From IMG/VR virus record IMGVR_UViG_3300045996_000932, positions 1 to 40,532 of that record: DNA of 40,532 nucleotides, one strand, 5' to 3'. Position 1 is the stretch's first letter. Every line of letters starts with the position of its first letter. Origin of the DNA: a virus. The position numbers were made by a program, and so were the translations under genes. This document shows, one piece after another, positions 1-40,532 of this stretch. The notes under the pieces were generated by a model. The model was given only the letters and a program-made list of their open reading frames with translations. It searched no databases and was not told the DNA's origin.

Positions 1-77
1 CACTTCCTCGCCCGCCGATGGGCGTCCCGGACGATGGCGGAGAGATCGTAACGGCCTGCGGTAACGAATTGCGTCAT
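1..77 (-). CDS. Hypothetical protein, truncated at window start
   Basis: This is the N-terminal part (about 25 codons) of the same small protein that is complete at 40026-40265. It starts at the ATG at 75-77, where residue 2 is Thr instead of Ser. The leader contains GGAG five bases or so upstream of the start. It is partial only because the contig begins here. Confidence 0.75.
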   Translation of the reverse strand, partial: MTQFVTAGRYDLSAIVRDAHRRARK

Positions 78-100
78 GTCTTGTCTCCTGCTGTGGTTCG

Positions 101-129
101 TTTATGCTCCTATTCGGCCCCCAAGTCAA
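101..129 (-). promoter_or_regulatory. Leftward promoter, degenerate copy
   Basis: Read on the minus strand this is TTGACT (124-129), a 17-base spacer and CATAAA (101-106). The other copy (40289-40317) has the better hexamers TTGACA and TATAAA, so two of the variant positions fall in the promoter boxes. It would drive the leftward gene starting at 77. Confidence 0.5.
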
Positions 130-149
130 TGCACCGTGCATCAAATAGT
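129..149. promoter_or_regulatory. Operator-like site
   Basis: It contains the perfect inverted repeat ATGCAC C GTGCAT followed by CAAATAGT. A near-copy lies at 40317-40337, and a third, diverged at a few bases, at 36756-36776 inside the other early leftward promoter. All three adjoin leftward promoters, which suggests a site for a phage regulator such as the XRE protein at 36845. Confidence 0.5.
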
Positions 150-154
150 TGGCC

Positions 155-163
155 TGTGGATAA
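155..163 (-). promoter_or_regulatory. Perfect consensus DnaA box
   Basis: TGTGGATAA here is the exact complement of the consensus DnaA box TTATCCACA. It lies between the operator-like site and the start of the SNase-like gene. The other copy at 40343-40351 has one change (TGCGGATAA). The phage encodes a DnaA domain IV protein at 37038, which makes binding plausible. A single 9-mer can also occur by chance. Confidence 0.5.
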
Positions 164-166
164 CTC

Positions 167-535
167 ATGCTACTAGAGTTCATGCTCGCTACTGCCCTGG
201 TGACGGTGACGGACGGGGACACCATCCGGGCCAACGGCGAGCCTTACCGCCTGGTCGGGTTCAACACGCCTGAGCTATCCACGGGCAAGTGCGAGGCCGA
301 GCGCAAGCTTGCCACCCAGGCCAGAGTGAGGCTGCAGCAGCTGGTGCGGGAGCCCACGGCACGGCTGCAAGAGGTGCTCTGCCACGGATCAAACTTTGGC
401 AGAAAGTGCGCAGTCGTGTATGTTGGCGGCAGGAACATCGCGAGCCTCATGGTCCGCGAGCGCCTGGCCGAGGACTACTGGTGCAGCTCGTCGGGCTGCC
501 CTCGGCGTAAGAACTGGTGTGTTCAGGATAGGTGA
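167..535 (+). CDS. Staphylococcal nuclease-like (thermonuclease fold) protein
   Basis: 122 residues. The VTDGDTI motif at about residues 14-20 and the R-LVGFNTPE motif at about 28-36 are the signature of the SNase/TNase fold, with Asp and Arg at expected active-site positions; E43 and the following A-rich helix fit too. Members cleave DNA or RNA using calcium. The length is short for a secreted SNase and I see only a weakly hydrophobic N-terminus. An internal ATG (182) is an alternative start, and the homologous codon in the right-hand copy is GTG. Six or seven Cys residues in the C-terminal half are unusual. It is first in the rightward operon. Role unknown: host DNA degradation or exclusion are guesses. 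Confidence 0.75.
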   Translation: MLLEFMLATALVTVTDGDTIRANGEPYRLVGFNTPELSTGKCEAERKLATQARVRLQQLVREPTARLQEVLCHGSNFGRKCAVVYVGGRNIASLMVRERLAEDYWCSSSGCPRRKNWCVQDR

Positions 536-538
536 CCC

Positions 539-736
539 ATGATCGAGTTGTTAGTTAGCCTCCTCGTATTCCTGCTCATCCTGGGCTTGGTCTGGTATGT
601 GATCCAGATGCTTCCCCTCCCCGAACCGTTCGGGCGGATAGCGCAGGTAGTGCTCGTCGTCGTCGCGATCATATTCCTCATCTACTTTCTGATGGGCGCG
701 CTAGGTTCCGGCCCCAGCTTCAGCCTGCGCCGATAG
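539..736 (+). CDS. Small two-helix membrane protein
   Basis: 65 residues with two clear hydrophobic segments (about 3-24 and 35-55) separated by a short loop with LPLPEPFGR, ending in a short polar tail. It starts three bases after the SNase-like gene, so it is probably cotranscribed and coupled. Size and topology are compatible with a class II holin, but it is far from the lysis genes and nothing else supports that. I do not recognise a family. Confidence 0.7.
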   Translation: MIELLVSLLVFLLILGLVWYVIQMLPLPEPFGRIAQVVLVVVAIIFLIYFLMGALGSGPSFSLRR

Positions 737-745
737 GGGATGGCC

Positions 746-877
746 ATGTATCAAGAGCTCATGCACCAGATCGTTGAGGCTGTCCGCCGCATTCATGGCG
801 AGGACCGCTGGCCCTCCGACGTAGAGCAGAAGGTCGACCAGATCAGCGAACTTCTCCAGATCATCCTGCGGCGGTGA
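746..877 (+). CDS. Small hypothetical protein
   Basis: 43 residues beginning MYQELMHQIV and ending in LQIILRR; amphipathic, probably two short helices. The second ATG (746) is preferred over 740 because AGGGG lies six bases upstream of it. It follows the membrane protein with no gap and overlaps the next possible gene by a GTGA junction. No family recognised. Confidence 0.6.
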   Translation: MYQELMHQIVEAVRRIHGEDRWPSDVEQKVDQISELLQIILRR

Positions 878-1038
878 GCCACTGGCGGCGCGACGGGTTC
901 CACACCTTCGCGGTGAGGGGGCGTCGCTGCATTCCTAGTGATTATCGGCGGGTTTGGTATCACAAGCAGGGGGCTCTGTGGAGAGTTACGCAACCTACTT
1001 CCCCTTCGCCGTCTTCGCCGTCGTCATGGTCGGGCTAG
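874..1038 (+). CDS. Possible small basic protein
   Basis: 54 residues starting at GTG 874, overlapping the stop of the previous gene (GTGA). The N-terminal part (MSHWRRDGFHTFAVRGRR) is rich in Arg and aromatics and looks protein-like; the C-terminal part is Ser/Pro-rich where it overlaps the frame of the next ORF. The coupling junction favours a real gene; the low-complexity tail argues against. If it is not translated, 878-977 is empty. Confidence 0.35.
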   Translation: MSHWRRDGFHTFAVRGRRCIPSDYRRVWYHKQGALWRVTQPTSPSPSSPSSWSG

Positions 1039-1064
1039 TGCTCCACCTGTTCCTTAGGGGCTAG
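978..1064 (+). CDS. Possible 28-residue single-helix membrane peptide
   Basis: The GTG start has AGGGGG a few bases upstream. The peptide runs MESYATYFPF then a continuous hydrophobic segment of about 18 residues and a short LFLRG end, so it would be one membrane helix. The next gene starts three bases after its stop, with the same kind of spacing as its neighbours. It overlaps the 874-1038 frame; both may be translated, or only one. Confidence 0.45.
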   Translation: MESYATYFPFAVFAVVMVGLVLHLFLRG

Positions 1065-1066
1065 GA

Positions 1067-1363
1067 TTGTTTGAGAAGGCCGCCTGCGCCGTTTCTGACT
1101 TCGCCGGTCATCCCCTAGCCATGCTGCTCTCGACCGCCCTCATTGGGCTCCTGTGGGCCGTATGGGGCCTAGAGACGGCGAACATAGCCATCAGCATCGT
1201 CAGCCTCGCCCTCCTCCACCTGTTACAATCGAGCCAGAACAGAGATGGGGCTGCATTGCAGACCAAGCTTGACGCCCTCATCAAAGCAAGCGATGCTCCA
1301 GATGATGTTGCGGGCATCGATAAGTTGCCCCGCGAAGTCATAGAGGAGCGACGAGGAACATGA
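1067..1363 (+). CDS. Low-affinity iron permease family (PF04120-like) small membrane protein
   Basis: 98 residues from a TTG start with AGGGGCTAGGA just upstream. Two hydrophobic segments (about 17-32 and 38-53) are followed by SSQNRDGAALQTKLDALIKA, which matches the hallmark QNTQNRD-ALQ-KLDELI segment of the low-affinity Fe/Cu permease family; bacterial members are usually somewhat longer. That family name rests on yeast Fet4 homology and the bacterial function is uncertain. It overlaps the next gene by four bases (ATGA). Presence in a phage suggests an acquired host gene that changes membrane or metal state, which is inference. Confidence 0.7.
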   Translation: MFEKAACAVSDFAGHPLAMLLSTALIGLLWAVWGLETANIAISIVSLALLHLLQSSQNRDGAALQTKLDALIKASDAPDDVAGIDKLPREVIEERRGT

Positions 1364-1944
1364 CCGGGGACCAATGCACCTGCAAGGCCTGCAACGACGA
1401 TCCATCCGCCGGGGCGGCAATAATTGGGCGCGAGCTTCTAAAGGCTATCAACGGACAGAAGTTCGATTACCAATTACTTGAGAAGCACGCGCGTCTCTGC
1501 CTCTCTCCGCTAACGGCCCCATCCGCCGGGGCGGTGTCTGACGAGTTGGTAGAGGCTGCAATTTACCATCGTATGGCTGAAGTTCTCCATGGCAAGACAA
1601 TGCTTGCAACGAGCAAGCCGACAGCCATCGCTACGATTGAGGCATATCTACACGATGCAGGCCGCCGTGGGATGACAGAGGCCGCTAACATCATCGACAC
1701 CCTCACGCGAGAGCGGGACGACTGGGAGAGCTTTGCCAGAGAGCTTGAGGCAGAGCTAGAGCGGAAGACGGAGGCGCTGCGGCCGTTCGCCAAGGCCGGA
1801 GAGTTGTTCGCCCCCCGTGATGCCGACAGCTACGATCAGTGCATCTACAGCCCGGCGGCAGGAGAGGAATACTACCTTACGGGGGATCATTTACGGCAAG
1901 CCCGCGCCGCCCTCTCCCCGCCCGCCAGCGGTGACGCATCTTGA
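1360..1944 (+). CDS. Hypothetical protein with Cys motif and Ea22-like C-terminus
   Basis: 194 residues. The N-terminus has C-x-C-x-x-C (MTGDQCTCKAC), repeated almost identically just upstream of the next gene at 1941. The middle is variable. The C-terminal third is a coiled coil (RELEAELERKTEALRPFA) ending in HLRQARAAL, a pattern seen in modular phage accessory proteins of the Ea22/Ead type. Two copies of a 16-base sequence (1402-1417 and 1519-1534) encode PSAGA twice. Function unknown; such proteins are usually nonessential early proteins. Confidence 0.7.
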   Translation: MTGDQCTCKACNDDPSAGAAIIGRELLKAINGQKFDYQLLEKHARLCLSPLTAPSAGAVSDELVEAAIYHRMAEVLHGKTMLATSKPTAIATIEAYLHDAGRRGMTEAANIIDTLTRERDDWESFARELEAELERKTEALRPFAKAGELFAPRDADSYDQCIYSPAAGEEYYLTGDHLRQARAALSPPASGDAS

Positions 1945-1988
1945 CCGGCGACGAATGCAAGTGCAAACAGTGCACAGGAGGAGGCGAC

Positions 1989-2306
1989 ATGCCTGGAACA
2001 ATCGACCATAACACCGTCCGTTGGAACATGCTTGGCATGGCCCAGAACCACTATCCCGATGACTACCTAGCCAAGGCAGACGAGTGGGCCGGCTGGATCA
2101 ACGGCGACATCGACCGCTACAACGCATTCCTAACAGCAGCCCGCGATCCCAAGCACGCCAAGAACCCTATTCCCCAAGCTGGCAAGATCGAGAAGTGGGC
2201 CAAGCGCAACCCGCAACCCGTCCAGCACGAGAGCGTCGTCGCCGTGAAGGGCCAGGAGCCGCCCATCCGCCGCAAGCCCGGCCGCCCAGCCAAGGCCCGC
2301 AAGTGA
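1989..2306 (+). CDS. Small basic protein with C-terminal AT-hook
   Basis: 105 residues. ATG 1989 is chosen because AGGAGGAG lies just upstream; an in-frame TTG at 1941 would add a Cys-rich leader (MTGDECKCKQC) copied from the previous gene's start. The folded part holds WNMLGMAQNHYPDDY and WAGWINGDIDRYNAFL. The tail RRKPGRPAKARK contains the GRP core flanked by basic residues that defines an AT-hook, which binds the minor groove of A+T-rich DNA. Its place before the terminase does not reveal its job. DNA binding is inferred from the motif only. Confidence 0.65.
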   Translation: MPGTIDHNTVRWNMLGMAQNHYPDDYLAKADEWAGWINGDIDRYNAFLTAARDPKHAKNPIPQAGKIEKWAKRNPQPVQHESVVAVKGQEPPIRRKPGRPAKARK

Positions 2307-2566
2307 GGGTGCCCCGCCTCGCAGATGACCTACTCGCCGTCCAAGAGCGCCCCGACGGCCACACCCCCATCCGCCGCACCACCCGCGACGGACACACATA
2401 CGCCCGCGTATGGTGCGAAGAACTCGGCATGTATGCATGGCAGCTAGAACAGGACGACAAGCCAAACTGGCCCGTCCTTATTGGCGCAACAGCCCTGTTC
2501 GTGGTAACATGCTCCCTCCTCGCCACTCTAGGCGTCGCTATGCTCAAGCTTAGCGGCGTGATGTAA
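2303..2566 (+). CDS. Small protein with C-terminal membrane helix
   Basis: 87 residues from GTG 2303, overlapping the previous stop (GTGA). About 55 soluble residues with RTTRDGHTYARVW are followed by a strongly hydrophobic segment (about 58-80) and a short tail, so it is likely tail-anchored with the N-terminal part in the cytoplasm. No family recognised. It is the last gene before the packaging module. Confidence 0.6.
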   Translation: MRVPRLADDLLAVQERPDGHTPIRRTTRDGHTYARVWCEELGMYAWQLEQDDKPNWPVLIGATALFVVTCSLLATLGVAMLKLSGVM

Positions 2567-2575
2567 GCGTGACAT

Positions 2576-2594
2576 TTAAGCATCGTTAAACGAT
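2576..2594. promoter_or_regulatory. Palindrome and paired TTAA just upstream of terminase small subunit
   Basis: ATCGTT A AACGAT (2582-2594) is a perfect inverted repeat ending one base before the ATG at 2596. The same stretch has two TTAA blocks (2576-2579, 2586-2589) spaced by six bases. No Shine-Dalgarno sequence is visible, so this element may control start of the packaging genes. A protein site or RNA hairpin are both possible. Confidence 0.4.
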
Positions 2595-2595
2595 T

Positions 2596-2997
2596 ATGAA
2601 AACGCCCGGCAGAAAACCCCCAACTGGGGGGCACCTCTTTCAGAAGGGGAACAAGCTTGGAGGCCGCAAGCCGATCCCGCCCGACGTTAAAGAGATAGCT
2701 CGTGGCCTCTCGCCCGCTGCAATCACAACGCTTGGCGAGATCATGAAGGACAAGGGCGCGACCGCTGGCGCCCGCGTCTCGGCCGCCGCCACCATCCTAG
2801 ACCGAGCCTATGGCAAGGCCCCGCAGCACATCACGATGGAGCGCGTCGAAGACCTGACCAATGCAGAACTCGCAGACGAACTCAACACCGTCATCGCTGG
2901 ACTACGAACGCTCGGCGTTGATGCAACGCTTTCGCAGCCTGAGCGAGGTGGTTCAGGCACGGGCGACCCGCAAGCGGGTTCTAGGGTCACTCATTGA
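2596..2997 (+). CDS. Terminase small subunit (putative)
   Basis: 133 residues. The N-terminus GHLFQKGNKLGGRKPIPPDV followed by helices with ATAGARVSAAATILDRAYGKA is typical of the phage small terminase-like proteins that precede the large subunit. It would recognise the packaging site and load DNA into the motor. It overlaps the large-subunit gene by about 77 bases if that starts at 2921. The start lacks an obvious Shine-Dalgarno but fits the family's usual N-terminus. Confidence 0.75.
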   Translation: MKTPGRKPPTGGHLFQKGNKLGGRKPIPPDVKEIARGLSPAAITTLGEIMKDKGATAGARVSAAATILDRAYGKAPQHITMERVEDLTNAELADELNTVIAGLRTLGVDATLSQPERGGSGTGDPQAGSRVTH

Positions 2998-4390
2998 GTA
3001 TGCCCGGCTAGCGGGCTTTGAGCCGGCCGCACATCATAGGCTTCTGGTTCGTGACCTGGAAGCGGTGGCGTCGGGGCATGTTGAAACGCTGATCATTGAA
3101 ATGCCTCCGGGGTCGGCAAAATCGACCTATGTTAATTTTTTGTTCCCCGCATGGTTTATGTCTAACAACCCAGAGCTTAACGTTCTGACGGCCTCCCACT
3201 CCTCAGAGTTGGCTGAGAGATGGGGGAGGAAGACGCGCAATTTAATGGTCGAGCATAGCAAGACAACGGGCATTCATTTATCGGATGATAGTTCTGCGGC
3301 CTACAGGTGGGCCACGGAGAAGGGGGGCGAATATTATGCTGTGGGTGTGGGCGTCGGCATCGCTGGTTACCGGGCTGATATCGGGATCATTGATGACCCT
3401 TTTGGCAGCCGCGAGGATGCGGAAAGCAAGAGGATTAGAGACAAGCGTTGGGAGTGGTATACCGACGACTTCAGCAGCCGACTCAAGCCCTCGGCTCGTC
3501 GGGTTATCTTGCACACTCGATGGCACGACGACGACTTGGCTGGTCGAGTTAAACGGCAGCTCGCCGCACTTGGAAGGCCACACATTATCCTCAGACTGCC
3601 AGCCGAAGCCGAAACTCACGACCCACTAGGGCGTTCACCTGGTGAGCTTTTGTGGGATGATCCGGGGGGATACAACTATGGCGCATTCCTACGAGCGCGT
3701 AAGCAGGAGAGCGATAGTCGCACGTGGTCTAGCCTCTACCAGCAGAACCCCGTGCCCGACACTGGTGACTTCTTCAAGGCCGAGTGGCTCTTTCCGGTCG
3801 ACAATGCGCCGCCTAGAGAGAGCCTTAGGCTATACGGGGCCAGCGACTACGCAGTCACATCTAACGGAGGGGATTATACGGTTCATGTCATCCTTGGCCT
3901 GGATTATGACGGCAACCCGTATCTGGTTGATCTCTGGCGTCAGCAGGCTGCGTCGAATGTATGGGTCGACGCCTTCTGCGAATTGGTCAAGAAGTGGGAA
4001 CCGCTGGATTGGGCAGAGGAGCAGGGGCAGATTAAGAGCGCTCTTGGGCCCTACATCGAACAGAGGATGATTGAGCTTGAGGCTTATACCGCGCGGCACC
4101 AGTTTCCTACCAAGTATGATAAGGCCGTGCGGGCACAGTCATTTCGTTCCCTCATTGCGACCCGAGGGCTGCGCTACCGAGGCAACGCGCCGTGGCGAGC
4201 AACTTTCGAGAACGAGTTATTGCGCTTCCCGGCCGGTATACATGACGACATCGTCGATGCCTGTGGCTTGGTGGGTCAGTTGGTCGACCAGCTAACGACG
4301 CCTGAGCGGCCCAAGGTTGAAAAGCCTGTGTATTCAGGGTATCGGTCGGTAAGCGACCACGCGTCCCCCATGTCGGTGAAAGACCTATGA
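2921..4390 (+). CDS. terL: Terminase large subunit
   Basis: 489 residues from ATG 2921; ATG 2861 is an upstream in-frame alternative inside the small-subunit gene. Walker A MPPGSAKST is at about 61-69, Walker B IGIIDDP at about 154-160, and the motor coupling segment includes LHTRWHDDDLAGR near 200. The C-terminal nuclease shows ASDYAV (Asp about 309), WAEEQGQ and HDDIVDA (about 441-446), the acidic residues of the RNase H-like headful nuclease. It cuts and packages DNA into the prohead. Base composition is clearly richer in A+T than the portal gene (23 of 60 G+C at 3121-3180), suggesting separate origin. It ends in an ATGA overlap. Confidence 0.93.
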   Translation: MQRFRSLSEVVQARATRKRVLGSLIEYARLAGFEPAAHHRLLVRDLEAVASGHVETLIIEMPPGSAKSTYVNFLFPAWFMSNNPELNVLTASHSSELAERWGRKTRNLMVEHSKTTGIHLSDDSSAAYRWATEKGGEYYAVGVGVGIAGYRADIGIIDDPFGSREDAESKRIRDKRWEWYTDDFSSRLKPSARRVILHTRWHDDDLAGRVKRQLAALGRPHIILRLPAEAETHDPLGRSPGELLWDDPGGYNYGAFLRARKQESDSRTWSSLYQQNPVPDTGDFFKAEWLFPVDNAPPRESLRLYGASDYAVTSNGGDYTVHVILGLDYDGNPYLVDLWRQQAASNVWVDAFCELVKKWEPLDWAEEQGQIKSALGPYIEQRMIELEAYTARHQFPTKYDKAVRAQSFRSLIATRGLRYRGNAPWRATFENELLRFPAGIHDDIVDACGLVGQLVDQLTTPERPKVEKPVYSGYRSVSDHASPMSVKDL

Positions 4391-4554
4391 GCATTGCCCC
4401 CGCCCTCTTAGTCCTTGCCGATGGGGGCGAGCGGTATGTGGGGCTCACGCGGTCATTGGCAGGCGCTTCGCTGATTGAGTTTTGCGGGCGCATGTTCCAG
4501 CGGACGGCCGAGACGACGCGCGGCGGCTGGCCCGTCTACAGGGAACCCAACTGA
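4387..4554 (+). CDS. Small hypothetical protein between terminase and portal
   Basis: 55 residues (begins MSIAPALLVLADGGERY). It is linked to both neighbours by overlaps: ATGA with terminase and TGATG with portal, a strong sign of translation. It has a CGRMFQRTAETTRGGWPVYR stretch and no recognisable domain. Small proteins in this position occur in several podovirus genomes, but the role is unknown. Confidence 0.65.
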   Translation: MSIAPALLVLADGGERYVGLTRSLAGASLIEFCGRMFQRTAETTRGGWPVYREPN

Positions 4555-6413
4555 TGGCAGGCGAAGACAGCGACACGGCCTCGGACGCTCGCCCAACCGA
4601 GGACGGCCTGCCGCTGGACCGGCTCAAGAGGCAGCTGAGCGACTTTCACGGCAACAAGGACGCCGAGCGTCGGGAGCGCCAGGAGAGCCGCCGCTACTAC
4701 CACGGTGCCCACTGGACAGCCAAAGAGATTGCGACGCTCAACAAGCGGCGTCAGCCTGTCGTCACGTTCAACCGCATCAGCCGCAAGATAGACGGCACGG
4801 TCGGGCTGCTTGAGCGGCTGAGGCAGGATCCCAAGGCTTACCCGCGCTCGCCCAACGGGGACGAGGGGGCGAGCATTGCGACGTTCGTGCTCAACTACGC
4901 CCTCGACACCAACCAGTGGAAAGACCTGAGCCCGGACTGCGCCCATCGTGGCGCGGTGGACGGCATCGGCGGGGTCGAATTGGGGCTAGAGCAAGGCGAC
5001 CACGGCGACCCCGACGTAACGCTGCGAGAGGTGGACCCCGATGAGTTCTTCTACGACCCGCGCTCTAAGCGTGCTGACTTCGACGATGCGCGCTTTCAGG
5101 GCGTGGAGAAGTGGGTCGACCTTGAGGACGCTGTTGACCTGTTTCCCGATCACGAGGACGCGCTGCGAACCCGCATTGGTCAGGGTGGCCTATCGTCTTC
5201 CTCCGGGCGGGGTGACGACGAGAATGAGCAGCGGTGGCACAACGTCAGGGAACGGAAGCTGCGGCTGGTAGAGCACTGGTATCGGCACCGCGGCGAGTGG
5301 TGGTATTGCTTTTATACGGGCGACCTTATCCTGGACAAAGGGCCGAGCCCCTTCAAGGACGAGAAGGGCAAGACGTTCTGCCGGTTCATCATGTTCAGCA
5401 ACAACGTTGATCACGACATGGACCGCTACGGGTTCGTCCGGCAGCTGAAGAGCCCGAACGACGAGATCAACCAGCGGCGCAGCAAGGGCCTGCACCTGTT
5501 CAACAGCCGCCGCATCATTGCGGAAAAGGGCGCGGTGTCCAAGGTGGACGAGGCACGCGCCGAGGCAGCGCGGGCTGACGGCTACATCGAGGTGAACAAC
5601 GGCAAGCGGTTTGAGTTCGACGACGTGTCTCGCCAAGCGGATGCGCAAGGCAACCTCGCCATGCTGACGGAGGCTAAGAGTGAGCTTGAGAACTTCGGAC
5701 CCAACCCAGCGCTGGTTGGACAGGGCACAGGAGTGGCAGGAAGCTCAGGCCGAGCTATTTCGCTGCTACAGCAGGCTGGTATCGCTGACCTTGGACCCTT
5801 CATTCTTCGTTATAGAGGATGGAAGCTACGAGTCTATCGGGCCGTCTGGAACGCTGTTCAACAGTTCTGGACCGGCGAGCGATGGATTAGAGTCACCGAC
5901 AGCGATGAACTCACCCAATTCGTCCAGGTGAACGGCCTTGAGATGGGCCCTGCTGGTCCTCAGCTTGTTAATGCTCTTGGATCGCTCGACGTTGACATCA
6001 TCCTCGACGAGGGCCCTGACCAGATCAATTCTATGGCTGATGCTCTCGATACATTGTTGCAAGCGCAGCAACGCGGCTCGCCCATCCCGCCCGATGTTAT
6101 CATCGAGCTCATGTCGCTCCCTGCTAGCCTCAAGCGCCGCATCCTTGAGAAAATGCAGCCGCAGCCTCCTGATCCGTTGGTCCGGGCTGGCGCAGAGGCT
6201 GAGGTTGCAGAGAAGCAGGCTTCCGCAGTAGGCAAGCAGGCCAAGGCCGCCAAGGACACGGCCGAGGCCGAGCAGACGCGTCTTGAGACAGGACTAGCCG
6301 CCGCTCCCTTCCAAGCCCTCGCTCCTCTAGGGCCGGTTGAGCAGGCGCTAGTGGGGCCGGCCGGCATGCCCCCTGCTGCCGCGCCGGCCCCAACAATGCC
6401 ACCGGGGTTCTAG
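4554..6413 (+). CDS. Portal protein, P22-like
   Basis: 619 residues. The start at 4554 is set by the TGATG overlap with the preceding small gene; a longer frame reaching 4482 is not needed. The N-terminal part (RRYYHGAHWTAKEIATLNKR, FNRISRKIDGTVGLL) and the central DEFFYDPRSKRADFDDARF segment are typical of P22-type portals, which form the dodecameric DNA channel at one head vertex. The C-terminus is a long Ala/Gln-rich coiled coil with a Pro-rich end, comparable to the P22 barrel region. It lies directly after the terminase, as expected. Confidence 0.88.
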   Translation: MAGEDSDTASDARPTEDGLPLDRLKRQLSDFHGNKDAERRERQESRRYYHGAHWTAKEIATLNKRRQPVVTFNRISRKIDGTVGLLERLRQDPKAYPRSPNGDEGASIATFVLNYALDTNQWKDLSPDCAHRGAVDGIGGVELGLEQGDHGDPDVTLREVDPDEFFYDPRSKRADFDDARFQGVEKWVDLEDAVDLFPDHEDALRTRIGQGGLSSSSGRGDDENEQRWHNVRERKLRLVEHWYRHRGEWWYCFYTGDLILDKGPSPFKDEKGKTFCRFIMFSNNVDHDMDRYGFVRQLKSPNDEINQRRSKGLHLFNSRRIIAEKGAVSKVDEARAEAARADGYIEVNNGKRFEFDDVSRQADAQGNLAMLTEAKSELENFGPNPALVGQGTGVAGSSGRAISLLQQAGIADLGPFILRYRGWKLRVYRAVWNAVQQFWTGERWIRVTDSDELTQFVQVNGLEMGPAGPQLVNALGSLDVDIILDEGPDQINSMADALDTLLQAQQRGSPIPPDVIIELMSLPASLKRRILEKMQPQPPDPLVRAGAEAEVAEKQASAVGKQAKAAKDTAEAEQTRLETGLAAAPFQALAPLGPVEQALVGPAGMPPAAAPAPTMPPGF

Positions 6414-6416
6414 CCC

Positions 6417-7661
6417 GTGGCGGTTGACCTGCTGCTAGGCGACTGCCTCGACGTGCTGCCGACGCTGGCTGACGCGTCGGTGGATAGCATCGTTACCGAC
6501 CCGCCCTACGAGTTAGGCTTTATGGGCAAGGGCTGGGATCGTTCGGGCATTGCCAACAGTGGTGAGCTATGGTGCAAGGCCCTGCGGGTGCTCAAGCCCG
6601 GCGGCCATCTCTTAGCCTTCAGCGGCTCCCGCACCTATCATCGCATGGTCTGCGCCATCGAGGATGCGGGCTTCGAGATACGCGACCAGATTATGTGGGT
6701 ATACGGCTCGGGGTTTCCCAAGTCGCATGACGTGAGCAAGGGGATTGATAAGGCGGCTGGGGCAGAGCGTGAGGTTACAGGCCGGCGCACAGACGGTCGT
6801 TATGCTTACGAATTTAGTGAAGCCGCCTCGCGGTCTGGCGGCATCATGGGCCAAGCCGCCGTGCAAGAGTCACGCGGTATCATCACCACTCCCGCCACCC
6901 TCGCCGCCCGCCAGTGGCAAGGCTGGGGCACCGCGCTCAAGCCCGCCCACGAGCCCATCGTCCTCGCCCGCAAGCCCCTGGAGGGCACGGTAGCGGCCAA
7001 TGTGCTGAAGCACGGCACGGGGGGGCTCAATATCGACGGATGCCGCGTGGCAGCTGCTGCAGGCGACTACGATCATCCTGGCGACCTAACCAAGCGGCCG
7101 ATGGCGGTTAACTCATTCGCGGCAGCAGAGCAGGGCGCGCTCAAGGTCACGCAGGCCCCGCCTAATGGGCTCGGCCGCTGGCCCGCCAACATCATCCACG
7201 ATGGCTCTGACGAGGTGATGGCGGCGTTCCCTGAAGGCCGCTCAGCCGGCAACTATCCGAGCGAGAGCGTTGGCACCGGCAAGGGGACGACCTATCTGCC
7301 GACGAAACCGCAGGGCCAACTTTATAGTGACTCCGGCTCTGCCGCCCGCTTCTTCTACTGCGCCAAGGCGTCGAAGAAGGACAGGGGTGAGGGCAACACC
7401 CACCCGACCGTCAAGCCCACCGACCTGATGCGCTACCTCTGCCGCCTCGTCACACCACCAGGCGGCACTGTCCTCGATCCGTTCATGGGCAGCGGCTCAA
7501 CGGGGCGGGGTGCTGTGCTGGAGGGCTTCAACTTCATCGGCATCGAGCGCGAGGCCGAGTATCACGCCATCGCGGAGAGACGCATTGACGACGTGGTTTC
7601 TAATGTGCCCCTATGCCTGCCTCTTGGTGCGCCTATGCCAAGGATGGCAGCCGGTGGCTGA
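6417..7661 (+). CDS. DNA methyltransferase, beta class (adenine-type motif)
   Basis: 414 residues from GTG 6417. Motif IV DPPY is at 28-31 and the SAM-binding motif DPFMGSGSTG comes near the C-terminus (about 354-363), the beta-class order. DPPY favours N6-adenine over N4-cytosine. Between them lies a long target-recognition region with ESRGIITTPAT and RWPANIIHD, typical of a phage family of site-specific methyltransferases without a partner nuclease. It would protect phage DNA from host restriction or alter regulation. No restriction gene is adjacent. Its target sequence cannot be read from the protein. Confidence 0.88.
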   Translation: MAVDLLLGDCLDVLPTLADASVDSIVTDPPYELGFMGKGWDRSGIANSGELWCKALRVLKPGGHLLAFSGSRTYHRMVCAIEDAGFEIRDQIMWVYGSGFPKSHDVSKGIDKAAGAEREVTGRRTDGRYAYEFSEAASRSGGIMGQAAVQESRGIITTPATLAARQWQGWGTALKPAHEPIVLARKPLEGTVAANVLKHGTGGLNIDGCRVAAAAGDYDHPGDLTKRPMAVNSFAAAEQGALKVTQAPPNGLGRWPANIIHDGSDEVMAAFPEGRSAGNYPSESVGTGKGTTYLPTKPQGQLYSDSGSAARFFYCAKASKKDRGEGNTHPTVKPTDLMRYLCRLVTPPGGTVLDPFMGSGSTGRGAVLEGFNFIGIEREAEYHAIAERRIDDVVSNVPLCLPLGAPMPRMAAGG

Positions 7662-7721
7662 TTTGGGGCCTACGCATGGTGAATGGGCCGTGCTATGCGA
7701 GTGGCGAGGAGAGGGCGAGCC

Positions 7722-7871
7722 ATGACTGAGAGCTATCGGGACAAGGTGAACGCCGCCAACCGCGCCATCTACCTCAAGCGGGTCGTCAGCCAGCCGACGC
7801 AGCAGAGCAACGTCAAGGCCAAGCTGGACAAGAACAGTCCGACCGGGATTAGCCGGGACAAGGGCAAGTGA
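7722..7871 (+). CDS. Small polar hypothetical protein
   Basis: 49 residues starting MTESYRDKVN; very polar with many Lys, Gln and Asn. A GAGGAGAGGG stretch lies upstream of ATG 7722. It ends in a GTGA overlap with the next gene. No family recognised. Confidence 0.55.
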   Translation: MTESYRDKVNAANRAIYLKRVVSQPTQQSNVKAKLDKNSPTGISRDKGK

Positions 7872-8038
7872 CCATCCCCGACCAGGGGCTGACGGAAGAG
7901 GACAGGCTCATCGAACAGCTTAATTCGATAGTGTCCGAATTGTATGATGAGCAGGAGGAGCGGCGGAACGAGCGCAAGATTTGGCTCCTCGTAATGGTTG
8001 CCCTCACTGCCTTTGCCATTATAGGCTGGGTGAACTAG
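7868..8038 (+). CDS. Small tail-anchored membrane protein
   Basis: 56 residues from GTG 7868, overlapping the previous stop. A charged helix (EEDRLIEQLNSIVSELYDEQ, then basic residues) is followed by one hydrophobic segment (about 39-54) ending in GWVN. The basic stretch before the helix puts the N-terminal part in the cytoplasm. No family recognised. Confidence 0.55.
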   Translation: MTIPDQGLTEEDRLIEQLNSIVSELYDEQEERRNERKIWLLVMVALTAFAIIGWVN

Positions 8039-8047
8039 GAGCCCACG

Positions 8048-8434
8048 ATGCGCTTTGAACGTGACTTGCCGGCCATTGTTGCGCTTGTCGCGCTCTTGGT
8101 CGGCCCCGAGGCGAAGGCCGACCACACGCACTTCTACGTTGTCAACCGCAGTCCGGTCACAATCATGAACGTCTACGCCACGTCGGTCGTGAACCGCAGC
8201 TTCGGGCAAGACCTTCTCGGTGACGCGGTCATCGCGCCCGGCGCCCGCAAGCGGGTTGTGCCCCATGACAACCGCGGCTGCCTCTTTGACGTGGCCTTCA
8301 CGTTCTACGGCGGGCATGTGGTGAACAGGCGGGGCTTAGATCTCTGCACGATCACTGAGCTTTCCACGACAGGCCAGGGCGTGGGCGTCCCCAACCGCAA
8401 CCAGCGGCCCACCACGTATCGCGACTTTCACTGA
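8048..8434 (+). CDS. Secreted protein of a rhizobial-type family
   Basis: 128 residues. A signal peptide is clear: basic start MRFERD, hydrophobic core LPAIVALVALLVG and a likely cleavage after EAKA. The mature part (FYVVNRSPVTIMNVYATSV, DLLGDAVIAPGARKRV, GCLFDVAFTFYGG) resembles small periplasmic beta proteins common in Rhizobiales that pair a VNRS-type start with a DLLG and GC-FD motif. Two Cys could form a disulfide. It sits among structural genes without an evident virion role, so it looks like a moron acting in the host envelope. The family resemblance is from memory. Confidence 0.6.
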   Translation: MRFERDLPAIVALVALLVGPEAKADHTHFYVVNRSPVTIMNVYATSVVNRSFGQDLLGDAVIAPGARKRVVPHDNRGCLFDVAFTFYGGHVVNRRGLDLCTITELSTTGQGVGVPNRNQRPTTYRDFH

Positions 8435-9517
8435 ATGGCCGTCGAAGTCACCATTCCTATCGCGTCCATGACGAGCGGCAACACTGCGCTTGAGCGGGCG
8501 CGTGTCTCTGCCGCTCGGACGGCCCTCACTCAAGCGGCTGTGCTGACCGGCAATTACAGCAGTTGGCGCTCAGGGGCCGATGTTGTTATCTCGTTTGAGA
8601 CGCGCGCCATCGTTGGCGGGGACGGCGAGCCAGGGGCTGCCGGGCCGCCGGGACCAATGGGACCGCCGGGGGAAAAGGGAGAAACGGGGAATGCAGGCTC
8701 TATTGGACCCCAAGGTGACGCTGGCCCTGCTGGAGCACCTGGCCAACCGGGCCTTTCTGGAGAGCGAGGCCCCCAAGGAGAGCCCGGCCTACAAGGCTCT
8801 ATTGGTTTACAGGGCCCTAAGGGCGACACAGGTGCGGAAGGAACACCTGGCCAGGCTGGCCAAGCTGGTGAGCAAGGCCCGCAAGGTGCGAAAGGCGACA
8901 CGGGGCTTCCAGGCTCACCTGGCGCGAAAGGCGACAAAGGGGACCAAGGGGACCAAGGCATACAGGGGCAGACAGGCTTAACCGGCCAGACCGGGGCGAC
9001 GGGGCCGGCCGGGACCGACACGTCTATTGTGCGGGTGCTAACAGCTGATGCTGCAGGTGCGAACAGCAATGCAGCTCAGCCGCTGCTGCCCGGTGCGGCC
9101 GCGATCAACTTGGCAGCCTCTACCGCTTACGAGTTAGAGATGCTTGCCAACATCACGCGCTCTGCGGGCACCACGAGCCACACAGTTGGCCTCAGCTTCG
9201 GCGGGACGGCCACCCTACAGGCAACGGGCGGGATCGAGTATACGGCCCTCTCAGGCAATCCTACGGGCAACGTGCTCGGCCCCGCCTCGACCATCCGGGG
9301 CGAGGTAGCGACAAACGTCGTCGTGACGGCAGCCAACACGGTCGCCACTGAGAACCTACGCATCGTCGTCCTGGGCGTCGTCCGCACCAATGCAGCGGGC
9401 ACATTCGTGCCGCAATTCACCTATTCGGCCGCTCCTGGCGGAGCGCCTAGCATTCGCCGGAATAGTTATGTAAAACTGCGCCCCATCGGTGCCGCGAACG
9501 TGGCGGGGGTGAACTAG
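8435..9517 (+). CDS. Collagen-like tail fibre or adhesin
   Basis: 360 residues starting immediately after the previous stop. The N-terminal 60 residues may anchor to the virion. Residues 61-192 are 44 uninterrupted Gly-X-Y triplets with many charged KGD and GEQ triplets, which would form a collagen-type triple helix. The C-terminal 165 residues (LRPI, FTYSAAPGG) look like a beta-rich trimeric head. Such fibres are common phage appendages. The gene ends in a TAGTG overlap with the next. Confidence 0.8.
   Translation: MAVEVTIPIASMTSGNTALERARVSAARTALTQAAVLTGNYSSWRSGADVVISFETRAIVGGDGEPGAAGPPGPMGPPGEKGETGNAGSIGPQGDAGPAGAPGQPGLSGERGPQGEPGLQGSIGLQGPKGDTGAEGTPGQAGQAGEQGPQGAKGDTGLPGSPGAKGDKGDQGDQGIQGQTGLTGQTGATGPAGTDTSIVRVLTADAAGANSNAAQPLLPGAAAINLAASTAYELEMLANITRSAGTTSHTVGLSFGGTATLQATGGIEYTALSGNPTGNVLGPASTIRGEVATNVVVTAANTVATENLRIVVLGVVRTNAAGTFVPQFTYSAAPGGAPSIRRNSYVKLRPIGAANVAGVN
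8615..9010 (+). repeat. Collagen-type Gly-X-Y coding repeat
   Basis: Forty-four consecutive codon triplets encode Gly at every third residue. The DNA is degenerate rather than a simple tandem repeat, so selection is on the protein. Length can vary by in-frame recombination. Confidence 0.9.
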
Positions 9518-12078
9518 TGTCGACCATTGCAGGCATCGAGGCCGTTGAGCTTCTAGCTTCCGCAGACCCAGCTCTGGCCGATGCCGTTCGCAAGCGTGGC
9601 CGCAAGCCGGTTGTCGAGCGCACCGCAGCGCAGCCTCTGACCATCAACGGGATCGAGGGTGTCATCTTCGCCGCCGCCTCAGGCGGGCCGGGAACGGTCT
9701 TTCGCCTTGATAGCATTGACCAAGCGGCGGCCTTGGCGGCAAGGCACCGCGGCCAGCGTGTCGTTGTCGTGGTCGATAGCTCTGGCTCCATCGTGGCCTC
9801 TGCGCCCGCAGCGCCGGTCAACACGGTCGCTCCTGCCATCACGGGCACCCTGATTGAGGGCCAGACCCTCACGGCCTCTACGGGCACGTGGACGGGCTCT
9901 CCGGCGCCTACCTACACCTACCAATGGCAGGCCGACACGGGCGGCAACGGCACCTTCGCCAACATCGGCGGAGCGACGAATAGCACCTACCTGCTGACGA
10001 GCGGCGAGGTAGGCGACGACGTGCGCGTTGTGGTCACGGCCACCAACGCATCGGGCGCGGTGTCTGCCAACTCGGCCGAGACGGCCACGATTGCGGCCCT
10101 CGACACAACCCCGGCCGCCTTCTCGTTCACCGACATTACGGATGCCACGCTCTCGACGGTCTATGAGAGCAACACGATCACGGTCACCGGCATCAACGGC
10201 ACGGCCACGGTCACGATCACGGGCGGCGAGTATAGCCAGAACGGCGGCGCCTACACGAGCAGCGCCGGGACCGCTGTGGTCAACGACACCTTCAAGGTGC
10301 GCCATACCTCATCCGGGAGCAACTCGACTGCGACGAACACGGCCCTCACGATCGGCGGCGTCTCGGACACCTACACGACCACGACCGCAGCGGCTGCTGA
10401 CACGACACCGGACGCCTTCACCTTCACTGACATTACGGACGCGACCGTCTCGACCCTTTACGAGTCGAACACCATCACGGTGACCGGCATCACTGCGGCT
10501 GCCAACCTCACGATCACGGGCGGCGAATACTCGATCAACGGCGGGGCCTATGCCTCATCGGCCACGACCGTTGTCGTTAACGACACGGTGAAGGTGCGGC
10601 ATACCTCATCGGCATCGAACAGCACAGCTACCAATACCGTGCTGACCATCGGCGGCGTGAGCGACACCTACACGACAACCACAGCCGCGGCGGGCGACTG
10701 GTGGGAGGACGCGGCATACGACAACCAGTCCGTCATCGCAGACTTCAACAACAACCGGTATGCGCTGCCTGCTGAGGTTGAACTGATTACGAATGGCGAC
10801 TTTAATGGGAGCGCGACCGGGTGGACGCTCACCAATGTTGCCTACAATGCCGGGGCCATTGAAGACACAATTGGGGGCGCAAACGGCACGGCGGTCCAGT
10901 CGATTTCTCTCGTTGCGGGCAATTTGTATATTGTCACTTATACAGTTGTTTCAGTAAGTGGGGCAAATGTACAAATTCAGTTTACTGGGGGCACAGCTGT
11001 TTCGGGAACGTCCCGTTCTTCTCCTGGCACATATACGCAGTATCTTACGGCGCTATCTGGCAATAATGCCGTCCGTATTCAAGGCACTTCGTCTGCTGCT
11101 CTATGGAATGTCGACAACGTTTCCGTCAAAGAGGTGAACCTCACCGCCAGCGGTGGCGTCTACCCCAAGCGCTCTGCCACCTTTGACGAGGTGTTCGCCT
11201 ACACGGCGGCGAGCACGACGGCGCGCACGTATATCGCGTCTGGCGGCACCATGATGAACGACCTTGCCGTCAACGCCCCCCGCTTCACCTACATCAACAC
11301 CGACCGGCAGTTGCGGCTGGAGAGCGCGGCGACGAACGTTTTCCTGAATAGCGCGACAGGCGTGACACAGAGCATAAGCGTCACCGCACAGGCTTACACG
11401 CTGTCGTTCTATGGGACGGGAACCATTACCTTAAGCGGCGTCTCAACGGCGGGTCCGCTGGTTGGGACGGGTGCGAACAATCGTGTCAGCCTCACCCTTA
11501 CGCCAACAGCCGGTAGCTTGACCCTAACTGTGTCTGGGACGACTACCAACGTTCAACTAGAGGCGTCATCCTTCGTCACCGATTACATTCCAACAGCAGG
11601 TGCCTCAGTCACGCGCGCCATTGAGACGGCCCGCTTCAGCCCGCTGATTGAGGCTATCTTGCAGCGGACGGCGGCGAGTGTGGTAGTGCGGGCTGATCTG
11701 ACCAACACGGGCGCAACAGATCGCAGGTATATGGGCGGAGCGACTACCGTTGCGCTGGCCTTTGCCGATGCTACGGCGACGGTCGTTGGTGCGACGAACG
11801 CCACGAATGAAGTTACGGCTACCATTGGCGGGGCGGGGAGCAACGCGAACGCTCTAGGCGTTGCCTTGGGTTACGATGGCAGCGGCCGGTCGCTGACGGC
11901 GAACGGCGGGACAGTGGGGACCGACGCTAATACGGCTGGCAGCCTGACAACCGTTTACCTAGGGCGCGACACCACGAATGCGGCGGGCACTTACGGCGAC
12001 GGCTACTACGATTACGTCGCCATTTCGCCCGAGCGCCTGCCCGACGCAACCCTAATAGCCCTCGCGGTGGCAGCATGA
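9517..12078 (+). CDS. Large Ig-repeat adhesin or fibre protein
   Basis: 853 residues from GTG 9517. After an N-terminal region of about 100 residues comes an Ig-like domain (APTYTYQWQ, about 105-195), then two tandem repeats of 99 residues (about 196-392), each with FTDITDAT, YESNTITVTG and VRHTSS. Residues about 425-540 form a carbohydrate-binding-like module starting LITNGDF and ending WNVDNVSVKEV, encoded by A+T-richer DNA. The C-terminal 300 residues resemble phage lectin-like folds (RFTYINTDRQLRLESAATN, YGDGYYDYVAISPERL). It probably binds host surface glycan. It overlaps the next gene by ATGA. Confidence 0.75.
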   Translation: MSTIAGIEAVELLASADPALADAVRKRGRKPVVERTAAQPLTINGIEGVIFAAASGGPGTVFRLDSIDQAAALAARHRGQRVVVVVDSSGSIVASAPAAPVNTVAPAITGTLIEGQTLTASTGTWTGSPAPTYTYQWQADTGGNGTFANIGGATNSTYLLTSGEVGDDVRVVVTATNASGAVSANSAETATIAALDTTPAAFSFTDITDATLSTVYESNTITVTGINGTATVTITGGEYSQNGGAYTSSAGTAVVNDTFKVRHTSSGSNSTATNTALTIGGVSDTYTTTTAAAADTTPDAFTFTDITDATVSTLYESNTITVTGITAAANLTITGGEYSINGGAYASSATTVVVNDTVKVRHTSSASNSTATNTVLTIGGVSDTYTTTTAAAGDWWEDAAYDNQSVIADFNNNRYALPAEVELITNGDFNGSATGWTLTNVAYNAGAIEDTIGGANGTAVQSISLVAGNLYIVTYTVVSVSGANVQIQFTGGTAVSGTSRSSPGTYTQYLTALSGNNAVRIQGTSSAALWNVDNVSVKEVNLTASGGVYPKRSATFDEVFAYTAASTTARTYIASGGTMMNDLAVNAPRFTYINTDRQLRLESAATNVFLNSATGVTQSISVTAQAYTLSFYGTGTITLSGVSTAGPLVGTGANNRVSLTLTPTAGSLTLTVSGTTTNVQLEASSFVTDYIPTAGASVTRAIETARFSPLIEAILQRTAASVVVRADLTNTGATDRRYMGGATTVALAFADATATVVGATNATNEVTATIGGAGSNANALGVALGYDGSGRSLTANGGTVGTDANTAGSLTTVYLGRDTTNAAGTYGDGYYDYVAISPERLPDATLIALAVAA
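10102..10695 (+). repeat. Two tandem 297-base Ig-like coding repeats
   Basis: The units start at 10102 and 10399 (both GACAC) and encode 99-residue repeats with the same block order. They are diverged at third positions, so the duplication is not recent, or is maintained by selection on the protein. Confidence 0.85.
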
Positions 12079-12428
12079 GCGTAGAACAGCACAAGCGTTA
12101 CCTGCGCTTCACGACAGACGAGGCTCGCCGGCTGGCATCCCGGCTGCTCGCGGGCATGGAGGACGGCGACGTTTCCTCCCCCTCCGACTTCTTCTATGAT
12201 GGGTGGATCAACGGCTATTACTGGGCCATGCACGTCATGGGCGCTAACGGGCGTGTCAGATACCCAGAGGGGCACGCACAGGCCGGGCAACTCATCCCAG
12301 GCCACTTTGTCATCATGGCGTGGCAAGGGCCTCTCAGCGAGGCCCCTACGCGGCTCAGAGACTACGTTGTGACGGATGCCCAGATCGCGGCGACGTTCCC
12401 CGATGGGGTTCCCGAGATTATGGGTTAG
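12075..12428 (+). CDS. Hypothetical structural-region protein
   Basis: 117 residues, overlapping the adhesin stop by ATGA. It includes FYDGWINGYYWAMHVMGANGR, rich in aromatics, and ends DAQIAATFPDGVPEIMG. No signal peptide or membrane segment. Position between adhesin and another tail-type gene suggests a virion or chaperone role, without further support. Confidence 0.6.
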   Translation: MSVEQHKRYLRFTTDEARRLASRLLAGMEDGDVSSPSDFFYDGWINGYYWAMHVMGANGRVRYPEGHAQAGQLIPGHFVIMAWQGPLSEAPTRLRDYVVTDAQIAATFPDGVPEIMG

Positions 12429-12436
12429 GAGAAATC

Positions 12437-12847
12437 ATGGCGCGCGCAATCTACCCGAAATACAAGGAGGCCATCCTAAGCGGTGGCGCGAACACTGACC
12501 TTGTCACGGGGACGGTCAAGGTTGCCTTGGTTGATACCGGCACCTACACCTACAGCGCCGCCCATGACTTTCTGAACGACATTTCGGGCGTGGTTGGGAC
12601 CGCTATCACGCTCGCCGGCACAAAGACCACGACAAACGGCACCTTCAAGACCAGCACGGCGACGCAGACATTTACTGCCGTGTCGGGATCGACGGCCGAG
12701 GCCCTCATCTATTACATCGACACGGGCGTCGCCGGCACCTCGAGGCTGGTCTACTACGACGACGAGGCGACTGGTCTCCCCGTGACGCCCAACGGCGGTG
12801 ACGTGACACTGACGGTCGACACCACGAACGGCATCTTCACGATATGA
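12437..12847 (+). CDS. Phage structural protein of the KVALVDTG type
   Basis: 136 residues from ATG 12437, with AGGAGA upstream. The sequence MARAIYPKYKEAILSGG, TVKVALVDTGTYTYSAAHDF, and ATGLPVTPNGGDVTLTVDT follows a very common uncharacterised phage protein found near tail fibres. Beta-rich. Probably a virion component. ATGA overlap with the next gene. Confidence 0.7.
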   Translation: MARAIYPKYKEAILSGGANTDLVTGTVKVALVDTGTYTYSAAHDFLNDISGVVGTAITLAGTKTTTNGTFKTSTATQTFTAVSGSTAEALIYYIDTGVAGTSRLVYYDDEATGLPVTPNGGDVTLTVDTTNGIFTI

Positions 12848-13782
12848 CCCCCAAGCCCTTACGTCGGAAGGTTAGGGCATACCCGCCGTATGACTACGAG
12901 TTTCGGTGGCGGCCGGTTAACGTCTACCAGGCTGAGTTTCTGGCGCACGATCAGATCGTCAACCCTCGGCAGCTGAACGCGCACGTCTATGAGGATGCCG
13001 ATAGCTTCGTCGCTGCCGCGCTGACCACGGGTGCCGTATTCCTTACTCCATCGGTGTTCTCGGACACGCCCGAAACGTTCGCGGCGGCGACCGTAGCGAC
13101 CGTGGGCGACCCGACCTTTGCCAGCGTAGTCTTGCTAGTGCCGTTCGATGGCGTCGACGCAGCTGCGGCTGCCACCGACATTAAGGGTCATGCTCTTACC
13201 TTTGTCGGCAATGCGCAGCTTGATACGGCCGAGAAAAAGTTTGGCTCAGCATCATTGCTGGGCGACGGCACGGGCGACTACGTTTCTACGCCAGACAGTG
13301 ATGATTGGCGCTTTCCGGGCGAATTCACTGTCGAAGCATGGGCTCGCCCGAATACGGCGGGCGCGGTGACAAGCGGCATCGTTGCCCACGGGGGTGCTAC
13401 AAGTGGCACATGGGGCTGGAAGCTAGAGTTTGTCGCGACATCGGGGTCGCTGCGGCGGTTTAGGTTTACGTATTATCACGACGGGGCGACTGGCACCGTA
13501 GTGCAGACAGCGCAAAGCGCTATAGATATTTCTGTTTTCCATCATGTCGCCGCAACGCGTGATGCTTCAGATGTGATCCGCCTGTTCGTCGACGGGGTTT
13601 TGGAAGCTACGAGCGCGCCTCGGTCCGGATCGTTCGACTCTACGGCACTTCTGTATATTGGGGCGAGCGTTGGCTCTACGAACAGTATGAACGGTTGGGT
13701 TGATGATGTGCGCCTTACCAAGGGAGCCTGCCGTTACTCTGCCGCATTTACGCCGCCAACCGTAGCGTTCCCTACGTCTTGA
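12844..13782 (+). CDS. LamG/concanavalin-type lectin domain protein
   Basis: 312 residues. The first 95 residues (FRWRPVNVYQAEFL, HVYEDADSF) may attach it to the virion. The C-terminal 200 residues are a LamG/concanavalin A-like jelly roll: VVLLVPFDG, FGSASLLGDGTGDYVSTP, FTVEAWARP, VFHHVAATRD, IRLFVDGVLEAT, and GWVDDVRLTKGACRY. Such domains bind sugars. With the two preceding large proteins it probably forms the host-adhesion set. It is the last gene before the scaffold. Confidence 0.78.
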   Translation: MTPKPLRRKVRAYPPYDYEFRWRPVNVYQAEFLAHDQIVNPRQLNAHVYEDADSFVAAALTTGAVFLTPSVFSDTPETFAAATVATVGDPTFASVVLLVPFDGVDAAAAATDIKGHALTFVGNAQLDTAEKKFGSASLLGDGTGDYVSTPDSDDWRFPGEFTVEAWARPNTAGAVTSGIVAHGGATSGTWGWKLEFVATSGSLRRFRFTYYHDGATGTVVQTAQSAIDISVFHHVAATRDASDVIRLFVDGVLEATSAPRSGSFDSTALLYIGASVGSTNSMNGWVDDVRLTKGACRYSAAFTPPTVAFPTS

Positions 13783-13930
13783 GAATTGTGGCGAATGTGC
13801 TACATCAGAGTTTCGTCGCCCTACGATACAGGGCCGCCCACGGACAGGCGTAAAACGGCCGCTATCGTGCCACCCGACGATGACTGGGTGAGTTTCGTGA
13901 GCCCACGATACGGGCGAGGATGAGGACCGA
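13783..13930 (+). other. Untranslated gap before scaffold gene
   Basis: 148 bases without a convincing gene. A 21-codon GTG frame exists but has no ribosome-binding site. CTACGATACAGGG and CCACGATACGGGC recur about 90 bases apart and could be regulatory. No consensus promoter or terminator was recognised. This may be the leader of the capsid transcript. Confidence 0.4.
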
Positions 13931-14824
13931 ATGGCGAAAGACATTTTCGACGCAGCCGTAGGCGAAGACGATCTAGGCCCCGAGCACCAGCTAGGGCCAG
14001 AGCCGGCACCTGAGCCGGGCGACAATGATCGCCCGCGTGACGAGCATGGCCGATACAAGACCGTCAAAGCAGAGGACGCGTCAGGCGAGCAACAGCCGCC
14101 GGAGGCCGAGCAACAGCCGAGCCCTCCGCCCGCCGAGAGCCCGCCGCCAGACGGTGGTCAACCCCAGCCGCAAGAGTCCGACCAGTATCGTGTTCCCCTC
14201 CGTGAGCTTCTCGACACGCGCGAGCGTGCCCAGGCGGCAGAGCGGGAGCGGGAAGAGCTACGTCGGCAGATTGCGGCTATCCAGAGGCAGCAGAAGGCAC
14301 CCGAGCCCCAAGCTACCCCTGACATCTTCGCGGACCCGGACGCCTACACCGCGCACATCACGCAACAGGTCAATCAGACTGTGGCGACGATGCAGCTTAA
14401 CTTCGACCTTCAATTGGCCGAGGTAAAGCACGGTGAAACCTTCACAAAGGCTTACGATGCCTTCGTGCAGGCTGTAGGTAATCCGGCAGCGCCCAATCCC
14501 ACCCTGTATCATTCCGTGATGAACAGCCGGTCCCCCGGTTCGGCCATCGTGGACTGGTATAAGCGGGAGAGCGTCATCCGCGAAGTAGGGCAAGACCCCG
14601 CCGCCTACCGGCAGAAGCTACAGGACGAGTTGCTCAAGGACGACGCCTTCCTGGCGAAGGTCATCGAGCAGGTCAACGGTAGGGCTGCCGCGCCAAGTGG
14701 TTCCCGTCCCACTAATGTCACCCGCCTACCGAGCTTAAACCGTCAGTCCAACGCAGGAGGGTCTACGAACCCCCTGGACAGCGACGGCAGCCCGCTAGGC
14801 ATCTGGGACGCCGCCACGCGGTAA
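13931..14824 (+). CDS. Scaffolding protein (putative)
   Basis: 297 residues with an acidic, Pro/Gln-rich disordered N-terminal third, a central coiled coil (RERAQAAEREREELRRQIAA, about 95-115), a helical C-terminal half (YRQKLQDELLKDDAFLAKVI) and a Ser/Asn-rich end. This profile and the place immediately before the major capsid gene are those of a P22-type scaffold, which guides prohead assembly and then leaves. Confidence 0.78.
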   Translation: MAKDIFDAAVGEDDLGPEHQLGPEPAPEPGDNDRPRDEHGRYKTVKAEDASGEQQPPEAEQQPSPPPAESPPPDGGQPQPQESDQYRVPLRELLDTRERAQAAEREREELRRQIAAIQRQQKAPEPQATPDIFADPDAYTAHITQQVNQTVATMQLNFDLQLAEVKHGETFTKAYDAFVQAVGNPAAPNPTLYHSVMNSRSPGSAIVDWYKRESVIREVGQDPAAYRQKLQDELLKDDAFLAKVIEQVNGRAAAPSGSRPTNVTRLPSLNRQSNAGGSTNPLDSDGSPLGIWDAATR

Positions 14825-14859
14825 GGAACGTCTGGCGGCCGAGCCTATGAGGCACGGCA

Positions 14860-16005
14860 ATGGCCATTACGGCAAACAATGCCAACAACGAAATCGTCCG
14901 TTGGCAAACCAAGGTTCTGCGTGAATATCGTCGCGGCAACCTTTTCTCGCCCTATATGGGTGACTCACCGACGAGCATCATTCAGTTCATCCGTGACCTG
15001 GAAGGTGAGAACGGCGGCGACCAGGTCAACATTCCCTTCGTTGGGCGGCTGACTGGTCCGGGCGTCTCCTCCGGCCCGCTGACGGGCAATGAGGAGAAAC
15101 TTGACACCTACGGCATGCGGGCCTGGATCGACTGGTCGCGCAACGCTGTCCTGCTGAAGCGCTCTCAGCTTCGCCGGACTGCGATCGACCAGCTTGAGCT
15201 TGTCCGCCCGCTCCTTCAGGAGTGGGGCAAGGGCAACCAGCGCGACGAGATTATTCTCGCTCTCGATGCGCTCCCGTCTGAGACGGTCCCGGCCAACCTC
15301 GGCAACGACAGCGTCGGCGGCCAGCGGGTGAACGGCATCCTCTACTCGGCAGCCACTGCTGCGCAGAAGAACACGTTCGTTACGCAGAACGTTGACCGCG
15401 TCCTGTTCGGGGCATCGATCAGCAACTACTCGTCCACGATGGCAACCGCGCTTGCCAACGTTGACAGCACGAACGACCGGCTGACGGCCGCTTCGCTGCT
15501 GCTGATGAAGCGCATTGCCCGCAAGGCGGATCCCGGCATCACGCCGTATATGACCAAGCAGGGCCGCGAATATTTCGTTGCCTTTGCCGGCTCGAACGCC
15601 TTCCGCGACCTTGCGGCCGACGCGACCATCGTTGCGTTGAACCGTGACGCGCGCCCTCGCGATGTGGACGAGAACCCGCTATTTCAGGATGGCGACCTTC
15701 TCTATCGCGGCGTGATCGTGCGCGAGGTGCCCGAGATTGACACCCTCGCCGTTAAGACGGCGGCAGGTGCTTCCTCAATCAATGTCGCGCCTGTGTTCCT
15801 CTGCGGCCAGGGTGCCCTTGGCTTCGTGTGGGGCCAAGAGCCTCGCCCGACCGTCCGCAAGGAAGACGACTACGGCATGCTCGTCGGTCGCGGCATCGAG
15901 ATGGCTTACGGCATCGCCAAGGTGGCTCGTAAGATTACCTCGACCAGCTTCCTCAAGCAGCATGGCGTGGTTACGGGTTACTTCGCCAGCGTTGACGACG
16001 CGTAA
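14860..16005 (+). CDS. Major capsid protein
   Basis: 381 residues. It starts MAITANNANNEIVRWQTKVL and contains FSPYMGDSPTSIIQ, GDQVNIPFVGRLTG and KADPGITPYMTKQGREYFV, features of the N4-gp56/DUF4043-type capsid proteins of podoviruses. It follows the scaffold with a 35-base leader containing GAGGCACGG, and is followed by hairpins and the probable decoration protein. It forms the icosahedral shell. Confidence 0.85.
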   Translation: MAITANNANNEIVRWQTKVLREYRRGNLFSPYMGDSPTSIIQFIRDLEGENGGDQVNIPFVGRLTGPGVSSGPLTGNEEKLDTYGMRAWIDWSRNAVLLKRSQLRRTAIDQLELVRPLLQEWGKGNQRDEIILALDALPSETVPANLGNDSVGGQRVNGILYSAATAAQKNTFVTQNVDRVLFGASISNYSSTMATALANVDSTNDRLTAASLLLMKRIARKADPGITPYMTKQGREYFVAFAGSNAFRDLAADATIVALNRDARPRDVDENPLFQDGDLLYRGVIVREVPEIDTLAVKTAAGASSINVAPVFLCGQGALGFVWGQEPRPTVRKEDDYGMLVGRGIEMAYGIAKVARKITSTSFLKQHGVVTGYFASVDDA

Positions 16006-16012
16006 TGCGGCC

Positions 16013-16078
16013 TAGGGGCGGGGAATGGTCCCTGCCCCTACGCTCCATCCTCAACTTTCGCATGAGCCCTTTGGGCTC
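16013..16078 (+). terminator. Two hairpins after major capsid gene
   Basis: The first is an 11-pair stem (16013-16023 with 16030-16040, one GU pair, loop AATGGT). The second is GAGCCC TTT GGGCTC at 16064-16078. Neither is followed by a U-run, so RNA stabilisation or a partial stop between capsid and decoration genes is as likely as termination. Confidence 0.5.
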
Positions 16079-16104
16079 CTCTGCACATCAGAAAGGGCTA
16101 CTAC

Positions 16105-16506
16105 ATGCCTGGATCAGCACCGGCCCGCATTTATAGCGCGAATGTCATTCACGCTGTGCGAGGCACTGTTAACTACGCTACCACGAACATCGCGACGGGT
16201 GTCGAGATCGGGACCATCCCGGCCGGCTCGTTCGTCATGCCTGGGACGGTTCACATTACGACCGCCTTTAACGCCGCGACCACCAATGTGCTCGTGGTTG
16301 GCACGGCTGCCGATGATGATGGCTTTATGGCAGCCGCCGGAACGCTTTCCGGGGCAACCGGCGTGAAGACGACACTGACGGGCGCGCAATCGGGGGACAC
16401 CCTGACGGCGGACACCCCGGTCGTGGTCAAGTATACGCAGACCGGCACCGCCGCCACGGCGGGCGTGGCCTCCGTCATCCTGCCGTTCTATCCTCACGTG
16501 ACCTAA
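16105..16506 (+). CDS. Probable head decoration protein
   Basis: 133 residues, small, Thr/Ala/Val-rich and beta-predicted (VEIGTIPAGSFVMPGTVHIT, VVVKYTQTG). Directly follows the major capsid gene, is framed by hairpins on both sides, and has AGAAAGGG upstream. These are the usual features of an abundant capsid decoration protein. No named family is recognised with certainty. Confidence 0.6.
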   Translation: MPGSAPARIYSANVIHAVRGTVNYATTNIATGVEIGTIPAGSFVMPGTVHITTAFNAATTNVLVVGTAADDDGFMAAAGTLSGATGVKTTLTGAQSGDTLTADTPVVVKYTQTGTAATAGVASVILPFYPHVT

Positions 16507-16507
16507 C

Positions 16508-16527
16508 GAGGGGGCTCCGGCCCCCTC
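16508..16527 (+). terminator. Perfect 8-pair hairpin after decoration gene
   Basis: GAGGGGGC TCCG GCCCCCTC. Very stable with a four-base loop, followed by CCCTGTCGCACTCTT rather than a T-run. Probably an attenuator or an RNA end-protecting structure. Confidence 0.55.
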
Positions 16528-16556
16528 CCCTGTCGCACTCTTACACGGAGGGCTAG

Positions 16557-17099
16557 ATGCCCAAAATCACTTACAAGCCAGGCCCCGGCGAGCCTAATGA
16601 GATCACCTGGGGCAACCAGAAGTTCAAGGCCGGCGAAGGTGTCGACGTTGATAACCCGGTCATGCTCCAGAAGGCGCAGACCAACCCCTACTTCGAGGTG
16701 TCCGGCGCCGACAAGAAGGGCGAGGGCCAGCGGCAGCAGGGCGATGTCATCGGCGGCTATCGCGATGCCTTCACCGGGCAAGACGTTGACCTCGTCCGTC
16801 GCCAGAGCCTCTATGGCTACGGCCACGGCAGTTCGGCCCCTGCCGAGATTGGCAAGCCGTCTGCGGCCACGCAGGGATCGGTAGCCGTGGAGGCTTCCCG
16901 CCCCGTGACTGGCCCGGCCAGCGCAGACAACCCTCGCTTCCGCGAGACGTTCGGCGTATCGGCCGCCGAGCTCGCAACCGGCGAATACGAAGGCGCGCCG
17001 GAATACAAGGGGCCGGAAGGCACCGTTGGCAAGGGCGAGACGCCCTACGCCAAGGAGCAGAAGGCCCAGGCTCAGAAGCAGCCGAAGGGTGGAAAATAA
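16557..17099 (+). CDS. Hypothetical head-region protein
   Basis: 180 residues with a folded-looking N-terminus (MPKITYKPGPGEPNEITWGN, about 1-65, beta-type) and a polar, low-complexity C-terminal half ending KAQAQKQPKGGK. It lies between the decoration protein and connector genes and could be a minor head protein. The opposite strand is open across the gene, but that is a high-G+C shadow. Confidence 0.6.
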   Translation: MPKITYKPGPGEPNEITWGNQKFKAGEGVDVDNPVMLQKAQTNPYFEVSGADKKGEGQRQQGDVIGGYRDAFTGQDVDLVRRQSLYGYGHGSSAPAEIGKPSAATQGSVAVEASRPVTGPASADNPRFRETFGVSAAELATGEYEGAPEYKGPEGTVGKGETPYAKEQKAQAQKQPKGGK

Positions 17100-17328
17100 C
17101 GTTCGCACCCCGAGCGCGGAAGAGTTGCTCGCATTAAGGCTTCTGGTGCAGGCGTATCACCCTGCACCAGAGCTTGCGGCCCTCGGGGCGGTCCAGAGCA
17201 GCCAACTGGCGGGGAAGCCTAACCCCGTGCTCTCCCGTGCCGGCCAGTTATTCGAGATGGGCCAGAACGCTCTAAGAGGCCCAGAGCCCCCGCCTGCACA
17301 GTTTCAACAGCTAGGGATAAGGGGCTGA
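17089..17328 (+). CDS. Small hypothetical protein, connector region
   Basis: 79 residues from GTG 17089, overlapping the previous gene by 11 bases. It begins MENNVRTPSAEELLALRLL, is helical in the first half and has Pro/Gln in the second. A longer upstream frame to 17026 gives an Arg-rich nonsense N-terminus and is rejected. Function unknown. Confidence 0.55.
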   Translation: MENNVRTPSAEELLALRLLVQAYHPAPELAALGAVQSSQLAGKPNPVLSRAGQLFEMGQNALRGPEPPPAQFQQLGIRG

Positions 17329-17329
17329 C

Positions 17330-17677
17330 ATGAAAACCCGCGCCGAGCTAGTCAACGAGGCCCTCACGATCCTGGGGGGGCTGCCTGCCGGGCAGGAGGC
17401 GGAACCCGAGGACTACGATCATGTCAACGACAAGGTGCCGTCCGTCTTAGACCACCTGTCTCGCAATGACATCGCGGTCGTGTCCACGTCTGGCATCGGC
17501 GAGGCCGAGTTTCTGCATGTGGCAGCAGTGCTGGCCTATTTCAGCCGGGGCTACTTCGGCATCACAGGGCAGGAGGGCGCCGAGCTGCTCGCGGCACGCC
17601 TCCAAGCGGAGAACGACCTACGCGACCTGAATGCGGACGACACGCTGAACGAGACGGTGGAATATGAGTTTTTCTGA
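17330..17677 (+). CDS. Head-tail connector (gp4-like) candidate
   Basis: 115 residues. The opening KTRAELVNEALTILGGLPAG followed by EPEDYDHVND and helical repeats is the pattern of podovirus tail accessory/adaptor proteins of the P22 gp4 type, although P22 gp4 is longer (about 166). It sits between capsid genes and the gp10-like protein, in the expected place. It would attach below the portal. It overlaps the next ATG by one base. Confidence 0.55.
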   Translation: MKTRAELVNEALTILGGLPAGQEAEPEDYDHVNDKVPSVLDHLSRNDIAVVSTSGIGEAEFLHVAAVLAYFSRGYFGITGQEGAELLAARLQAENDLRDLNADDTLNETVEYEFF

Positions 17678-19086
17678 TGCCCCCGCTTGAAGTCAACTTT
17701 CCCAAGTCATCCTCGCCGGGCGCAAGGCCGGGGGAGGGGGCGGGCGCGCTCGTCAACTGCTTTGCAGAGCTTGACGGGAACCGCGTGGCTTGGGTGCGGT
17801 CGGCCGGCCTGACGGCCTTTGCCGACAGCGGGGTGGGAACGCCCAGAGGCTTCCTCTCTACCTCAGGCACCCTCTATATGGGCGTGGCGGAGGCGTTGGT
17901 GTCGTTCGACACGAGCGGTGTCCTGACGACCTACACTGGCACCCTTGTGGGGACGGGGCCGATCACGATTGCGCGCAACAACCTAAGCCCCACGCCTGAC
18001 ATTGCGATCGTGGCGGACAGCACGGCCTATTACGTCAACGGCGGAGCCGTGGCAGCCTATCCTGACGCTGACGTAGGTTCACCGAACAGCGTTTGCGCGT
18101 TGGACGGCTACTTTATCTTCACATACGGCAACGGCGACATTGTTGCGTCCGACCTGAACAGCACGGCCATTGACGCGCTATCGGTCGCGTCGGCGGAGAG
18201 CAACCCCGATGGGCTGCTGCGGGGCATCGTCCGAGGAGGCATATTCTATGCGATGGGGAGCGCGACCATTGAACCCTGGCGAAATGCAGGGACCAGCCCG
18301 TTCCCTCTGGAGCGTTACCCGACCGTTATACCGGTCGGATTATTCGGCCAGTGGGCTGTGGCAGGATACGAGGACGGTTGGGACGGACCAATTATGTTCG
18401 TCGCCACCGATGGGACGGTTCGCAGCCTTACCGGCTTCAACGCTCAACGATTGGTCCATCGAGACGTTGAACGTGACATCGCTGCCATCGAGGTGCCGTC
18501 TACCCTGAGAGCCTACGTTTACACGGCAGGCGGTCACGCCTTCTGGGTGCTTTCCTCCCCGACGTGGTCGTGGGAATACAACCTATCCACTCAGGAGTGG
18601 AACCAGCGCAAGAGCTATCTCATGGACCGATGGCGCGCTGAGTTCAGCGCTTTCTTCGGTGGGCTGTGGATGGTCGGCGACACCATCGGGACCGGCGTCC
18701 TGTTCGTAGACCCGAGCGCGAATGACGAAAACGGCGACCCGCTCATCGTGCGCTGCGAGGGCGTAATGCGCGAGTTTCCGGTGTCCATGCGGGTGCCGCG
18801 CCTGCACTTTGACTTCACGGTCGGGGTCGGCAGCGAGACGGGCGAAGACCCCATCGAGACCGAGCCCAAGGTTGCCATCAGCGTGAGCCACGACGGCGGA
18901 GCGAGTTGGTCCAACCCATTATGGCGAGAACTGGGCCGGCAGGGCAAGCACAAGCGGCAGGTGCAGGTCAACAACCTCGGCCGGTCAACCCCGCACGGTG
19001 TGCGGGTGGCGTGGGAATGCTCGGACCCGGTAAAGGTGCATTTCAGGGGCGCGATGGTTCCCAATCTTAGCGTGAGGCGGCCCTAA
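17677..19086 (+). CDS. Packaged DNA stabilisation protein, P22 gp10-like
   Basis: 469 residues, close to the 472 of P22 gp10. The N-terminus (VNFPKSSSPGARPGEGAGAL, VNCFAELDG) and repeated beta segments (TLYMGVAEALVSFDTSG, FWVLSSPTWSWEYNLSTQEW) indicate the beta-propeller-like tail hub protein that closes the head after packaging and binds fibres. Its C-terminal part (SHDGGASWSNPLWRELGRQG) is a conserved stretch in this family. TAATG overlap with the next gene. Confidence 0.8.
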   Translation: MPPLEVNFPKSSSPGARPGEGAGALVNCFAELDGNRVAWVRSAGLTAFADSGVGTPRGFLSTSGTLYMGVAEALVSFDTSGVLTTYTGTLVGTGPITIARNNLSPTPDIAIVADSTAYYVNGGAVAAYPDADVGSPNSVCALDGYFIFTYGNGDIVASDLNSTAIDALSVASAESNPDGLLRGIVRGGIFYAMGSATIEPWRNAGTSPFPLERYPTVIPVGLFGQWAVAGYEDGWDGPIMFVATDGTVRSLTGFNAQRLVHRDVERDIAAIEVPSTLRAYVYTAGGHAFWVLSSPTWSWEYNLSTQEWNQRKSYLMDRWRAEFSAFFGGLWMVGDTIGTGVLFVDPSANDENGDPLIVRCEGVMREFPVSMRVPRLHFDFTVGVGSETGEDPIETEPKVAISVSHDGGASWSNPLWRELGRQGKHKRQVQVNNLGRSTPHGVRVAWECSDPVKVHFRGAMVPNLSVRRP

Positions 19087-19211
19087 TGGCCTTCGCGGAG
19101 AGACCCCCTCAGCCGCCGCCCGCGAGCGTTCCGCTCGATGATGTGGCATGGTATCAGTATTGGGTAGCCCTTGTGGCTTACCTCGAAAGAATGCGCGCGA
19201 GCATTCCGTAA
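19086..19211 (+). CDS. Small Pro-rich protein between tail hub and ejection genes
   Basis: 41 residues; starts in a TAATG overlap. A Pro-rich start (RPPQPPPASVPLDD) is followed by an amphipathic aromatic helix (VAWYQYWVALVAYLERMRA). Tight coupling and composition favour a real gene. Function unknown. Confidence 0.6.
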   Translation: MAFAERPPQPPPASVPLDDVAWYQYWVALVAYLERMRASIP

Positions 19212-19221
19212 GGACACGACG

Positions 19222-20079
19222 ATGGGCTGGTTAGACGCATTCACGGGCGGCGCCGCTAAGAAGGCCTCGGCGGCACAAGTTGCTGGTCTCCAAGAGGCCA
19301 ACCAGATGGCGCATTGGGGCGGGAACGAGGCCCGCGACATGCTCTTGGGCAACGCCGTCCCCGCGGTCCAGCAGGGCTATCAGAGCGCCCTCGGTGCCAT
19401 TGCGCCGCTCTATGGGCAGGCGGCGGGCGCCTACGATCAGGCCGGCGGCCTCTTCAACCCGATGGTGGGCTACGGTCAGCAGGGCGTCGGCGCCTACATG
19501 GACGCCGCTGGGCTCAATGGCGCGGAGGGCACCCAGAGGGCGCAGGGAGCGTTCCAGGCTGGCCCTGGCTATCAGTGGCAGCTAAACCAAGGAACGGACG
19601 CCTTGGCCCGCACGGCCAACGCTAGGGGCATGCGGACCAGCGGCAACACGGCCGTTGACACGATGAAATACGGCCAAGGCTTGGCCAATCAGGAATGGGG
19701 CAATTACGTCAACCGGCTTAACCCGATCATGAACATGTATGGCGCCGGGATCGCGGGGCAGGCGGGCGCGCTCGGCAGCAAGGCTGGGGTGCTCCAGAAC
19801 CAAGCCAACGCGACGGGTAGTCTGCACAGCGGCATGGGTAACGCGCTAGGCAACATCTACGGCACGGCCGCCAACACCTACATGAACGAGGCGAACCAAC
19901 GGGCCGGTATTCTGGGCAACATCGGTGCGGCGCAGGCGGGCGGCATCATGGGGGCCGCGAACGCCCAGGGCGGCACGCTTAACTCGCTCCTCGGCATGGG
20001 GACGCAGCTTATGGGGTTCTCGCCCACGGCTGGCGGGCCAACGGTTGGGCAAAACCTCTGGCAGAGAGCGTGGGGCTAA
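19222..20079 (+). CDS. DNA ejection protein (internal virion protein 1)
   Basis: 285 residues from ATG 19222, with AAGGACACG upstream. Nearly all Gly, Ala, Gln, Asn and Met with helical GYQSALGAIAPLYGQAAGAYDQ-type repeats and the segment ANARGMRTSGNTAVDTMKYGQ, the profile of P22 gp7-type pilot proteins ejected before DNA. It is first of three ejection genes. Confidence 0.72.
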   Translation: MGWLDAFTGGAAKKASAAQVAGLQEANQMAHWGGNEARDMLLGNAVPAVQQGYQSALGAIAPLYGQAAGAYDQAGGLFNPMVGYGQQGVGAYMDAAGLNGAEGTQRAQGAFQAGPGYQWQLNQGTDALARTANARGMRTSGNTAVDTMKYGQGLANQEWGNYVNRLNPIMNMYGAGIAGQAGALGSKAGVLQNQANATGSLHSGMGNALGNIYGTAANTYMNEANQRAGILGNIGAAQAGGIMGAANAQGGTLNSLLGMGTQLMGFSPTAGGPTVGQNLWQRAWG

Positions 20080-20082
20080 CCG

Positions 20083-22074
20083 ATGGTTATGACCAACTAC
20101 AACTCGGTCGGCCTAGACCTGTCCGGGTTCGGGCAGATGCTCCAACGCATCAGCCTTGGCAACCGAGAAGAGCAGGACAAAAAGCTCGCACTGGACTGGG
20201 CCAACGCCCTCATGGGGGGTGACGGGCCGAACCGAGCGCAAGAGCTAATCTCAATGGGGCAGCCGGTGGCGAGCCCGCCTCCCTCGCCCAAGGTGCCGAC
20301 GTTTCAGCAGGCGCATGGCGGAGCGCCCAACCGCTCCGCCATGACTTCGCTCATTCAGTCCGCAGCGGCGCAGCATGGGGTTGACCCAGACTACTTGGTC
20401 CGCACGGCTCAACGGGAGAGCAACTTCAACCCGATGGCTAGGGCTCCCACCTCGTCAGCCGCCGGCCTGTTCCAGTTCACCAAGGGGACGGCCCAGCAAT
20501 ACGGCCTCTCCAACCCGTTTGATCCCGTGGCCAATGCGGACGCCGCCGCTCGCCTCGCCAAGGACAACGGGGCCGTGCTCCAGGCGCAGGGGCACAACGC
20601 GAAGGCCCCTGAGCTTTACGCCGCGCACTTTCTTGGGGCAGCAGGGGCTGACCGCTTCCTAGACGGCCTCAAGGCGAACCCGAATGCCCCGGCCGCAGCC
20701 TTCGTAGAGCCCAGGCAAGCGGCCGCCAACCGCGCCATCTTTTACAACAAGGACGGCACCCCGAAGACGACAGCGCAGGTTTACAACAGTTTCTCGCAGA
20801 GCATGGGGGCTGACCCAATCCAGACGGCGAGCGCGGCGGATGCCGATGCCCCGGCGGCCGGATCCCAGGCCGTGGGGCAATTCAATCTGCCTGGCGGGGC
20901 GGGGAGCGTCCCGGCGGCGCAGCCTCGCGCCGCCATCCCGCCCCAGATGCAGCAACAGCTTCGGCAGATGATTGCCCAGGGCGGGCCTGAGATGAGGCAG
21001 CAGGCGCTGGCCTACATCGCGCGAGCCTCGCAGCCGACCGAATACAAGTTTGAAAAGGTTGGCGACCGGCTGGTCCGCATCAACCCGCGCACGGGCGCGG
21101 TGGAGGACGCTGGTATCGGCGGGGCGGCGAAAGAGGAGTGGCAGGCGGTCCCCCGACCAGACGGCAGTGTTGTGCTAGTCGAGAAGAACAGCGGGCGCAC
21201 TAGGGCGCCGGAAGGCATCGGGGCGGCTCCCGCAGCGCGTGACATCGTTGACCCTGCCGAGCGTCGGGCGGCGGGCGTGCCGGAAAGCTATACCGGCCCC
21301 GTGCAGCGCAAGGCTGACGGGACGCTGCTTATGCCGGGCGCGGCGGCCCCGCCAAAGCCAGAAACTACATATGACACTGAAACGTCAAAGGCATACGCCA
21401 AGACGTGGAACGACATTCGCGACGATGCGGACGCGGCTGGTGCGACCAAGAACGCGCTCCGCGTCATGAAGGGGCTGGCGAACGACCCCAATTTCTATTC
21501 GGGCACTGGTGGCCAGATGGCACAGCGGTTCAACCGGGCAATGGTGGCCATCGGCGCGAAAGACCCCGGCGCTACCTCTGCCACTGAGGCATTCCAAGCG
21601 TTCGCCAATGAAGTGACGCTAGGCAAGCTCGGCGGCAAGCTGGGCGCAGGCGTGTCCAATACAGACGTGGGCTTTATCCAGCAGATCGCGCCGCAGCTCT
21701 CCAACACACAAGCCGGCAACAAGCTCATCATCGAGCTATCCGAGCGCATGGTTGACCGCAAGCAAGAGGTGGCCAAGCTGGCGCGGCAGTATGCGAAAGA
21801 GAACGGCGGACGACTTGGCCCCGGCTGGGACGAGTTCATTGCTAACTACAGCCAGCAAAACCCGCTGTTTAGTGAGGCCGACATGGCCAAAGCTCAGGCA
21901 GCGGCTGCGAAGCCTCCGGCTAGCGGAAACCGCACATTCCTGCAAAGCACGCTGGGCATACAGCCCGAGGTGCTCGGCCCTGCCCGCCCGTGGGTTAATC
22001 CGCCGAGGGATGCCGCTCCCTCTCCAGGGGCTCGCCAGATTGCCCCCGGCGTGTTCATTGAGAGGGTGCAATAA
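20083..22074 (+). CDS. DNA ejection protein with lytic transglycosylase domain
   Basis: 663 residues. Residues about 85-170 form an SLT domain: HGVDPDYLVRTAQRESNF with catalytic Glu at about 112 and SSAAGLFQFTKGTAQQYG. It would open peptidoglycan locally during DNA entry. The rest is Ala/Gln-rich and helical, with a globular part around AATKNALRVMKGLANDPNFY. It sits between the other two ejection proteins as in P22-like phages. ATG 20089 is a second possible start. Confidence 0.8.
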   Translation: MVMTNYNSVGLDLSGFGQMLQRISLGNREEQDKKLALDWANALMGGDGPNRAQELISMGQPVASPPPSPKVPTFQQAHGGAPNRSAMTSLIQSAAAQHGVDPDYLVRTAQRESNFNPMARAPTSSAAGLFQFTKGTAQQYGLSNPFDPVANADAAARLAKDNGAVLQAQGHNAKAPELYAAHFLGAAGADRFLDGLKANPNAPAAAFVEPRQAAANRAIFYNKDGTPKTTAQVYNSFSQSMGADPIQTASAADADAPAAGSQAVGQFNLPGGAGSVPAAQPRAAIPPQMQQQLRQMIAQGGPEMRQQALAYIARASQPTEYKFEKVGDRLVRINPRTGAVEDAGIGGAAKEEWQAVPRPDGSVVLVEKNSGRTRAPEGIGAAPAARDIVDPAERRAAGVPESYTGPVQRKADGTLLMPGAAAPPKPETTYDTETSKAYAKTWNDIRDDADAAGATKNALRVMKGLANDPNFYSGTGGQMAQRFNRAMVAIGAKDPGATSATEAFQAFANEVTLGKLGGKLGAGVSNTDVGFIQQIAPQLSNTQAGNKLIIELSERMVDRKQEVAKLARQYAKENGGRLGPGWDEFIANYSQQNPLFSEADMAKAQAAAAKPPASGNRTFLQSTLGIQPEVLGPARPWVNPPRDAAPSPGARQIAPGVFIERVQ

Positions 22075-24303
22075 ATGCCCGAGTTCATCGTCCACAAGGG
22101 CGGCGAGAAATGGAAGATTACGGCACCTGACGAGGCAACGGCTTTCGACGCCTGGAACAAGTCGATGGGGGCCGAGCCGCAGATTGAGCAGGCCCCGAAG
22201 TTCACGGGTGGGCTCGCCGCTGGCATACGCGGATGGGCCGATACGGCAACCCTCGGCACGTCTGACGAGATGGTGGCTGGCCTCAATACGCTATGGAACA
22301 AGGCGACGGGGAAGGGGCCGCAGACCTACGAGGAGAACCTGGCCAGCCCCCGCGCCGCGCAAGCCTACGACGAGCAGAACTATCCCAAGTCACGCATCGC
22401 TGGCCAAGTGGCGGGCGGCATCGGCTCCGGCGTCGGCATGGCTCGGGCTGGCCTTCTGGCCACGCCCAGGATGGTTGGGGCTGCGCTTCCGGCGCGCGCT
22501 GCCGTGGCCGCCGGCGAGGGCGCTACGCTTGGCACCGCCTATGGCTTGGGATCGGGCACAGATAGCGCCGATCGGCTCAACAAGGCAGCCGAGGGGGCCG
22601 CCATCGGTGCCGCGCTTGGCCCGGTTGCCGAGGCTGCCGCTCCCGTTATCGGCAGAGCCGCGCAAGGTGCTGCCAACATGGTGCGGGGCGCATTCGGCGG
22701 CGCTCCTGACCCCATCGAGGTTATCACCCGCGCTAGGGCGCAGCTTTCCCTGTCGCTCGGCATTCCGGCCAACGAGATACCCGACAGCCTAGCGCAGCAA
22801 TTCGCACAGCAGGCAGAGCGGGCCGTTGACCCGCAGGCGACTGCGAGAGCCGTTGCCGCGCAAGAATTTGGCATTCATCTGCCGCGCGGGCAGGCTACGA
22901 ACGACATTGGCGAGCAAGCCTTTGAGGAGGCTGCCCGTCACAACGCGCGCGGCGCCGCCGCTGGCAACACCATGCGAACGCTGGACGATGCCAATTGGGA
23001 GGCCATGCAGCGGTCAGCGGGGCAGATTGCGGAAGACGTCGCCGGAGGGCGCCCGGTCGCGGCGAGACCCCAAGAGCTGATGGAAGACGTTCTAGGGGGC
23101 GTCAGGCAGGCCGAGGAAGCTTCGCTCGCCAACATAGACGCCGCTTATGATGCCGCGCGGGCCGGTCGGGCAGAGGTTGACATCAACGCTGTGGAGCGAG
23201 CCGGCGAACGCGTTCGGGCTAGGCTGGCGGAAGATGAGTTTATAATCAATCCTGGCTCCTATGGCGCGCGCGCGCTCCAGGTTGTCGATAATATGACCCA
23301 ACTGAGGGGCTCGCTCGATAACCTAGCCGACCCTGGCCCTGGCCTACAGCAGGGCGACCGCGTGGTTGGCGTCAATTTGGCTGGCATTGAGCGGACCCGC
23401 AGCACGCTTTTGAAGCTAGCCCAGAGGGCGACAGACCCTGGCGACCGCGCTGCCGTTATTGCGACCCGTAGAGCTTTTGACGACTGGTTAGACGACGCTG
23501 CCGACAATGGCATGATGCGCGGCGACGAGGGCGCGCTTGATATGTTCCGCGCCGCTCGGGCCGCCCGCCGCGAGCATGGCCGCCGGTTCGAGGCCAACAA
23601 GGGGCAGGGCGACGACGACGCCGGCCGGATCATCGAGAAGTTTATCAATAAAGACGTGACGACAACTGAGGTGGCCAACTATCTCATTGGCTCGGCGAAG
23701 GCTGGGGAACGCGGCCTCTCCGTTCGACTTGCCACCAGGCTCCGCGATATTCTAGAGCCCGACAGCCCAGAGTTTCAGTCTCTCAGGCAAGCGGTCTGGC
23801 TCAATCTCACGCAAGGCTCTCAAGGGGGCGTCGCCGGCCGCCCTGGGGCGCAAGCGATGGCAACCCGCATCAACCAGTTTCTAGGAGGCGGTGCCGACCC
23901 CTACGCGCGCGTTCTTTACAACGAGGCAGAACGAGCCACGATGCGACGCTTTGCCAACGCTGTTGCTTCCACTGTGCCGAACCCGAGGGCGACCAACCCG
24001 TCCAAGAGCGGTTATGAAGGGGCCAGGGCTGTCCAGGCGCTTGCAAACTCGCTCATGGGCATGTTCGGCACGGCTGCTACTGGCAACCCTGCCATTGGCC
24101 TCGCTCTACGGACGGCAAGCAGCCTCGGCACAAACGCAAGGGGCAGTATGCAGGCTCGGCGGGCCGCGCGGGGCGCGCCCCGCGCCCGCTGGGGCGACGT
24201 TCCCGTGGCCCCCGTGGTCCGTGGCGGCCTAGCAGGCGGGGTGCAGGGCTATAACGCGAGCGGGGCCGAGGTGCCGTCCCTGCCTGTTCGTATGCCCTAC
24301 TAG
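22075..24303 (+). CDS. DNA ejection protein (third, large)
   Basis: 742 residues starting directly after the previous stop. After a 35-residue beta-type N-terminus (PEFIVHKGGEKWKITAPDEA) comes a long Ala/Gly-rich part with membrane-compatible segments (GQVAGGIGSGVGMARAGLL, about 108-130 and 165-205), then a large helical region. The order, size and composition match P22 gp20-like or podovirus core proteins that build a channel across the envelope. The final residues are Arg/Gly-rich. A leftward gene overlaps its stop. Confidence 0.7.
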   Translation: MPEFIVHKGGEKWKITAPDEATAFDAWNKSMGAEPQIEQAPKFTGGLAAGIRGWADTATLGTSDEMVAGLNTLWNKATGKGPQTYEENLASPRAAQAYDEQNYPKSRIAGQVAGGIGSGVGMARAGLLATPRMVGAALPARAAVAAGEGATLGTAYGLGSGTDSADRLNKAAEGAAIGAALGPVAEAAAPVIGRAAQGAANMVRGAFGGAPDPIEVITRARAQLSLSLGIPANEIPDSLAQQFAQQAERAVDPQATARAVAAQEFGIHLPRGQATNDIGEQAFEEAARHNARGAAAGNTMRTLDDANWEAMQRSAGQIAEDVAGGRPVAARPQELMEDVLGGVRQAEEASLANIDAAYDAARAGRAEVDINAVERAGERVRARLAEDEFIINPGSYGARALQVVDNMTQLRGSLDNLADPGPGLQQGDRVVGVNLAGIERTRSTLLKLAQRATDPGDRAAVIATRRAFDDWLDDAADNGMMRGDEGALDMFRAARAARREHGRRFEANKGQGDDDAGRIIEKFINKDVTTTEVANYLIGSAKAGERGLSVRLATRLRDILEPDSPEFQSLRQAVWLNLTQGSQGGVAGRPGAQAMATRINQFLGGGADPYARVLYNEAERATMRRFANAVASTVPNPRATNPSKSGYEGARAVQALANSLMGMFGTAATGNPAIGLALRTASSLGTNARGSMQARRAARGAPRARWGDVPVAPVVRGGLAGGVQGYNASGAEVPSLPVRMPY

Positions 24304-24458
24304 GCCCAGTAGCCTTTGCGGAGACGGTAGACAATGTGGCATAAGGCAGAGGCGAGAAGGGCAAAGACGATTACACCGGCACCCCAAGCATTTATGGCCA
24401 GACTGAGGCCGAGCCAGAACACGAACCAAATCGCGAGCGCGAAAAACGTCTCAAGCAT
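24300..24458 (-). CDS. Leftward 52-residue two-helix membrane protein
   Basis: It fills the gap between the ejection and collar-fibre genes but on the opposite strand. The ATG at 24458 opens MLETFFALAIWFVFWLGLSL, followed by a second hydrophobic segment (INAWGAGVIVFALLASAL) and a basic tail (YRLRKGYWA). Its stop shares bases with the stop of the rightward gene. The ribosome-binding site is weak (GGGTG). Composition strongly resembles a membrane protein, which random frames rarely do. Possible antisense-oriented holin-like or exclusion protein; function unknown. Confidence 0.5.
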   Translation of the reverse strand: MLETFFALAIWFVFWLGLSLAINAWGAGVIVFALLASALCHIVYRLRKGYWA

Positions 24459-24470
24459 TAAGGGCACCCA

Positions 24471-25436
24471 ATGGCTGTCTTAGCACCAATATCGGGCCTG
24501 CCCCGCTTTCGCAACGGAAGGCTTGTGGAAGGCGCGGTTGCGTATTTTTACAACGCAGGCACGACCACCCCCCGCACCGTCTACCAGGACGCCGCCGGCA
24601 TCGAGCACGCCAACCCGGTCGAGGCGCTTGGGGACGGCAACTTTCCCGCGATCTATGTGCAGGGCACGGGAGCCTACAAGATCAGGTTGGAAGACGCAGA
24701 CGGCGTGCTCCTGATCGAATATGACGAGTTGCAAGGCGAGGTGGAGAGCGACGGCGGCGGCGGGGGTGGAGGGACGACCATCCCGACCGGCTTTGAGATG
24801 GTCGCTTATACGTCTGGCGCCGTTTCTGGTTGGGTTCGCGAGAACGGCCGCACCATCGGCAGCGGCGCATCTGCGGCATCAGAGCGAGCTAACGACGACA
24901 CGGAAGACCTGTTCCTTCACCTGTGGGGCGCAGACAGCAATCTCGCCGTCTCAGGCGGGCGCGGGGCGAGCGCGGCAGCCGACTGGGCGGCCAACAAGAC
25001 GATCGCGCTCCCCGACGCTCGCGGCCGTGTCCTAGTTGGCTTGGAAGACATGGGGAACACGGACAGCAACCGCCTTGATGGCGGCCTGTTCGCCTTTGGT
25101 AACGGTATCACGCTGGGTGCCTACGGTGGCGCACCGGGACACGTGCTACTTGAGGCAGAGCTTGCCGCTCACACACATGGGGGCACCACCGGCGCGGGAG
25201 GGGACCACGATCACGGCGGAACCACCGGCTCCACAGATGTGCCCAAATATAGCAGCCTCCCGGCTTCCGTGGCGGGTGCCGGCAACACAACCTGGGCAGG
25301 GACCGCCAATGAGGCGCACACCCACACCATCGCGGCGTCTGGCACCCACACCCACGCCATCGCGAGCGCGGGCTCAGGCTCGGCGCACAACAATATGCCC
25401 CCGTTCACCCTCCGCACCGTCTATTTGAAGCTCTAG
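24471..25436 (+). CDS. Tail fibre with phage collar domain and His-x-His clusters
   Basis: 321 residues. The N-terminal 90 residues (GLPRFRNGRLVEGAVAYFYN, TTPRTVYQDAAG, NFPAIYVQGTGAYKIRLED) are a common virion-attachment module. A Gly linker (95-101) leads to a collar-type domain with GWVRENGRTIGS, LFLHLWGADSN and IALPDARGRVLVG. HTH/HDH motifs at 234-236, 246-248, 283-285 and 293-295 could coordinate metal in a trimer, as in long-tail-fibre needles. The end HNNMPPFTLRTVYLKL is the usual collar terminus. Confidence 0.82.
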   Translation: MAVLAPISGLPRFRNGRLVEGAVAYFYNAGTTTPRTVYQDAAGIEHANPVEALGDGNFPAIYVQGTGAYKIRLEDADGVLLIEYDELQGEVESDGGGGGGGTTIPTGFEMVAYTSGAVSGWVRENGRTIGSGASAASERANDDTEDLFLHLWGADSNLAVSGGRGASAAADWAANKTIALPDARGRVLVGLEDMGNTDSNRLDGGLFAFGNGITLGAYGGAPGHVLLEAELAAHTHGGTTGAGGDHDHGGTTGSTDVPKYSSLPASVAGAGNTTWAGTANEAHTHTIAASGTHTHAIASAGSGSAHNNMPPFTLRTVYLKL

Positions 25437-25438
25437 CC

Positions 25439-25780
25439 ATGTATGATTACACAGTCGAAATGACCAACGACGAAGACTTTCAGTTAGCCTTTACGGCGAC
25501 GGACGAAGACGACGTGCCGCTAGATGTTAGCGACTGGGTCATAGAGTTCACCATCAAGGACAAGTATAATTGCGCGCTTCTTACGTTCGCCTCTGACGTT
25601 GACGACGAAATCACACTCGACCTAGACGACGGGCTGATTAGCATTCTGATCGACAATTCTGAGTTTAACGCCTGGGACAGCGGAACCTACAAGATGGGTT
25701 GCCGCTACACCAATTCAGAGGGACGGACGAAGCAACTGTTTACCGGTGCCCTGAAAATCTACGAAGGCGAGTTCGACTAG
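25439..25780 (+). CDS. Small Ig-fold tail-associated protein
   Basis: 113 residues, very acidic and beta-rich: DFQLAFTATDEDDVPLDVSD, VIEFTIKDKYN, GTYKMGCRYTNSEGRTKQLF. The strand order and final GALKIYEGEF resemble BppU-type N-terminal domains of phage baseplate and fibre proteins. It starts two bases after the collar-fibre stop and is probably part of the same appendage. Confidence 0.6.
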   Translation: MYDYTVEMTNDEDFQLAFTATDEDDVPLDVSDWVIEFTIKDKYNCALLTFASDVDDEITLDLDDGLISILIDNSEFNAWDSGTYKMGCRYTNSEGRTKQLFTGALKIYEGEFD

Positions 25781-25791
25781 GAGAACACGTA

Positions 25792-26220
25792 ATGGTTGAT
25801 ACAGCGGTTCGCCTGCGGTTTATGAGCGGCGTCCAGGGGCCGGCGGGCGACATGACCCAGGCGGCGGCGGACGAGCTTTACGTTGCCAAGGCCGGCGACA
25901 CGATGACCGGCACCCTATGGGTGACGAACGTCTCGGCCCGCATGCATTTCTATGACACGGCCAGCACAGCGAACACGCGCAATTTCGCCGTCTACTCGGA
26001 GGGCAACGCAATGGGCGGGGCCGCCTATGACGACGCCGGAGCATGGCAGCGCACGCTCTGGACGGCTCCGCACGCGGGCGGGTTCATCCCAACGGTTTGG
26101 GTGAGCGCAACCCGCCCTGCCTCCCCGACCGATGGAACAATGGGCTACAACTCGCAAACGGACAAGTTCGAGGGCTACGTGAACGGCGCGTGGCACACAT
26201 TCGACACGACCGCGATATGA
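25792..26220 (+). CDS. Short tail fibre-like protein
   Basis: 142 residues from ATG 25792, with AGGAGAACACG upstream. The segment AAADELYVAKAGDTMTGTLW is a classic tail-fibre repeat signature. A second half with VWVSATRPASPTDGTMGYNS and GYVNGAWHTFDT resembles fibre tip modules. ATGA overlap with the next gene. Confidence 0.68.
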   Translation: MVDTAVRLRFMSGVQGPAGDMTQAAADELYVAKAGDTMTGTLWVTNVSARMHFYDTASTANTRNFAVYSEGNAMGGAAYDDAGAWQRTLWTAPHAGGFIPTVWVSATRPASPTDGTMGYNSQTDKFEGYVNGAWHTFDTTAI

Positions 26221-26873
26221 ACATATACGCTCGCAATTCAGCCACCACAGGCGGCGCCGTTGACATCGAGGTGTATGGCGACGACGGGTTTAGCCTCGGC
26301 GGTATCGTTGCCCTGCCGCCTGCGAGGCATCCCGGCGACTTCAGGGGCATCTACGTAACGCAGTCCGGTCTGGTAAGCGACTATTTATCCAATCCGCCCC
26401 TGGCCGGCCGCTTGGTCTCGACGTGGGGCACTTTCCCGCGCCAGACCGAGAACATGCAACAGCAGCAGGACGATCGCGTTATCCAGTTCGTAGCTGACTT
26501 TGACTACGACCAGGACTACGGCAAAGACGTAAGGGGGGACGGAAAATGGCGCTACCGGGGCAACTATGGGGGCTGGCCGTCTGGGTATACGCGTGCAATC
26601 TATCTGCGTGGCGAGTGTGGGCGCCGGCTGGAAACGGGGAGCGGCATAGCCCAGATCAACTTCGCCTCGACGTGTATCGAAGGCACCACGTCGCGCGGTT
26701 CCATGAGTTTCGTGACACAGGCCAAGGGCTACAATAGCGCCGGCAACCGGGACTATGGGCTGGATTGGATGAGGGTCGTCCTAGACCCCGTCAACAACGA
26801 CCGCCTAGCCGTGATGATAAACGACCGCTCCCTTGGTGTTTACCTCAATTCGGGGTATGAGCTTAAGCTGTAG
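26217..26873 (+). CDS. Tail-region protein, unknown fold
   Basis: 218 residues, beta-rich, with two Cys (GECGRRLETG, FASTCIEGT) and a charged loop (DFDYDQDYGKDVRGDGKWRY). It overlaps the fibre gene by ATGA and is the last gene before the lysis cassette. A receptor-binding or fibre-tip role is inferred from position only. Confidence 0.6.
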   Translation: MNIYARNSATTGGAVDIEVYGDDGFSLGGIVALPPARHPGDFRGIYVTQSGLVSDYLSNPPLAGRLVSTWGTFPRQTENMQQQQDDRVIQFVADFDYDQDYGKDVRGDGKWRYRGNYGGWPSGYTRAIYLRGECGRRLETGSGIAQINFASTCIEGTTSRGSMSFVTQAKGYNSAGNRDYGLDWMRVVLDPVNNDRLAVMINDRSLGVYLNSGYELKL

Positions 26874-26883
26874 AGGGTTAGCC

Positions 26884-27060
26884 ATGCCGAGCGACGAGGA
26901 GAGGCGGGCCGCCTTCAAGGCTGTCAAGGAACAGGTGCAGGCCATCGTGCCAGACATGTTCGAGAGCTACATCACGGACGAGCACATTTGGACCATAGCC
27001 GACTCTGCGCTATGGGCTGCCGAGGCGGCGCGAGAGAAGGACAAGCCCGATGGCAGTTGA
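26884..27060 (+). CDS. Small helical hypothetical protein
   Basis: 58 residues from ATG 26884 with GAGGG upstream. Polar start (PSDEERRAAFKAVKEQV), no membrane segment, ends REKDKPDGS. It overlaps the next gene by 11 bases. No family recognised. Confidence 0.6.
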   Translation: MPSDEERRAAFKAVKEQVQAIVPDMFESYITDEHIWTIADSALWAAEAAREKDKPDGS

Positions 27061-27460
27061 TTACCTAGCCGCCCTCCGAGAACTCATGGCCCTCCCCGGC
27101 CAGGTATTGATCCGCCTCACCGCGATTGAGGAGGAGCAAAAGAAGCTTCACAAGAGTGTGAAGAGCCTAGTCGGCAGGAGCATGGCCGAAGCGAAAAGGG
27201 ATAAAGCGATGGCAAAGAAGCAGGAAAAGCATATGGAGCAGCTTATTGAGGCTGCTAAAGAGAACAGCGACGCAACCGATGCCGCCGTCCAGCTCTTGAC
27301 CAAGCTGGGTGACATGCTTGAGCAGGCCCAGGAAGACGACGACCCGGAGAAGGTCACCGAGATTGTTGACCAGCTTCGGGCCCAGAGCCGCAAGCTGGCC
27401 GAGGCCATCACGGCCAACACGCCGTTCGACCCGAGCGGGAACCAGCCCCAGCCGGAATGA
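27050..27460 (+). CDS. Coiled-coil protein ahead of lysozyme
   Basis: 136 residues, almost entirely helical and highly charged (EEEQKKLHKSVKSLVGRSMA, AKKQEKHMEQLIEAAKENS), with a disordered Pro/Gln end. It overlaps the lysozyme ATG by four bases. Might be a structural or anti-holin-like factor, but there is no membrane segment; function unknown. Confidence 0.6.
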   Translation: MAVDYLAALRELMALPGQVLIRLTAIEEEQKKLHKSVKSLVGRSMAEAKRDKAMAKKQEKHMEQLIEAAKENSDATDAAVQLLTKLGDMLEQAQEDDDPEKVTEIVDQLRAQSRKLAEAITANTPFDPSGNQPQPE

Positions 27461-28014
27461 CTGGCTTCCATGAAGTCTCCCGCGATGGCGTCCTGTTCGT
27501 CGCGGGCCGGGAGGCGCTCGTCTTGGTGCGATACCAAGACGGGCGCGACGCCGATGGCACGCCTCGATGGGCTATCGGGTTCGGACACAACTCAAAGGCA
27601 CTGCGGCCGGGCGACAAGATTACGGAGGCGCAAGCCTTTGACGTGCTCATCCGCGACCTAGAGTATTGGGCAGACCAGATACGCAAGCGGCTCAGGGTGC
27701 AGTTGGAGCAACACGAGTTCGACGCCATCCTGTCCATCGCGTTTAACGCCGGCAACCGCTACATGCCCGCCTTGGTCCATCTGGTCAATTACGGTGCGCC
27801 GCCTGAGATGATCGTAAAGATCATTCCCCTGATGGCGTATGCGCTAGATGGCACGTGGTCGAACGGTGTTCATACCCGCCGCGAGGCCGAGGCGCTCATG
27901 TATGAAACGGGCGACTACGGCCCCCTTGGCACGGTCCCATTCTACGCGGGCAATCCGCGCACGACGAAGCGTCAGGAATACACGGTCAAGCCCGATGACA
28001 TTAGGCTCGGATAA
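27457..28014 (+). CDS. Endolysin, T4-type lysozyme (GH24)
   Basis: 185 residues. The catalytic Glu is E19 in GREALVLVRYQD, followed by WAIGFGH (38-44), and later QHEFDAILSIAFNAGN and TRREAEALMYE, the conserved blocks of phage muramidases. It hydrolyses the MurNAc-GlcNAc bond. No signal peptide or SAR segment, so it needs a holin. It overlaps the upstream gene by ATGA and the amidase gene by 20 bases. Confidence 0.9.
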   Translation: MTGFHEVSRDGVLFVAGREALVLVRYQDGRDADGTPRWAIGFGHNSKALRPGDKITEAQAFDVLIRDLEYWADQIRKRLRVQLEQHEFDAILSIAFNAGNRYMPALVHLVNYGAPPEMIVKIIPLMAYALDGTWSNGVHTRREAEALMYETGDYGPLGTVPFYAGNPRTTKRQEYTVKPDDIRLG

Positions 28015-28741
28015 GCTCAAGCTGGCGCAGGACGCGCTCAAGCGCCTAGGCTTCGATCCGGGCCCGATTGACGGCCAGATGGGGCCTCGGACCCGTGAGG
28101 CCGTCCGAGCCTTTCAGCGGTCCCGCAAGCTGGCTGAGGATGGGGTTCTGGGCCCCGTTACGATGGGGGCCCTCCTAGGGCAGATTGACAAGTCTGAGCC
28201 GCCAGCCCCTGCGGGCAAGCGCGCCATTCATACGCTGGTGTGGCACTGCACTGCTACCCCCGAAGGCAAGGAATATACTCGTGACCAGATCAAAGCGATG
28301 CACCTGCTCAGGGGCTTCACCGACATTGGGTATCATTTACTCGTTCACTTGGACGGAACGACGTCTCCTGGCCGCTCTGAAGATAGAGAGGGCGCGCATG
28401 TTTCTGGCCACAACCGAGGGACCATCGGTTACAGCTACGTCGGAGGCATCGGACGAGACGGAAAGCCTAAAGATACTCGAACCGCTGCACAGCGTGCCAC
28501 TATGGAGCGTGTTACGAAAGATGCCATCCGACGCTATAAACTGAGGCTTGTCCTTGGACACCGTGACCTGAGCCCCGACCGGGACCACGACGGCGTGGTC
28601 GAGCCTTTTGAGTGGGTCAAGGTTTGTCCCTGCTTTGACGCGGCACCGGAGTATGGGCCATTATTGGGGCCGGTTAAGGCCAGAGCACAGAAGCGGATAA
28701 TTAAGCGGAGGAAGGCGCGCAAGCGTAAGGCTAAGAAATGA
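27995..28741 (+). CDS. N-acetylmuramoyl-L-alanine amidase with peptidoglycan-binding domain
   Basis: 248 residues from ATG 27995. Residues about 5-60 are a PG_binding_1 repeat (KLAQDALKRLGFDPGPIDG, GVLGPVTMGALL). An Amidase_2 domain follows with zinc-ligand candidates H84 (VWHCTA), H189 (LVLGHRDLSPD) and C211 (KVCPCFD), as in T7 lysozyme. The C-terminal 25 residues are extremely basic. It cleaves the stem peptide from glycan. Having both amidase and lysozyme is unusual for a phage of this size. ATGA overlap with the next gene. Confidence 0.88.
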   Translation: MTLGSDKLKLAQDALKRLGFDPGPIDGQMGPRTREAVRAFQRSRKLAEDGVLGPVTMGALLGQIDKSEPPAPAGKRAIHTLVWHCTATPEGKEYTRDQIKAMHLLRGFTDIGYHLLVHLDGTTSPGRSEDREGAHVSGHNRGTIGYSYVGGIGRDGKPKDTRTAAQRATMERVTKDAIRRYKLRLVLGHRDLSPDRDHDGVVEPFEWVKVCPCFDAAPEYGPLLGPVKARAQKRIIKRRKARKRKAKK

Positions 28742-29232
28742 CCCGGCGGTGTTTCATCTTCTCCGCACTCGGAGGCCGAGTATTCTCTCCGGGGCTCGCC
28801 GTGCTGGCGTCAGGCATACGGAACCTAGGCGTAGATACGACGCTCCATAGCTGGAGCACCTGGCGCGACCAGATGCTTGAGGCGGAAGGTTACAACAAGC
28901 CAGCCGACCGGCTTATCCTTGTGGGCTACTCCCAAGGGGCTATGCGGGCAATCCAGCTAGCGGAGAACATCAAGCCGACCAAGGTGCATTTGCTGGCCAC
29001 GATGGTGCCGGCGAGCAACTGGAGCGTTCCGCCGAATGTGGCGCGTGTCATTAACCATACCGTGAGGAACGGTATTTTCTGGTCTGGCCCGGTCTACCCG
29101 CAGGACTCTAAGGTGACGGCTGTCAGGAATATTGAGCACTTTTCCCTATTCGGCATTACCCATGCTACCATTCAGGGCTTGCCCGATGTTCATCGGTCAA
29201 TCATTGAGGGTGTCCACGAGGCTCTGAAGTAG
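28738..29232 (+). CDS. Alpha/beta-hydrolase (esterase-like) in lysis cassette
   Basis: 164 residues, compact for the fold. GYSQG at 63-67 is the nucleophile elbow with Ser65. The order FSALGGRVFSPGLAVLASGI, nucleophile, VARVINHTVR and a C-terminal IEHFSLFGITHATI (His134 or His142 as catalytic His) matches an uncharacterised rhizobial lipase/thioesterase-like family. No signal peptide. The name recalls mycobacteriophage LysB, but no mycolate exists in a Gram-negative host, so an outer-membrane lipid, O-acetyl or capsule ester is a more likely substrate. Inference. Confidence 0.7.
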   Translation: MTRRCFIFSALGGRVFSPGLAVLASGIRNLGVDTTLHSWSTWRDQMLEAEGYNKPADRLILVGYSQGAMRAIQLAENIKPTKVHLLATMVPASNWSVPPNVARVINHTVRNGIFWSGPVYPQDSKVTAVRNIEHFSLFGITHATIQGLPDVHRSIIEGVHEALK

Positions 29233-29244
29233 GAGAACATCATT

Positions 29245-29577
29245 ATGCACAAGCTCGCCGTAGCCCTAACCCTGCCGCTCCTATTGGCCGGGTGCCAGAC
29301 GACCGTCAGCGTCCCGACGAGCCCCATTGTGACCGTGGCCGTTGGCGCGCTCCCTGAGAACATTCAGCGGCATGTCGTTAACGTCTGCAACTGGCTGGAG
29401 CCGGTGCAGAGCATCGCTGCCATTGTGGCGCAGCTGGGCGGCCCGACCGTCCCCGATATTGCCAACCAAGTGGCGGCCGAGATTTGCGACGCCGTCCGGC
29501 CTCAGATCATTTCGGGCCGCCGCTATGCGGCCACCCGCACCGTTCTTGGCGTCCGCCTGCGTGGACGGTTCGTCTGA
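29245..29577 (+). CDS. Small lipoprotein
   Basis: 110 residues from ATG 29245 with AGGAGAACATC upstream. The signal MHKLAVALTLPLLLAGC has a textbook lipobox (LAGC, Cys17). The mature part (ENIQRHVVNVCNWLEPVQSI, VAAEICDAVRPQI) is helical with two more Cys and a basic end. It could be an outer-membrane spanin subunit given its place, but it is longer and less Pro-rich than typical ones. Confidence 0.7.
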   Translation: MHKLAVALTLPLLLAGCQTTVSVPTSPIVTVAVGALPENIQRHVVNVCNWLEPVQSIAAIVAQLGGPTVPDIANQVAAEICDAVRPQIISGRRYAATRTVLGVRLRGRFV

Positions 29578-30332
29578 TGGACGAGAGGCCGCCCGTCGTC
29601 GACGCAAGCCGCTTTCCTAAGGGCACCGGGCGGCTCAAGTCACCCGACCCGAACGATAAGAAATATCTGTTGCCAAGGAAGGCGAGCGCATCCCGCATTG
29701 AGAAGCGTTACTGGGCAACGCCCGGCCCCATTCTCGACCAGGGCGACACCTCGCAGTGTGTGATCTATGCCTGCGACAAGTATCTGACGAGCAGCCCCAT
29801 CCGCAATAAGGGGTTCGGTTCGGCGGAGGGTCGTGAGGCGGTCTATAAAGAGGTTCAGCGCCTCGATGTGTGGCCGGGCGAGGACTACGACGGAACCAGC
29901 GTCCGCGCCATGATGAAATGGCTTAAGAAGAAGGGCTTTATCTCGAAATACTCATGGGCATTCGACTGCGAGACGGTCATCAGCCACGTTCTGACGACGG
30001 GCCCGCTTGAGATGGGCACCATCTGGGACGCGGGCATGTCAAACCCTGACCGTTGGGGCTTTATCGAGCCCAACGGCACCGACCACGACGACCAGGGCCA
30101 CGCCTGGACGATTGTCGGCGTCGACAGGAATAAGCAGCGCGCCGGGAGAACCGTGGGCGCCGTCAGGATGGTCAACAGCTGGGGGCGCATGTGGGGCGAC
30201 AACGGGCGGGCCTGGATCACGTTCGATGCCCTGGACAAGCTTCTTAAGGCCGAGGGCGAGGCAGCCTGCGCCGACGAGATCAAGCTTGCGAGTATGAGCC
30301 TGTCTGCCGATAGCGACACGGCTTTCGCCTGA
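29577..30332 (+). CDS. Papain-like cysteine protease (C1 family)
   Basis: 251 residues from ATG 29577 (TGATG overlap). The catalytic set is visible: oxyanion Gln55 and Cys61 in ILDQGDTSQCVIYA, His175 in DDQGHAWTIVGVD, and Asn200 in MVNSWGRMWGDNG. The spacing and NSWG motif are those of C1A peptidases. No signal peptide. Position between a lipoprotein and membrane proteins suggests action during lysis or on virion/host proteins, but the target is unknown. Such enzymes are rare in lysis cassettes. Confidence 0.82.
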   Translation: MDERPPVVDASRFPKGTGRLKSPDPNDKKYLLPRKASASRIEKRYWATPGPILDQGDTSQCVIYACDKYLTSSPIRNKGFGSAEGREAVYKEVQRLDVWPGEDYDGTSVRAMMKWLKKKGFISKYSWAFDCETVISHVLTTGPLEMGTIWDAGMSNPDRWGFIEPNGTDHDDQGHAWTIVGVDRNKQRAGRTVGAVRMVNSWGRMWGDNGRAWITFDALDKLLKAEGEAACADEIKLASMSLSADSDTAFA

Positions 30333-30730
30333 TGGAAGAGGCGGGCATCCTCGGCAAAGCTTCCGAGATAATTTTAGGCCAAGGCGTTTTAGGGGTCATT
30401 GCGATTGCTCTGGGATGGGCATATTACAAGTGCAGAGAGCGGCTTGACCTTGTTACGGAGCGGCACCTCGCCGACGTGAAAGCGACGCTAGAGGCTATTC
30501 ACGCCTCTAACATCACGATCACGAACAGCATCGAGGTGACACGCCAGAGGAGCGAGACGGCAGCCGCTATTGCAAAGGCGCAAGAATTGGCTGCGGCAGA
30601 ACAAGCCCGAAACACGGCCGAGATCATCCGTTTGCGCGAGGCTGCTGAAGACGCAGCCAAGAACTATGAAGCTTTGGTGCGAGAAGTGAGAGCCCTACAA
30701 GCAATCCTTGGATCAAGGGGCTCCCAATGA
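30332..30730 (+). CDS. Single-helix membrane protein with long coiled coil
   Basis: 132 residues. One hydrophobic segment (about 14-32) is followed by YYKCRER and then a long charged coiled coil (SETAAAIAKAQELAAAEQAR, LREAAEDAAKNYEALVREV). The basic residues after the helix suggest the coiled coil lies in the cytoplasm, which argues against an inner-membrane spanin; N-terminal acidic MEEAG agrees. Holin or antiholin are alternatives. TGATG overlap with the protease. Confidence 0.65.
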   Translation: MEEAGILGKASEIILGQGVLGVIAIALGWAYYKCRERLDLVTERHLADVKATLEAIHASNITITNSIEVTRQRSETAAAIAKAQELAAAEQARNTAEIIRLREAAEDAAKNYEALVREVRALQAILGSRGSQ

Positions 30731-30975
30731 GTGGGGGACTGTGGTCAACCATTAAGGAATGGTGGTGCAACATGTTCCATAAGCCCGGCTACAACCCCGA
30801 TGACCTGCATCGGCAGGTTCGCTCCGCCGTTCACGAAAACCGTAATTTGGCGGCTACGGCCCTTTACGAGGGCCGGAAGGCAGCAAAAGAGACAATGGAG
30901 GCCAAGGCGGTTGCACATGATGCCATTGCGCGCTTGGAGGAGGCAAAGAGGATGAGGACGGATGCGGGTCGTTAG
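30727..30975 (+). CDS. Small Trp-rich helical protein
   Basis: 82 residues. The start SGGLWSTIKEWWCNMFHKPG is amphipathic and Trp-rich, then a charged helix (KETMEAKAVAHDAIARLEEA). It overlaps both neighbours (ATGA before, 14 bases after). May associate with the membrane surface; function unknown. Confidence 0.6.
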   Translation: MSGGLWSTIKEWWCNMFHKPGYNPDDLHRQVRSAVHENRNLAATALYEGRKAAKETMEAKAVAHDAIARLEEAKRMRTDAGR

Positions 30976-31453
30976 TAATCGGTCTGTAGTCTGGCTAGGG
31001 TTTCTCCTGTGGCTATCGTTTGTTCCCGCCATCTGGCTTGTCCCGAGACAAGAGCTTTTTGAGTTGCTCAATGCTGTCGTCTTTTCGATAGCCTCAGGTA
31101 TCGTGGTTGGCTACGCGCCAGGTGTATGGGTCGCTTTGCAGAAGCCTATTAAGGCCCTCCCGGCAGGTGACGGCCTCCAAATCGGTATCGTTCTGAGTTG
31201 GGCCGCTACGGCCATGGTGTTTGGCGTCCTCTACTATTGGCGCCTGACCGGCAAGGACAGCGGCATCGTTGACCACGGCCTTAACGCATTCTCCCGCTGG
31301 GTTCTCATCTCAGCAGGCTTCATGCACCTGGCCGCCGCTGGTAGCATTGATAGCGTTGTTCCCCTGAGAGCCTACCTGAGGGCAGGCATCCTCACGACCA
31401 TCGGGCTTGTTATGGGGACTGCTATCTTGACCTTCTGGGGCGCGGCGCAATAA
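30962..31453 (+). CDS. Four-helix membrane protein, holin candidate
   Basis: 163 residues with about four hydrophobic segments (11-27, 37-56, 73-93, 108-126 and possibly 140-160). No known family. It is the last gene of the rightward transcript, directly before a strong terminator and next to the lysis enzymes, so it is the best positioned holin candidate, though longer than most holins. Confidence 0.65.
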   Translation: MRVVSNRSVVWLGFLLWLSFVPAIWLVPRQELFELLNAVVFSIASGIVVGYAPGVWVALQKPIKALPAGDGLQIGIVLSWAATAMVFGVLYYWRLTGKDSGIVDHGLNAFSRWVLISAGFMHLAAAGSIDSVVPLRAYLRAGILTTIGLVMGTAILTFWGAAQ

Positions 31454-31506
31454 ACTCTGATTTGTCCGGGTTGCAGCGGACACGGGGTGTTCCTCCCCCT
31501 CGACTT

Positions 31507-31545
31507 GGCCCCCGGTTCGCGCCCAGCATCCGGGGGCCTTTTGTT
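31507..31545 (+). terminator. Rho-independent terminator of the rightward operon
   Basis: GGCCCCCGG (31507-31515) pairs perfectly with CCGGGGGCC (31530-31538), 14-base loop, then TTTTGTTG. It separates the convergent rightward lysis genes and the leftward transglycosylase gene, whose stop is at 31547. On the other strand the hairpin lacks a T-run. Confidence 0.88.
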
Positions 31546-31546
31546 G

Positions 31547-32140
31547 TCAGGGTGTGAACTCGGCAGCTAGGCTGGCCACATGACCACGAAGAGGCCCCGG
31601 CCGCCCTTTCAGCCAATCCTCAATGGAATGGCCGCTGATCCGCAAAACGTAGTCGCGGGTCTCCGCTGGCAGGGCCTTAACGTCGGCACCGGCCTTGAGC
31701 CACTTGCTAACGTTTCCTGGCCCGAAGTTATACGCCGCCAGCCCGAGCCCGAGATTACCAAACCGCTTTTCGAGCTTCTTCAGATACTGCTCGCCACCCC
31801 GAGCGGCCTCGGCCGGGTCAAAGCGGTTGATGCCTTCCTCTGTCGCCGTTCTCTCCAAGAATTGCATCAGACCGCATGCCTGCTTTTTGGAGCAGACTGT
31901 GGGGTTGAAGCGGCTTTCCTGATACGCGACCGCCGCGATAAGGCCAGGGCGCTCGGTGTTCAGCCAGATGGCGCAGCGGATGGCCGCCGGGATACGCCCC
32001 GGCGTCTCGCACACCCGGCGCGTGAACTGCTGCCGTTCCCATTCCGCCCGGTTAGCCTCGACGTGATTGCTCACAATGATAACGCCGGTGAGGACTAGGG
32101 CTGCGTTCATGCAAAGGCCTATTGTAGTTGAGAGTTTCAT
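31547..32140 (-). CDS. Membrane-anchored lytic transglycosylase
   Basis: 197 residues. An N-terminal hydrophobic segment (about 7-24, TIGLCMNAALVLTGVIIV) serves as signal anchor. The SLT domain has catalytic Glu in AAVAYQESRFNP, then KKQACGLMQFLERTATEEG and LGLAAYNFGPGNVSKWL, all diagnostic. It cleaves peptidoglycan with anhydro-ring formation, in the periplasm. It is transcribed leftward, away from the other lysis enzymes, and its ribosome-binding site lies in a hairpin (32144-32165). Confidence 0.88.
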   Translation of the reverse strand: MKLSTTIGLCMNAALVLTGVIIVSNHVEANRAEWERQQFTRRVCETPGRIPAAIRCAIWLNTERPGLIAAVAYQESRFNPTVCSKKQACGLMQFLERTATEEGINRFDPAEAARGGEQYLKKLEKRFGNLGLGLAAYNFGPGNVSKWLKAGADVKALPAETRDYVLRISGHSIEDWLKGRPGPLRGHVASLAAEFTP

Positions 32141-32143
32141 GAC

Positions 32144-32165
32144 GTGCCTCCGTTGCTAGAGGCAC
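32144..32165 (-). promoter_or_regulatory. Hairpin containing transglycosylase ribosome-binding site
   Basis: GTGCCTC (32159-32165 on the minus strand) pairs perfectly with GAGGCAC (32144-32150) across an eight-base loop. The right arm contains the GGAGG Shine-Dalgarno of the gene starting at 32140. Its sequence is a variant of the leader shared with 36293, 36530 and 36727. Confidence 0.6.
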
Positions 32166-32190
32166 CACTCTGAACGCTAGGCCTTAAAAC

Positions 32191-32520
32191 TCAGTAAACG
32201 CGGCGAGGGGGTAGGCGGGCGAATTGCGAGAACTCTGGCCCCATGTAGATGGGCACCTCGGGGCCGACGCTCTTCCGCAGCCAGTAGCGCGGGGCGCACC
32301 AGTCGTGATGGGGGTCGGTCGTGCCGAGGTTTTCCCGCTCCAGCATAGCGGGAACGTCGGCGAGGAGCGTGCCTAAGATGCGCTTCTTAGCCCACCCGGA
32401 AAGCTCGCGCTCCTGCTGGCACTGGCCCACCGGGTGCGGCACGTTCATCGGATAGTGCGCCGCCGTCAGCCCGCCCCACATGACGTAAACGCCGGTTGCT
32501 AGGATCACTACGGTTTCCAT
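32191..32520 (-). CDS. Hypothetical protein with N-terminal membrane helix
   Basis: 109 residues from ATG 32520, in a TGATG overlap with the HNH gene. A hydrophobic N-terminus (METVVILATGVYVMWGGL) is followed by CQQERELSGWAKKRILGTLL and DWCAPRYWLRKSV. Two Cys could pair in the periplasm. An upstream extension into the HNH frame is rejected. Function unknown. Confidence 0.6.
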   Translation of the reverse strand: METVVILATGVYVMWGGLTAAHYPMNVPHPVGQCQQERELSGWAKKRILGTLLADVPAMLERENLGTTDPHHDWCAPRYWLRKSVGPEVPIYMGPEFSQFARLPPRRVY

Positions 32521-32849
32521 CAACGCCTCACCCATTCGCCAGACAGCTTGCGCTTCCAAGGGCTCTGGCGGCCTCCAGGAAGCGGATTGCGGCTTGTTAA
32601 GGCCCCGATAGCCTTATCCCGTATTCGGTCGCCCTTGGCGCGCTGTGGGGCTTCTAGGGCCGTCTTGTCCCTGTGGCACAAAACACACAGCACGCGACAG
32701 TTCTCAAAGGTGCTCTCGCCGCCAAGCCATAATGGCGTGTCGTGATCGTAGTGGCACGAGCGGATCGGCCCATGACACTTTTCGCACTCGCCGCCCGCGT
32801 GCTTCCAGCGGGCGGCCCGCACTTTCCGCGTGAACTCAATGCGGCTCAT
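32520..32849 (-). CDS. HNH endonuclease
   Basis: 109 residues from ATG 32849. Zinc-binding CEKCH (C22, C25) and CVLCH (C55, C58) frame YDHDTPLWLGGESTFENCR, with H36, N50 and H59 forming the HNH signature. Such nucleases often assist packaging or nick DNA in recombination modules. It overlaps both neighbours, so it belongs to the recombination operon. Confidence 0.85.
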   Translation of the reverse strand: MSRIEFTRKVRAARWKHAGGECEKCHGPIRSCHYDHDTPLWLGGESTFENCRVLCVLCHRDKTALEAPQRAKGDRIRDKAIGALTSRNPLPGGRQSPWKRKLSGEWVRR

Positions 32850-33163
32850 ATGCGCGCCGCCGCCCTGTGGTTGGCATCCTGCGCCACCCATTCCGAGAAC
32901 CTCATCCGAAGATAGTCACGCTCGACCCGCACCTTGTTGGCGTGCTGCCGAGCCTTAACCATGCCCTCTACGAACCGACTCCACTCCTCCGACGCCTTGA
33001 CAATCATCTCGGCCCGGCTGACCGGCATGTCGCCCTGCTTAAGCATCATCTGGGATAGGACAGCGCTCTTTGTCTCCTCAAGCATCTGGGCAGCCGCCTC
33101 GGCGTCTACGGCCTCTAGGGCTTTCCGCTCCCACTGTTCCGAGATAGGAATATTCTGGATCAT
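32846..33163 (-). CDS. Hypothetical helical protein in recombination operon
   Basis: 105 residues, helical and charged (KALEAVDAEAAAQMLEETKS, EWSRFVEGMVKARQHANKVR). It lies between the exonuclease and HNH genes with ATGA-type overlaps on both sides, a place where phages often keep small recombination accessory proteins. Function unknown. Confidence 0.65.
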   Translation of the reverse strand: MIQNIPISEQWERKALEAVDAEAAAQMLEETKSAVLSQMMLKQGDMPVSRAEMIVKASEEWSRFVEGMVKARQHANKVRVERDYLRMRFSEWVAQDANHRAAARI

Positions 33164-33801
33164 GCTGCCTCCTCCAGCCCGTAGCGTTCCCGCAAGGCTG
33201 CCTCCTTCGCGTCAAGCTCGGCGAGGAACGTCTTAACCTCGCCCTCCAGTTCGGCCACCCAAGCCTTGGGCGGGGCTGGCATCTCAAGGACGAAAAACTT
33301 CATGCCCTCCGGCAACCTGGGATCGAAGCTGACGAAATCGCACCCTTCCCGGCCGGTGCAGATCATTTGCCAGTCCATCTGCAACTGATAAGCCTTGCTG
33401 ATCTGGCCGGTCAGCAGATAGTCGATGTGGGTTGCTGTGTTCGGGCACTTGAACTCGACCAGCCGGTTGCCACCGACCAGGCCATCAGGGCTACAGCCAG
33501 CCATAGCAATGGTGGGGTGGGGCACGAAGCCCACCGTCTCAACAGTGACGCCTTTCCAGAACTCATACGCATGTCGGGCATCCTCCTCCGTGTCCTTGCC
33601 CCATTGCATGGCCGCTGACACGAACCCATCGGCGGCCCGGCCGGTAAGCCGCTCGATTAGCAGCTCGGCCATGTAGTTAGCCCTCCCTGCCCCGTAGCCG
33701 CTCTTCGTCCTAGCAACGACATCGCTGATGCGCGAGCCCGTTACCCGGCCCAGACGAGCGTTTGCCCACTCGTCTGAGCCCTGCACTAGTTCGAGTGTCA
33801 T
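33160..33801 (-). CDS. YqaJ-family recombinase exonuclease
   Basis: 213 residues. The N-terminal GSDEWANARLGRVTGSRI, then AMQWGKDTEEDARHAYEF, AGCSPDGLVGG and RLVEFKCPN form the lambda-exo/YqaJ set; Asp in SPDG and Glu/Lys in EFKCP are the PD-(D/E)XK metal site, and YQLQMDWQMICTG is the conserved following helix. It resects dsDNA 5' ends for annealing by the adjacent ERF protein. ATGA overlap with ERF. Confidence 0.92.
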   Translation of the reverse strand: MTLELVQGSDEWANARLGRVTGSRISDVVARTKSGYGAGRANYMAELLIERLTGRAADGFVSAAMQWGKDTEEDARHAYEFWKGVTVETVGFVPHPTIAMAGCSPDGLVGGNRLVEFKCPNTATHIDYLLTGQISKAYQLQMDWQMICTGREGCDFVSFDPRLPEGMKFFVLEMPAPPKAWVAELEGEVKTFLAELDAKEAALRERYGLEEAA

Positions 33802-34628
33802 TCGCCGTCCTTTATCTTGGCGTATTCGGCGTCTACCTGGGCAACGGAAGCTTCTAGCTGCTTCTTAAGGTTGGTCCGCTGTTTAGCCTTGATGGCTGCC
33901 CAAGCGTCGTCAAGCCGGCTGGCGGGAATGTCGGTCAGGCTCCCTACCTTCATGTAACGGCAGAACGCCGCTTCATCGGCGCCACACTCCAAGAGCACAA
34001 CGCTTATCTCAGACGCTTCCTCGTCCGTTATCTTGCCGCCCCCCTTCCCAGCGGCCTGCGCGTCGTCGTCCTGCGCCGCAGCGATGCCTAGCGACGCCTT
34101 GAGCGTGTAGCGTTGCAGGTAGGACACCGCGCTGCCGATGGCTTGGATCGGGTTCTTGTTGCCGCTGGTGTCGACGGCCGCCTGCAGCGTGTTCTCCTCG
34201 AAATGACCAAGCCTGTGCGAGATGATGCACGTCACCATGACCGGCTCGCCGGGCTTGTTGCTGGTGCGCCAGCGGGCGGTTAGGCCGTGCTTGGCCAGGA
34301 TGGGGGAAACCTGCTCAAGCAGGTTGTCGAGCGTCTCGTATTTATAAGCCGCCTTGCCGGTGCCAAAACTAACCTCGCGATTTTTGACGATGCGGGGCAA
34401 CTCACCCCGCGCCGCCGAAATGGCCTCGTCAAACGCCTTGCGCCCCTGCCCGGTCTCCCACCGTTCCTGCAAGGAGAGGAGACGCTCAAGCACGTCAATC
34501 CCCGCGCCTTGCGAAATGGCCCTCTCAATCATGTTCATGGGCGTCAACGGCTCTGTCCCGGTCACTTCGAAAATCTGCTGGCCGGCTGGTGTTTGCAGTC
34601 GCTTTTGCATTTCGTTCTCCTCGTTCAT
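33798..34628 (-). CDS. erf: ERF-family single-strand annealing protein
   Basis: 276 residues from ATG 34628 (GAGG seven bases upstream); ATG 34610 has an equally good GAGGAG and may be used instead. VSFGTGKAAYKYETLDNLLE followed by ISHRLGHFEENTLQA, NPIQAIGSAVSYLQRYTLKA and LGIAAAQDDDAQA is the ERF core. The C-terminal third is helical with Lys-rich end. It anneals complementary strands and pairs with the YqaJ exonuclease, giving phage-type recombination. Confidence 0.92.
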   Translation of the reverse strand: MNEENEMQKRLQTPAGQQIFEVTGTEPLTPMNMIERAISQGAGIDVLERLLSLQERWETGQGRKAFDEAISAARGELPRIVKNREVSFGTGKAAYKYETLDNLLEQVSPILAKHGLTARWRTSNKPGEPVMVTCIISHRLGHFEENTLQAAVDTSGNKNPIQAIGSAVSYLQRYTLKASLGIAAAQDDDAQAAGKGGGKITDEEASEISVVLLECGADEAAFCRYMKVGSLTDIPASRLDDAWAAIKAKQRTNLKKQLEASVAQVDAEYAKIKDGE

Positions 34629-34716
34629 CTATCAACCTCAACAGGCGCTCTATCTCTAAGAGCATCAGCGCCACTTCGTTTGCCAGTTCGTTGAACCAGT
34701 TTCTCTCGACTTGCAT
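34525..34716 (-). CDS. Possible small helical protein overlapping erf
   Basis: 63 residues from ATG 34716: MQVERNWFNELANEVALMLL, IERLLRLIDERGERN, then polar. It overlaps the first 100 bases of erf in another frame. The N-terminal 30 residues, upstream of erf, look like a genuine amphipathic helix; the C-terminal part may be shaped by overlap. Its Shine-Dalgarno (GGGGGA) lies in the hairpin 34717-34749. Confidence 0.45.
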   Translation of the reverse strand: MQVERNWFNELANEVALMLLEIERLLRLIDERGERNAKATANTSRPADFRSDRDRAVDAHEHD

Positions 34717-34749
34717 CTTGTCCCCCACACGTTGCGTGCGAGGGACAAG
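34717..34749 (-). promoter_or_regulatory. 15-pair RNA hairpin abutting start codon of recombination operon
   Basis: Read leftward: CTTGTCCC, T, CGCACG, loop CAA, CGTGTG, G, GGGACAAG, then ATG. The arms pair over 15 positions, including two GU pairs, and the right arm holds the Shine-Dalgarno. It would hide the start until bound or unfolded, as in autoregulated phage mRNAs. There is no U-run, so termination is less likely. Confidence 0.65.
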
Positions 34750-34763
34750 CTAGGCCGTAAGGG

Positions 34764-34779
34764 TTAAGTTTTCGTTAAC
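34764..34779. promoter_or_regulatory. CtrA-type motif TTAA-N7-TTAAC
   Basis: TTAA (34764-34767), seven bases, TTAA (34775-34778) and C form the full consensus of the alphaproteobacterial cell-cycle regulator CtrA. It overlaps the end of the upstream leftward gene, about 48 bases before the start at 34716, where a promoter for the recombination operon would lie. I see no clear -35/-10 pair. Confidence 0.35.
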
Positions 34780-35264
34780 GACGGGAGAGTTTTTACCTCT
34801 TCTTTTGGAACCTCAAGCTGGCGCAGGTGACCGGCGTCAACAAGCTGCGTTCTGATGCGCTTCACCATGCCCAGCGGGGCCGGGATCAATGGGGCAATCT
34901 CTTCCGGCATGTCGGTCGGGGCGCTCTTGAGCCAACGGACAATCTCTTTCTTAAGCTTGTCTAGGCCAGTCTCCTCATCGGCCTCGGCTTGTGCGTCACG
35001 CTTGCCCGCAAGATAAGCCCCGCCCGTGGGGTTTTTGCTGCCGTTAGGCTTGGCGGTCACGTTCGCTCGTGCGGCCTTCATGTTGGATAAGGCCTTCTCG
35101 CTTCTCGTCTGGTAGTAAGCCTGGATTACGTCGGCAAGCTCTTTCAGCTCATCGTTTATGTTCCGCAGGGCAACGTGTAGCTCGATCATACGCATCGAGC
35201 TTTCGCGAAGCTTAAAGCGAACCTTTGACGGGTCGTGTGATCGGCGAGTGTAGGTGTAAGCCAT
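34764..35264 (-). CDS. Hypothetical DNA-binding-type protein
   Basis: 166 residues from ATG 35264, with GAGGA upstream. Basic N-terminus (AYTYTRRSHDPSKVRFK), a helical stretch with MIELHVALRNINDELKELAD, a flexible Lys/Asn-rich middle, and a C-terminal domain (KKEIVRWLKSAPTDMPEEIA, MVKRIRTQLVDAGHLRQLEV) that looks like a winged-helix. Possibly a regulator or recombination accessory protein. Confidence 0.6.
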   Translation of the reverse strand: MAYTYTRRSHDPSKVRFKLRESSMRMIELHVALRNINDELKELADVIQAYYQTRSEKALSNMKAARANVTAKPNGSKNPTGGAYLAGKRDAQAEADEETGLDKLKKEIVRWLKSAPTDMPEEIAPLIPAPLGMVKRIRTQLVDAGHLRQLEVPKEEVKTLPSLTKT

Positions 35265-35270
35265 GGTGCA

Positions 35271-35307
35271 GTCCTCAAATGGTGAGGACCCGCCCAGGAT
35301 GGGCGGG
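35271..35307 (-). promoter_or_regulatory. Back-to-back hairpins ahead of 35264 gene
   Basis: CCCGCCCA GGA TGGGCGGG (35289-35307) lies upstream of a seven-pair hairpin GTCCTCA / TGAGGAC (35271-35289, loop five bases). The second arm contains GAGGA, the Shine-Dalgarno for ATG 35264. The first hairpin may end the upstream transcript; the second may restrain translation. They share one base. Confidence 0.5.
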
Positions 35308-35318
35308 CCCATCGCAAG

Positions 35319-35582
35319 CTAGTCGCTTGTCTTGTTGGCCAGGTTCGGAGCGTAGAACGCCGTGCCCGGCGGATAGATCACGTCGACGGTGTTGCCGTGG
35401 CGCGCCCGAACAACAGTTACGTGCGTCGCGACAAAGGGACCGGGCGGGGTCGTGGTGTAGAACGTGACCCCGAGGTTGTGCGTTAAAATGTAGCCGTCAG
35501 GCGTTAGCTGCGTCTGGTAGCCGTTGCCATTAGCCACGGTTACGCAGGAGGCCAAACCGAGTGAACAGAGTAAATTTAACAT
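35319..35582 (-). CDS. Small predicted lipoprotein
   Basis: 87 residues. The start MLNLLCSLGLASC has a short hydrophobic core and lipobox LASC (Cys13), preceded by AAGGAAACTGCAAC. The mature domain is beta-rich (YQTQLTPDGYILTHN, GVTFYTTTPPGPFVATHVTV). The basic residue normally expected at the start of a signal is missing, which weakens the prediction. Leftward early expression would fit an envelope-modifying or exclusion role, which is speculation. Confidence 0.6.
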   Translation of the reverse strand: MLNLLCSLGLASCVTVANGNGYQTQLTPDGYILTHNLGVTFYTTTPPGPFVATHVTVVRARHGNTVDVIYPPGTAFYAPNLANKTSD

Positions 35583-35633
35583 GTTGCAGTTTCCTTGATG
35601 ATTGAGGACCCGGGGCTTTCCTGGCTCCGGGCC

Positions 35634-35801
35634 CTACAGCGTATTCTCTCCCTCCTGGAGAGCGATGACGAGCGCGAGGGCGATAACGTTGGACCCGAGC
35701 CAAGCCGCGATGATTGCCCAGACCCCCATGAGGGGCCAGAGGATGACGAGCAAGCAGGCCATCGAAACGAGGCAGGCGAAAACCATAAAAATCGCGGTCA
35801 T
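35634..35801 (-). CDS. 55-residue two-helix membrane protein
   Basis: ATG 35801 overlaps the stop of the previous gene (ATGA). The product MTAIFMVFACLVSMACLLVI continues into a second hydrophobic segment (MGVWAIIAAWLGSN, VIALALVIAL) and ends in an acidic tail. Longer frames in this stretch on either strand are less protein-like. Function unknown. Confidence 0.6.
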   Translation of the reverse strand: MTAIFMVFACLVSMACLLVILWPLMGVWAIIAAWLGSNVIALALVIALQEGENTL

Positions 35802-36052
35802 CGGCCCTGATCCCCGTCAAACGACCAGCGCACGGCCACGCCCTTTTGTGCAGCCTGCCGTGCCGTCAGGTCGGTGAGAATGTCGAGCGGGATGGTCTCA
35901 AACTCGCCGCCGGTCCAAAGGTCGAGAAGGTCGCGCAAGTCACCCCATTCTAGAGGCTCACGGGAACCGGTCAGGCGCTCTGCGAAGCGTTCTGCCTTGC
36001 AGCTTAGGTTTTCCATTTCATACCACTCCTCTATTTCAGTTGCAGTTAGCAT
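35798..36052 (-). CDS. Small acidic hypothetical protein
   Basis: 84 residues from ATG 36052, overlapping the stop of the 38-residue gene upstream (ATGCTAA). It is Glu-rich (TATEIEEWYEMENLSCKAER, DLRDLLDLWTGGEFETIPLD). Longer starts at 36097 and 36112 exist but would overlap the upstream gene. No family recognised. Confidence 0.55.
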   Translation of the reverse strand: MLTATEIEEWYEMENLSCKAERFAERLTGSREPLEWGDLRDLLDLWTGGEFETIPLDILTDLTARQAAQKGVAVRWSFDGDQGR

Positions 36053-36162
36053 CGGCGCGCATTCTCTATCTTCCTTTGCAGACGCTTGGCCCTCCATCGA
36101 ATTTCGAAGCACGTTTCCAGGCTGACCAGGTAGGCCACAAAGTCATCGAGCGATCTTAGCAT
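36046..36162 (-). CDS. 38-residue basic peptide
   Basis: Starts in a TAATG overlap with the preceding membrane-protein gene and ends in an ATGCTAA overlap with the next. MLRSLDDFVAYLVSLETCFE is followed by a strongly basic helix (IRWRAKRLQRKIENARRC). The two coupling junctions are the main support. Confidence 0.5.
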   Translation of the reverse strand: MLRSLDDFVAYLVSLETCFEIRWRAKRLQRKIENARRC

Positions 36163-36293
36163 TAGCGCACCATCCAGTTAACGAGGGCTGAGAACAGGAT
36201 AGCGGCAGCCACTCCTGCGGCGGGGCCTGCCATCACGATGAAGGGCAGGCTGTCCGGCATGGCGAGGATGGCCGATAAGTCTGGGGTGTCCAT
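36162..36293 (-). CDS. 43-residue single-helix membrane protein
   Basis: ATG 36293 follows the shared leader (ACTGCAACGGAGACACGAA). DTPDLSAILAMPDSLPFIVM leads into a hydrophobic segment (PAAGVAAAILFSALVNWMV). Probably one transmembrane helix with the acidic N-terminus outside. Function unknown. Confidence 0.6.
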   Translation of the reverse strand: MDTPDLSAILAMPDSLPFIVMAGPAAGVAAAILFSALVNWMVR

Positions 36294-36330
36294 TTCGTGT
36301 CTCCGTTGCAGTGGAGGAAAGGAGAGGATA

Positions 36331-36346
36331 GGGGGCTTAGGCCCCC
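36331..36346 (-). terminator. Six-pair hairpin between small leftward genes
   Basis: GGGGGC, four-base loop, GCCCCC, followed leftward by the pyrimidine-rich TATCCTCTCCTTTCC. It lies between the 25-residue frame and the 36293 gene. Possible weak terminator. Confidence 0.4.
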
Positions 36347-36352
36347 GCCGCC

Positions 36353-36430
36353 TCACTTTCTGTTGAGGAACCGATAAGCCTTGTGACCAAACCGCTTGGC
36401 GGTCGCAAGGTCTTCAAAGTTGCCGCGCAT
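36353..36430 (-). CDS. Possible 25-residue basic peptide
   Basis: ATG 36430 lies inside the end of the previous gene; GGAGGGG is ten bases upstream. Product MRGNFEDLATAKRFGHKAYR plus FLNRK. It fills the only gap before the hairpin and is basic. Very short, so uncertain. Confidence 0.35.
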   Translation of the reverse strand: MRGNFEDLATAKRFGHKAYRFLNRK

Positions 36431-36530
36431 ACATTTTGATCCCCTCCAAGCCGCCCTTATTGGTCCAGACGATGGCGCTCTTGCAAGAGGGGAAGGAGTG
36501 GCTGGTTCCGAGTTCGTAAGAGAGGTTCAT
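36414..36530 (-). CDS. 38-residue hypothetical protein
   Basis: ATG 36530 sits in CGGAGACACGACATGA, overlapping the stop of the gene before it. Product starts MNLSYELGTSHSFPSCKSAI and ends GIKMYARQL. The shared leader sequence is the strongest evidence that it is translated. Confidence 0.55.
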   Translation of the reverse strand: MNLSYELGTSHSFPSCKSAIVWTNKGGLEGIKMYARQL

Positions 36531-36727
36531 GTCGTGTCTCCGTGGCCCTCCGAAGCGAGACGATACAGGCGGGCGTGTTTCATTGCCCAGCACCAAGTCA
36601 CCATCTGGTCCCGCTGCCCGCTGATTACGCGAACGCGGGCCTTACGCGCCACGTCAAGCATCTTGGCGTGACCTTCGTTTGCCATGCGGCGGCGAGCGGC
36701 GTTATCAACCCAGCCTTGAAAGATCAT
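36527..36727 (-). CDS. First gene of leftward operon, small basic protein
   Basis: 66 residues from ATG 36727, right after the leader ACTGCAACGGAGACACGAC. MIFQGWVDNAARRMANEGHA, then KARVRVISGQRDQMVTWCWA. Many Arg and Met, helical. It is the first leftward early product from the promoter at 36753-36781. Function unknown; tiny early proteins often target host factors. Confidence 0.65.
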   Translation of the reverse strand: MIFQGWVDNAARRRMANEGHAKMLDVARKARVRVISGQRDQMVTWCWAMKHARLYRLASEGHGDTT

Positions 36728-36752
36728 GTCGTGTCTCCGTTGCAGTGATGGC

Positions 36753-36781
36753 AAGATGCACTGTCCATCAGATAGTGTCAA
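36753..36781 (-). promoter_or_regulatory. Leftward early promoter with embedded operator
   Basis: On the minus strand TTGACA (36776-36781), 17-base spacer, CATCTT (36753-36758). The spacer and -10 are covered by an operator-like sequence (36756-36776) that matches the one at 40317-40337 at most positions. A repressor bound here would block this promoter. The rightward regulator gene starts 64 bases away. Confidence 0.6.
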
Positions 36782-36844
36782 CCCACCTCTTGACCGATTG
36801 CCAAAAATAATTCAGGTTGCATCTACCGCAACAGGAGAACCGAG

Positions 36845-37048
36845 GTGACGACACCCCGAGACATATCTGAGACACGAGCCTTGCTCGGAGAAAGTCAGAG
36901 AAAATTCGCAAAACGCTTCGGCGTCAATCAAGCCACCATCAGCCGCTGGGAGGCTGGCATCAAGGGGCCGCCCGAGAGGGGGCCGGCCGCGATGGCGGTT
37001 CAACAGATAATTCGCAACCTTCGGAGAACCCGCTGCAATGATGTATGA
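36845..37048 (+). CDS. XRE-type helix-turn-helix regulator
   Basis: 67 residues from GTG 36845 with AGGAGA seven bases upstream. TRALLGESQRKFAKRFGVNQ followed by ATISRWEAGIKGPPERGP is a canonical HTH_3 with recognition helix ATISRWE. Small, single-domain, Cro-like. It is divergent from the leftward operon and is the obvious candidate to bind the shared operator. Only regulator of this kind in the window. Confidence 0.85.
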   Translation: MTTPRDISETRALLGESQRKFAKRFGVNQATISRWEAGIKGPPERGPAAMAVQQIIRNLRRTRCNDV

Positions 37049-37484
37049 TCTGAGCGACGAACCCAAGACCGTCGAAGAGATGGCCGAGCGCTATAAGGCC
37101 GCCGCCCGGCGCATGAAAATGCGCGATCCGACGAGGCCCCCGCCTGTCGTGTTCACGCCCAAGCCCAAACCAGAGCCCAAGCCGGAACCCGTGGTAGAGC
37201 ACGTGCCCCACCGTCTGCCCGATATGCCAGACCGGGTGCGCGACATAATCCGCGACGTCGCCAAGCGGCACAATATCTCGCTTGCGTTCATGCTCTCCCG
37301 CAGCCGGATGCGGCCCGCCGTTCGGGCCCGACAAGAGGCCGAGTGGCTGCTGTATGTCGTCGGACAGGGCCGCTGGTCCACCACCCTCATAGGCAAGTGG
37401 ATGGGAGGGCGCGACCATACCACCGTGATTAACTCGATCCGGATCGCAAGCCGCTGGATGGGGGCTGTCGATGCCGCGTGGTAA
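37038..37484 (+). CDS. DnaA domain IV (DnaA-box-binding) protein without AAA+ domain
   Basis: 148 residues. After a flexible part with a KPKPEPKPEP stretch (about 40-50), residues about 62-140 match DnaA domain IV: VRDIIRDVAKRHNISLAFML, SRSRMRPAVRARQEAEWLL and the signature GGRDHTTV (123-130). That domain recognises TTATCCACA. There is no Walker motif, so it cannot form a DnaA ATPase filament. It could mark the phage origin, compete with host DnaA or act as regulator. It overlaps its neighbours. Confidence 0.88.
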   Translation: MMYDLSDEPKTVEEMAERYKAAARRMKMRDPTRPPPVVFTPKPKPEPKPEPVVEHVPHRLPDMPDRVRDIIRDVAKRHNISLAFMLSRSRMRPAVRARQEAEWLLYVVGQGRWSTTLIGKWMGGRDHTTVINSIRIASRWMGAVDAAW

Positions 37485-37878
37485 CCCCGAGGCCGTGTTG
37501 CAGAGCACCATTGTGGCAGGCTTGAGGCTAGGCCTACCACATGGGTTCGAGGTTTGGCACATACCGAATGGAGGAAAGCGCAGCCCCCGCGAGGGGGCTC
37601 TTTTTAAGAAGATGGGCGTCACGGCAGGGGCTCCAGACATCATCATCCTTGGGCAAATCGACGGCGAGCCTCGCGTCTGGTTCTTTGAGGTGAAGGCTGG
37701 GACTATGAAACGGCCCACCGATGTTCAGATGATCTTGCACGATAGACTCCGCGACCTTGGCTTCGAGGTGGCCGTGGTCCGCTCGTGGACCGAGGCTCTA
37801 AGGGTCTGTAATCTTTGGAAGCTGCCCCTGCGCTTTGCACGGGAGTATTTGACGGAGGCAAGCGATGGCAATACCTGA
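37471..37878 (+). CDS. VRR-NUC domain nuclease
   Basis: 135 residues. EVWHIPNGGKRSPREGALFK, MGVTAGAPDIIILG and VWFFEVKAGTM contain the Asp and E-x-K of the VRR-NUC branch of PD-(D/E)XK nucleases. Stand-alone phage members cut branched DNA or act with replication genes. It overlaps both neighbours. Confidence 0.88.
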   Translation: MPRGNPEAVLQSTIVAGLRLGLPHGFEVWHIPNGGKRSPREGALFKKMGVTAGAPDIIILGQIDGEPRVWFFEVKAGTMKRPTDVQMILHDRLRDLGFEVAVVRSWTEALRVCNLWKLPLRFAREYLTEASDGNT

Positions 37879-38368
37879 ATGGCTAAAGGAAGCCGCCCGG
37901 CGGCGGACGGTCCTCCACGCCGGCAAGCCCAGCCAGAGACTTGGCGGAAAGGACCACGAAGTGGTCGGCATCGCTGGCGAGTATCGCTTTGCCCAGCTTT
38001 TCGAGGGGCTGGTTGTGGACACGGCCGTCAAGCCGAGCGGGGACGCCGGCATAGACTTTGTGGCCGCGTTCGATGTTGTCGGCGCGCCTACCGAGTTCAA
38101 GATTGACGTTAAGACGGCTCGCAAGCCTCACTATCTGCTCGTCAAGCCCGGCGACCTTCGGGCCGATATCTACGTGCTGGCCGCCTACGACGACGAGCGG
38201 GAAGAGGCGAGCATCGTCGGATGGGCATGGAGGGCTCATGTAAGGATGGCCCCGGTCAAGGTGCTGGGTGACTGCCCGCCGTCGCACGCGGTCCCCAAGG
38301 AGCACCTGAGGCCCATTGGCGAGCTTCTGGAGCGGTATGCGCCGCCCTTGACGGAAGAGACAGCATAG
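37865..38368 (+). CDS. PD-(D/E)XK-like protein
   Basis: 167 residues. VVGIAGEYRFAQLFEG, a GDAGIDFVAA Asp and FKIDVKTARKPHYLLVKPG (Asp, Lys at the E-x-K position) outline a restriction-endonuclease-like core; ADIYVLAAYDDE follows. The C-terminal part (CPPSHAVPKEHLRPIGELLE) is common in such phage proteins. Probably a nuclease or Holliday-junction factor; exact substrate unknown. ATG at 37865 overlaps the VRR-NUC gene. Confidence 0.65.
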   Translation: MAIPEWLKEAARRRTVLHAGKPSQRLGGKDHEVVGIAGEYRFAQLFEGLVVDTAVKPSGDAGIDFVAAFDVVGAPTEFKIDVKTARKPHYLLVKPGDLRADIYVLAAYDDEREEASIVGWAWRAHVRMAPVKVLGDCPPSHAVPKEHLRPIGELLERYAPPLTEETA

Positions 38369-38380
38369 GCGACAAAGAGA

Positions 38381-38408
38381 AGGCCGGTGGGGGACAACCC
38401 ACCGGCCT
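38381..38408 (+). terminator. Eleven-pair hairpin after nuclease gene
   Basis: AGGCCGGTGGG, loop GGACAA, CCCACCGGCCT; perfect pairing. No rightward U-run follows (AACACAGCC), while leftward it is followed by TCTCTTTG. A partial or leftward terminator insulating the initiator gene is plausible. Confidence 0.6.
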
Positions 38409-38438
38409 AACACAGCCACCCGACCAAGGAGCATGGCC

Positions 38439-38498
38439 ATGCGATTTAGTGCGCGAAACATAGCGCCTTCTGACGACAATCACAAGACCGCCCTGTGA
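38439..38498 (+). CDS. 19-residue leader peptide
   Basis: ATG 38439 has AAGGAG seven bases upstream, the strongest ribosome-binding site in the area. The product MRFSARNIAPSDDNHKTAL ends in a GTGA overlap with the initiator gene, which has no site of its own. Likely a coupling leader that sets initiator level. Confidence 0.5.
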   Translation: MRFSARNIAPSDDNHKTAL

Positions 38499-39292
38499 CC
38501 ATCCTTCGCCGCGAGGTGAGGCATCGCTTCACCACGATAGACAACGGCCTCGTTGAGGACCCTCGTCTGTCGCCGGAAGAACTCGGCCTGATGGTCTACC
38601 TGCTATCCAAGCCTGACAATTGGTCAGCCCAGCCGGCCGAGCTTATGAAGCGGTTCGATATGGGCAGAGACAGGTGCTACCGCATCATCAAAGACCTGAT
38701 TGACAAGGGCTGGCTAGAGAAGCGGGAAAACCGCACCAGCGAGGGACAGTTTCAGGGGATAGAGTATATAATCAAGGAGGAAAACCCGCTTCCGGGAAAC
38801 CCGCATGCGGTTAAGCCGATTGCGGAAAACCCGGACTCTAATAAAGACTTAGAGATAACAAAGACTGAGAATAACAAACACTCTGTGCCCGCTAAGGCGG
38901 GCCGTGTGTCGGTTTCTAAGAAACCTCGTTATCAACCCGCCTTTGACGAGCTATGGGGCGTCTTCCCCAAGCACCCGAACGCATCCAAGTCGGCTGCGTT
39001 CATGCTCTGGATGAAGCTGGACGCCGAAGACGCCATTGACTGTTTCCGGGGAGCCCAGTGTTACGCCTCGTTTCTGGCTGCCGAGCGGCTCAAGCGCCCA
39101 GATTATCCAGGCCTTCACCTAGCGACGTTTATCAGCCAGCGCCGATGGGAGGCGCACCTAGAGGCCCGTGTGTTGCAGAACGGCAACGGTCACGCGCCGC
39201 AAACCGAAGAGGAGAAACGAGCCAAGATACGCGAGCTGCAACTGAAGATTTACGGCAAAGCTTTCGAGGAGCACCCCCATGAACATCAGTGA
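38495..39292 (+). CDS. Replication initiator, winged-helix O-like protein
   Basis: 265 residues from GTG 38495. The N-terminal 85 residues form a winged-helix domain (FTTIDNGLVEDPRLSPEELG, MKRFDMGRDRCYRIIKDLID, KGWLEKREN) as in DnaD/phage O-type initiators. The middle is a low-complexity linker with ENPLP, GNPHA, VKPIA and ENPDS units encoded by iterons. The C-terminal domain (FDELWGVFPKHPNASKSAAF, HLATFISQRRWEAHLE) likely recruits host helicase. No phage helicase or polymerase is present, so host replication machinery is presumably loaded here. Confidence 0.78.
   Translation: MTILRREVRHRFTTIDNGLVEDPRLSPEELGLMVYLLSKPDNWSAQPAELMKRFDMGRDRCYRIIKDLIDKGWLEKRENRTSEGQFQGIEYIIKEENPLPGNPHAVKPIAENPDSNKDLEITKTENNKHSVPAKAGRVSVSKKPRYQPAFDELWGVFPKHPNASKSAAFMLWMKLDAEDAIDCFRGAQCYASFLAAERLKRPDYPGLHLATFISQRRWEAHLEARVLQNGNGHAPQTEEEKRAKIRELQLKIYGKAFEEHPHEHQ
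38779..38882. other. Putative replication origin: four 15-bp iterons and A+T-rich tract
   Basis: Units begin at 38779, 38794, 38809 and 38824 at exact 15-base spacing, with core GGAAAACCCGC (third copy degenerate). A related GGGAAAACCGC lies at 38724. Immediately after follows an A+T-rich stretch (38836-38882). Iterons inside the initiator gene next to an A+T-rich melting region is the lambda ori design. Confidence 0.7.
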
Positions 39293-39830
39293 CGCTGAGA
39301 TTTACAACAAGAACGCCTCGGCCTGGATCAGGGCCAACGAGAACACGGGCTTCGTGATCCATAGCGGAGAGAAGCCGCCGAACAACAACAAAAGCGAGTC
39401 GTGGGACTCGTGGTTCGCCTACTTTCAGAAGATTGGCCACGAGCGATTGCTGAAGGTCATGCGGGCTCACGAGAACCGGGTCTGGCTAGGCAAGGATGGC
39501 GTCACCGTTCCGACGGAGTGGCCGATAGACTTCGACCCGACGGCAGCCAAGCTCGTCCACCGTTACCACCCGCCCCGCATCGAGGGGCTGACCGATGCAC
39601 AGAAAGCCGAGGTTGTCCGGCGAGCCATGACCAACGCCGGCTTCGTGCCAAAGGAGTATAGGCACGGCAAGCCGGTGTCCCCAGATATGCTGGTAGGAGA
39701 GGCTAGGCAGCGCCGCCAGGCCGAGATTGCCGCCGAGGAGACCAAGTTGGCTGAGATTAAGAAGATGCCTGTGCCGGGGCTCTCAGAGGCCGCGAAGGCT
39801 ATCTTTAACAAGGACAAGCATGGAGCCTGA
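39279..39830 (+). CDS. Hypothetical replication-region protein
   Basis: 183 residues, overlapping the initiator gene by 14 bases. SESWDSWFAYFQKIGHERLL and VTVPTEWPIDFDPTAAKLVH, then a helical charged C-terminus (ARQRRQAEIAAEETKLAEIK). A helper of the initiator is plausible from position and from similar co-located phage genes, but no domain is recognised. It contains the inverted repeat with two GANTC sites. Confidence 0.6.
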   Translation: MNISDAEIYNKNASAWIRANENTGFVIHSGEKPPNNNKSESWDSWFAYFQKIGHERLLKVMRAHENRVWLGKDGVTVPTEWPIDFDPTAAKLVHRYHPPRIEGLTDAQKAEVVRRAMTNAGFVPKEYRHGKPVSPDMLVGEARQRRQAEIAAEETKLAEIKKMPVPGLSEAAKAIFNKDKHGA

Positions 39831-40029
39831 CGACATGGCAAAGAGGCTGGCGGAGGCTATCGAAGCCTTCACCAGCCTCCCTGAGCTTCGTAGGCCAACC
39901 TACGCCTACTTCACCGGCAAGCCTGAATATCGAGAGTTACTCATTGCAGCCAAGCGTTACCGCGCGGAGACCGACACTTCACCCGGCGCGGCCTACGCCT
40001 ACCAGCCTCGGCGCCGCCCCAAGGGCTAG
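39820..40029 (+). CDS. Small hypothetical protein, end of replication operon
   Basis: 69 residues from ATG 39820 (AAGGAC upstream; ATG 39835 possible). DDMAKRLAEAIEAFTSLPEL then aromatic-rich RRPTYAYFTGKPEYRELLIA and a basic Tyr/Pro-rich end. Its stop codon shares CTAG with the convergent leftward gene. Function unknown. Confidence 0.6.
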   Translation: MEPDDMAKRLAEAIEAFTSLPELRRPTYAYFTGKPEYRELLIAAKRYRAETDTSPGAAYAYQPRRRPKG

Positions 40030-40265
40030 CGCATGGACCAGAGCGGGGAGCCGCCGTTGTCGAAAGCCTTGGCGCGGGTGACGGTGGCGCCGGTGCAGCG
40101 GGCTAGCATCATCTCATGACGCGCCACAATCCACACTTGGCCGAGGTAGAACCGGAAAGCGTCGGCGTAGGTCTCGCTAACCAGCTTGCACTTCCTCGCC
40201 CGCCGATGGGCGTCCCGGACGATGGCGGAGAGATCGTAACGGCCTGCGGTAACGAATTGCGACAT
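40026..40265 (-). CDS. Small leftward protein under strong promoter
   Basis: 79 residues from ATG 40265 with GGAG in leader GCAGGAGACAAGACATG. MSQFVTAGRYDLSAIVRDAH, RRARKCKLVSETYADAFRFY, then IVARHEMMLARCTG. Basic, mixed fold, no domain recognised. It is convergent with the replication operon and has its own near-consensus promoter, so early, abundant expression is likely. The complete form of the gene cut at the window start. Confidence 0.7.
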   Translation of the reverse strand: MSQFVTAGRYDLSAIVRDAHRRARKCKLVSETYADAFRFYLGQVWIVARHEMMLARCTGATVTRAKAFDNGGSPLWSMR

Positions 40266-40288
40266 GTCTTGTCTCCTGCTGTGGTTTG

Positions 40289-40317
40289 TTTATAGTCCCG
40301 CTCGGACCCCATGTCAA
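40289..40317 (-). promoter_or_regulatory. Strong leftward sigma-70-type promoter
   Basis: TTGACA (40312-40317), 17-base spacer, TATAAA (40289-40294) on the minus strand: near-perfect consensus. It reads into the gene starting at 40265, 24 bases downstream of the -10. Confidence 0.8.
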
Positions 40318-40351
40318 TGCACCGTGCATCAGATAGTTGGCCTGCGGATAA
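40317..40351. promoter_or_regulatory. Operator-like site and DnaA-box variant
   Basis: ATGCACCGTGCATCAGATA begins at 40317 next to the -35, and TGCGGATAA (40343-40351) is a one-mismatch DnaA box. Together they occupy the space between the leftward promoter and the rightward SNase-like gene, so both directions could be controlled here. Confidence 0.5.
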
Positions 40352-40354
40352 CTC

Positions 40355-40532
40355 GTGCTGCTAGAACTCATGCTCGCTACTGCCCTGGTGACGGTGACGG
40401 ACGGCGACACCATCCGGGCCAACGGCGAGCCTTACCGCCTGGTCGGGTTCAACACGCCTGAGCTATCCACGGGCAAGTGCGAGGCCGAGCGCAAGCTTGC
40501 CACCCAGGCCAGAGTGAGGCTGCAGCAGCTGG
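40355..40532 (+). CDS. SNase-like nuclease, second copy, truncated at window end
   Basis: The first 59 codons of the gene at 167. The codon equivalent to ATG 167 is GTG here; the internal ATG is at 40370. VTDGDTI and GFNTPE are preserved. It is cut by the end of the contig and does not represent a second gene in a circular genome. Confidence 0.75.
   Translation, partial: MLLELMLATALVTVTDGDTIRANGEPYRLVGFNTPELSTGKCEAERKLATQARVRLQQL

Follow-up and report, generated by a model that had tools for sequence, protein, structure and literature searches.

We describe a stand-alone DnaA domain IV protein of 148 amino acids that is encoded on the plus strand at positions 37038–37484 of a viral DNA sequence of 40,532 nucleotides (IMG/VR record IMGVR_UViG_3300045996_000932; hereafter the window is this whole stretch). 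The domain is C-terminal, following a short helix and a Pro-rich linker, and is present without an ATPase or an oligomerization domain. We tentatively favour, at somewhat less than even confidence, a role as a passive reader of DnaA boxes that would act mainly on the DnaA sites of the host, as a competitor or a regulator. Two close rivals, a helper role at the origin of the phage and a GafY-like transcription regulator, are nearly as good.

Pfam matched PF08299 (Bac_DnaA_C) to residues 68–135 of 148 (E value of 1.8e-12; 47.5 bits against a cut-off of 31.5) and no second domain, and in a search of its own genome the protein scored 48.7 bits against the same family. These spans, together with the contact residues, place domain IV proper at residues 68–135 (37239–37442, plus strand). 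Among structures in the PDB, phmmer identified 1j1v, E. coli DnaA domain IV (E value of 2.6e-5). An AlphaFold2 model, for which six relatives from other viral contigs served as input, has high confidence over residues 65–147, a low-confidence helix at residues 12–25 (37071–37112, plus strand) and then a disordered Pro-rich linker at approximately residues 31–56. The top solved structure for this model in Foldseek was again 1j1v, in which domain IV is present with a DnaA box (probability of 1.00, rmsd of 1.1 Å and TM score of 0.68 on the target). Both Pfam and the model show domain IV only in the 148 residues, with the AAA+ ATPase domain III and domain I of full DnaA absent; no PHROG family was assigned. 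The first-pass annotation had read this protein as a DnaA box-binding domain without the ATPase and had named structure prediction as a check. The GGRDHTTV signature that it reported is present, the Pfam, phmmer, AlphaFold2 and Foldseek results bear out the reading, and the best structural match of the model is domain IV itself.

Some of the positions at which domain IV contacts the box were those that we take to make contacts in the 1j1v structure. The others were drawn from the literature (PMC9638019). In E. coli numbering, the window protein retains R399, R407, Q408, D433, H434, T435, T436 and R442, and the G430–T436 stretch is also intact; Leu422 and Pro423 of E. coli DnaA are replaced by Thr, and Lys443 is not conserved. 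Across 27 phage homologues, positions 399, 407, 408 and 433–436 average 81% identity to E. coli, compared with 26% elsewhere. Many of these homologues were retrieved with a pattern that contained DHT, so conservation of D433–T435 among them arises partly by selection; R399 (retained in 78% of the 27) and R407 (89%) lie outside every pattern, and no pattern was used to find the GenBank phages. The D-H pair at 433–434 is retained in all 10 GenBank-phage proteins that were opened from a tblastn search. Because the contact positions are conserved across phage homologues, the window domain probably still recognizes DnaA-box-like DNA and could bind TTATNCACA, which makes action on host DnaA boxes plausible.

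Stand-alone domain IV proteins of phages are a kind already known from annotation, of which the window protein is one more, diverged member; the rarity that the first-pass annotation had implied is contradicted by how common they are. The tblastn search of a phage collection returned 43 records at E values of up to 1, some of which are apparently bacterial DnaA in unannotated records, and a viral structure library holds dozens of further examples from uncultured phages. Named carriers include Rhizobium, Aurantimonas, Bradyrhizobium, Sulfitobacter and Pelagibacter phages. In the 10 phage records opened, the product is domain IV without the ATPase, mostly 115–230 amino acids in length, usually encoded among replication and nuclease genes and labelled ‘DnaA C-terminal’, ‘DnaA-like’ or hypothetical. 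The proteins that we compared (AmM-1 gp63, phiGT1_62, RHph_N28_2 EVB88_078, RHph_TM3_3_3 EVB37_086, and those of Skadi, HTVC pelagiphages and Ssp-JY42) resemble the window protein in lacking AAA+, in keeping DHTT and in their early or replication neighbourhood, but are only about 27–44% identical to it and have other N-terminal parts; in AmM-1 gp63, a protein of 396 amino acids, the domain is at the N terminus rather than the C terminus. We found no functional study of phage stand-alone DnaA domain proteins in the literature. They receive only brief mention, one instance being a remark that they are conserved in HTVC010P-type phages (PMC6811365), and the phiGT1 papers do not discuss the DnaA-like protein of that phage.

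A motif like HYKAVRARL precedes the Pro-rich linker near the N terminus of the phage homologues from L002, L030, L035, L042, L044, L045, L054, L058 and L060, and could be a docking helix. The N-terminal helix of the window protein (residues 12–25) resembles this motif (P = 0.12). As a feature shared by the proteins at large, a docking motif [HR]Yxx(V/A)RxR(L/M) was rejected: it is significant in the subset of homologues and not in the window protein or the pelagiphages. In some carriers, the genome also specifies DNA methylases, together with cell-cycle proteins that are GcrA-like or GapR-like (DUF2312). Loci for GcrA-like or GapR-like proteins (DUF2312 or similar) were seen in module-carrying or related phages at L090 45505–46116, L094 37376–38050, L085 30676–30942, L086 15706–15954, L089 40531–41472 and L083 28154–28384.

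The gene belongs to a rightward early operon, in which it is flanked by the genes for a Cro/CII-like regulator and a nuclease and lies upstream of that for an O/DnaD-type initiator, all on the plus strand. The small regulator gene (36845–37048; HTH_3, 4.9e-7 in Pfam; PHROG transcription regulators) overlaps the start of the DnaA domain gene, and the two are probably translationally coupled. The gene for a VRR-NUC or Holliday-junction-resolvase-like nuclease (37471–37878; phrog_824, 1.2e-26; phrog_5702; VRR_NUC, 0.0022, which is below the cut-off) overlaps its stop. An ORF of 167 amino acids and unknown function follows in the same operon (37865–38368; a weak DUF5843 match only), and then the replication initiation protein (38495–39292; phrog_270, 3.1e-23; phrog_186, DnaD-like loader). 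ERF and YqaJ recombination genes lie on the opposite strand, and we regard the phage as lambdoid in type. Elsewhere, a probable structural gene contains a tandem duplication of about 297 bp (10102–10691), the two copies of which are 74% alike.

Searches with the initiator and the terminase yielded a single syntenic relative, L008 (IMGVR_UViG_3300045996_000566). Its DnaA domain gene also lies between a regulator and a VRR-NUC gene, its initiator is 49% identical to that of the window, and the DnaA domain proteins of the two phages share an N-terminal start, DLxxEP..Y/VEE. The L008 protein, which scores 36.3 bits against PF08299, is about 29% identical to the window protein and has LLSDHTT in place of GGRDHTT, with R399, R407, Q408 and DHTT retained.

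Origins of the lambda type lie within the initiator gene. The window initiator gene contains an iteron array with a 15-bp unit in 3.7 copies (38779–38833, plus strand; TRF score of 61) and, adjacent to it, an AT-rich array with a 17-bp unit in 2.6 copies (38839–38882, plus strand; 63% AT; TRF score of 60). Both are kept in L008, at 2996–3038 and 3046–3082, respectively. Iterons and an AT-rich stretch are thus found inside the initiator gene and conserved, as in lambdoid origins, and the two arrays are a candidate lambda-type origin; on this layout, phage replication is probably started by an initiator that the phage itself encodes.

Nine other carrier phages contain 6 TTWTNCACA sites where 16.5 were expected and five control phages contain 4 where 6.7 were expected, so there is at least no enrichment of boxes in the carriers, although the shortage there is not clearly different from that in controls. 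Neither exact nor relaxed DnaA boxes showed general enrichment in carrier phages.

The window protein shares its fold and DNA-contact residues with E. coli domain IV and differs from full E. coli DnaA in the absence of domains I–III, and thus of an ATP switch, an oligomer and origin opening. With no AAA+ domain to open origins, it would be expected to act by occupying DNA. Given intact box-reading residues and carrier phages that have no surplus of DnaA boxes, the main targets would most likely be DnaA-box-type sites on the host chromosome, such as oriC and DnaA-controlled promoters. Early in infection, the protein would compete with or displace host DnaA, and this displacement would favour phage initiation over host initiation. 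Action at host sites is supported by the presence of the phage’s own initiator and conserved origin-like array, and there is a prophage precedent in E. coli YfdR, which binds DnaA and inhibits initiation (PMC4776307). The cell-cycle proteins and methylases that some carriers encode are in keeping with it. It is weakened by the replacement of L422 and P423, by the lack of conservation at Lys443 and by a box shortage in carriers that does not clearly exceed that in controls. Gene order would fit equally well if the protein served phage replication or transcription.

A rather doubtful alternative, in which the protein would serve the phage origin, has it bind the iterons at 38779–38882 and help the O/DnaD-like initiator to load host DnaB. 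The iterons contain TGCGGTTAA and TGCGGAAAA, whose reverse complements differ from a DnaA box at two positions, and boxes with up to two mismatches number 6 in the window initiator gene compared with 2.4 in synonymous shuffles (P = 0.0025). The DnaA domain gene shares the operon of the initiator, and in other phages it lies near DUF1376 or O-like proteins, primases, helicases and resolvases. However, two-mismatch boxes are weak evidence, L008 shows no such excess (one such site lies in its array), most other carriers lack such box clusters by their replication genes, and the initiator itself would be expected to bind its own iterons.

It seems slightly less likely again that the protein instead regulates phage transcription, contacting RNA polymerase in the manner of GafY or GafA and thereby activating genes of the late or delayed-early class. 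GTA activators do use DnaA-like domains: GafY, which binds RpoD, and the N-terminal domain of GafA (PMC9638019, PMC11150451) resemble the window protein in having such a domain without the DnaA ATPase, in alphaproteobacteria. In several phages, moreover, the gene comes last in the early operon, just ahead of the terminase. Besides DnaA, the genomes of most Hyphomicrobiales species carry a shorter ORF with DnaA domain IV, and D-R-T-T replaces D-H-T-T in 14 of the 20 regions fetched. We take these 14 host proteins to be putative products of the GafY-type gene, which has been described beside gafA in Hyphomicrobiales (PMC9638019). In all 14 putative GafY proteins, His434 has become Arg and neither Gly430 nor Pro423 is present, whereas the window protein and the other phage proteins keep DHTT. 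The domain also occupies amino acids 15–55 of GafA, near the N terminus (PMC9638019), but is C-terminal in the window protein, and no GafZ/DUF6456 partner gene lies beside the window gene, which is followed instead by the nuclease, the 167-amino-acid ORF and the initiator. One Hyphomicrobiales region, L064, encodes two distinct stand-alone domain IV proteins (616–939 and 4001–4471), the smaller with a degenerate GNRDKSG.

The two ends of the window (positions 1–345 and 40189–40532) represent one locus, with about 95% identity between the copies, although the record is listed as free of end repeats. This overlap probably reflects a circular or permuted genome of about 40.19 kb that was assembled from two strains. 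This bears on the one exact DnaA box in the window, TTATCCACA at 155–163 on the minus strand, which the first-pass annotation had put forward as the target of the protein. The letters are present as described, but the equivalent position in the other copy (40343–40351, minus strand) reads TTATCCGCA, so the exact match has not been kept in both copies. Of 100 dinucleotide shuffles, 11 contain at least one such site; for the relaxed box TTWTNCACA, the count in the window is two compared with 0.87 expected. We judge the site to be a chance match and reject it as the target. Although it lies 7 bp downstream of an operator-like palindrome and just upstream of an SNase gene, it is highly improbable that the protein binds there to keep the divergent early genes in time with the replication cycle of the host, given a single, unconserved site near chance level and a published survey in which DnaA sites in alphaproteobacterial phages showed no positional bias (PMC9437464).

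The 19-bp palindrome, TGCACnGTnCATCAnATAG, is a better candidate for divergent early-gene control than that box. It has three sites in the window compared with 0.15 expected, all given on the plus strand: 130–148, where it reads TGCACCGTGCATCAAATAG, in the divergent promoter by the left end; 36757–36775, upstream of the early operon; and 40318–40336, the second copy in the terminal overlap. It is probably an operator bound by the HTH protein encoded at 36845–37048. A leader repeat, GGAGACACGACATGA (minus strand), was also seen at the beginning of several small genes on that strand (36527–36546, 36724–36743 and approximately 74–93).

Returning to the favoured reading, action on host DnaA sites, a broader form of it is possible, although we hold it with less confidence: the widespread truncated DnaA of phages may be a natural dominant-negative, the selected box-reading surface of which would cover host oriC and DnaA-regulated promoters, and the phage itself would replicate from an iteron origin that is free of boxes. 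Stand-alone domain IV proteins are widespread in phages, yet are simply labelled ‘DnaA’. If host initiation is indeed blocked or redirected in this way, they would be a simple and general tool with which phages control the replication cycle of their hosts.

Follow-up and report, generated by a model that had tools for sequence, protein, structure and literature searches.

Does a row of 15-bp repeats that lies inside a phage gene for a replication initiator serve as the origin at which this phage starts replication, or does it reflect a repeated peptide in the encoded protein? The question arises in a viral stretch of 40,532 nucleotides, which was analysed as a whole and is referred to as the window. 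The first-pass annotation had described four 15-bp repeats followed at once by an A+T-rich tract, both within a gene for a winged-helix initiator. This arrangement was confirmed, with the repeats at 38778-38833 and the tract at 38834-38882. The features of the locus are as follows:

38495-39292, + strand: replication initiator gene, an open reading frame of 265 amino acids with a GTG start; its product comprises a winged-helix N-domain (residues 1-98), a low-confidence linker (100-141) and a helical C-domain (148-259)
38778-38788, + strand: iteron 1, dyad AGG-AAAAC-CCG, one half-site base off
38793-38803, + strand: iteron 2, dyad CGG-GAAAC-CCG
38808-38818, + strand: iteron 3, dyad CGG-TTAAG-CCG
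38823-38833, + strand: iteron 4, dyad CGG-AAAAC-CCG
38834-38882, + strand: A+T-rich tract with imperfect 17-bp repeats, presumed DNA-unwinding element
39279-39830, + strand: gene of no known family (183 amino acids), the open reading frame directly after the initiator gene

The best family of the 265-residue protein was PHROG_270, replication initiation protein (3.1e-23), and the cut-off of Pfam HTH_36 was just reached (25.2 bits as compared to 25); the identification of the enclosing gene as that of a winged-helix initiator was thus borne out. An AlphaFold model was confident for the N- and the C-domain. Residues 100-141, for which the greater part of the repeats and tract codes, showed pLDDT values below 50 and are predicted to form a loose, disordered linker. 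The pTM of the model was 0.43; therefore, the placement of the domains was not used. Structural comparison of the N-domain model gave RctB domain 1 (Z 9.1, rmsd 3.1, 97 residues aligned), primosomal DnaB (Z 8.6, rmsd 3.6, 96 aligned), the pSK41-type RepA 4pql (Z 8.2, rmsd 4.0, 86 aligned) and DnaD (Z 8.2, rmsd 5.0, 97 aligned). The model thus appears structurally nearest to replication proteins, which is support but not proof, since unrelated winged helices reach Z values of 7-8. A Foldseek search returned no match at E 0.001, and a PDB sequence search nothing useful.

Among the 26 rows that TRF returned for the window, those for 38779-38833 (period 15, 3.7 copies) and 38839-38882 (period 17, 2.6 copies) had the top two scores, a 297-bp duplication aside. 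In order, the 15-bp copies read GGAAAACCCGC, GGGAAACCCGC, GGTTAAGCCGA and GGAAAACCCGG. The proposed four copies at 15-bp pitch are present, but the proposed core GGAAAACCCGC is exact in copy 1 only, and copy 3 is clearly degenerate. Each copy is better described as an 11-bp dyad CGG-N5-CCG; the dyads start at 38778, 38793, 38808 and 38823, the first with AGG. A pattern of three exact dyads at pitch 15 had a single match over the 40,532 bases, while 100 dinucleotide shuffles yielded none; no second dyad array was found elsewhere in the window. The array lies about 280 nt into the gene, 3' of the region that codes for the DNA-binding domain, in the interdomain linker. Over the 48 nt 3' of the last dyad the A+T content was 69%, as compared to 42% in the remainder of the gene. 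The pentapeptides ENPLP, GNPHA, VKPIA and ENPDS are indeed the product of the four copies. At a lag of 15, DNA self-identity was 22/30 and the mean of 1000 synonymous-codon shuffles 17.1 (p = 0.001); hence, the DNA repeats more closely than the peptide alone would cause.

Conservation was analysed in related initiator genes. The nearest relative found, the viral contig L002, is 49% identical at the protein level and has kept both repeats and tract. At residues shared with L002, the same codon was used in 23/25 cases within codons 95-125 and in 36/65 cases within the N-domain (Fisher p = 0.001), so that the iterons passed the check for conservation at the nucleotide level. A broader sample, in which the window's own gene was joined by others collected by protein similarity and blind to the motif, comprised 177 initiator genes and was thinned to 97 representatives. 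Conditions were set such that a chain consists of at least three dyads with at most one mismatch each at a pitch of 14-16, and that the linker zone comprises nucleotides 210-600 of the gene. Such a chain was found in the linker zone of 72/97 representatives and elsewhere in the gene in none of the 97; synonymous shuffling predicted 31.9 genes with a chain and base shuffling 0.1, so that repetition in the peptide accounts for part of the signal. Three sites at a pitch of exactly 15 occurred in 70/97 genes, whereas any other pitch from 9 to 29 gave at most two (the multiple, 30, was considered apart). Exact dyads numbered 214 over the 97 genes, with 73 expected from synonymous shuffles. Lag-15 identity exceeded synonymous shuffles at p < 0.05 in only 52/97 genes, no chain of three CGG/CCG dyads was present in 25/97 representatives, and in some of these no array of any kind is evident. 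These gene counts are not independent events because the initiator genes are related to one another.

The A+T-rich tract was conserved as well. It lies directly 3' of the array in 133/138 genes, and over these 138 genes its A+T fraction exceeded that of synonymous shuffles (0.667 vs 0.573). Particular motifs were enriched in the tracts over synonymous shuffles, namely TAGTAA (37 vs 3.0), CTAGTAA (16 vs 0.4) and ACTAAT (39 vs 8.4). DnaD-type TnnT elements, a search idea taken from passages of PMC10201434, numbered 346 over the 138 tracts vs 210.5 in the shuffles; the tract of the window contains only one, and no conclusion was therefore rested on this enrichment.

The likeness to lambda that the first-pass annotation had claimed was found to hold for the arrangement and to fail in the strict sense. 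In lambda ori, too, iterons precede an A+T-rich tract midway along the initiator gene, gene O (PMC7466680, in excerpt), but the four lambda iterons are of 18 bp and are spaced at pitches of 20, 24 and 23 bp, as compared to 15 in the window. Membership in the lambda O family was ruled out: the HMM of the window initiator's family did not match lambda O, and O-like PHROG profiles matched the window initiator only at 4.9e-5 and 0.0025. In its mode of action the putative origin of the window resembles lambda ori, but the initiator belongs to the HTH_36/PHROG_270 type.

Among tested precedents, plasmid pPR9 comes closest. Its hybrid initiator has an HTH_36 N-domain, which together with another origin region replaces those of pSK41, and a pPR9 mini-replicon replicates (both from passages of the review PMC5703833). 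As in the window, pPR9 carries rows of 15 bp with CGGATAACCCG-like dyads inside the gene and then an AAT/ACT-rich tract; it differs in being a plasmid of a Gram-positive host with imperfect dyads and another, pSK41-type C-domain. Furthermore, the GenBank annotation of Staphylococcus phage phiJB sets a rep_origin within an HTH_36 gene that likewise contains 15-bp repeats and then an A+T-rich tract. The phiJB repeat is TCGGAAAACGG and not CGG-N5-CCG, a DnaC-type loader gene comes next, and its origin is known by annotation. RepA_N plasmids such as pSK41 resemble the window in having sites inside the initiator gene, a linker and a winged-helix N-domain: passages of PMC5703833 place the binding sites centrally in rep, describe the linker as dispensable and relate the fold of the N-domain to DnaD, and semi-palindromic iterons around an A-tract are described in part of PMC7145576. 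The RepA_N Pfam domain was absent from the initiator's matches down to E 0.1. By its description in an excerpt of PMC6316719, SPP1 oriL can be likened to the window too, in that gene 38, which encodes the origin-binding protein, contains direct repeats as well as an A+T-rich region. The oriVs of Paracoccus HTH_36 plasmids, with two or three direct repeats of 15-39 bp, differ in arrangement from the window array as far as the description in passages of PMC3832669 goes.

In the window, a match to the HTH_36/PHROG_270 family, a dyad array right after the winged helix and an A+T-rich tract were found together, as expected of an in-gene origin of this kind. We read 38778-38882 as the replication origin of the phage, embedded in the coding sequence of the very initiator that binds it, with a probability of about 85%; binding and melting are part of what we infer. 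The rep_origin annotated within an HTH_36 gene of phiJB and the pPR9 mini-replicon with its similar rows lend support to this reading. The winged-helix N-domain (residues 1-98) would bind the four CGG-N5-CCG dyads, probably with a pair of protomers per dyad as their symmetry suggests, and the assembled complex could help to open the adjoining downstream A+T-rich tract. The helical C-domain may then recruit the replicative helicase, aided by proteins of the host or by whatever the next gene encodes. Repeats and tract would be selected as DNA, and the encoded linker would tolerate whatever sequence results.

The alternatives were weighed against this origin reading. A proline-rich pentapeptide linker might be selected as protein, the repeat in the DNA being secondary, and indeed peptide repeats of the type ENPxx occur at pitch 15 in many genes, and in about one-third of the genes, the 31.9/97 given above, a dyad chain would survive synonymous shuffling. 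A scan of IMG/VR viral contigs for three exact dyads bears on this possibility; it used no protein information, and open reading frames were matched afterwards to an N-domain HMM built from the 97 representatives. At pitch 15, 87 of the 120 stretches listed lay in initiator reading frames (68 distinct initiators), always 1-268 nt 3' of the N-domain among the matches listed. Some of the other 33 listed stretches are in-frame protein repeats, and at least one (L188) looks like a truncated initiator. Initiator reading frames also accounted for 15/23 stretches at pitch 14 (11 distinct) and 34/44 at pitch 16 (28 distinct). Pitch 16 had been meant as a negative control and came out positive; pitch 17, used in its place, gave 0/12. 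Every array that the scan found in an initiator reading frame, at pitch 14, 15 or 16, sits downstream of the N-domain. At pitches 14 and 16 the frame shifts from copy to copy and the peptide shows no repetition, yet the dyads stand at the same place; additionally, nine identical 11-mers, including CGGAAAACCCG and CGGGAAACCCG of the window, are found in each of the three reading frames. We conclude that the repeat is maintained at the DNA level. Codon choice conserved beyond the residues also speaks against the peptide. Synonymous-codon shuffles and the frame-turning pitches led us to reject the peptide repeat as the cause, and this explanation is largely refuted, with very little probability left. 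The suggestion that the pentapeptide pattern is a by-product of the repeats agrees with the evidence from the frames at pitches 14 and 16. As judged from comparison of the sequences, the repeat array is conserved as DNA, not as peptide.

Three further explanations accept the array as a DNA element but assign it another role. Iterons of iteron plasmids can act in regulation as well as in initiation, which counts for an autoregulatory or copy-control site, where the initiator represses its own transcription or pairs origins while replication starts elsewhere. The position of the array about 280 nt into the gene, past the region coding for the DNA-binding domain, makes this quite unlikely, as do the tract found directly 3' of nearly all arrays and the lack of a second array in the window. 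The array could also be bound by a protein other than the initiator, for example the DnaA domain IV-like protein of the phage (37038-37484). A Bac_DnaA_C protein is encoded upstream in both the window phage and L002, and a DnaA box with one mismatch, TTTTCCGCA, overlaps iteron 4. DnaA boxes with at most one mismatch are, however, not enriched but below chance in the window (13 vs 24 expected), none of nine near upstream neighbours in eight further phages whose initiator is of this type carries Bac_DnaA_C, and across contigs the array tracks the initiator gene itself; we regard another binder as extremely improbable. Finally, the inverted repeats might act as a hairpin in folded RNA or single-stranded DNA, for example as a primosome loading site. 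The region 38765-38895 folds better than 200 dinucleotide shuffles (z = -4.0 as RNA and -3.7 as DNA), and 31/72 arrays beat shuffles that preserve the half-sites (z < -2; mean -2.0). Repeated dyads, however, fold by construction, and with the half-sites kept the window reached a z of only -0.9 and was not special, which leaves a hairpin element with a very small probability.

Beyond the origin proposed for the window, the data suggest one portable dual-coding origin module in initiators of the HTH_36/PHROG_270 type, a generalization that we consider probable with clear reservation. In this module an array of dyads, of which most are CGG-N5-CCG and which are spaced at a pitch of 14, 15 or 16 but not of 17, would precede an A+T-rich tract with an excess of CTA[GC]TAA/ACTAAT, and both would lie within the interdomain linker in any frame. 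Phages, prophages and plasmids would carry it in at least Alpha- and Gammaproteobacteria, Bacillota, Bacteroidota, Actinomycetota and Thermotogota (one metagenome-assembled genome), and the DNA motif alone would locate the origin. Lambda O, SPP1 gene 38 and RepA_N plasmids already provide examples of in-gene origins as such; what appears to be new is a module that is shared across the family and does not depend on the frame. No description of it was found in an open-access library, a scope that leaves most subscription journals outside, and excerpts of PMC7157519, PMC11142715 and PMC4887207 contain nothing on the dyad motif.

Phages with mapped origins are few to our knowledge. If the module is real, a 41-base pattern would point to the likely origin in many of the phages and prophages that have an initiator of this common type, and dyads read in three frames would be a clear example from nature in which regulatory DNA overrides protein sequence. 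The spread of half-sites across related initiators would furthermore offer a route to how a winged helix chooses its site. At the gene level the outer half-site bases co-vary, being complementary in 68/75 genes (permutation p = 1e-4), mostly of the common C..G type; with C..G left out, 14/68 sites were complementary, and beyond the main type the sites co-vary weakly. In the recognition helix, the motif G[RK]D was present in 62/72 representatives with CGG arrays vs 13/25 without (Fisher p = 0.0015), a link that may come from relatedness alone. Several of the 25 representatives without a chain carry other dyads, for example TGG..CCA or GGG..CCC. The arrays of the initiator genes L171, L178, L172, L093, L128 and L145 consist of TGG..CCA, AGG..CCT, GGG..CCC and CGG-N4-CCG dyads, and they appear to represent this module with altered specificities.

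Nucleotide skew had been suggested as a check of the origin, and no turn of the GC skew was seen at 38778-38882; neither the skew nor the DnaA boxes, fewer than expected by chance, lend support to the origin. The reading frame 39279-39830 occupies the position of the helicase-loader gene in relatives, and by this position it is a candidate loader gene; it is an orphan, its 183-residue product having no match in Pfam, PHROG, phages or viral contigs.

Several observations were made elsewhere in the window. Upstream of the proposed origin, 37038-37484 (+ strand) encodes the Bac_DnaA_C protein (148 amino acids, 1.8e-12) that has its counterpart upstream in L002. The gap before the initiator gene contains a perfect 11-bp inverted repeat with a 6-nt loop and no T run (38381-38408). 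Genes for an Erf-type annealing protein and a YqaJ-type exonuclease adjoin at 33160-34628 on the - strand, opposite to the replication genes. The assignment to P22-like phages was supported for the portal (Pfam P22_portal, 2e-106), whose best relatives among the matches listed are mostly from Pseudanabaena phages with 33-35% identity. A 297-bp tandem duplication with 74% matches (10102-10691) lies within the gene for an 853-residue protein at 9517-12078.
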